A stretch of 32,932 bases of DNA from an uncultured Bacteroidales bacterium (GTDB lineage Bacteria; Bacteroidota; Bacteroidia; Bacteroidales; Bacteroidaceae), in NCBI GenBank assembly GCA_902782245.1, contig CACZMI010000017.1:1-32932 (forward strand). The letters are read 5' to 3'. Shown here in pieces: positions 1-32,932 of this stretch. Below the pieces are notes generated by a model, which saw only the letters and a program-made list of their open reading frames with translations, was not told the DNA's origin and ran no database searches. How positions within the stretch are numbered: position 1 is the first letter of the stretch; each line of letters starts with the position of its first letter. Position numbers and translations under genes: made by a program.

Positions 1-1
1 G

Positions 2-349
2 TTCGTAGAGTTCCTGCCCGGTAAGGACGGTCTGCTGCACATCAGCGAGATTGACTGGAAGCGTTACGAGACCATCGAGGAGACCGGTATCAAGGAGGGC
101 GACAAGATCCAGGTTAAGCTGATTGACATCGATCCCAAGACCGGTAAGTTCAAACTGTCACGTCGTGCTCTCATCGAGAAGCCCGAGGGTTATGAGGAGC
201 GTCCCGCCCGTCAGCCCCGTCAGGACCGCGGTGAGCGTCAGGACCGCGGTGAGCGTCAGGACAGAGGCCCCCGTCAGGACCGTGGCCCGCGTCACCACCA
301 CGACCGCAAGGATGACAACAATCCCGTAGAGAATAATGAAGAGAAGTAA
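2..349 (+). CDS. pnp: Polyribonucleotide nucleotidyltransferase (PNPase), C-terminal end, partial
   Basis: This is the 3' end of a gene that starts before the window; the visible 115 codons end at the TAA at 347-349. It reads as the last part of an S1 RNA-binding domain (LLHISEIDW, then [12 protein letters not shown] and KFKLSRRAL), the usual C-terminus of PNPase, a phosphorolytic 3'-5' exoribonuclease of the cytoplasmic RNA-decay machinery. The S1 domain is followed by a basic, low-complexity tail made of RQDRG(E/P) repeats and a short His/Asp/Asn stretch, a kind of extension common in Bacteroidota PNPases. The end overlaps the next gene by 14 bases. S1 domains also occur in other proteins (ribosomal S1, RNase E/G), so the PNPase assignment rests on the terminal position and the tail. 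Confidence 0.8.
218..289 (+). repeat. Four tandem 18-base units in the PNPase tail
   Basis: Four consecutive 18-base units begin at 218, 236, 254 and 272, each starting CGTCAGGAC. They encode [18 protein letters not shown] and RQDRGP. The first two units are identical; the last two diverge at their 3' ends. The arginine-rich repeat probably adds nonspecific RNA affinity, and copy number may vary between strains. Confidence 0.85.
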
Positions 350-1511
350 TTCAGCATTACTTATCCTTACCCTTTTAACAGTAGCCTGTCAACCCCAAGT
401 TGACAGGTTTACTTTAAATGGTCAGATAGTAGAGGCCGATGGCAAGATGCTTTATCTGGATCATATGGGTCTGGATAAGGTTGAGGTCATAGATTCAGTT
501 AAACTGGATACTGAAGGAAAGTTCTGTTTCAATCCCGCAGCACCCGCTGACTGCTTTGATTTCTATCGTCTCCGGGTAGACGGCAAGGTGGTTAATGTCT
601 CGGTTGATTCTACAGAGACTATTACCGTAACCGCCAGCCTGCCGGTGATGCAGGTGGCATATATGGTAGAAGGCTCTGAGAATACCGCAAGGCTCAAGGA
701 TCTGGTAATGACTCAGATAGGGCTTTTGCAGGAATTGCGCAGGTTAAGTTCACAATATCACGGACAGGACCTTGATTTGCTTGAACAGAAGATTAAAGAG
801 ACAGTCGATGTCTACAAGTCCGAGATAATGACCGAATTCATCCTGCCCACTCCGGGTTCTCCGTGTGCCTATTACGCTCTTTTCCTGAGCATAAACGGCC
901 GGATGCTTTTCAATCCGCAGACAGACCGTCAGGACGCCAAATGCTTTGCTGCAGTTGCCACTCAGATGGATATTAATTATCCCGATGCCGTCCGTTCCGC
1001 CCATCTGCACAATGTCGCACTGAAGGGTATGGCCAAGACATCGTCCTCACGCAATAAAAGTGAGGCTAATGAAGAGGCAATCCGTCAGTTTGCCGAAATG
1101 GTGGTCGAGTCCGGTCTTATAGAGATTGAATTGCCTGACTGCCATAACAGGATGCAGAAACTCAGCGATCAGAAGGGAAAGGTTATCCTGCTGGACTTTA
1201 CGGCATATAAGACAAACTATTCTCCCAACTACAACCTGAAACTCAGAGACCTTTATAATAAGTATGCCGATATGGGTTTCGACATTTATCAGGTATCAGT
1301 CGACAACGATGAGAGTTTATGGCTGAATACTGCAATTAACCTTCCATGGATATGTGTCCGTGACGAGATGAGTGTCAACTCCACATATCTCAAATCATAC
1401 AATATTCAGCAGTTGCCGGCAGTGTTCCTGATAGATCGTGAGGGTAATATCGTTGACCGTCCCGACAATACTGATGAACTGGACGGCAAGATTGCAAAGC
1501 TATTGGAGTAA
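336..1511 (+). CDS. DUF4369-type lipoprotein with cysteine-less thioredoxin-like domain
   Basis: This 391-residue protein begins with a lipoprotein signal (Cys18 after LLTVA), so it is probably a periplasm- or surface-facing lipoprotein. Residues about 24-105 resemble the DUF4369 beta-rich domain that precedes TlpA-like thioredoxins in Bacteroidota, followed by a helical linker. Residues about 275-391 have the AhpC/TSA-thioredoxin pattern: GKVILLDF, a helix, DIYQVSVD, and the cis-proline loop [13 protein letters not shown]. Where the active site WxxWCxPC should be, residues 288-299 read [12 protein letters not shown], so both redox cysteines are missing. It therefore probably binds something or plays a structural role rather than acting as a disulfide reductase. 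The ATG at 336 lies inside the end of pnp, implying translational coupling. An intact relative lies at 5733-6797. Confidence 0.8.
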
Positions 1512-1532
1512 CAATCAAAAAAAACGTCTTTT

Positions 1533-1564
1533 GTTGGGATAGTCTGAAATAAATGCTATCTTTG
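1533..1564 (+). promoter_or_regulatory. Bacteroidota-type promoter for greA-HIT
   Basis: GTTG at 1533-1536 and TATCTTTG at 1557-1564, 20 bases apart, match the -33/-7 pattern of the primary sigma factor of Bacteroidota. Transcription would begin near 1570, giving a leader of about 105 nt before greA. Confidence 0.7.
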
Positions 1565-1593
1565 CCCTAACAACTTGAGACATAAAAAATGGG

Positions 1594-1630
1594 TTCCAAC
1601 ATCTGAACTGGATTGTTGGAATTCTTTTTT
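1594..1630 (+). terminator. Hairpin with T-run in the greA leader (possible attenuator)
   Basis: TTCCAAC (1594-1600) pairs with GTTGGAA (1615-1621) around a 14-base loop and is followed directly by a T-rich run ending at 1630. It lies downstream of the predicted greA transcription start, so it would act inside the leader rather than after the upstream gene. The stem is short and the loop large, so termination would be partial at best. Confidence 0.45.
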
Positions 1631-1675
1631 ACTCATGCCAAAAACTGATTGTAGAACTGATAAAATATTGATATT

Positions 1676-2140
1676 ATGGCATATATGTCAGAGGAAGGCT
1701 ACAAAAAGCTGGTAGCCGAACTACAGTATCTGGAAGGTGTACGCCGTCCTGAAATCATTCAGCAGATTGCCGAGGCACGCGATAAGGGTGACCTCAGTGA
1801 GAACGCAGAGTATGATGCAGCAAAAGAGGCTCAGGGTATGCTTGAGGCTAAGATTGCTACACTCAAGGCTCAGATTGCTGATGCCAAGATCATAGATGAG
1901 AAAAAGATTGACACTTCTGCAGTTCAGATTCTTACCAAGGTAAAACTCCGCAACACCAAGAACAACGCCACTATGGTGTATTCAATCGTTCCTGAGAGCG
2001 AGGCAGACCTCAAGGCCGGCAAGATTTCAAGCAGCACTCCCATTGCCAAGGGTCTGCTGGGCCACAAGGTAGGTGAGACCGTTGAGATTCAGATTCCCAG
2101 CGGCAAGATCGGTTTTGAGATTCTCGAGATATCATTATGA
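1676..2140 (+). CDS. greA: Transcription elongation factor GreA
   Basis: This 154-residue cytoplasmic protein matches the usual GreA length. It binds the RNA polymerase secondary channel and stimulates cleavage of backtracked transcripts. The N-terminal coiled coil (about residues 1-75) carries the diagnostic tip region with GDLSENAEYDAAKEAQ, including the acidic residues that coordinate the catalytic magnesium. The C-terminal FKBP-like domain ends with SSSTPIAKGLLGHKVGE and an IEI-type strand. The ATG at 1676 is the only start consistent with the family N-terminus (MAYMSEEGYKKL). The stop overlaps the next start (ATGA), so it is translationally coupled to the HIT gene. Confidence 0.97.
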   Translation: MAYMSEEGYKKLVAELQYLEGVRRPEIIQQIAEARDKGDLSENAEYDAAKEAQGMLEAKIATLKAQIADAKIIDEKKIDTSAVQILTKVKLRNTKNNATMVYSIVPESEADLKAGKISSSTPIAKGLLGHKVGETVEIQIPSGKIGFEILEISL

Positions 2141-2529
2141 CAATCTTCAGCCGTATAATAGCAGGAGAGATTCCCTGCTACAAGATAGCCGAGACCGAGA
2201 ACTGCTTTGCATTTCTGGACATTAATCCTTTAGTAAAAGGACATGTGCTGTGCATCCCCAAGCGTGAGGTTGACTATCTGTTTGACCTTACCGATCAGGA
2301 ACTGTGTGACCTTCAGCTTTTTGCCAAGAAGATTGCCGTTGCCCAGAAGAAGGTGTTCAACTGCATAAAGGTAGGTGAGGCCGTCCTGGGTCTTGAAGTA
2401 CCTCACGCACACATCCATCTTATCCCCATGCAGTCTGAGAAGGATATGCTGTTCAGCAATCCCAAACTCAAACTGACACCTGAGGAATTTGAGAAGATAG
2501 CCGCCGATATCCGCGCAGCCTTATCTTAA
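2137..2529 (+). CDS. HIT family nucleotide hydrolase
   Basis: This 130-residue protein has the histidine-triad signature HAHIHLIPM (His90, His92, His94; His92 expected as nucleophile). The N-terminus FSRIIAGEIPCYKIAET and LDINPLVKGHVLCIPK are typical of HINT/PKCI-like hydrolases, which cleave AMP from nucleoside phosphoramidates or similar substrates in the cytoplasm. It overlaps greA by 4 bases. Its 3' end overlaps the convergent BspA-like gene by 9 bases, leaving no space for a terminator between them. The family is clear; the substrate cannot be told. Confidence 0.95.
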   Translation: MTIFSRIIAGEIPCYKIAETENCFAFLDINPLVKGHVLCIPKREVDYLFDLTDQELCDLQLFAKKIAVAQKKVFNCIKVGEAVLGLEVPHAHIHLIPMQSEKDMLFSNPKLKLTPEEFEKIAADIRAALS

Positions 2530-4197
2530 TATCTTGCGGGTTGAGCCGTCGCTCAAACGCTCAATTATGATGACTCCAGTGGAAGGAGTTGCCTGGCGAC
2601 CGTCCAGTGTATAACTCTCTACAATTCCGCTGGCGTCTTCTTTTATACCCGCAACTTTGGTGAAATCCATCTCTTCAATGTTCTGGAACAGTTTCCATCC
2701 GGCAGTTTTCTGATAGTTCTCTTTGGCGCCAAAAGGAACCATCAGTTTGGTGTTCCTGTAATTGTAATCCACTCCCAGCGTAACATTATTGCTGGGGTGA
2801 TAGTAGTTGTAGAACGCATTGTCAGGAATAGAGTCAGGATTGGCATCATTCACATAAATGGTGCCTATGTAAGGACAGTTGCCGAATGCATGCTCTCCCA
2901 TATCGTCGATATGGCCGTCTATATAAACTGTGTACAGACTACGGACCGAAGTGTAGAACGCATACGCTCCTATCTTGTTTACCGATGCCGGGATGATTAT
3001 AGAACCCGTGTTGTCAACCTTGGCAAAAGAGTTGGGCTTAACCTCAGTTGTGCCGTTGGGGATGTGCAGAACCTCCATATCACGAAGGTACTGACCATTT
3101 ATTAACATCCAGGTAAATGCACGGTTCATCATATAATCCTGGAACGGATTGGCACCGGGATTGCCGAAATAAATGCTGCAGTAATCCTGCAATGAGGTTA
3201 TGTTAACCATCATTATATCGGTGCAGTCAAAAAAGGCATCGGCCCCTACTTTCCGGAGTGTTGAGGGGAGACTTACCTTGGTTATGCCAAGGCAACGCTC
3301 AAATGCGCTGTAACCTATCTCCTCAACGCCTTCCGGAATAATCAGTTCGGTTACCTGCTCATTGCCTATATAGAGGTTTCGTGAAATACAGACCGGATTG
3401 GAAAGAAAATAAACGGTTCCGTTTTGGATTATCATTGTATTTCCGAAACGTATTCCGCACCAGGATGCGATATCATGGGCGGTAACCTTGGTTATATTTG
3501 AGCATCCCAGGAAAGCGTTGTCACCTATTGAGTCCACACTCTCCGGGATATAGACGGTCTCAATGCTCTTGAATCCGTTGAATGTATTGGGCTCTATGTT
3601 TTTTACACCGTCGGGAACAACCAGATCCTTTATCTCCTCTTCATTCAGAAAGACCTTGGTATTGCTATTGATAAAACCTCCTGATTTTTTGACGCCGCAC
3701 CATGCTGCCATGTCCTTGATAACCAACTTTTCAATCCCCGATAATCTGAATGCGTCCTGACCTATCTCGCGGACAGATGTTGGGATGGTTATCTCTTTGA
3801 TGTTATTACAACCTTGGAATGCAAAGCGTCCTATCTTCTTGAGTGAATCGGGCAGTGTAATCTGTGTAAGTCCGGAACAGTCCCCGAAACCGCCCTCTGC
3901 AATCTCCTCTAGTGTGGAGGGAAGGCTTATGCTTGTCAGTTCCGAGCAACCCCAAAGATATACCCTGGTCACCTTATAGGTCTTTTCATTGTAGGTTACA
4001 GTGGATGGTATCGTCAGGTTTCCGGTATAGTAATTGTAATCCATCTTACTGTTTACTGCGTCCCACTGGCTTTCTACGTTTACGCCAACACGCTCATCGT
4101 CAATAGTATAGTAGTAGATGCCGTTAACGGTAAAGTTGAGTGCTTTTGATGCCAATGCAACGAAACAAAACACTAATGAAACAAGAAGCTTTTTCAT
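2521..4197 (-). CDS. BspA-like leucine-rich repeat surface protein
   Basis: This 558-residue protein has a Sec signal peptide (MKKLLVSLVFCFVALASKA, residues 1-19). A series of LRR_5/BspA-type repeats follows, recognisable as I..GAF..C..L..ITLP.S....IG blocks (for example residues about 92-155, 215-240 and 290-330), broken by spacer segments such as DMAAWCGVKK and HDIASWCGIR. The C-terminal 40 residues (SYTLDGRQ..GVIII...DG..RKI) resemble the short tail common on secreted Prevotella and Bacteroides proteins. Family members mediate adhesion or host/matrix interaction. It is the last gene of a minus-strand run, 22 bases after the flippase. Confidence 0.92.
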   Translation of the reverse strand: MKKLLVSLVFCFVALASKALNFTVNGIYYYTIDDERVGVNVESQWDAVNSKMDYNYYTGNLTIPSTVTYNEKTYKVTRVYLWGCSELTSISLPSTLEEIAEGGFGDCSGLTQITLPDSLKKIGRFAFQGCNNIKEITIPTSVREIGQDAFRLSGIEKLVIKDMAAWCGVKKSGGFINSNTKVFLNEEEIKDLVVPDGVKNIEPNTFNGFKSIETVYIPESVDSIGDNAFLGCSNITKVTAHDIASWCGIRFGNTMIIQNGTVYFLSNPVCISRNLYIGNEQVTELIIPEGVEEIGYSAFERCLGITKVSLPSTLRKVGADAFFDCTDIMMVNITSLQDYCSIYFGNPGANPFQDYMMNRAFTWMLINGQYLRDMEVLHIPNGTTEVKPNSFAKVDNTGSIIIPASVNKIGAYAFYTSVRSLYTVYIDGHIDDMGEHAFGNCPYIGTIYVNDANPDSIPDNAFYNYYHPSNNVTLGVDYNYRNTKLMVPFGAKENYQKTAGWKLFQNIEEMDFTKVAGIKEDASGIVESYTLDGRQATPSTGVIIIERLSDGSTRKILR

Positions 4198-4219
4198 AAT
4201 CCTTATTATTTGAGGGTTA

Positions 4220-5722
4220 TTATTTGCGGAAGTACTTGCCTATAACGGGCAGAGATCCCAACGGAAGATCTTTCTTAAAGAGATATGCCATATAAATGCA
4301 TATCAGGACGGTGTTGATTATCAGACTCAGCCATACGGGCAGGTCCTTGCAGAACCAGTACACCACATAAAGTACTGCAGCCAGGAGCACATATATGAAT
4401 ATCTCACCAAGCGGATAGTTTATGGGACTCTTCTTCTGGCCGATAAAGTAGGACAGCAACATGCAGGTTCCGTAGCCGGCAAATCCGCCCCAGGCGCAGG
4501 CCATATAGCCGTACTTGGGCACAAACAGGATGTTGATGGCAATCATCACCGCAGCGCCTATGCCGCTCATCACGGCACCCCACCAGGTCTGGTCAGACAG
4601 TTTGTACCAGAATGACAGATTGAAGTAGATGCCCATAAAGAGTTCAGCAAGCATCACTATCGGTACTACACCCAAGCCAACCCAGTAGTCATGGTCTGTT
4701 ACCAGATATCGGAATATAGGCATATAGAATACAACACCCAGGAATGCCAGTATACCAAAGATAACAAAGTATTTCATGCCCTGGGCAAGCGTATCGGCCG
4801 AGTTCTTGTCCTTGCTGCCTCCAAACACGAACGGCTCATACGCATATCGGAACGCCTGGGTAAGCAGAGCCAGCAGCATGGCAATCTTGCAGCAGGCGCC
4901 GTATATGCCAAGTTGCTGCTCGCCGAATGCGGTATCGGTCACAATGTGCTTGAATGCAATCTTATCAAATACCTGGTTGAGGATACCCACCAGACCAAGC
5001 AGCAATATGGGCCAAGCGTAAGCCAGCATTCGGCGTGCCAGTTGTTTGTCAAATCCGTAGGTGATACCCTTAAGTTCCTTGATGAAACCGAACGTGACGC
5101 AGAAAGTACACAGAAGGTTGACAAAGAATATCAGGCCTACGCCGTAATTGTACTTTATATACAGGCTCTCCAGTCCGGGCATGAATCCGAACATCTTGGG
5201 CATAAGCCAGAAGACGAATATGTTAAGCAGGACATTGGGGATGATGAACGCCATCTTGAGCGTCATGAATTTGACGGGCCTGTGCTGTTGGCGAAGTCTG
5301 CTGAACAGTATCGCCTGGAAGGCGTCGAGTCCGGCAATGAACGCAAAACATATCACATACTCAGGATGGTCATAATAACCCAGGAAACAGGAGATGGGGC
5401 AGACAAAACAGAGCACCAGAGCAATGAACACAACGGCAACGCCACCTACCAGACGCAGCGCAGTGCTGTATACCATCTGTTCGTTCTCACCTTCCTTGTT
5501 GGCAAACCTGAAGAAAGTGGTCTCCATTCCGAACGTGAGCAGTACAAACAGCAGTGCAGCCCAGGCATACATCTCGGTCACAATTCCGTAACCGCCGCTG
5601 GCAGGACTGATGAACTTGGTGTGAATTGGTACAAGCAGATAGTTCAGAAATCTGCCCACTATGCTGCTAATTCCGTAAATGGCCGTATCCTTGGCCAGTG
5701 ACGCCATCTTGCTGCCTGCCAT
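4220..5722 (-). CDS. Polysaccharide (O-antigen/capsule-type) flippase
   Basis: This 500-residue integral inner-membrane protein has about 14 hydrophobic segments and belongs to the MOP superfamily of Wzx-like flippases, which move undecaprenyl-linked glycan units across the membrane. The N-terminus (SLAKDTAIYGISSIVGRFLNYLLVP) and the ISPASGGYGIVTEMYA segment are typical. No glycosyltransferases lie next to it, so the glycan cannot be named. A long antisense reading frame (4691-5701) is a by-product of its codon pattern. It starts 10 bases after the TlpA-like gene, so the two are almost certainly co-transcribed. A start at Met6 (MASLAK) is possible. Confidence 0.93.
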   Translation of the reverse strand: MAGSKMASLAKDTAIYGISSIVGRFLNYLLVPIHTKFISPASGGYGIVTEMYAWAALLFVLLTFGMETTFFRFANKEGENEQMVYSTALRLVGGVAVVFIALVLCFVCPISCFLGYYDHPEYVICFAFIAGLDAFQAILFSRLRQQHRPVKFMTLKMAFIIPNVLLNIFVFWLMPKMFGFMPGLESLYIKYNYGVGLIFFVNLLCTFCVTFGFIKELKGITYGFDKQLARRMLAYAWPILLLGLVGILNQVFDKIAFKHIVTDTAFGEQQLGIYGACCKIAMLLALLTQAFRYAYEPFVFGGSKDKNSADTLAQGMKYFVIFGILAFLGVVFYMPIFRYLVTDHDYWVGLGVVPIVMLAELFMGIYFNLSFWYKLSDQTWWGAVMSGIGAAVMIAINILFVPKYGYMACAWGGFAGYGTCMLLSYFIGQKKSPINYPLGEIFIYVLLAAVLYVVYWFCKDLPVWLSLIINTVLICIYMAYLFKKDLPLGSLPVIGKYFRK

Positions 5723-5732
5723 AGCTTATATC

Positions 5733-6797
5733 TTATTTAAGTAGTTCCGAAATTTTCTTTTCCAGATTCTGTCCCCTCAGGTTGGTGGCCACAATCTTGC
5801 CTGTGGCAGCCTCCACAAGGAAGTTGGCGGGTATGGAGTTGATTCCGTACTGCTTGGCAACCTCATTGTCCCAGTATTTGAGGTCACTTACATGGATCCA
5901 GTTCATCTGGTTCTCTACTATTGCCTTCTGCCATGGATCACGTGCGCGGTCCAGTGATACTCCCAGAATCTGGAAGCCCTTGTCAAAATACTTGCCGTAA
6001 GTCTCCTTAAGGAACGGAACCTCACGCATGCACGGTCCGCACCATGAAGCCCAGAAATCAATCAGCACATATTTTACGCCAGGTGTGGCCATGACATCCT
6101 TTGATGAAATCACGTTGCCGAACTGGTCGGTCTGGCTGAACTCCATATACTGGTGTCCGGCCGATGTGGCCAGCATCTTCTGGTTGCGCTCGTCAAGCTG
6201 TTTCCATAGGTCTGCCTGGCGTATTGACGGTTTGAAAGCATCCAGCATCTTGCGTGTAAGGGCAGGGTCCTGCTCATATGCAAGTTCCTTAAGGCAAACC
6301 AGACCGAACAGGTTGTCCGGATTCTTGGTAACGCCGTCAGATAGTATTTTGTCGTATTTGGCTTCCACCTCTTCAAGTACGCCTTCCTCGCCTTCGTGGC
6401 TCTCATAATAGTTGGTGAGTTCCTGCGCTTTCCTGGTGAATTCCGCATACAGATTGTTTGATTTGCTGCCGGTTACGAAATAATCGGCCGAATTCTCCAA
6501 CGGGAAGACAGACAACAGGCCAGGCTCAAGTATTATGGTACAACTGTTGATGGCGTTGCGGATATTGCGGGCATCGGCCACATATGCCAACTGGGGGATA
6601 TCGGCGGTTCCGTTGAAAGTGAATTCTCCGTTCTCCTTTACGGTTGTGGAATCTATCACCTGATTTGAACAGATAAGATAAATAGTAGGGCTGTCGGTGT
6701 CTTTAAAGTTTCCGTGTATGAAATAGGTATTGTCCTTGCCGGCGCAGGATGCGAGCAATGCTGACAGCAAAATGAATAGTGAAGTTTTTCTTATCAT
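5733..6797 (-). CDS. TlpA-like thiol-disulfide oxidoreductase lipoprotein with DUF4369 domain
   Basis: This 354-residue protein has a clear lipobox (LLASC, Cys18). Residues about 24-110 form a DUF4369-like beta domain, followed by a helical linker and a thioredoxin fold from about 230. The active site FWASWCGPC (Cys253, Cys256), ILGVSLD and the cis-proline SIPANFLV are all intact, so it should act as a periplasm-facing disulfide reductase or thiol-redox protein; the substrate is unknown. It is the first gene of the three-gene minus-strand run. It is an intact relative of the cysteine-less protein at 336-1511. Confidence 0.92.
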   Translation of the reverse strand: MIRKTSLFILLSALLASCAGKDNTYFIHGNFKDTDSPTIYLICSNQVIDSTTVKENGEFTFNGTADIPQLAYVADARNIRNAINSCTIILEPGLLSVFPLENSADYFVTGSKSNNLYAEFTRKAQELTNYYESHEGEEGVLEEVEAKYDKILSDGVTKNPDNLFGLVCLKELAYEQDPALTRKMLDAFKPSIRQADLWKQLDERNQKMLATSAGHQYMEFSQTDQFGNVISSKDVMATPGVKYVLIDFWASWCGPCMREVPFLKETYGKYFDKGFQILGVSLDRARDPWQKAIVENQMNWIHVSDLKYWDNEVAKQYGINSIPANFLVEAATGKIVATNLRGQNLEKKISELLK

Positions 6798-6821
6798 AGT
6801 AATTATAATATATTGATTTGT

Positions 6822-6829
6822 AAAGATAA
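6822..6829 (-). promoter_or_regulatory. Probable -7 element for the TlpA-flippase-BspA run
   Basis: On the minus strand TATCTTTA occupies 6829-6822, about 25 bases before the start codon at 6797. It differs from TAnnTTTG in the last base, and no clear -33 element was found at the usual distance. Confidence 0.4.
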
Positions 6830-6901
6830 GTACTTCCTTTTATAAAATGCCCTGCCAGCACATCCTTAATAGTTTTTTTTTGAAAAAAACTTGTCAAAGA
6901 G

Positions 6902-6932
6902 TTGCATGGTAAAGAATCAAACCCTATATTTG
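6902..6932 (+). promoter_or_regulatory. Bacteroidota-type promoter upstream of a structured region
   Basis: TTG at 6902-6904 and TATATTTG at 6925-6932 are 20 bases apart. Transcription would start near 6938 and run toward the secreted-protein cluster, more than 500 bases before its first gene. Confidence 0.65.
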
Positions 6933-6962
6933 CCGCAACAAAGAAATTGAAGTCGCATACTT

Positions 6963-6998
6963 GGATTGTATTTTCAATCCGTAGTAGCGGCTTTTTTT
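6963..6998 (+). terminator. Hairpin plus T7 run just after the 6902-6932 promoter
   Basis: GGATTG (6963-6968) pairs with CAATCC (6975-6980). An outer pairing of GCCGC (6932-6936) with GCGGC (6987-6991) would end exactly at a run of seven T (6992-6998). RNA from the promoter would therefore either stop after about 60 nt, giving a small RNA, or read through into the cluster leader. Confidence 0.5.
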
Positions 6999-7454
6999 GT
7001 TTGTCTGATTTATAAAAACCAATTGTATGACGACCTTGTTTGCATCTAGTTCAGATATTCCCAAGCCGGCCAATGCAGAGTGGCCTGGCTTGGGTTTCCT
7101 TGTTCATGGCAAACAATTACTTTCATCTGCATTTCTGATATTGTTTGGAGAACACAACCGTAACACGTTGAAAGACACAATAGTCCCAGCTGTTCCGGCC
7201 ATCCGTACCGGTCAGGGCCACCACCGAATCAGATCCGGCCCTGAACCGGACGGTTGGGAAATCCTGAAATTTTTAACCGGACCTGGCCCAAAAATGAGAT
7301 AATATCCACGTTACTCTTGCAAAGTACCATGCAGACACCCATTAAGGTCCTTGTCCTATGTGTAATTAAAAATATTAGTACCGCAAAAACAGAAACAAAA
7401 ACCGATTAATGCAAACGAATTTGATTATTAGTAAAAACATTAAAAAAACGAATT
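6999..7454. other. Gene-free structured region before the secreted-protein cluster
   Basis: No convincing gene is present in this 456-base stretch. It holds two strong inverted repeats. One is 7060-7094: CCCAAGCC/GGCTTGGG with an inner GGCC/GGCC. The other is 7208-7249: CCGGTCAGGGCC against GGCCCTGAACCGG, with one bulged A. A 91-codon frame (7027-7302) spans both but resembles no family and is probably fortuitous. The last 150 bases are AT-rich, with a weak -7-like TACTCTTG at 7312-7319. The region may be a long leader, a small RNA locus or the scar of an insertion. Confidence 0.5.
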
Positions 7455-8015
7455 ATGAAATTTAAAACTATTATGGCAATATCTGCCTCCGTTTTCCTTA
7501 TTGGGGCGAATATGTTTGTAATCTCTGCAAAGCAGGGTAGTGAAAACTGTAAGAATCTCCTTTCCCAAACCTTTTCCTTTAACCATTTTGCTTATTCGAG
7601 TGACCCAGGCTCTAATAATGGATTATTTCCTACAGGGAATGCATATCCAAATGGAATTGCGGACTGCAAAACAATTGGAGTGGAGGAATATGGTATTGAT
7701 GTAAAACTCAGTTCAACAGCAGGTCAAAACCTTAAGAAGTATGTAGACGCTGGTGGTAGTCTTAGCACAAGCGGCATTCCTTATGTAAACGGTACTGTTT
7801 CACTTAGTGGTGGCAATAACTCCAATAACTCATCTAACAACGATTTTAATGTCAAAATAGTGGGTACTTTGAAAGTTAATGTGACAACGGCCAGACCACA
7901 GTATATATATTGTGATTATAGAGATAGTGACATTTGCTATGAAAATACAGATCCATGCAGTAAACTAAAACAGGATTATCTGGAGAGGGCATTAACCATG
8001 TTTGGTCTTAATTGA
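7455..8015 (+). CDS. Small secreted Cys-containing protein (first gene of accessory cluster)
   Basis: This 186-residue protein has a Sec-type signal peptide (MKFKTIMAISASVFLIGANMFVISA). The mature part has five cysteines (32, 71, 153, 161, 168) and a Gly/Ser/Asn-rich centre (about residues 99-130, GGNNSNNSSNND). Its C-terminus is charged, with a Cys-dense segment (YCDYRDSDICYENTDPC). I do not recognise a family. In layout it resembles small exported proteins, such as those with NVEALA-type leaders, that sit before 6-bladed beta-propeller lipoproteins in Bacteroides. The Ser/Asn-rich segment and cysteines make it the natural substrate candidate for the modifying genes downstream. The next gene starts 12 bases later. 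Confidence 0.75.
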   Translation: MKFKTIMAISASVFLIGANMFVISAKQGSENCKNLLSQTFSFNHFAYSSDPGSNNGLFPTGNAYPNGIADCKTIGVEEYGIDVKLSSTAGQNLKKYVDAGGSLSTSGIPYVNGTVSLSGGNNSNNSSNNDFNVKIVGTLKVNVTTARPQYIYCDYRDSDICYENTDPCSKLKQDYLERALTMFGLN

Positions 8016-8027
8016 TTTATAGACAGT

Positions 8028-9227
8028 ATGAAAAGAATACTTAACTATATGCTCTATGCGAGCCTGTCTTTAAGTATTTCGTGTAACCATTTGAGTAATT
8101 CTGCTGAGGCAGATTACTCAAATGTTACTCAAATACAGTATGATGAGAAGGCCGAGAATTTTATTTTGATTGATCAGATTGTAGACCGTTGCAGTTTTGT
8201 CAGACTGGCATCCGAACAGTCCAGTTTGATAGGTAAAATAGATCAACTAATATTATGTGATTCATTTATTGTCGTCGTTGATAAACGTATTGCAAAATCA
8301 ATATTTGTTTTCAATCATGAGGGTAAATTCTTAAACCGTATTTCCAGATTGGGGAATGGTCCTGGGGAGTATCTGCTGATAAATCATGTGGCTATTAATG
8401 ACAATAATCAAGTCTGTATTCTGGACAATATAAAAGCTCGTGTTACTTTATTTGATATCTCAGGAAAATTCATCTCTTCTCAAGATCTTCCTTTTAAAAG
8501 TGTAAAAATGGAATTTTTGGGTAATGATAATATTCTGTTTGATGTTCAGGATTGCAGCCCAATTAGCGGTAATAAAAAAATAATAGAAAAGTCATGTTAT
8601 GTGTTGACAGACTCTAACTTTAAGGTCAAATATACTTTTGGTGAAGACCATTCATACAACAATCCTTCTTTTCAGTTTTATATGGAGGATTTTTTAAAGT
8701 CAGACGGAAAGATATTTAGCCGGCTGGATCATGGTAATACTATTTTTGAGTTTAATAGGGATTCTGTCATTGCGAGGTATGAATTATCTCTGAAAGGTGA
8801 AAAACTATATGCTCCTACAATCGAAGATCTTTCAACTCCAGACTTATATACGGAGAACAGATTGAAAATGCCATCATTCTCCGGGTGCTTCTTCTTTTGT
8901 AAGGATTACTCATGCTTTAAGATGCTGTTCCCGGAAAGAGAGGATCTGTATACATGGTTCTTCAAGTCAAATAAGACAGGAAAGTTGCTGACATTGTCCA
9001 CCGAATCTGACGACGCTGTTTTATCAAGGTTTTATGATCCTCTAGCAAAATGGAACGATAATACATTAGTTCAGGTTATTCCTCCTACAACTTTGTTGTC
9101 CCATAAGGATGAGATTCTTTCAAACAGCATGGTTGAAAATCCGGAAGCATTGTATGACGGTCTGTCTTTAGAGGATAATCCCGTGCTGTTCTTCTATACT
9201 TTTAATCCGGATAAGGTGGATAAGTGA
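8028..9227 (+). CDS. 6-bladed beta-propeller lipoprotein (BF3164-like)
   Basis: This 399-residue protein has a lipoprotein-type signal ending near LSISC (Cys19). The first blades are recognisable from SSLIGKIDQLILCDSFIVVVDKR, IFVFNHEGKFLNRISRLGNGPGEY and VCILDNIKARVTLFDISGKF. The RxGNGPGEY turn is characteristic of the 6-bladed beta-propeller family abundant in Bacteroides and Prevotella. These proteins are thought to be surface or periplasmic binding proteins, and their ligands are mostly unknown. It lies between the secreted protein and the thioredoxin-like gene with gaps of 12 bases or less, so it is probably in the same transcript. Composition is more AT-rich than the flanking housekeeping genes. 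Confidence 0.85.
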   Translation: MKRILNYMLYASLSLSISCNHLSNSAEADYSNVTQIQYDEKAENFILIDQIVDRCSFVRLASEQSSLIGKIDQLILCDSFIVVVDKRIAKSIFVFNHEGKFLNRISRLGNGPGEYLLINHVAINDNNQVCILDNIKARVTLFDISGKFISSQDLPFKSVKMEFLGNDNILFDVQDCSPISGNKKIIEKSCYVLTDSNFKVKYTFGEDHSYNNPSFQFYMEDFLKSDGKIFSRLDHGNTIFEFNRDSVIARYELSLKGEKLYAPTIEDLSTPDLYTENRLKMPSFSGCFFFCKDYSCFKMLFPEREDLYTWFFKSNKTGKLLTLSTESDDAVLSRFYDPLAKWNDNTLVQVIPPTTLLSHKDEILSNSMVENPEALYDGLSLEDNPVLFFYTFNPDKVDK

Positions 9228-9228
9228 T

Positions 9229-9831
9229 ATGAAAAGACACATTTATTGGATAATCAGTTGTGTGATATTGCTGATGTTCAATGTGGTTCTTCTGGCAGAA
9301 AGGACAAATGAAGTCGTGTCTGAAAATGCTGGTAGTGTTATTGGTGAGAGTGTCATTGATTCATATCAGTCATCATTTATAGATTTGTTGGAAAATGACG
9401 GATTGCCTATTCAGGACATGGGGATTTTGGATATGGCAGACAACTCGGTAAAAGCATTGTCAGAACTGTTTGTAGATGATTCTGTACTGTTTGTATGCAG
9501 GGTGTCACAATTTCAATGTCAGGACTGTGCAAGTTACGCATTGGAGAAAGCGATAGAATTGGTTGAAAATGATTCAACCGGAATGAAGTTGTTGTTTTTC
9601 TGTGATTATGAATATCGGTCTCTGAAGATATTTGTTGATGAACATCCATGCACAAAAAGCTATGGCGTTTACCAAGCGTCCTTTATTGATTTGCCTATTG
9701 AATCGCGGACATATCCGTATTATTTCACTCTGTCAAAGGATATGGTGGTACATGATGTGTTTGCTCCTAATGCCGTGAGCTCTGTGAAAACAGGAATCTA
9801 TTGGAACTTTCTCTCCAAAAAATGGAGATAA
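9229..9831 (+). CDS. Membrane-anchored thioredoxin-like protein with CQDC motif
   Basis: This 200-residue protein has one N-terminal hydrophobic segment (about residues 5-22) that should anchor it in the inner membrane or serve as a signal. The thioredoxin-like core shows DDSVLFVCRVSQFQCQDC (Cys90, Cys97, Cys100), then a helix, MKLLFFCDYEYRS, and a late YPYYFTLSKDMVV strand in the place of the cis-proline loop. A CxxC after a beta strand is typical of redox-active thioredoxin folds. Similar small proteins accompany 6-bladed propeller genes in Bacteroidota. It could form or reduce disulfides in the five-Cys protein encoded at 7455. It starts one base after the propeller gene's stop codon. Confidence 0.65.
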   Translation: MKRHIYWIISCVILLMFNVVLLAERTNEVVSENAGSVIGESVIDSYQSSFIDLLENDGLPIQDMGILDMADNSVKALSELFVDDSVLFVCRVSQFQCQDCASYALEKAIELVENDSTGMKLLFFCDYEYRSLKIFVDEHPCTKSYGVYQASFIDLPIESRTYPYYFTLSKDMVVHDVFAPNAVSSVKTGIYWNFLSKKWR

Positions 9832-11417
9832 GCCGTCAGGATATTGTTGTTGTGGCTCTGTTTGTGTATATGAGTTGCACAAACAAGAGCCATGGGGACG
9901 ATGTGTCGGTCATGCTGTTTTCAGGGGTGAACCTGCTGTTTGCAGGTTATTTCCTGTTGAGACTGTTGTTTCAATGGGGAGGGGTGAAAGCACAAAACCT
10001 GGTGCTTATTTCTTTGGAGTCGGCAACCTGTTATGAGGCTGTTCTTGGGTTTTTGCAGATAGTTGGTGTGACGGATTCAAACAATTATCTGTTTTCATGT
10101 ACCGGCACATTCGATAATCCAGGCCCGTTGGGAGGATTCCTGGCAATAGGTCTGTGTGTTTCATTGGCTGAAATCTTTTTGATAAAGCGTCAAGGCTGGA
10201 TATCATACCTGACCGTTGTTCTATGTGTCATAATGATTCCTTCCACTCAAAGCCGTGCGGCTTGGATGTCAATAATGGTTTGCGTGCTTTTTTATTGTAT
10301 TAAAAAGCCCAAGACTCTTGCTTGGATAAAGGCTCATTGGTTGGTTGCCATTATTGCCATCACAGTTCTTCTGTCATCGGTATATATTTTCAAGCGTCCG
10401 TCGACAAACGGAAGGCTGTTTACATATAAGATGGAGTTGCAGACTATTAAAAGGAACGGTTTAACAGGAGTGGGGATGGGCCATTTCTCAAACGCATACG
10501 GAATAACTCAAAGAGATTATTTTGCAAAGACCATAAGTCTTGAGGAGGGCCAATTGAGATATGATGAGTCGGACAGAGAAAGAGTATGTGCCGATAATCC
10601 CAAAGTAGGTTTCAATGAATATCTGCAGTTTGGAATAGAGTTTGGCGTAGGTCCTTTGATTCTTTTTCTGTCATTGGTTTTGATGATACTCTACCGGTCA
10701 TTCCGAATGAATTCCCCTTTCTTCTTTGGAATGGTAAGCATGTTGGTGTTTGCCTTCTTTTCTTACCCGTTCTCATTATGGGAATTTCTTGTTCTCTTTC
10801 TTTTGTTTGCAGCAAATGCCGGATGTAATTCCCATAAGTCCCATTCCTCCAAAGTTGGTAGTCTTTTGTTTGCTTTCGGCTGCCTTGTTCCGATTGCCAT
10901 CTTTCATAAAAGTGCAGGTGTTGTAAGGGCTCTGGTTGAAACTGAAAAACTATGGAAACGGCAGAGACCGATCTTTGATTCCGGAGATTACGGGTCATAT
11001 GAGTATTGTTGTTCTCAATTGTATCCTGACCTGCAATTTAACTGCGCATTCCTTTACGAGTATGCGTATTCCTTATTTGAAGATGGAAAGACAGAGAAGA
11101 GTGAGAAGGTTCTTGAACAATGCCTGTCATTGAGTGGGAATTCATTGTCATTCATTCTTCTGGGTGATATTCACAAGAAGCAGGGACTGATTGCTGAAGC
11201 GGAACAGGATTATTACAATTCTTTTCTGGCTTTGCCTGACAGACTGTATCCGTTGTATAAACTGGCGGTTTTATACTATGACAGCAATCAGGAGGAGAAG
11301 TATCAGAATATGGTCCGCAGCATAGAAGTATTCCATCCAAGAATAGAATCCGAATCAACAAATCAAATTCGTGAAATGTTGAAACGTCATAGTTGGGGAT
11401 ATGAAAAAACGATGTAA
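9822..11417 (+). CDS. O-antigen ligase/PglL-like (Wzy_C) membrane protein with C-terminal TPRs
   Basis: This is a polytopic membrane protein of 531 residues when started at the ATG at 9822. A start at 9801 adds 7 residues but lies deeper inside the previous gene. The order GTFDNPGPLGGFLAIGLC, then STQSRAAW, then GVGMGHFSNAYG, then a large loop, then GFNEYLQFGIEFGVGPLILF follows the Wzy_C family (WaaL O-antigen ligases, Wzy polymerases, PglL/PilO O-oligosaccharyltransferases). After the last membrane helix (about residue 375) come tetratricopeptide-like helices (YEYAYSLFEDGKTEKSEKVLEQCL; LLGDIHKKQGLIAEAEQDYY). Next to a secreted protein and a signal peptidase, a protein-modifying PglL-like role is attractive, but the family cannot separate that from ligase or polymerase. 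Confidence 0.85.
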   Translation: MEISRQDIVVVALFVYMSCTNKSHGDDVSVMLFSGVNLLFAGYFLLRLLFQWGGVKAQNLVLISLESATCYEAVLGFLQIVGVTDSNNYLFSCTGTFDNPGPLGGFLAIGLCVSLAEIFLIKRQGWISYLTVVLCVIMIPSTQSRAAWMSIMVCVLFYCIKKPKTLAWIKAHWLVAIIAITVLLSSVYIFKRPSTNGRLFTYKMELQTIKRNGLTGVGMGHFSNAYGITQRDYFAKTISLEEGQLRYDESDRERVCADNPKVGFNEYLQFGIEFGVGPLILFLSLVLMILYRSFRMNSPFFFGMVSMLVFAFFSYPFSLWEFLVLFLLFAANAGCNSHKSHSSKVGSLLFAFGCLVPIAIFHKSAGVVRALVETEKLWKRQRPIFDSGDYGSYEYCCSQLYPDLQFNCAFLYEYAYSLFEDGKTEKSEKVLEQCLSLSGNSLSFILLGDIHKKQGLIAEAEQDYYNSFLALPDRLYPLYKLAVLYYDSNQEEKYQNMVRSIEVFHPRIESESTNQIREMLKRHSWGYEKTM

Positions 11418-12156
11418 GGTTATAGGGCTTGCTGCTTTTGCTGCGTATGTTGTGTTCCGTTTGCTGGTGTGCGTAAAGTATACCATCCTTACAGGATCAA
11501 TGATGCCCACTATCCAGATTGAAGAATCTGTTTATGTCTTAAAACCTTTGTACGGATGGAGACTGTACTGTTTCTGGTCAAAAAGCCCGGATAGTTTCCA
11601 TAGGATTCATGGAATAAGAGACATTGTACCAGGGGATATAATTGTGTTCAACTTGCCTTACATTGGCTACAACATTGAAACGATTGCGTTTAATCCGGAA
11701 CTTGAGTACTGCAAGAGGGTGCTCGGAACGCCCGGTGACAGAATCGGTGCAGTTGACGGTCACTGCTGGAATGACCGGTTCCTGAAACCTGTAGGAGTGG
11801 TTGAGGAACAGGAAAAACTGCGTTGGATGTTTGATGTCTTTTTCAGGATGACAGACAGCTATGAGGTCATTCCATACACGGATTCCGGTTGGAATGTAAA
11901 AAACTGGGGGCCACTAATAGTGCCGGCAAAAGGGTTGACAATGGCTCTTGACGGGTTTACTCGTGAACTTTACCGTAAGGTGATTGAATATGAGACCGGA
12001 ACGCCCCTTGATGAATCGTTGACGGAGTATACCTTCCAGGGTAATTACTACTTCGCGGTAGGAGACAACGCAATGTCGTCATTTGACTCCCGTTATTGGG
12101 GATTCATTCCCGAGGATTTCATCATCGGCATTGTGGGCGGAAAGAGATTCCGATAG
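11401..12156 (+). CDS. lepB: Type I signal peptidase (S26), cluster-specific
   Basis: This 251-residue protein has one N-terminal transmembrane segment (about residues 8-27) followed by the catalytic-serine motif TGSMMPT (Ser33) and the lysine-base motif CKRVLGTPGD (Lys105). The terminal signature YFAVGDNAMSSFDSRYWGFIP is also present. It cleaves Sec signal peptides on the outer face of the inner membrane. The ATG at 11401 overlaps the preceding gene by 17 bases, indicating translational coupling. A second, specialised signal peptidase inside a gene cluster usually serves that cluster's own exported substrate; the housekeeping lepB is probably elsewhere (inference). Its stop is one base from the convergent neighbour. 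Confidence 0.93.
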   Translation: MKKRCKVIGLAAFAAYVVFRLLVCVKYTILTGSMMPTIQIEESVYVLKPLYGWRLYCFWSKSPDSFHRIHGIRDIVPGDIIVFNLPYIGYNIETIAFNPELEYCKRVLGTPGDRIGAVDGHCWNDRFLKPVGVVEEQEKLRWMFDVFFRMTDSYEVIPYTDSGWNVKNWGPLIVPAKGLTMALDGFTRELYRKVIEYETGTPLDESLTEYTFQGNYYFAVGDNAMSSFDSRYWGFIPEDFIIGIVGGKRFR

Positions 12157-12157
12157 T

Positions 12158-12493
12158 TTATTTGCGGTAGTCGGTCAGGATATCACTTATAACTTGGCAG
12201 ACGTGGTCGTAGTTCTGGTAGTTCCAGGGATCAAGCGACTGTTGCAATGAAAGGTCTTTGCCGTTGGAGCTTACTATAAATCTTTCGGTTATTGTCTGTT
12301 GGTTGCCGTCTTCCAAAGTGATGGTGTAGGTGTGTGTAACGTTCCAACCCAGGAATCGGCCGTCTTGGCGGTTGCTACGCCTAATGATGGTACGTTCATT
12401 GGTGATAATGGCTTCTTTGTATTCTTTTATCCTGTTTTCAGAGTTGTCCATCATCATTTGAATTGATTTATTGTCGGGGCTCGTAATAAGCAT
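12158..12493 (-). CDS. Hypothetical small protein
   Basis: This 111-residue frame is not recognised. It has no signal peptide and is rich in polar residues, with predicted strands GWNVTHTYTITLEDGNQQTITERFIV and a helical end (NYDHVCQVISDILTDY). Earlier codons may not be translated: the run of Met at 13-15 (MMMDNSENRIKEYKEAI) offers alternative starts. A -7-like TATATTTG lies upstream on the minus strand (12590-12583). It is convergent with lepB with a single intervening base. Support is codon character and the tidy gene boundaries only. Confidence 0.5.
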   Translation of the reverse strand: MLITSPDNKSIQMMMDNSENRIKEYKEAIITNERTIIRRSNRQDGRFLGWNVTHTYTITLEDGNQQTITERFIVSSNGKDLSLQQSLDPWNYQNYDHVCQVISDILTDYRK

Positions 12494-12582
12494 TCTCTTG
12501 CAATTCTGAATGGTGGCTTCCTCATTTTACAAGTATCACCCAAAGGACTCTTTTTTTCATAAGGACTATAATAGTTGTGAAG

Positions 12583-12590
12583 TTCAAATA
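12583..12590 (-). promoter_or_regulatory. Possible -7 element for the 12158-12493 gene
   Basis: On the minus strand TATATTTG reads from 12590 to 12583, matching TAnnTTTG. No good -33 partner was seen. A plus-strand -7-like element lies 22 bases away, so this is a divergent promoter region. Confidence 0.4.
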
Positions 12591-12612
12591 TACGAAAAAG
12601 TGTTTAATTGCT

Positions 12613-12620
12613 TATTTTTG
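12613..12620 (+). promoter_or_regulatory. -7 element for the 12641 gene
   Basis: TATTTTTG (12613-12620) matches TAnnTTTG and would start transcription near 12626, 15 bases before the ATG at 12641. This excludes the upstream TTG at 12608 as the start codon. A -33 match is weak. Confidence 0.5.
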
Positions 12621-12640
12621 TGGTGACTAATAAAGAGGTT

Positions 12641-13339
12641 ATGAATATGAAACGCCTTTTATTGATGGTTTTGTACCTGTTCGGCCTTACTACCATGGCT
12701 TTGTCCCAGTCAGCCAATGCGGTGTATCTTAAGGACGGAAGCAGGGTGATAGGACATATCCTGGAACTGGATTCTTTGGGAGGCGTCCGTATTATGACAC
12801 AGGACGGAAAGTTTTATAACTATTCATCACAGGCTATTGACAACATCAACTGGTCATATGTGATAAAAGAGCAGGGCCCCGGAGCGATATACCGATACGG
12901 CGATATGTTCCGTTGGAAATACAATGATACGGAACTGTCGGATAAGAACTATGAGAAATACTTTGATGATGACTTGTATCACACATATGTGGGAGGCAGC
13001 AATCAGTTCAATCTGGGCGGTGCCTGCTGGCTTTACGGCATTACTTGTGCGGTGCTGACGGTTCTGGAATTCGATCCCAAGGCCGGTGCCGGTCAGAGTG
13101 GGCGGTTCTATGCATATGCGGGCGGTGCCAATGCCCTGATATGTCTGGGCTGTGTGTTTACCGGTATCGGAAAGAGGCGTCTTGATTGGGTGGCAAGGAC
13201 ATTCAATGCCCAGAATGCGGCCGATAACGAGTTGTCATACTCATCAAAAAGGCAAAACGCCATGATGTTGAGTCCTTCGGTCCTTATGACTGCACAAAGG
13301 GATTTGGGACTTGGTGCAACTTTGAGTTTCAGTTTCTGA
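12641..13339 (+). CDS. Hypothetical exported protein
   Basis: This 232-residue protein starts at the ATG at 12641, downstream of the predicted promoter, with a Sec signal peptide (RLLLMVLYLFGLTTMALSQ). The mature N-terminus has the pattern VYLKDGSRVIGHILELDSLGGVRIMTQDGKFYNY, seen in many Bacteroidota envelope proteins of unknown function. A hydrophobic middle (LYGITCAVLTVLEF; GGANALICLGCVFTGIG) suggests one or two membrane passes, and the C-terminus ends LGLGATLSFSF, like an outer-membrane strand. No function can be assigned. Its stop is one base from the convergent acetyltransferase. Confidence 0.75.
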   Translation: MNMKRLLLMVLYLFGLTTMALSQSANAVYLKDGSRVIGHILELDSLGGVRIMTQDGKFYNYSSQAIDNINWSYVIKEQGPGAIYRYGDMFRWKYNDTELSDKNYEKYFDDDLYHTYVGGSNQFNLGGACWLYGITCAVLTVLEFDPKAGAGQSGRFYAYAGGANALICLGCVFTGIGKRRLDWVARTFNAQNAADNELSYSSKRQNAMMLSPSVLMTAQRDLGLGATLSFSF

Positions 13340-13340
13340 T

Positions 13341-13889
13341 TTAAGGACAGACCAGACGGTCATAGGTGGTGCCGAATACGGTTATATGGCCGTCGGGACG
13401 GAATCCGTTTTTTATGTACAGACGGTAGGCAGTGTCATTGTCGGGATCGACGGCGATGGTTGCCAGAGGTATGCCGGCTTCATCACGAAGACGGAACATC
13501 TCCCGTATCAGAGCCGATGCAATTCCCCTGTTCCGGAACCCGGGCAGCACGGCAAGCGAGTCCAGGTAGAACTCTCCTGCGCTGGCTTCATCATCCATTG
13601 AGTGGTAATCATCGCCTACATACATCCGTATCATGGGGAATGTGATATCGCGCATCCGGCGGTATCGGGCCCCGTCATAGGCAACCATCAGTCCGGCGGG
13701 AACGCCGTCGTAGAGTGCAATGGTAGAGTTCCGCCAGCTGTACAGTGTATCCTCGCGGCGTGATATGCCGGCCAGATGCTCGATGTGGCTGTCATCGGTC
13801 TCCTCAATATGTAGTGCGCGGAGCACGTTCTCGGCAATGAAACGCGCATCATCAGGTGTAGCCCGTCTTATTGTTATTCTTGATTCCAT
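13341..13889 (-). CDS. GNAT family N-acetyltransferase
   Basis: This is a GNAT-fold acetyltransferase of 182 residues when started at MESRITIRRAT. It shows the N-terminal strand ITIRRATPDDARFIAENV and the acetyl-CoA loop region FYLDSLAVLPGFRNRGIASALI (motif A, R-N-R-G-I-A), followed by ATIAVDPDNDTAYRLYIKNGFRP. These enzymes transfer acetyl from acetyl-CoA to an amine; the acceptor is not predictable. An upstream ATG at 13907 is in frame, but the intervening bases contain the -7 element TATCTTTG (minus strand 13905-13898), so 13889 is the better start and the leader would be only a few bases. Confidence 0.9.
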   Translation of the reverse strand: MESRITIRRATPDDARFIAENVLRALHIEETDDSHIEHLAGISRREDTLYSWRNSTIALYDGVPAGLMVAYDGARYRRMRDITFPMIRMYVGDDYHSMDDEASAGEFYLDSLAVLPGFRNRGIASALIREMFRLRDEAGIPLATIAVDPDNDTAYRLYIKNGFRPDGHITVFGTTYDRLVCP

Positions 13890-13897
13890 AATAATGC

Positions 13898-13905
13898 AAA
13901 GATAC
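13898..13905 (-). promoter_or_regulatory. -7 element immediately before the GNAT gene
   Basis: On the minus strand TATCTTTG reads 13905-13898, and the proposed ATG follows 8 bases later. With the usual distance from -7 to start, the mRNA would be leaderless or nearly so. A -33 match at the usual spacing was not found. Confidence 0.45.
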
Positions 13906-13923
13906 AAAAGGAAATCAACCTCT

Positions 13924-13954
13924 TTTGCACATTGTCATTTTTGTAGTATATTCG
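13924..13954 (+). promoter_or_regulatory. Promoter of the restriction-modification leader
   Basis: TTTG (13924-13927) and TATATTCG (13947-13954) are separated by exactly 19 bases, a close match to the Bacteroidota promoter with C for T at one -7 position. Transcription would start near 13960, about 250 bases before the first methylase ATG. Confidence 0.65.
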
Positions 13955-13959
13955 CAGTA

Positions 13960-14213
13960 CAGTATCGGAACAGAAAAGATATTGTAAAGACATACTAACA
14001 TAGCATTTGCTATTTATTCGGTTACCTGAAACCTAGGAAATTTCATGAAGCCGCCGGATAAGTCAGTGAATGCCTGCGCTTGGCGTGGGTGTGACTTATT
14101 CAGGCATCGGCTTTCCTAGGGCCTCAGGTATGGATAACTGACATCCATGCCTTTTTTTATGCCCTTGGGAAGCCGATAGTAATAAGTCAGCAAGTGCGCA
14201 ATGAAAGCGCAGA
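13960..14213 (+). ncRNA. Structured leader RNA of the restriction-modification genes, with competing pairings
   Basis: This is a dense set of complementary segments. CCTAGGAAA (14032-14040) pairs with TTTCCTAGG (14112-14120), GCCG (14050-14053) with CGGC (14108-14111), and 14056-14065 with 14092-14101 (10 pairs, one G-U). ACCTGA (14024-14029) pairs with TCAGGT (14124-14129). ATGCCTG (14070-14076) can pair with CAGGCAT (14101-14107), forming an H-type pseudoknot with the 10-bp stem. A terminator hairpin follows. The segment 14169-14199 repeats 14047-14079 imperfectly (GAAGCCG, ATAAGTCAG and GCGC in the same order), so AATAAGTCA (14181-14189) is a perfect complement of 14092-14100. A last hairpin TGCGC/GCGCA (14195-14211) touches the ATG. 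This looks like a switchable regulatory leader. I do not recognise it as a known class. Confidence 0.6.
14127..14158 (+). terminator. Intrinsic terminator within the leader
   Basis: GGTATGGAT (14127-14135) pairs over 9 bp (one G-U) with ATCCATGCC (14143-14151) around a 7-base loop, followed directly by seven T (14152-14158). It shares 14127-14130 with the outer stem pairing 14023-14029 to 14124-14130, so the two cannot form together. That arrangement fits attenuation upstream of the methylase genes. Confidence 0.75.
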
Positions 14214-14855
14214 ATGGACACCCAGATCAAGTCCAAGGAGAGGGTGGCCGCTCACGGTGAGGTGTTTACCGCTCCCCGTGAGGTTAACGCCATGCTGGAC
14301 CTTGTAAAGTCGGAGACGGAGCGTATAGACTCCCGTTTCCTGGAACCCGCTTGCGGTGACGGAAATTTCCTGATAGAGATACTACGCCGTAAACTCTCTA
14401 TCTGCGGGGAGCGGGTTAAGGCAAAACAATACACTCAACTACAATATGAGCATGATGCCGTATGGGCTGTATCGAGCATCTACGGCATAGAACTGCTGGC
14501 CGATAATGTGGCCTCTTGCCGTCAGCGCCTGCTTGATTATTTCACAGAGCAATATCGCAGTCTATTCAAATCCAAATGCAAGGATGAGTGCGTAGAGGCA
14601 GCCCGATACATCCTGTCCAAGAACATAATTCACGGCGATGCGCTAACATACAAGCGCGTAGATAATCCCGGCAGTTGGATTCATGTGTGCGAGTGGAGTT
14701 TCATAGGCGGAGGCAAGGTGAGCCGCCGTGACTACGAGTTCTCTTTCCTTATAGGGCAGTACAGCAGCGACAACCTCTTTGCCGATGCGCCCGTAGAGAC
14801 CTATCCTCCTGTTCATTTCCTAAAAATCAATCCGTCAGCCTATGGAGAACAGTAG
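14214..14855 (+). CDS. Methyltransferase-like protein lacking a catalytic NPPY (R-M accessory)
   Basis: This 213-residue protein has the N-terminus GEVFTAPREVNAMLDLV, seen in N6-adenine DNA methylases, and an S-adenosylmethionine-binding motif I, FLEPACGDGNFL (residues 42-53), followed by YGIELLADNVASCRQRL. No (N/D/S)PP(Y/F) catalytic motif is present: HGDALTY is followed by a segment rich in aromatic and charged residues (WSFIGGGKVSRRDYEFSFL). It may be a SAM-binding partner subunit or a reduced paralogue of the next gene, whose N-terminus has the same EVFTxPxE layout. The two overlap by 14 bases in different frames and each has its own N-terminus, so this is not one gene split by a frameshift. 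Confidence 0.8.
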   Translation: MDTQIKSKERVAAHGEVFTAPREVNAMLDLVKSETERIDSRFLEPACGDGNFLIEILRRKLSICGERVKAKQYTQLQYEHDAVWAVSSIYGIELLADNVASCRQRLLDYFTEQYRSLFKSKCKDECVEAARYILSKNIIHGDALTYKRVDNPGSWIHVCEWSFIGGGKVSRRDYEFSFLIGQYSSDNLFADAPVETYPPVHFLKINPSAYGEQ

Positions 14856-16362
14856 TTATAATCCCGATGTGCTGAACTGCATTGCCAATCTGAGCAATGA
14901 TGAGGTTTTCACTCCACCGGAATTGGCTAACAACGTTCTGGACCTTTTGCCGCAGGAACTGTTCCGCAGCCCACAAACCACGTTTCTGGATCCGTTTACC
15001 AAGAGCGGAGTGTTCCTGCGTGAGATAGTAAAGCGTCTGGACCGGGGTCTGGAGAGTGTAATCCCGGACCGACAAGAGCGTATTGATCATATACTGCACA
15101 ATCAGGTATTCGGGATAGCATGTACCGAACTTACATCGCTCTTGTCACGCCGCTCAGTATATTGCTCCAAGAGTGCCGATGGCAAGTACAGCGTGTCCCG
15201 TTTTAAAACCCCAAGCGGCAATATCCTATATTCAAACATAAATCATACGTGGGAAGGCGGCAAGTGCAAGTACTGCGGAGCCAGCCAGGCGGTTTATGAC
15301 CGAGGCTCCGAATCAGAGCAGTACGCCTACATGTTCATTCATACCGACAATCCCACCAAATTCTTCCAAAATATGAAATTCGATGTAGTGATTGGAAATC
15401 CTCCTTACCAAATGAGTGATGGAGGCGGTATGCAAACAGAATCATCATCAGGAAGCGCTATCCCTCTTTACCAAAAGTTTGTGGAACAAGCAAAAAAACT
15501 GAAACCTAGATATTTATCAATGATTATTCCAGCAAGATGGTATTCTGGAGGGCGTGGTCTAGATGAGTTTAGAGATATGATGTTGAATGATTGTAAAATC
15601 TCTCATCTTGTTGATTATTCGGATTCAAGAGATTGTTTTCCTGGCGTAGATATAGCAGGAGGCGTGTGTTATTTCCTTTGGGATAGTGCTTACAATGGGT
15701 TATGTCACATTACAAACTATTACAAAAATACCATTCGCTTCTCAGACAGACGACTTAATGAATATCCTGTTTTTGTGAGATATTCTCAATCTATAAATAT
15801 TATACAAAAGGTTCTTAGCAAAAAAGAAAGAACAATGGACCAGAGTGTTTATAGTTCTAAACCATTTGGTTTTAGAAGTTATGAATCTGGCCATAAAATA
15901 GCGAAGCCTAATGATGTTGCAATGTTGGGGAGTAAAGGATTTACATTCGTAAATAGAGATGATGTTCGAATTAATATCCAACTAATTGATGAATGGAAAG
16001 TTGTTATGTCGAAGGCAAGTGCAGAACATGCGGGACAGACGGACAACGAAGGTAGAAAAAAAGTCATTTCTCGAATAGAGATATTAAAGCCCAATCAAAT
16101 CTGTACTGAAACATATTTGTTGCTTCGTACATTTAAAACAGAGAGAGAGGCAATTAATATGACCAACTATGCTAAAACAATGTTTTTTCGTTTCTTAATG
16201 TCTACCATTTTGTTGACTCAAAATATAGCAAGGGACAAATTCATGTTTGTTCCAATCCAGGATTTCTCACACCCATGGACAGATGAGATGCTTTACAAGA
16301 AATACGGATTGACGGAGGATGAGATTGCATTCATAGAGTCGATGATCCGACCGATGGAATAG
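14842..16362 (+). CDS. Eco57I-like N6-adenine DNA methyltransferase
   Basis: This 506-residue protein has EVFTPPELANNVLDLLP, a motif I variant FLDPFTKSGVFL (residues 48-59) and the catalytic motif GNPPYQ (NPPY at 186-189), in the order of gamma-class amino-methylases such as Eco57I. A short CKYC (142-145) sits before the catalytic motif. The second half (about 190-500) should contain the target recognition domain. Base composition changes near nucleotide 15360: the 60 bases 14941-15000 have 33 G/C, while 15961-16020 have only 20, and composition recovers near 16260. This suggests the specificity half was acquired separately. The product would methylate adenine in host DNA to protect it from the helicase-nuclease downstream. 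Confidence 0.9.
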   Translation: MENSSYNPDVLNCIANLSNDEVFTPPELANNVLDLLPQELFRSPQTTFLDPFTKSGVFLREIVKRLDRGLESVIPDRQERIDHILHNQVFGIACTELTSLLSRRSVYCSKSADGKYSVSRFKTPSGNILYSNINHTWEGGKCKYCGASQAVYDRGSESEQYAYMFIHTDNPTKFFQNMKFDVVIGNPPYQMSDGGGMQTESSSGSAIPLYQKFVEQAKKLKPRYLSMIIPARWYSGGRGLDEFRDMMLNDCKISHLVDYSDSRDCFPGVDIAGGVCYFLWDSAYNGLCHITNYYKNTIRFSDRRLNEYPVFVRYSQSINIIQKVLSKKERTMDQSVYSSKPFGFRSYESGHKIAKPNDVAMLGSKGFTFVNRDDVRINIQLIDEWKVVMSKASAEHAGQTDNEGRKKVISRIEILKPNQICTETYLLLRTFKTEREAINMTNYAKTMFFRFLMSTILLTQNIARDKFMFVPIQDFSHPWTDEMLYKKYGLTEDEIAFIESMIRPME

Positions 16363-16413
16363 ATAGAAACAAATAATAAACAGGCGCTCTTTGATTTATT
16401 GCTGACAGATTGG

Positions 16414-16437
16414 AAAATTAATTTATAAGTTAATTTT
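16414..16437 (+). repeat. AT-rich inverted repeat between methylase and TA-like pair
   Basis: AAAATTAA (16414-16421) pairs with TTAATTTT (16430-16437) around TTTATAAG. It lies 14 bases upstream of the -33 element of the next gene, so it may be an operator for the helix-turn-helix protein at 16996, or a weak terminator for the methylase transcript. Confidence 0.45.
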
Positions 16438-16451
16438 TCATGACTTAATCC

Positions 16452-16482
16452 TTTGATATTAAAAAGAATGTGTGTATCTTTG
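16452..16482 (+). promoter_or_regulatory. Promoter of the TA-like pair
   Basis: TTTG (16452-16455) and TATCTTTG (16475-16482) are 19 bases apart, an essentially perfect Bacteroidota promoter. Transcription would begin near 16489, which rules out the in-frame GTG at 16470 and supports the ATG at 16503. Confidence 0.8.
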
Positions 16483-16502
16483 CTCGTGATAAATCAATAG
16501 TC

Positions 16503-16994
16503 ATGAGAAAAGTAGAATTTGAACCCTTGTTTTTGACAGAAACCACTGATATTTTTACTATTCGAGTGGATGGAGGCGTTTCTGAGTTTGAAAAGTTCCT
16601 GTTGTTGTTCAAGGATACGGATGACCCTTTGTTGAAGGATGATTTGGAAAAGATTCTTATTGCCATTGGGAACATAAGTCAATATGGAGCATTGGAATCT
16701 TATTTCAGAATTGAAGGAAAGATGAATGACAGGATCTGTGCTATGCCATTGCTGATAAAACCAAGAGACAAGTCTAAACATGGAACCTTGAGACTGTATT
16801 GCATAAGGATTTCTGATAGACTCTTGATAGTAGGCGGTGGAGGATTGAAGGTTACAGATACCTATCAGGAGGATGAGATGATGGCCAAACATGTATCAAC
16901 TTTACAGGCTATTGATTCAAGGTTGGCAGAAGTTGAGAAATCAGGTCATGACTTACATAAAGAGTTGTTTAATATTGTTATTGAGATAGACTGA
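16503..16994 (+). CDS. Putative toxin-like (RelE/HigB-type) protein of a two-gene module
   Basis: The protein is 163 residues long from the ATG at 16503. After an N-terminal strand (EFEPLFLTETTDIFTIRVDGG) come helices (SEFEKFLLL; LKDDLEKILIAIGNISQYG). The segment RICAMPLLIKPRDKSKHGTLRLYCIRISDRLLIVGGGGLKV recalls the strands of RelE/HigB-type ribonuclease toxins. The end is helical and charged. The gene directly precedes an Xre-type regulator (one-base gap), the order of HigB-HigA modules, though it is longer than classical HigB. Alternatively it is a partner of a controller protein for the restriction system. The toxin activity is inference from pattern and context only. Confidence 0.55.
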   Translation: MRKVEFEPLFLTETTDIFTIRVDGGVSEFEKFLLLFKDTDDPLLKDDLEKILIAIGNISQYGALESYFRIEGKMNDRICAMPLLIKPRDKSKHGTLRLYCIRISDRLLIVGGGGLKVTDTYQEDEMMAKHVSTLQAIDSRLAEVEKSGHDLHKELFNIVIEID

Positions 16995-16995
16995 T

Positions 16996-17385
16996 ATGAC
17001 TAAGGTGTATTACATAGATCCCATGTTTAAGGAGGCACTGGAAAAAGTTCCCCCTGTAACTCGTAGGGAAGCTGATTTTTCGTTTGGTATTGCCAAGCGG
17101 ATTAATGATATCCTTAAAAAGAAAGGATGGTCAAAGACAGATCTTGCCAAGGCTACAGGCAAGAAAACTCCTGTTGTTACCAAGTGGATGAGTGGTATGC
17201 ATAACTTTACCATGCGTACTATAGCGGAGATTGAGGTGGCATTGGGTGAGGAGATCATAACTGTAAAACAGTACAAACCCAAGTCAACAAGACCGGCGCC
17301 CAAACCATATCAAATGACCAGGTCTGCATCACTGTACGTGAATGAGGAGCGGATTCCATACAATAAGGAACCGGATAAGGAATAG
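16996..17385 (+). CDS. Xre-family helix-turn-helix protein (antitoxin or R-M controller)
   Basis: This 129-residue protein has a Cro/CI-type helix-turn-helix at about residues 31-87: IAKRINDILKKKGWSKTDLAKATGKKTPVV, then TKWMSGMHNFTMRTIAEIEVALG. The N-terminal extension (YYIDPMFKEALEKVPPVTRREADFSFGI) is typical of HigA-like antitoxins, in which it contacts the toxin, and the basic, Pro-rich tail (KPKSTRPAPKP) is probably disordered. It could repress its own promoter at the inverted repeat 16414-16437. Its position between methylase and nuclease genes also fits a controller that delays nuclease expression. The helicase-nuclease starts 43 bases downstream with no obvious promoter. Confidence 0.85.
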   Translation: MTKVYYIDPMFKEALEKVPPVTRREADFSFGIAKRINDILKKKGWSKTDLAKATGKKTPVVTKWMSGMHNFTMRTIAEIEVALGEEIITVKQYKPKSTRPAPKPYQMTRSASLYVNEERIPYNKEPDKE

Positions 17386-17428
17386 CCTGTCAGCATAGAT
17401 TCAAAGTGTGCCATAACTTGAAAAGGAT

Positions 17429-20173
17429 ATGGCTGCTACTGATTTGCTTAGGGAGAAGGTCGCTGAGGCCCCTATGATTTATGCATACGAGCATATTGGC
17501 GTTCCGGTTCATGAAGGGATGCTTAAGGTGGGTTATACCACTCGTGATGTGGAGACCCGTGTGCGGGAGCAGAACCAGACAAATAGTGTCCGGTATAGGA
17601 TTGTACTCAAGAGACCGGCCATGCGTAAGGATGGGACATCGTTTGATGACCATCTTATTCATAAGATATTGCGCAAGAATCATGTGCGTAATCCGGAGGG
17701 AGAGTGGTTTGTTACTGATGCAGAAACTGTAGAAAGGGCTATTGCATCGGCTGTAGAAGGTCATGAAACCATAATAAGTAGAACCAACTCATTCCGCATG
17801 CGTCCGGAGCAGGAGGCGGCGGTCAGTAAGACATCGGCCTACTTCAAGGCTTTTGTAAAAGACCCTGCAAACCGAGGGCTCATTCCGCATTTCCTCTGGA
17901 ACGCCAAGATGCGTTTTGGCAAGACATTCACCACATATCAGCTGGCGCTGCGTATGGGGTGGACCAAGGTTCTGGTGCTTACTTTCAAGCCTGCGGTAAA
18001 GACCGCCTGGGAGGAGGATCTGGCTACCCATAAGGATTTTGAGGGCTGGCAGTTCTGCCAGAAACAGGATGACCGCGAGTTCAACTATGTGAACGAGCGC
18101 AAGCCGTTTGTCTGTTTTGCATCGTTCCAGGATGTGCTGGGCAAGAATGCGGTAGGGGGCATTAAGGCTACAAATGAATGGATCCAGACAGTTGACTGGG
18201 ATTGCATAGTGCTAGACGAGTATCATTATGGCGCCTGGGGAAGGAATGCCAAGAACTTTTATGATAAGAAAGACCCGGCGCTGATGCGTGCGCTTGAGGT
18301 GGGTGATATCATAAATGAGGATGCCGATAATGTGCGTGAAATTGAGGCCCGCGAGATGTATGATGAGGAGCTGATGCCGCTGCGCACTCATGCGTATCTG
18401 TATCTGTCGGGAACGCCATTCCGTGCCATATCAACGGGTGAATTCATAGAGGAGCAGATATACAACTGGACATATTCCGATGAGCAACGTTCCAAAGAGG
18501 CTTGGAGAGGGCCGGATAATCCATACGCCCAACTGCCCAAGATGGTGATGCTCACATATCAACTGCCGGACAGCATCCGCGAGATAGCATCGCAGGGCGA
18601 GTTTGACGAGTTTGACCTGAACGAGTTTTTCCGTGCCGATGACAAAGGTTTCATTCATGAGGAGTATGTGCAGAAATGGCTTGACCTGATACGCGGCGCA
18701 TACACTGAGAACATTGTCACTGAACTGAAACTGGGAACAGAGAAACCGCCGATGCCGTTCTCCGATGCCCGTCTGCTAAGTTACCTGCAACATACATACT
18801 GGTTTCTGCCATCGGTTGCAGCATGTGAGGCTATGGCCAGACTGCTTGAAAAGCGTGTGAACCGTTTTTATTCTGATTACCGTGTGATAGTTGCTGCTGG
18901 AAACAGGGCCGGTATGGGTGCCGCTGCGGTAGGTCCGGTGTATGAGGCCATGAATGATCCGCAGGAGAGTAAGACCATAACCCTGTCTTGCGGCAAACTA
19001 TCCACAGGCGTAACCGTTAAACCCTGGACCGGAATACTGATGCTCCGTAACACCACATCGCCCGAGACCTATTTCCAGGCTGCTTTCCGTGTTCAGTCAC
19101 CCTGGACCACCTGTGATGAGAACGGCAATGAGGTGATTCTAAAACCGCTCTGTTACGTGTTTGACTTTGCACCCAACCGTGCCCTGCGTTTGGTAGAGGA
19201 GTACAGCTGCCAGCTTAACGTGCATGAATCCAACCCGGAAAAGAAAGTAGAGGAATTCATAAAGTTCCTGCCTATCCTTGCGTTCGATGGTTCATCCATG
19301 AAGGAGATTGATGCCGCCGGAGTACTTGATATGGCTATGAGCGGCACTACGGCAACATTGCTTGCCCGCAGATGGGAATCGGCCGTACTGGTAAATGTAG
19401 ATAATGCCACCCTGCAACGCTTGATGAACAATCCCGATGCAATGCGTGCCCTGATGAACATTGAGGGATTCCGCAGCCTGAACGCAGATATTGAGACCAT
19501 AATCAACAAGTCAGAGAAGGTAAAGAATACCAAGAAAGAACGTGGCGATGACCTTACTCCGCGCGAGAAGAAAGAGCTGTCCGATGAGGAGAAGGAGTAT
19601 AAGAGCAAGCGTCGTGAGATTCAGGAGAAACTCATAAAGTTTGCCACCCGCATCCCTGTATTTATGTACCTGACCGATTTCCGCGAATACTCACTGCGTG
19701 ATGTGATAGAACAGCTGGAACCGGAACTTTTCCGCAAGGTGACAGGCCTTACACTAAAGGATTTCAGCCTGCTTGTAAGCTTGGGGGTATTCAATAGCGA
19801 GCTGATGAACGATGCCGTCTATAAGTTCAAACGCTATGAGGATTCATCGCTTGAATATACCGGTATTAACACCCATACAGGCACCCTGATAGGAGGTTGG
19901 GATACTGTCATTGATACTTCAAAGTCAATAATGGAAGATAGAAACAATGAGGATTATAAGAAGGTTGCAGATTCTTCTCCAAAATTGGAAAGAATCCAAC
20001 CTTGGGATAATATCTTAGTTGGTGATGTCGTCTTTCATAAGAGTTTAGGTCAAGGGGTAGTGACTTCTGTGGATGATAAATACATTTTTGCGAAATTTCC
20101 TCTGCGTGAGTCTAAGTTTCAGTATCCGGATGCTTTTGAAAGAGGATTTCTTGCAATGAAAGAATTCTCTTAA
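17429..20173 (+). CDS. Restriction helicase-nuclease: GIY-YIG/T5orf172-type domain fused to SF2 helicase
   Basis: This 914-residue protein has an N-terminal domain (about residues 15-110) of the GIY-YIG/T5orf172 type: IYAYEHIGVP, GMLKVGYTTRDVETRVREQ, and the late acidic residue in GEWFVTDAE (Glu92). The superfamily-2 helicase core follows, with motif I variant MRFGKT (161-166), VLVLTFKPAVKTAW, DEYH box (263-266), SGTPFR (327-332) and a motif VI-like QAAFRVQSPW near 550. A charged coiled stretch lies near 690-735. The last 51 residues (864-914, VGDVVFHKSLGQGVVTSV) look like the SH3-like tail of UvrD-type helicases. Lines 19921-19980 and 19981-20040 have only 20 G/C in 60, against 31 at 19321-19380, so the tail composition differs from the core. 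It probably translocates on and cuts unmethylated DNA. The gene starts at ATG 17429 after AAAAGGAT. Confidence 0.88.
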   Translation: MAATDLLREKVAEAPMIYAYEHIGVPVHEGMLKVGYTTRDVETRVREQNQTNSVRYRIVLKRPAMRKDGTSFDDHLIHKILRKNHVRNPEGEWFVTDAETVERAIASAVEGHETIISRTNSFRMRPEQEAAVSKTSAYFKAFVKDPANRGLIPHFLWNAKMRFGKTFTTYQLALRMGWTKVLVLTFKPAVKTAWEEDLATHKDFEGWQFCQKQDDREFNYVNERKPFVCFASFQDVLGKNAVGGIKATNEWIQTVDWDCIVLDEYHYGAWGRNAKNFYDKKDPALMRALEVGDIINEDADNVREIEAREMYDEELMPLRTHAYLYLSGTPFRAISTGEFIEEQIYNWTYSDEQRSKEAWRGPDNPYAQLPKMVMLTYQLPDSIREIASQGEFDEFDLNEFFRADDKGFIHEEYVQKWLDLIRGAYTENIVTELKLGTEKPPMPFSDARLLSYLQHTYWFLPSVAACEAMARLLEKRVNRFYSDYRVIVAAGNRAGMGAAAVGPVYEAMNDPQESKTITLSCGKLSTGVTVKPWTGILMLRNTTSPETYFQAAFRVQSPWTTCDENGNEVILKPLCYVFDFAPNRALRLVEEYSCQLNVHESNPEKKVEEFIKFLPILAFDGSSMKEIDAAGVLDMAMSGTTATLLARRWESAVLVNVDNATLQRLMNNPDAMRALMNIEGFRSLNADIETIINKSEKVKNTKKERGDDLTPREKKELSDEEKEYKSKRREIQEKLIKFATRIPVFMYLTDFREYSLRDVIEQLEPELFRKVTGLTLKDFSLLVSLGVFNSELMNDAVYKFKRYEDSSLEYTGINTHTGTLIGGWDTVIDTSKSIMEDRNNEDYKKVADSSPKLERIQPWDNILVGDVVFHKSLGQGVVTSVDDKYIFAKFPLRESKFQYPDAFERGFLAMKEFS

Positions 20174-20189
20174 GTCCAGTGTCCTATTA

Positions 20190-20220
20190 TTTGTAAAGCG
20201 GGAAAAATACAGTACCTTCG
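20190..20220 (+). promoter_or_regulatory. Promoter of the SpmA/B-like gene
   Basis: TTTG (20190-20193) and TACCTTCG (20213-20220) are separated by 19 bases. Transcription would start a few bases later, giving a leader of about 18 bases before the ATG at 20244. Confidence 0.65.
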
Positions 20221-20243
20221 CAGATAATAATGTTCGGGCGCGT

Positions 20244-21470
20244 ATGGTACTTAACTGGATCTGGATATCATTCTTTCTTATAGCTTTCGTGGTGGCCGTG
20301 ATACAGCTTTGCATGGGTAATGCGGGCGTGTTTCAGGATATCATGGACTCTACGTTCTCATCGGCCAAGACGGGCTTTGAAATTTCGTTGGGTCTGACAG
20401 GCGTGCTGTCTCTCTGGCTGGGTATAATGAAGATTGGCGAGAAGGGCGGTCTGGTAAATACTTTTGCACGCTGGCTGAGTCCCGTGTTCTCACGTCTGTT
20501 CCCGGATCTGCCCAAGAACGATCCGGCTTACGGACATATATTCATGAACGTGGCCGCTAACATGTTGGGTCTGGACAATGCCGCTACTCCCATGGGGCTC
20601 AAGGCGATGGAGCGTATGCAGGAACTCAACAAGACCAAGGATGTGGCTTCAAATCCCATGATCATGTTCCTGGTGCTCAATACATCGGGTCTTACAATAA
20701 TTCCGGTAAGTGTACTGGTGTACCGCGCACAGATGGGTGCAGCCCAACCGGCCGATGTATTCATACCCATCCTGCTGGCCACTTTCTTCTCAACATTGGT
20801 GGGCCTGCTGGTTACCTGCTTTATCCAGAAGATACGCTTTGACAAGGTGCTCATAGGCTTTGTGGGCGGACTGAGCGTGATAGTGGCCCTTATTATCTGG
20901 GGCTTCTCCAGGCTGCCGGCCGTAAAGATAGGCCCGGTGTCCACATCGGCCGCAAACATCATTCTTTTTGTGGTTATAATAGGTTTCATCATATCGGGCA
21001 TAAAGGCTAAGATAAATGTATATGAGGCATTCGTGGAGGGCGCCAAGGACGGCTTTGCCACAGCGGTCAAGATCATACCTTACCTGATTGCCATATTGGT
21101 GGGCATAGGGGTGTTCCGTGCATCGGGCGCAATGGATGCTGTGGTTAACGGCGTGGCCTGGTGTGCCGATAAATGCGGTCTGGATACCCAGTTTGTGGGC
21201 GCCCTGCCTACAGCCCTGATGAAGCCCCTGTCAGGCGGCGGTGCACGTGGCCTGATGATTGACGCCATGACCACATACGGGGCCGATTCGTTCACGGGAC
21301 GTCTGGCCTGCCTGTTCCAGGGCTCGACCGATACCACCTTCTACATTCTGGCGGTTTACTTTGGCAGCGTTAACATAAAGAACACCCGTCATGCTGTGGG
21401 CTGCGGACTGCTGGCTGACTTGGCCGGTATACTGGCTGCTATTTTCCTGGCGTATTTATTCTTTGCATAA
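20244..21470 (+). CDS. Fused SpmA/SpmB-type nucleoside-recognition (Gate) membrane protein
   Basis: This 408-residue polytopic inner-membrane protein contains two Gate/nucleoside-recognition domains in tandem. The first has GFEISLGLTGVLSLWLGIMKIGEKGG and NMLGLDNAATPMGLKAMERMQ. The second has AFVEGAKDGFATAVKIIPYL and LPTALMKPLSGGGARGLM. In Bacillus these are separate spore maturation proteins SpmA and SpmB; a single fused protein is common in non-sporulating Bacteroidota, where the transported substrate is not established. The tail runs to within 11 bases of ybeY, so the two are probably co-transcribed. Confidence 0.92.
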   Translation: MVLNWIWISFFLIAFVVAVIQLCMGNAGVFQDIMDSTFSSAKTGFEISLGLTGVLSLWLGIMKIGEKGGLVNTFARWLSPVFSRLFPDLPKNDPAYGHIFMNVAANMLGLDNAATPMGLKAMERMQELNKTKDVASNPMIMFLVLNTSGLTIIPVSVLVYRAQMGAAQPADVFIPILLATFFSTLVGLLVTCFIQKIRFDKVLIGFVGGLSVIVALIIWGFSRLPAVKIGPVSTSAANIILFVVIIGFIISGIKAKINVYEAFVEGAKDGFATAVKIIPYLIAILVGIGVFRASGAMDAVVNGVAWCADKCGLDTQFVGALPTALMKPLSGGGARGLMIDAMTTYGADSFTGRLACLFQGSTDTTFYILAVYFGSVNIKNTRHAVGCGLLADLAGILAAIFLAYLFFA

Positions 21471-21481
21471 ACATAAACACT

Positions 21482-21910
21482 ATGATATCATTTCTGACTG
21501 AAAACATAAAGATGCCCAAGTTGGACCGAAAGGCCGTGAGGGCATGGATAACTGCGGTAGCAGCTACATATGAAGGCCGCAAGGTGGGAGACCTGAGTTA
21601 TATATTCTGCAATGATGAGCGTATCCTGGAGGTGAACAAAGAGTTCCTGGGACATGACTATTATACGGATATCATTACGTTTGATTACAGCGAGCCCTCA
21701 AAGATAAGCGGAGATATGTTTATCAGTCTGGACACTGTACTCAGTAACAGTTCCAAGTTTCATACGTCTTATGATAAAGAACTGATGAGAGTGATAATTC
21801 ACGGGGTGCTGCATCTGTGCGGCATCAACGACAAGGGACCCGGTGAGCGCGCCGTCATGGAAGCCGCCGAGGAGAAGGCCCTTGATATGTGGTACAAGAA
21901 ACAGTTTTGA
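21482..21910 (+). CDS. ybeY: Endoribonuclease YbeY (rRNA maturation)
   Basis: This 142-residue cytoplasmic metalloprotein fits the family length. It shows FLGHDYYTDIITFDY and the metal site IHGVLHLCGINDK (His107, His111). In most YbeY proteins the third ligand is His in GYDH; here that position is Asp117 followed by Lys, a substitution also familiar to me from Bacteroides homologues. YbeY takes part in 16S rRNA 3' processing and ribosome quality control. It lies 11 bases after the SpmA/B-like gene and 3 bases before the TPR gene. Confidence 0.95.
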   Translation: MISFLTENIKMPKLDRKAVRAWITAVAATYEGRKVGDLSYIFCNDERILEVNKEFLGHDYYTDIITFDYSEPSKISGDMFISLDTVLSNSSKFHTSYDKELMRVIIHGVLHLCGINDKGPGERAVMEAAEEKALDMWYKKQF

Positions 21911-21913
21911 TAA

Positions 21914-24900
21914 ATGAAAAAGATACTATTGTCTGCAACGCTGCTCCTTGCAGGGGCATGGGCGGGCATATCGGCCCAGAGCCGTCTTAATGATGCCGAT
22001 ACACGTCTGCTTGACGAGTGCCGCACCGTGTTCACGCAACGTGACTACGGGGCAGCCGGATCCCTTCTGGACGAGTGGATCAAGTTGACGGAGAACCGAA
22101 AGCAGGCGCTTACCCAGGAGATTGAATACATGCAGGTGGTCATAGCATCGGAACGTAACCTGTCCACCGCTATGCCGGCCATTCAGATATTCATGTCCAA
22201 GTATCCTAACTCAATGTACAACAACCGTCTGATGGCCCTGATGGGATCGTCACATTTTGTACAGCATGAGTATCAGGATGCCATAGAATGCTTTGACGAG
22301 TGTGACCCCCTGCTGCTGGATGAGACTGACTGCTGCCGTATGGTGCGACATTATGCCATTTCGTTGTTCCGCTGCGGACGTGCACAGGAGGCATATCTGC
22401 AACTCAACATACTTGCCCGTCTTCTGGATGATCCGGATCAGGATGAGGATATTGTGTTCTACCGTGCATATTACGATTATCTGAACGGCAACAATCAGGA
22501 GGCCAGGGCCGGATTTAAAAAAGCCCTTGACACCCGTCATGATGACGAGGCCCGCCTGTATATGGCCGATATCTCCCTGAACGGGGGCGGCGATATGGCA
22601 CAGGCCTATGAGACCGCCAACAATCTGGTAGCCACTACCGATGATCCCTATATTGAAGCCGAGTCAGAGCGCATACTGGGTGAGTACTGGTACCGCAAGG
22701 GTGATTACGCCAAGGCAGTTGACCTGCTGACCAGTTATCTGGCAACCGGTCAGAGTCAGGATGTACGCCATGACACCTATCTGCTGGGTATCTCTGAGTT
22801 CCAGACAGGCGATATGGACAGAGCCGTTGAGCATCTCTCGGCTGTGGTGGCCGATGACGATGCAGTCAGTCAGAACGCCCTGCTGCACATAGGTCTGGCC
22901 AATCTTAAGAAAGGAGACAAGAATGCGGCTCGTCTGGCGTTTGAGCGTGCATCGGACATACCCGGCAAGCCCGATGTAAGGGAGCAGGCGCTGTACAACT
23001 ACGCCATGGTGATCCATGAGACGGCATACTCGCCGTTTGCCGAGTCCGTAAACTCATTTGAGCGTTTTCTCAACGAGTACCCCAAGTCCAAATATGCCGA
23101 TAAGGTAAGCAGTTACCTGGTTGATGTCTATATGAGCACCACCAGTTACGATGCCGCCCTGGCTTCCATAGCCAAGATCCAGAATCCCGGCGCCTCCATC
23201 CTGGCTGCCAAGATGCAGCTTCTGTACAAGAAGGCCATGGATAATATGGCTGCGGCCGATTATGACAAGGTCCCCTCATTGCTGACCGATGTCATCGCAC
23301 TGGAGCGTTATGACCGCAAGACTGCAAACGAGGCTCTCTTCTGGCGCGGTGAGTGCTACTACCGCATGGGTCAGACAGACCGTGCCGAGGCCGATTACAC
23401 ACGCTATCTGGCTCTGACCGGAAGCGGTATGACATACAGCAGCGGCCTGGCCAACTACGGACTGGGTTACATTTATTACAACAGGAAGGATTATACCAGG
23501 AGCGGACGTTATTTCAAGACAGTCCTGGAGACATCCCGCCAGATAGGCCTGGAGAACAGTATCATTGCCGATGCCGCCCTGCGTGCGGGTGACTGCATGT
23601 TCTACGGCCGCCAGTATGACCTGGCCAAGGAGTACTACGGAACGGCAATCAGTCTGGTACCCTCCACGGGTGACTATGCGCTTTATCAGACCGGTCTGGT
23701 GAACGGACTTCAGCGAAATTACAACCAGAAGATACTTGACCTGGATAAACTTACAGCCAATTATCCGCAATCTCCGTATGTACCCTCAGCACTCTATGAG
23801 GAGGGTCGCGCCTACCAGCAGATTGACAAACCCGATGATGCTGTGGCAGTGTTTGCCAGGATAATCAGGGATTATCCCAACACCGATCTGGCACGCAAGG
23901 CATCGGCCGAAACGGCACTCATCTATTACCAGACCGATAAGTATGACCTGGCCATTGCAGCCTATAAGGATGTGATAGCCCGCTATCCGGGCAGCGATGA
24001 GGCCCGTACCGCTCTGGTGGACCTCAAGTCCATCTACGTGGAGAAGGGTGATATAAACACCTATCTGCAGTATACCGAGACTGTTCAGGGCGCCACTCCC
24101 ATTGCAGTGAGCGAGCGTGACTCACTTACCTACACGGCAGCCGAGGGTCTCTTTAGCCGCGGCCAGAAAGCCGATGCCAAGGTGCGCTTCAAGGAGTACC
24201 TGGACCAGTATCCTAACGGCGCTTTTGCCGCCAATGCATGGTATTACCGCGGATTGCTGCTTGAGGAGGAGAATGACTATGACGGAGCATATGAGAGTTT
24301 CATGCACAGCGCCGCGTATGAGAGCAGCCGGTTTGCGGAGAGCGCACTTGACCATGCATCGGCCATGGCATGGGGCGTGGGCGATTGGGAGACGGCAATG
24401 GATACCTATATCCGCCTTTACGGCAAGACCACCAATGCCGACCGTCAGCGCACCAGCCTGTTCCGTATAGTAAGCAGCGCAGGCCAGATAAGCGAGCATG
24501 ATGCGGTACTTCTTTATGCAGATAAGGCACTGCAGACGCAACTGTCGGCTGCCCAGCAGACCGAGGTCCGTTACTGGAAGGCACAGGCACTGCTGGAGAC
24601 CGGCAAGAGGGCCGATGCACGTCCGCTGCTTGAGGAACTTGCCAAGGATACGCGTTCCGTATACGGTGCCGAGTCAGACTATCTGCTCAGTCAGTTGCTG
24701 TTTGACAGCGGTGACAAGGAGGGCGCACAGAAGGTCATAATGGATTTCATACAGGAGGGAACTCCCCATATGTACTGGTTGGCACGCAGTTTCATACTGT
24801 TAAGTGACATCTATAAGTCACAGGGAAAGGATGTGGAGGCCCGCCAGTATCTGCTTTCGCTCAAGTCCAATTATACAGAAGATGACGATATTGCCGATAT

Positions 24901-24925
24901 GATTGCCAAACGACTAGAAGAATGA
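21914..24925 (+). CDS. Large exported tetratricopeptide-repeat protein
   Basis: This 1003-residue protein has a Sec signal peptide (KKILLSATLLLAGAWAGISAQ). The remainder is an almost continuous array of TPR-like helix pairs, for example ALYNYAMVIHETAYSPFAESVNSFERFLNEYPKSKYADKV-type blocks with Y/F-A-x-x-x-Y-P-x-S motifs repeated through the length (NYPQSPYVPSALYEEG; RYPGSDEARTAL; QYPNGAFAANAWYY). Such YbgF/BamD-like solenoids act as periplasmic scaffolds. Its stop overlaps the ATG of the next gene (ATGA), so it is coupled to a predicted outer-membrane barrel. The two probably form an envelope complex of unknown function. Confidence 0.92.
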   Translation: MKKILLSATLLLAGAWAGISAQSRLNDADTRLLDECRTVFTQRDYGAAGSLLDEWIKLTENRKQALTQEIEYMQVVIASERNLSTAMPAIQIFMSKYPNSMYNNRLMALMGSSHFVQHEYQDAIECFDECDPLLLDETDCCRMVRHYAISLFRCGRAQEAYLQLNILARLLDDPDQDEDIVFYRAYYDYLNGNNQEARAGFKKALDTRHDDEARLYMADISLNGGGDMAQAYETANNLVATTDDPYIEAESERILGEYWYRKGDYAKAVDLLTSYLATGQSQDVRHDTYLLGISEFQTGDMDRAVEHLSAVVADDDAVSQNALLHIGLANLKKGDKNAARLAFERASDIPGKPDVREQALYNYAMVIHETAYSPFAESVNSFERFLNEYPKSKYADKVSSYLVDVYMSTTSYDAALASIAKIQNPGASILAAKMQLLYKKAMDNMAAADYDKVPSLLTDVIALERYDRKTANEALFWRGECYYRMGQTDRAEADYTRYLALTGSGMTYSSGLANYGLGYIYYNRKDYTRSGRYFKTVLETSRQIGLENSIIADAALRAGDCMFYGRQYDLAKEYYGTAISLVPSTGDYALYQTGLVNGLQRNYNQKILDLDKLTANYPQSPYVPSALYEEGRAYQQIDKPDDAVAVFARIIRDYPNTDLARKASAETALIYYQTDKYDLAIAAYKDVIARYPGSDEARTALVDLKSIYVEKGDINTYLQYTETVQGATPIAVSERDSLTYTAAEGLFSRGQKADAKVRFKEYLDQYPNGAFAANAWYYRGLLLEEENDYDGAYESFMHSAAYESSRFAESALDHASAMAWGVGDWETAMDTYIRLYGKTTNADRQRTSLFRIVSSAGQISEHDAVLLYADKALQTQLSAAQQTEVRYWKAQALLETGKRADARPLLEELAKDTRSVYGAESDYLLSQLLFDSGDKEGAQKVIMDFIQEGTPHMYWLARSFILLSDIYKSQGKDVEARQYLLSLKSNYTEDDDIADMIAKRLEE

Positions 24926-26571
24926 CTGTTATGAAAAGATATATACTGCCGGTCATGATGACCGTAATATGCTGGAGCGGACTTAAGGCACAGGATGATG
25001 TGCTCCCCTCCAGATCGCTTACCATAGAAGGTGCCTATAACCCCTCCATGTCGGAGCGGGGTAAGATAATGCCGGTACCGCAGCGTCCTGAGACACAGCG
25101 TCAGGCTGCCACGGTCAGTTATCGGACCGAGTCCAATCCCAGTCAGGATTACGGACGCACTCCCATGGGCGTGTTCGGAGAGCAGACCGATGATGTAACC
25201 CCTTCAAGGTACTATGGCCTGGTACGTCTGGGCTACGGACTGAGAAACGTATCGGACGGTCTTCTGGATGCCGGCTGGAGAATATCGGATAGGGACCTGC
25301 TAACCCTTTCGGGACTGATGGACGGATGGTCAACCAAACCTGACGGCCAGTGGAAATCCAGGATGTTCAACTCTGACCTTAAGATGGAGTACTCCCACCG
25401 TTTTGACAGCCTGTCAATAGGCGCTTACGGAGCATACGGACACTCACGTCTCAATTTCCGTGAGGGTAAGGACACCACATCGGCCATACTGGCTGCAAGT
25501 GATTTCCTGCAGAAAACCAACCGTGCCGAGATAGGGTTGTGGCTAAGCGGAGAATTCAGGAAAGCTCAGTGGCATTTTGATGCCGGAATGCAGTGGCTGT
25601 CACGCAAAGGATTAATCCTTAACGGAGTGGAGCCCGATAACCGTGAGCGCCTGCTGCGCATAAATGCAGGTCTGGAGCTGCCTCTGCTGGGAGGTATCGG
25701 CGGTGCTAATTACCGTCAGAAAATAGCCATGTATGACTGGCAGGGTGTGTACGGAACCCAATACGGCGGATTGACCACTATCACACTATCCCCTTACTGG
25801 AAAAAGACATGGGGTAACCTGGATACCCGTCTGGGCGTGAACCTGGACGTACGTTCCGCAGCCGGGTATAAGGTGCTGCTGTCACCTATGGTAACCGCCA
25901 CATACAATGCAGGTGATAACATACGTCTTCTGGCCGCAGTAACCGGAGGTGTCAAGGATAACTGCATGCGTACTCTGGCCGGCATATCCCCCTACTGGAC
26001 CGAGGCCGAGCGCATACGTGACGGCTACGAACTTATGAACGCATCTGTTGGAGTGTCATACTCACAGGGAACCTGGCTGACACTTTCCCTTAAGGGCGGA
26101 TACAGCCATACTATCGATGAACTCTTCCAGGTGGCACATGACAGCCTTATCATCTCATCCATGCTCAAGCAGGAGGGCTGCGATGTGTTTTACGCCCGCC
26201 TGGATGCCGATATGCAGTTTGCCGACAGGGCTCAGGTCAAGATGGACCTGACCTGTAACGGATATACCGGTAAGTACTCGGACGGGATACTGGCATTTAA
26301 GCCAGTCCTGGACGGCTCGCTGTTTGGACGTGTCAACATAATGCCCGGTCTGGATGCCATGCTCACATACAGGACCATGATGTTCTGCAAGGTGGAAGGC
26401 ACGCGTGAGCGCATGGTCAATGACGTGGCTCTTACACTGGATTATGATTTCCGCCCCAACCTGTCATTCTACGTGACCGGTAACCGTCTTACCGGCGGCA
26501 ATTACTGCTATTACGCCGGTTACCGTGCCATCAAACCCTCGGTACTCATCGGCGCCACGTACAGGTTCTGA
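24922..26571 (+). CDS. Predicted outer-membrane beta-barrel protein
   Basis: This 549-residue protein has a Sec signal (KRYILPVMMTVICWSGLKAQ; Met4 at 24931 is an equally good start). After a short Pro/Arg/Gln-rich linker (residues about 30-75) it alternates aromatic and polar residues in strand-like runs: YYGLVRLGYGLRN, LKMEYSHRFDSLSIGAYGAYGHS, AAVTGGVKDNCM and LRIDAG-like segments. The C-terminus ends LIGATYRF, with the terminal aromatic typical of outer-membrane barrels recognised by the Bam complex. No TonB box or plug was seen, so it is not a TonB-dependent receptor. It is coupled to the TPR protein by a 4-base overlap, and a terminator follows. Confidence 0.82.
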   Translation: MTVMKRYILPVMMTVICWSGLKAQDDVLPSRSLTIEGAYNPSMSERGKIMPVPQRPETQRQAATVSYRTESNPSQDYGRTPMGVFGEQTDDVTPSRYYGLVRLGYGLRNVSDGLLDAGWRISDRDLLTLSGLMDGWSTKPDGQWKSRMFNSDLKMEYSHRFDSLSIGAYGAYGHSRLNFREGKDTTSAILAASDFLQKTNRAEIGLWLSGEFRKAQWHFDAGMQWLSRKGLILNGVEPDNRERLLRINAGLELPLLGGIGGANYRQKIAMYDWQGVYGTQYGGLTTITLSPYWKKTWGNLDTRLGVNLDVRSAAGYKVLLSPMVTATYNAGDNIRLLAAVTGGVKDNCMRTLAGISPYWTEAERIRDGYELMNASVGVSYSQGTWLTLSLKGGYSHTIDELFQVAHDSLIISSMLKQEGCDVFYARLDADMQFADRAQVKMDLTCNGYTGKYSDGILAFKPVLDGSLFGRVNIMPGLDAMLTYRTMMFCKVEGTRERMVNDVALTLDYDFRPNLSFYVTGNRLTGGNYCYYAGYRAIKPSVLIGATYRF

Positions 26572-26595
26572 CTTTTTATTAATATTTATATTAAT

Positions 26596-26636
26596 AAGGT
26601 GGACAGAGAGAATTTTTTATCTCTTTCCACCTTTTC
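26596..26636 (+). terminator. Terminator after the barrel gene
   Basis: AAGGTGGA (26596-26603) pairs with TCCACCTT (26626-26633), with an inner AGAGA/TCTCT stem (26607-26611 and 26620-26624), followed by TTC. Just upstream a perfect AT palindrome (26576-26584 with 26589-26597) shares its last bases. Together they separate the ybeY run from topA. Confidence 0.7.
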
Positions 26637-26654
26637 TATATGTTTTTTTTGTTC

Positions 26655-26662
26655 TACTTTTG
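26655..26662 (+). promoter_or_regulatory. -7 element of the topA-aroK-argB run
   Basis: TACTTTTG (26655-26662) matches TAnnTTTG, 35 bases before the topA ATG. The -33 region is only T-rich (around 26632-26635), overlapping the terminator hairpin of the gene before it. Confidence 0.55.
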
Positions 26663-26697
26663 CCGCGCCTTTGAGGCATAACATTTAATAGAATATC

Positions 26698-29040
26698 ATG
26701 CAGAAGAATCTGGTAATTGTGGAGTCTCCGGCCAAGGCCAAGACAATCGAGAAGTTTTTGGGAGCCGATTACAAGGTGATGTCAAGTTACGGACACATCT
26801 GTGACCTTAAGAAAAAGGACCTGAGCATAGACATAAATACGTTTGAACCCATATATGAGATACCTACCGACAAGAAGAAGGTGGTAAGTGAACTCAAGGA
26901 GGCAGCCAAGAAGGCCGAGATGGTCTGGCTGGCATCCGATGAGGACCGCGAGGGAGAGGCCATCAGCTGGCATCTGTTCGAGACCCTGGGACTCAAGCCC
27001 GAGAAGACCAAACGTATAGTATTCCACGAGATTACAAAGAACGCCATACTGCACGCCATAGAGACCCCGCGTGACATTGATACCAACCTGGTATATGCAC
27101 AGCAGGCGCGTCGCGTGCTGGACCGCATAGTAGGTTTCAAGCTTTCTCCCATTCTGTGGCGTAAGGTAAAGCCCGCTCTGTCGGCCGGCCGTGTACAGTC
27201 TGTTGCCGTACGTCTTATCGTGGAACGTGAGCGTGAGATAAAGGATTTCGTACCCGAGGCATCATACAGGGTAGTGGCAATATTCCGTCTTGAAAACGGT
27301 AACGGTCAGGTACAGGATGTACGCGCCGATTACAGTGAGCGTTTCAAGACCAAGAAAGAGGCTTATGCCTTCCTTGAGAAATGCAAGGGGGCCGATTTCA
27401 AGGTAAAGGATATCACCACCAAGCCGCTCAGGAAACTTCCCGCACCTCCGTTCACCACATCAACCATGCAGCAGGAGGCAACCCGTAAGTTCGGATTCAC
27501 CGTCATGCAGACCATGATGCTTGCACAGCGTCTGTATGAGTCCGGTAAGATAACATACATGCGTACCGATTCTGTGAACCTGTCAACCCTTTGCATAGAT
27601 TCATGCCGCAAGGCCATAACCGAGTCAATGGGCGAGGAGTACGTAAAGAGCCGTCAGTACACACAGAAGGCCAAAGGCGCCCAGGAAGCCCACGAGGCTA
27701 TCCGTCCTACCTATATGGACAACCAGACCATTGACGGTACCGCCCCCGAGAAGCGCTTGTATGAGCTTATCTGGAAGCGCACCATAGCATCTCAGATGGC
27801 CGATGCCGAGATAGAAAAGACAACTGTATCAATAACCTCACCCAAACTGGACGGCGAGTTCACCGTAACCGGCGAGACAGTCAAGTTTGACGGTTTCCTG
27901 CGTGTTTACCGCGAGAGCCGTGACGATGATTCCAACGAATCACAGGAGACACAGGGCCTGCCGGAGTTCAAGAAGGGTCAGGCACTGGAGTTCAGCCAGA
28001 TATCGGCCTATGAGCGTTTCACTCAGCATCCGCAGCGTTTCAATGAAGCAGCCCTGGTGCACAAGATGGAGGAGTTGGGCATAGGACGTCCTTCTACATA
28101 TGCTCCCACCATCGGTACCATCCAGCAGCGCGAGTATGTACTGCGTGAGGATATTGAGGGCGTAAAGCGTGACTGTGATATGCTTCGTCTGGAGAACGGT
28201 GAGATTAAGGAACAGAAAGTGACCGAGGTCTACGGCACCGAAAAGTCCAAACTTGTACCTACAGACATAGGTATGGTGGTAAATGACTTCCTGATAGAGT
28301 ATTTCCCAGATATAATGAACTACAACTTTACCGCTCAGGTAGAGAAGGAGTTTGATGATATTGCCGATGGCGACAAGCAGTGGAAGAGTGTTATCAGTGC
28401 CTTCTATGACAAGTTCAGCCCGGCAGTAAACAACGCCATGACCCTTAAGAACGAACATAAGGTAGGTGAAAGGATACTGGGTACCGATCCCGTATCCGGT
28501 AAGCCTGTATCGGTCAAGATAGGCCGTTACGGTCCCATTGTCCAGATAGGCAGTGCCGATGATGATGACAAACCCCGTTTTGCACAGATGAAAAAGGGTC
28601 AGACCATTGAGACCATCACGCTCGATGAGGCTCTGGAACTGTTCCGTCTGCCGCGCACATTGGGTGAGTTTGAGGGCTTTGAGGTAAGCGTAGGTACAGG
28701 CCGATTCGGTCCTTACATCCGTCATGACAAGTTCTATGTTTCTCTGAGCGGTGTGGCCGATCCCCTTACCATCACTCTCGATGAGGCCATAGATCTTATC
28801 CGAAACAAGCGTGAGTCAGAATCCAAGAAGGTGCTCAAGACTTTCCCCGGAAATCCGGAGATGGAGGTGATGAACGGCCGTTACGGCGCATACATCGCTT
28901 ATCAGGGAAGCAACTACAAGATTCCCAGAAACATGGATCCTTCCACTCTGACCGAGGAGGAGTGCCAGGAAATCATCAAGCGTCAGATTGAGAAGACCGG
29001 CTCTGCTCCCAAACGCCGTATATTCAAGACCAAGAAATGA
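26698..29040 (+). CDS. topA: DNA topoisomerase I (type IA)
   Basis: This 780-residue cytoplasmic enzyme relaxes negative supercoils. The Toprim domain opens with NLVIVESPAKAKTIEKFLG and carries the acidic site SDEDREGEAISWH. The active-site tyrosine is in ITYMRTDS (Tyr287). ARRVLDRIVGFKLSPILWRK and SAGRVQSVAVRLIVERE are classic type IA motifs. There are no Cys4 zinc fingers at the C-terminus. Instead there are GRYGPIVQIG, GRFGPYIRH and GRYGAYIAY repeats (Topo_C_Rpt type) and a basic tail (KRRIFKTKK), as usual for Bacteroidota. The stop overlaps aroK by 4 bases. Confidence 0.98.
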   Translation: MQKNLVIVESPAKAKTIEKFLGADYKVMSSYGHICDLKKKDLSIDINTFEPIYEIPTDKKKVVSELKEAAKKAEMVWLASDEDREGEAISWHLFETLGLKPEKTKRIVFHEITKNAILHAIETPRDIDTNLVYAQQARRVLDRIVGFKLSPILWRKVKPALSAGRVQSVAVRLIVEREREIKDFVPEASYRVVAIFRLENGNGQVQDVRADYSERFKTKKEAYAFLEKCKGADFKVKDITTKPLRKLPAPPFTTSTMQQEATRKFGFTVMQTMMLAQRLYESGKITYMRTDSVNLSTLCIDSCRKAITESMGEEYVKSRQYTQKAKGAQEAHEAIRPTYMDNQTIDGTAPEKRLYELIWKRTIASQMADAEIEKTTVSITSPKLDGEFTVTGETVKFDGFLRVYRESRDDDSNESQETQGLPEFKKGQALEFSQISAYERFTQHPQRFNEAALVHKMEELGIGRPSTYAPTIGTIQQREYVLREDIEGVKRDCDMLRLENGEIKEQKVTEVYGTEKSKLVPTDIGMVVNDFLIEYFPDIMNYNFTAQVEKEFDDIADGDKQWKSVISAFYDKFSPAVNNAMTLKNEHKVGERILGTDPVSGKPVSVKIGRYGPIVQIGSADDDDKPRFAQMKKGQTIETITLDEALELFRLPRTLGEFEGFEVSVGTGRFGPYIRHDKFYVSLSGVADPLTITLDEAIDLIRNKRESESKKVLKTFPGNPEMEVMNGRYGAYIAYQGSNYKIPRNMDPSTLTEEECQEIIKRQIEKTGSAPKRRIFKTKK

Positions 29041-29573
29041 TAAGGGTATTCCTTATGGGCTTTATGGGGGCGGGTAAGACCACCCTCGGCAAGGCCTTGG
29101 CCAAGGACCTTAATATCTCTTTCATAGACCTGGACCAGTATATTGAGCGCAGGTACATGAAGAGCGTAAGTCAGATATTCGCTCTTAAGGGCGAGCAGGG
29201 CTTCCGTGAGATTGAGAGCCGTATGCTGCGTGAGGTGGGTGAATTTGATGACGTCATTGTGTCATGCGGCGGTTCTACCCCGCTCATAGGCGACAATATG
29301 GAGTATATGCTGCAGCACGGACAGACCGTCTATCTTAAATGTGACAACGATACCCTGCTGCGCCGTCTCAAGGTAGCCCGTTCACAGCGTCCGCTCATAG
29401 CGTCCAAGACCGATGAGGAACTGGCCGCTTTTATTGAGAGTGAGACCAAACGCCGCGAGCCCGGATACCTCAGGGCCGGGTACATCTGCCCCGGTGACCG
29501 TCTGGAATCCCGCGACCAGATATCGGACACCATAACTTATCTTAAACAACTGTTGGACATTAAAAAAGATTGA
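29037..29573 (+). CDS. aroK: Shikimate kinase
   Basis: This 178-residue cytoplasmic enzyme phosphorylates shikimate with ATP in the pathway to chorismate and the aromatic amino acids. It has the Walker A loop GFMGAGKTTLGKALA, the shikimate-binding DLDQYIERR and GEQGFREIESRML, the CGGSTP loop and a lid arginine region (RSQRPLI). It is coupled to topA through an ATGA overlap and lies 6 bases before argB, so it is probably transcribed with both although the pathways are unrelated. Confidence 0.96.
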   Translation: MIRVFLMGFMGAGKTTLGKALAKDLNISFIDLDQYIERRYMKSVSQIFALKGEQGFREIESRMLREVGEFDDVIVSCGGSTPLIGDNMEYMLQHGQTVYLKCDNDTLLRRLKVARSQRPLIASKTDEELAAFIESETKRREPGYLRAGYICPGDRLESRDQISDTITYLKQLLDIKKD

Positions 29574-29579
29574 CCATAT

Positions 29580-30353
29580 ATGAAACAGTCACTTGTCATT
29601 GTAAAGGTGGGCGGCAAGATAGTTGAGCAGCCCGAGACCCTGGAGCGTCTGCTTAAGGATTTCAAGGCCATACCCGGCGCCAAACTGCTGGTACACGGTG
29701 GCGGCCGTTCGGCAACAGCCATGGCAAGCCGTCTGGGTATTGAGAGCAAGATGGTGGACGGACGCCGTATCACCGATGCCGATATGCTTGACGTTGTGAC
29801 AATGGTTTATGGCGGTCTTGTAAACAAGAACATCGTGGCCAAACTGCAGGCCAACGGCATCAATGCAATAGGTCTTACAGGCACTGACTGCAACGTGATG
29901 CAGTCCGATAAGCGCCCCGTTAAGGAAATAGACTACGGTTTTGTGGGCGATGTCAAGGCTGTGAATGCAGAGTTCCTTTCATCTCTGATAGAGCAGGGTA
30001 TAGTTCCTGTTCTGGCTCCGCTTACACATGACGGAAAGGGCCAGCTTCTCAATACCAATGCTGATACTATAGCCGGTGAGGCTGCAAAGGCATTGGCATC
30101 ATACTTTAAGGTTACCCTGATATTCTGTTTTGAGAAACCGGGAGTGCTGCTGCATGAAGATGATGATAATAGCGTCATTCCCTATATATCATACTATGAT
30201 TTCCCGCGCCTGGTGCAGGACGGCACCATAAGCGGAGGTATGATTCCCAAGATTCAGAACGCCTTCAACGCACTCCAAGCCGGAGTGTCTTCGGTCCTGA
30301 TAACTCAAGCCGAGTCACTCGACAAGCTCACCGGCACCACTATCGCCCTGTGA
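29580..30353 (+). CDS. argB: Acetylglutamate kinase
   Basis: This 257-residue amino-acid-kinase-fold enzyme catalyses the second step of arginine biosynthesis. Diagnostic segments are VIVKVGGKIVE (ATP-binding), LLVHGGGRSATAMASRLG, DGRRITDADMLDVVTMVYGGLVNKNIVA and the late SGGMIPKIQNAFNALQAGVSSVLI. The N-terminal helix of arginine-sensitive hexameric ArgB is absent, so feedback inhibition by arginine is not expected (inference). Its 3' end overlaps the convergent CPBP protease gene by 39 bases. No other arg genes are in the window. Confidence 0.96.
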   Translation: MKQSLVIVKVGGKIVEQPETLERLLKDFKAIPGAKLLVHGGGRSATAMASRLGIESKMVDGRRITDADMLDVVTMVYGGLVNKNIVAKLQANGINAIGLTGTDCNVMQSDKRPVKEIDYGFVGDVKAVNAEFLSSLIEQGIVPVLAPLTHDGKGQLLNTNADTIAGEAAKALASYFKVTLIFCFEKPGVLLHEDDDNSVIPYISYYDFPRLVQDGTISGGMIPKIQNAFNALQAGVSSVLITQAESLDKLTGTTIAL

Positions 30354-31139
30354 TTCCTCCACAACTGCGGCTTGCTGGAGTTCCTGCTCTTTCTTGATTT
30401 TGGCGTAGTATCTTACAATCCAGATACATGAAACCGTCGAAATGAGAACGAATGATATGAACAGTATCATGCCTAAAGTACTGTTCAGACTCAAGTTGCT
30501 CTCAATTCCTGCACTCATCAATAAGAATGAAACGGTGTTGTTGATTATGTGAATGCAGATGGGGACGAGCAGGCTTCCTGTCTTACAGTATACCCAACCC
30601 AGGAATATACCTGCCGGCATTGCAAATACAATCTGTATAGGATTGCCGTGAATGATTGCGAACAGGGCGGATGAGATTATGATACCCCACCACATGCTCT
30701 TGGTGGCCTTGGCCATCTCCTTGAGAATGACGCGACGCATTATCATCTCCTCCATTATGGGGCCTACTATGCATACGCCCAGGAATCCGGACACCGTCCC
30801 TGCTAAAGACTGGAACAATTCCTCAAGATTGTTGGGAATATCAAACTGTGAAGACACAAGTTCTACGGCATACATTCCGGTCATGGCAAATATGATTGAA
30901 ATCAAAAGCACATGGGCAGGAACTCTCTTGAACAGTTCCTTAATGCTGCAGTACTTCAGTAACAGGAGAACCACAATGACCAGAAAGTCTGATACCAGAA
31001 GGGCGGGACCAGCCACTTCGTATAACGCATTCTTCATGTCCATTCCCTGAACAATACCGGCAATAAGGAAAATGATCGTTATCAGGATTTGTGCGACCAG
31101 GTAGATTCCGATAGATACGAGTGTTCTTTTGATTTTCAT
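30315..31139 (-). CDS. CPBP family intramembrane metalloprotease
   Basis: This 274-residue inner-membrane protein has about eight hydrophobic segments. The CPBP/Abi motifs are present: EEMIMR (Glu130, Glu131, Arg135), FAIIHGNPIQ (His164) and HIINN (His197, Asn201), the expected zinc ligands and partners. Family members include CAAX prenyl proteases and bacteriocin-immunity proteins; the substrate here is unknown. Its last 13 codons lie within the end of argB on the opposite strand. It starts one base after ribF ends, so the two are co-transcribed on the minus strand. Confidence 0.93.
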   Translation of the reverse strand: MKIKRTLVSIGIYLVAQILITIIFLIAGIVQGMDMKNALYEVAGPALLVSDFLVIVVLLLLKYCSIKELFKRVPAHVLLISIIFAMTGMYAVELVSSQFDIPNNLEELFQSLAGTVSGFLGVCIVGPIMEEMIMRRVILKEMAKATKSMWWGIIISSALFAIIHGNPIQIVFAMPAGIFLGWVYCKTGSLLVPICIHIINNTVSFLLMSAGIESNLSLNSTLGMILFISFVLISTVSCIWIVRYYAKIKKEQELQQAAVVEESQGDSGAGELVE

Positions 31140-31140
31140 A

Positions 31141-32055
31141 TTATCCTACGTTAATGTTTTGTCTTACTTTATTGCGGTCTGCTTCAAGCTGGGCGGCCAG
31201 TTCCTGGGGTGAGTCAAAACGACGTTCCGGACGCAGGAAATCAACGAATTCCAAAGTCAGCTCATGGAAATATATGTCACGGTCAAACCCAAGCAGGTGT
31301 GCCTCGATTGTACGGGCTGTCCCCTCAAACGTGGGGCGGAAACCTATATTGAGCATGGCGGGCCATGTCTCTCCATCAACCTTTGCCAAGGCTGAATATA
31401 CTCCGTCGGCCGGGATCTGCATGAATTCGCAGTATGGGCCGAGATTGGCGGTGGGGAATCCCATCTTGCGTCCGTTCTGCAGGCCGTGAATCACGGTGCC
31501 GCTTATGGTGTAACGGTAACCCAGCATATCGTTTGCAGCCTTTACATGGCCGGCTACCAGTTCACGGCGTATACGTGAACTGCTTATGGGCGCGCCCTCA
31601 TAGAGATAGGCATCGGCGGGAATCACCTCCATACCTATTTCATTGCCGATACGGCGGTAGTCATCTATGGTAAGGCTGGTGTCATGACCAAAGTGGTGGT
31701 CATGCCCAACAAGCAGAGTGCTCACTCCCAGTTTCTTTTGCAGAAAATCCGTCATGAACGTACGGGCATCCAGAGCTGCCAGTGCCGTGGTAAAATGGAG
31801 CGGGAAGCAGTAATCAATGCCTGTCCGCTCAAGCAAGCGCATCTTGTCATCGGGTGTGGATAGCAGGCGCGGACGGTAATCGGACTGAAGTATCTGGCGC
31901 GGATGCTCGGGGAATGTTATGGCCATACTCTTGAGCCCGCGCTGTGCGGCAATGGTTTTGAGCTCCTCCAGAAGGTGTACGTGACCCTTATGGACTCCGT
32001 CAAAGAATCCTATCGTGGCGGCGTATCTGTCTGTCTGCGGATCAGGTATGGTCAT
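31141..32055 (-). CDS. ribF: Bifunctional riboflavin kinase/FAD synthetase
   Basis: This 304-residue cytoplasmic enzyme makes FMN from riboflavin and FAD from FMN. The N-terminal nucleotidyltransferase domain has IGFFDGVHKGHVHLL, LVGHDHHFGHD and ISSSRIRRELVAG. The C-terminal riboflavin kinase domain has SGTVIHGLQNGRKMGFPTANL, DGVYSALAKVDGE and the terminal FLRPERRFDSPQELAAQLEAD. It lies upstream of and adjacent to the CPBP protease gene. The start at 32055 follows a -7 element at 32082-32075. Confidence 0.97.
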   Translation of the reverse strand: MTIPDPQTDRYAATIGFFDGVHKGHVHLLEELKTIAAQRGLKSMAITFPEHPRQILQSDYRPRLLSTPDDKMRLLERTGIDYCFPLHFTTALAALDARTFMTDFLQKKLGVSTLLVGHDHHFGHDTSLTIDDYRRIGNEIGMEVIPADAYLYEGAPISSSRIRRELVAGHVKAANDMLGYRYTISGTVIHGLQNGRKMGFPTANLGPYCEFMQIPADGVYSALAKVDGETWPAMLNIGFRPTFEGTARTIEAHLLGFDRDIYFHELTLEFVDFLRPERRFDSPQELAAQLEADRNKVRQNINVG

Positions 32056-32074
32056 AGTGCTCTGTTTCTGATTG

Positions 32075-32082
32075 CAAAAGTA
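32075..32082 (-). promoter_or_regulatory. -7 element of ribF
   Basis: On the minus strand TACTTTTG reads 32082-32075, about 20 bases before the start codon. The -33 partner is weak. It diverges from the tRNA promoter. Confidence 0.5.
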
Positions 32083-32122
32083 GTGAAGATACGCGGGGTA
32101 ACGGAATTTTTTGCTCCAAAAC

Positions 32123-32153
32123 TTTGCTAATTCGGGTTAATGGCGTACTTTTG
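32123..32153 (+). promoter_or_regulatory. tRNA promoter
   Basis: TTTG (32123-32126) and TACTTTTG (32146-32153) are 19 bases apart, a full match to the Bacteroidota consensus. It lies 44 bases before the mature tRNA. A tight GC hairpin, CGGCC/GGCCG (32171-32183), lies in the 5' precursor segment. Confidence 0.8.
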
Positions 32154-32197
32154 CACCCGAATGAAGCAGTCGGCCCTGGGCCGGTGATTCTTTCTTC

Positions 32198-32271
32198 GGG
32201 CTTTTAGCTCAGTTGGTTAGAGCAACAGACTCATAATCTGGAGGTCCTAGGTTCAAGCCCTAGATGGCCCA
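32198..32271 (+). tRNA. tRNA-Met (anticodon CAU; elongator-type, Ile-CAU not excluded)
   Basis: A 74-nt cloverleaf can be traced: acceptor GGGCTTT/ATGGCCC, D-arm GCTC/GAGC, and anticodon loop CTCATAA with CAT at 32232-32234. The variable loop has five bases and the T-arm is CTAGG/CCTAG around TTCAAGC, with discriminator A32271. CCA is not encoded. There are two mismatches, T-T at the sixth acceptor pair and A-G closing the anticodon stem. It lacks the GC-rich anticodon stem of initiator tRNA. A CAU anticodon can also belong to lysidine-modified tRNA-Ile. Confidence 0.92.
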
Positions 32272-32273
32272 CT

Positions 32274-32298
32274 ACCACCCAATCAGGGTGGTTTTTTT
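32274..32298 (+). terminator. Intrinsic terminator of the tRNA gene
   Basis: ACCACCC (32274-32280) pairs with GGGTGGT (32286-32292) around a 5-base loop and runs into a T7 tract (32292-32298). It begins three bases after the tRNA discriminator base. Confidence 0.92.
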
Positions 32299-32414
32299 AT
32301 TTCAGGACTTATTTCGGTCATCGGTCCTCAACAAGCTTAGCAGTCAAGCCCCGGATGGGTCGCGGTGTTGATAAATTACACATCAGCCATAGGTCGATAG
32401 TGCCTTAATTTTTG

Positions 32415-32422
32415 TATCTTCG
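32415..32422 (+). promoter_or_regulatory. -7 element of the last gene
   Basis: TATCTTCG (32415-32422) is a near match to TAnnTTTG, 23 bases before the ATG at 32446. A Shine-Dalgarno-like GAGGAGA (32437-32443) precedes that ATG, which is unusual for this lineage, where ribosome binding sites are often weak. No -33 match. Confidence 0.45.
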
Positions 32423-32445
32423 CTGAATTAAAAAGTGAGGAGATA

Positions 32446-32932
32446 ATGTCAGTTGAGAATATATCCGTAATCGCGGTCAAGACGGCCAGGGACCTGCGCA
32501 GGTTTGCACGTTTCAATGTGCAGCTTTACAGGAATCACCCTTATGCCGTACCGGATCTGATCAGCGATACCAAGAACTCTTTCAGACCCAAACGCAACGC
32601 CGCACTTGATTTCTGTGAGGCGCAGCCTTTCATTGCCGTCAGGGACGGTAAGGTGGTGGGCCGTGTTGCTGCCATTATCAACTGTAAGGCCAATGATGCG
32701 TGGAAGGTAAAGACCGTTAGGTTCGGCTGGATAGATTTCATTGACGATATCAACGTGTCAAGGGCTCTGCTTGATGCCGTATCGGCATGGGGCAAGGAGC
32801 GTGGCATGGACCGCCTGGAGGGACCTTTCGGATTCACTGATTTTGATCCCGAGGGAATGCTCACCGAGGGCTTTGACCTGATGGGCACCATGGCAACCAT
32901 CTACAACTATCCCTATTACCCCAAGCACATGG
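32446..32932 (+). CDS. GNAT-like N-acetyltransferase family protein, partial (3' end outside window)
   Basis: The first 162 codons of a gene that continues past the window. The N-terminus (ISVIAVKTARDLRRFARFNVQLYRNHPYAVPDL) and the segment FIAVRDGKVVGRVAAIINCKAN, then FGWIDFIDD, then LEGPFGFTDFDPEGMLTEGFD and TIYNYPYYPKHM, match a conserved Bacteroidota protein of about 380 residues usually annotated as a GNAT-fold acetyltransferase-like hypothetical. The VVGRVAAI strand corresponds to the GNAT core. The activity of the family is not known to me. The start at 32446 is supported by a strong Shine-Dalgarno sequence. Confidence 0.8.
   Translation, partial: MSVENISVIAVKTARDLRRFARFNVQLYRNHPYAVPDLISDTKNSFRPKRNAALDFCEAQPFIAVRDGKVVGRVAAIINCKANDAWKVKTVRFGWIDFIDDINVSRALLDAVSAWGKERGMDRLEGPFGFTDFDPEGMLTEGFDLMGTMATIYNYPYYPKHM

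Follow-up and report, generated by a model that had tools for sequence, protein, structure and literature searches.

A structured leader RNA with mutually exclusive pairings, probably a bistable attenuator, upstream of a split restriction-modification operon and of unrelated genes in Bacteroidia

The 5' leader of a split type IIG-like restriction-modification (R-M) operon in an uncultured Bacteroidales bacterium is probably a bistable attenuator RNA that acts in cis and belongs to an uncatalogued family (estimated probability about 0.7), in which a core of four helices, P1-P4, would represent the ON state; the pairings behind this reading come from comparison, and its ON and OFF steps are those which we infer. 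The leader was analysed within a window, i.e., the whole stretch of 32,932 nucleotides of contig CACZMI010000017.1, and all features described here lie on the forward strand. An earlier note on the window had proposed a switch-like geometry at this place, which is borne out by compensatory changes in both the core and the mutually exclusive pairings.

Results

Promoter and structured leader occupy positions 13947-14213 of the window, with about 250 nt of leader between a promoter-like pair of elements and the operon (start sites in this analysis are based on ORFs). The pair consists of TTTG at 13924-13927 and, after 19 nt, the -7-like element TATATTCG at 13947-13954, which we take to be a promoter from its fit to the known consensus; transcription would then start at around 13960. 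The motif TAnnTT[TC]G is present in 33 of 36 non-redundant orthologous leaders within the 130 nt 5' of the core, at distances of 34 to 119 nt, compared to 8.9% of shuffles, and the well-spaced promoter of the earlier note is retained on these grounds. The operon starts at 14214, 3' of the leader, with the first of two methylase parts, confirming the position before R-M genes that had been assigned to the leader. It encodes the N-terminal part of a methyltransferase (14214-14855, 213 aa, with a Pfam match that stays under the curated cut-off), an Eco57I-type methyltransferase (14842-16362, 506 aa), two small proteins of 174 and 129 aa matching the PADLOC candidates PDC-M64B/C (16470-17385) and a 914-aa protein (17429-20173) that contains T5orf172 and matches a model for type IIG restriction enzyme-methyltransferases over the model positions 179-803. 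None of 200 shuffled sequences folds as well as the leader (z -6.7).

Homologues of the leader were first found as scattered blastn matches in 301 genomes of the same family. The covariance model R1 was built from the core (14000-14130) of 17 of the 20 loci L082-L101 aligned with MAFFT, L084, L092 and L100, in which part of the core is absent, being excluded by eye. The model derives from the window's leader, so that high scores are biased to the R-M branch, and the E-values that it gives are approximate. Of the 80 loci retrieved with the methylase protein, 66 have an R1 match 5' of this methylase, one of them (L059) in a MAG labelled Clostridia, and all 67 matches from methylase loci and the window are in sense orientation. 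The 14 loci without a match comprise five from genomes labelled as other phyla, three cut by contig ends near the methylase and six from Bacteroidales, and an unfiltered recheck of the five and the six with R1 yielded nothing below an E-value of 1. At an E-value of 0.001, R1 matches were obtained in the family from 205 of 298 genomes, in the order from 77 of 247 and in the phylum from 22 of 296 (the window's own genome being included in each count), with up to 13 in one genome and a single copy in that of the window; no match was found at an E-value of 1 in five genomes from other phyla. The leader at L034 (genome G133) is 90% identical to that of the window, compared to 77% and 56% for the corresponding methylase parts. 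A blastn search with the leader DNA at an E-value of 0.01 gave no match among plasmid or phage records.

Several individual copies show deviating arrangements. Two R1 matches stand in tandem within approximately 340 nt at L211:257-596 and L219:1294-1629. The copy at L116:1501-1646, the same place as L092, is intact through P2 and devoid of the P1 3' strand and the terminator, with an ORF resembling a C5-methylase beginning 4 nt past the match. At L084:1501-1557, in a genome of the same genus, the match (95% identity) is limited to the initial 57 nt of the transcript and is followed by a different hairpin, perhaps representing a remnant. One of two copies in IMG/VR contigs (L336 and L337), at L337:2242-2375, lies right before an ORF whose start looks, by eye, like that of an EcoRI-type methylase.

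The core follows segment 1 (14000-14022), which is composed of a small hairpin and UUUAUUCGG. P1 is formed by 14023-14029 and 14124-14130 and P2 by 14032-14038 and 14114-14120, both as judged from covariation. The 5' strand of P3 (14049-14055) pairs with 14103-14105 and 14109-14112 in the predicted fold of the window, and P4 contains a lower stem with its 5' strand at 14056-14065, within segment 2, and an upper stem with its 5' strand at 14071-14079; P3 and the upper stem are assigned from predicted folds together with covariation in the family. The 3' strand of P4 (14083-14101) is referred to as strand 3. In 100 sequences aligned by fitting to the covariance model, 40 of the 43 pairs of P1-P4 show double changes and 93.9% of the cells are paired, values of pairing and covariation that none of 500 shuffles reached and that also exceed those of slid controls; for P2 with its seven model pairs, pairing amounts to 99.7%. 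These compensatory changes are of the kind that the earlier note had proposed to look for, and they include its outer stem 14023-14029/14124-14130, which is identical to P1, while its stem 14056-14065/14092-14101 recurs as the lower stem of P4, paired in 94% of cells (206 of 219) in 22 orthologues. RNAalifold predicted 34 pairs, 29 of them with double changes, from 96 sequences likewise fitted to the model. In the MAFFT alignment of 17 leaders, which is not model-fitted, 30 of 44 pairs are double-changed in a structure drawn by the analyst from these leaders themselves, and P3 is the weakest helix with 68.9% pairing.

The strongest covariation outside the model helices in the 100 sequences joins two short strands flanking the 3' strand of P2 (P2b), which read GGU:ACC in 38 and GGC:GCC in 36 of them and show full swaps in single cases, e.g., ACC:GGU or AGU:ACU. 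The corresponding pairing in the window (14109-14123) connects GGC at 14109-14111 with GCC at 14121-14123. Counted as four pairs, this GGY:RCC pseudoknot is 87% paired and has double changes in 52 cells; its two outer pairs fail in about one fifth of the sequences. The GGY strand is separated from P2b by 1-5 nt, mostly 2-3 nt, which would fit the geometry of an H-type pseudoknot spanning a 7-bp helix. Since GGC 14109-14111 is also used by P3 in the predicted fold of the window, P3 and the pseudoknot may alternate there. A different H-type pseudoknot, between 14070-14076 and 14101-14107, had been suggested in the earlier note and is rejected, because it is paired in 49.0% of cells and 402 of 500 column shuffles do equally well or better.

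A predicted intrinsic terminator, read from the sequence and conserved in orthologues, follows the core at 14127-14158, consisting of a hairpin (14127-14151; 94% paired with 22 double-changed cells in 22 orthologues) and seven T residues (14152-14158). Its 5' base at 14127-14130 is shared with the 3' strand of P1, as had been noticed before, and hairpin and T run lie between promoter and gene, as in attenuators with intrinsic terminators. Of 169 leaders, 105 have a run of five T located 10-50 nt past the core, whereas 13 have one at 60-100 nt, and 26 of 168 have one upstream; no run is present at 10-50 nt in the other 64 of the 169, and only 31 of 71 leaders of the family sample carry one there. 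In a compact subgroup (L037, L041, L054 etc.), the start codon of the methylase directly follows the T run and the terminator arm coincides with the start site. Beyond the terminator, segment 4 (14161-14180) is complementary to 14104-14122 (P3b-P2b), and segment 2'' (14181-14199), directly 5' of the start codon, may pair with either strand 3 or segment 1. Strand 3 has three potential partners, i.e., segment 2, the terminator arm 14132-14151 and segment 2''. The pairing of segment 1 with segment 2 (14003-14022 with 14053-14073) is present in 90% of cells with double changes at 12 of 14 pairs, that of strand 3 with the terminator arm in 91% with 21 double-changed cells, and that of 14092-14100 with 14181-14189, an alternative already seen in the earlier note, in 87% (135 of 156 cells, 22 orthologues).

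These alternatives were also assessed by an alignment-free permutation test, in which the fit of strands within the same leader is compared to their fit with strands of other leaders, using 36, 40 and 40 of the 37, 71 and 61 non-redundant leaders of three samples. For four alternative pairings in three samples, none of 20000 permutations reached the own fit in 11 of the 12 tests, and 15 of 20000 did so in the twelfth. The z values are -11.0, -13.1 and -8.2 for P3b-P2b-P1b with the stretch downstream of the terminator, -9.6, -8.1 and -11.0 for strand 3 with the terminator arm, -9.1, -8.3 and -7.9 for segment 1 with segment 2, and -7.2, -9.8 and -3.2 for segment 1 with the downstream stretch. 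Related leaders have a common history, which is equally contained in the two negative controls (upstream DNA and same-sense strands), whose z values range from -0.2 to +2.2. The effect is weaker per leader: the own P3b-P1b fit is within the best 5% for 38%, 53% and 33% of the leaders, and the corresponding shares for segment 1 paired with the downstream stretch are 8%, 16% and 9%. No excess of own fit was found in the three samples between terminator arm and downstream stretch (z -0.2, -0.2 and -1.4). In seven leaders of the surface-protein branch (L261, L264-L268 and L271), the arm (AGUCCC, AGUUCC, AAACCC etc.) matches a stretch like GGGACU, GGAACU or GGGUUU a little 5' of the start codon; these changes agree by eye, and the pooled permutation test on other leaders is without such an excess.

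According to predicted folding energies, the core is the best fold of a transcript ending at 14130. At 14158, P1 plus a shortened hairpin (-68.8 kcal/mol) and the full terminator without P1 (-70.3 kcal/mol) are within 1.5 kcal/mol of each other, with P2-P4 present in both. At full length, an alternative fold (-98.8) is predicted to be more stable than the core fold (-86.2); it pairs 14003-14022 with 14053-14073, 14090-14100 with 14181-14192 and 14104-14122 with 14161-14180, and its pairing extends to 14212, beside the start codon at 14214. The full-length core fold instead joins segment 1 to 14171-14176 and 14182-14197. Because the partners swap between the core and the alternative folds, there are two ways of matching strands 1 and 3 with strands 2 and 2''.

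The genes following the RNA were inspected at 96 loci of the family and 67 of the order, taken from the listed and mostly best-scoring matches; two duplicate loci and two second matches of tandems had been dropped from the order sample. L190 has no ORF start within 500 nt and three loci of the order sample have none, leaving 95 and 64 first ORFs, of which 67 and 42, respectively, begin 60-140 nt past the RNA among the matches listed. Clusters of R-M or SNF2-type defence proteins account for 55 of the 95 first ORFs from the family among the matches listed; this number is a sum of phmmer clusters named with Pfam (15+12+9+7+6+3+2+1) that includes a cluster of six resembling the first ORFs before the same methylase and the single L174, counted by its methylase motif. 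Others among the 95, as assigned with Pfam, are acyltransferases (five), BspA-type LRR proteins (four) and PAP2 proteins (three). Por_Secre_tail (six) and LRR_5 (five) are most frequent among the 64 first ORFs of the order sample, where DNA methylases are a minority (methylase motif in eight, one probably by chance). The first genes do not indicate a single pathway, and the RNA is not special to R-M operons, contrary to what the earlier note had implied, since unrelated genes for surface and secreted proteins also follow it.

Other R-M loci of the same family carry the RNA infrequently. It was present at none of 30 retrieved HsdM_N loci (out of 66 listed) and at four of 30 retrieved EcoRI-type methylase loci (out of 33 listed), some of these loci being cut by contig ends, and a generic R-M leader is rejected on the basis of these values. 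As judged from coordinates, at least four of the 66 HsdM_N places do carry the RNA (G023:C23, G023:C21, G049:C36 and G049:C10). The RNA is therefore strongly linked to R-M genes where the operon is of the window's type, and occurs sporadically with the two further methylase families that were sampled.

Discussion

The core may be assigned to the ON state, allowing read-through and translation, and the alternative fold to the OFF state, as suggested by geometry and by energies calculated without pseudoknot terms. If P1 is formed, it would withhold the base of the terminator hairpin, so that RNA polymerase reads through, and would leave the RNA beside the start codon open; if P1 is lost, the terminator would form. 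Segment 1 might alternatively take over segment 2 and thereby free strand 3, and the stretch before the start codon would then be buried in the full-length mRNA. Any ligand, protein or RNA stabilising the core would turn on the gene. A conserved structured core in a 5' leader and mutually exclusive pairings in the expression platform, as known from riboswitches, are both present.

It is conceivable, although we regard it as rather doubtful, that these leaders constitute a new sensory RNA class across Bacteroidia, in which one shared signal turns on phage-defence as well as surface and secreted-protein genes and one strand exchange governs both termination and translation. Copies preceding surface-protein genes point to a regulon with a common signal. 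Terminated leaders could in addition act in trans on sister leaders, because strand 3 of another leader can also serve as partner of the terminator arm (consensus GUCCACGC), albeit a less good one (-18 to -21 kcal/mol, which are permuted means from the permutation test, compared to -24 to -26 kcal/mol for the own strand). To our knowledge, few regulatory RNAs are known in these bacteria. The leader is widespread without matching Rfam 15 at gathering score, would offer an answer at the RNA level to the question of what might hold some restriction systems in the off state and then turn them on, and is defined precisely enough for testing in laboratory Bacteroides.

Other explanations of the conserved structure have to be weighed against the bistable attenuator. 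Promoter-like element, structure and terminator together make up a unit of about 200 nt, as would be expected of an independent trans-acting small RNA that lies upstream by chance and ends at the terminator, with the operon using its own promoter. This is unlikely, since the leader-specific pairings reach beyond the terminator toward the start codon, and the compact subgroup has its start codon directly after the T run. A DNA-level element, such as a recombination, integration or replication site conserved as a single-strand hairpin and without any regulatory RNA, would agree with the several scattered copies per genome before unrelated accessory genes and with the two copies in IMG/VR contigs. 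However, G-U is more frequent than A-C at paired positions (304 versus 52, or 125 versus 50 with the P4 upper stem excluded), indicating that the sense strand is what is selected, and the promoter-like element 5' and T runs 3' of the core, the uniform sense orientation of the 67 matches and the spacing to the next ORF likewise speak against such an element, which appears highly improbable. Both of these explanations are disfavoured by the G-U bias, the spacing and the pairings past the terminator.

Control of the operon by a C-like protein, with the leader merely stabilising the mRNA, would be consistent with the HTH regulator gene of the Cro/C1 type that is contained in the operon (16996-17385, the second of the two small ORFs, 129 aa); it would leave the covarying and mutually exclusive pairings unaccounted for and is only marginally probable, somewhat less so than a separate small RNA and more so than a DNA element. 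The least probable alternative is attenuation by a leader peptide with a translating ribosome as sensor. The order of pairings, 1:2, 2:3 and 3:terminator arm, is that of the trp attenuator, and a 24-codon ORF is present inside the leader at 14045-14119, but its ATG is found in only two of 22 aligned leaders (the window included) and no ATG occurs from 13955 to 14003; a conserved leader peptide is rejected accordingly. The bistable attenuator RNA remains the preferred reading.

The RNA matches no described class in Rfam 15 at gathering scores, in line with the earlier note, where its fold was not recognised as one. Searching the whole window at gathering scores yielded only a distant tRNA at 32198, and 40 locus sequences with members of the family gave no described class for this RNA. 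Three far sub-threshold hits to eukaryotic families were obtained for 13900-14300 at E-values up to 10, the best of which, mir-355, reaches 24.5 of 70.3 bits. On the basis of these searches of window, leader and loci, the RNA is not regarded as a known Rfam RNA. No description of the RNA was recognised in the literature searched, which comprised articles without their supplements, nor in passages of PMC8040213, PMC2864571, PMC10994844 and PMC7366714. The candidate HMP2_4205 (Fremin and Bhatt, 2021; PMC8040213) is described there as a 132-bp element, mostly from Bacteroidetes, with a predicted Rho-independent terminator and located near TPR genes. TPR proteins are encoded by two of the 95 first ORFs among the matches listed here, and the HMP2_4205 section of that article mentions neither a switch nor a link to R-M systems; this comparison is one of descriptions rather than sequences.

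The DUF805 RNA (RF03081) is likewise an Rfam cis-regulatory family from Bacteroidales leaders, but differs from the RNA described here in sequence and fold, and its model matches neither the window nor the leader. It starts 69-156 nt 3' of this RNA in four of 59 places from 20 genomes, forming tandem leader elements (L241:3360-3428, L245:1091-1156, G609:C9:68879-68944 and G565:C121:704-773), and the other 55 places adjoin no copy among the matches listed.

In the logic of the trp attenuator, pairing 1:2 leaves strand 3 to the terminator arm and pairing 2:3 excludes both. The same opposition is seen here between segment 1:2 together with strand 3:terminator arm on one side and 2:3 on the other, but the RNA is without a conserved leader peptide and has extra helices and a pseudoknot in its core. 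Riboswitches of the pbuE adenine type are examples in which P1 competes with a terminator. As in these, a long-range P1 closes a multi-helix core, has bases in common with the terminator and gives rise to mutually exclusive folds. The RNA differs from them in giving no Rfam match at gathering score, and in that a 5' segment and the segment before the start codon also take part in the strand exchange.
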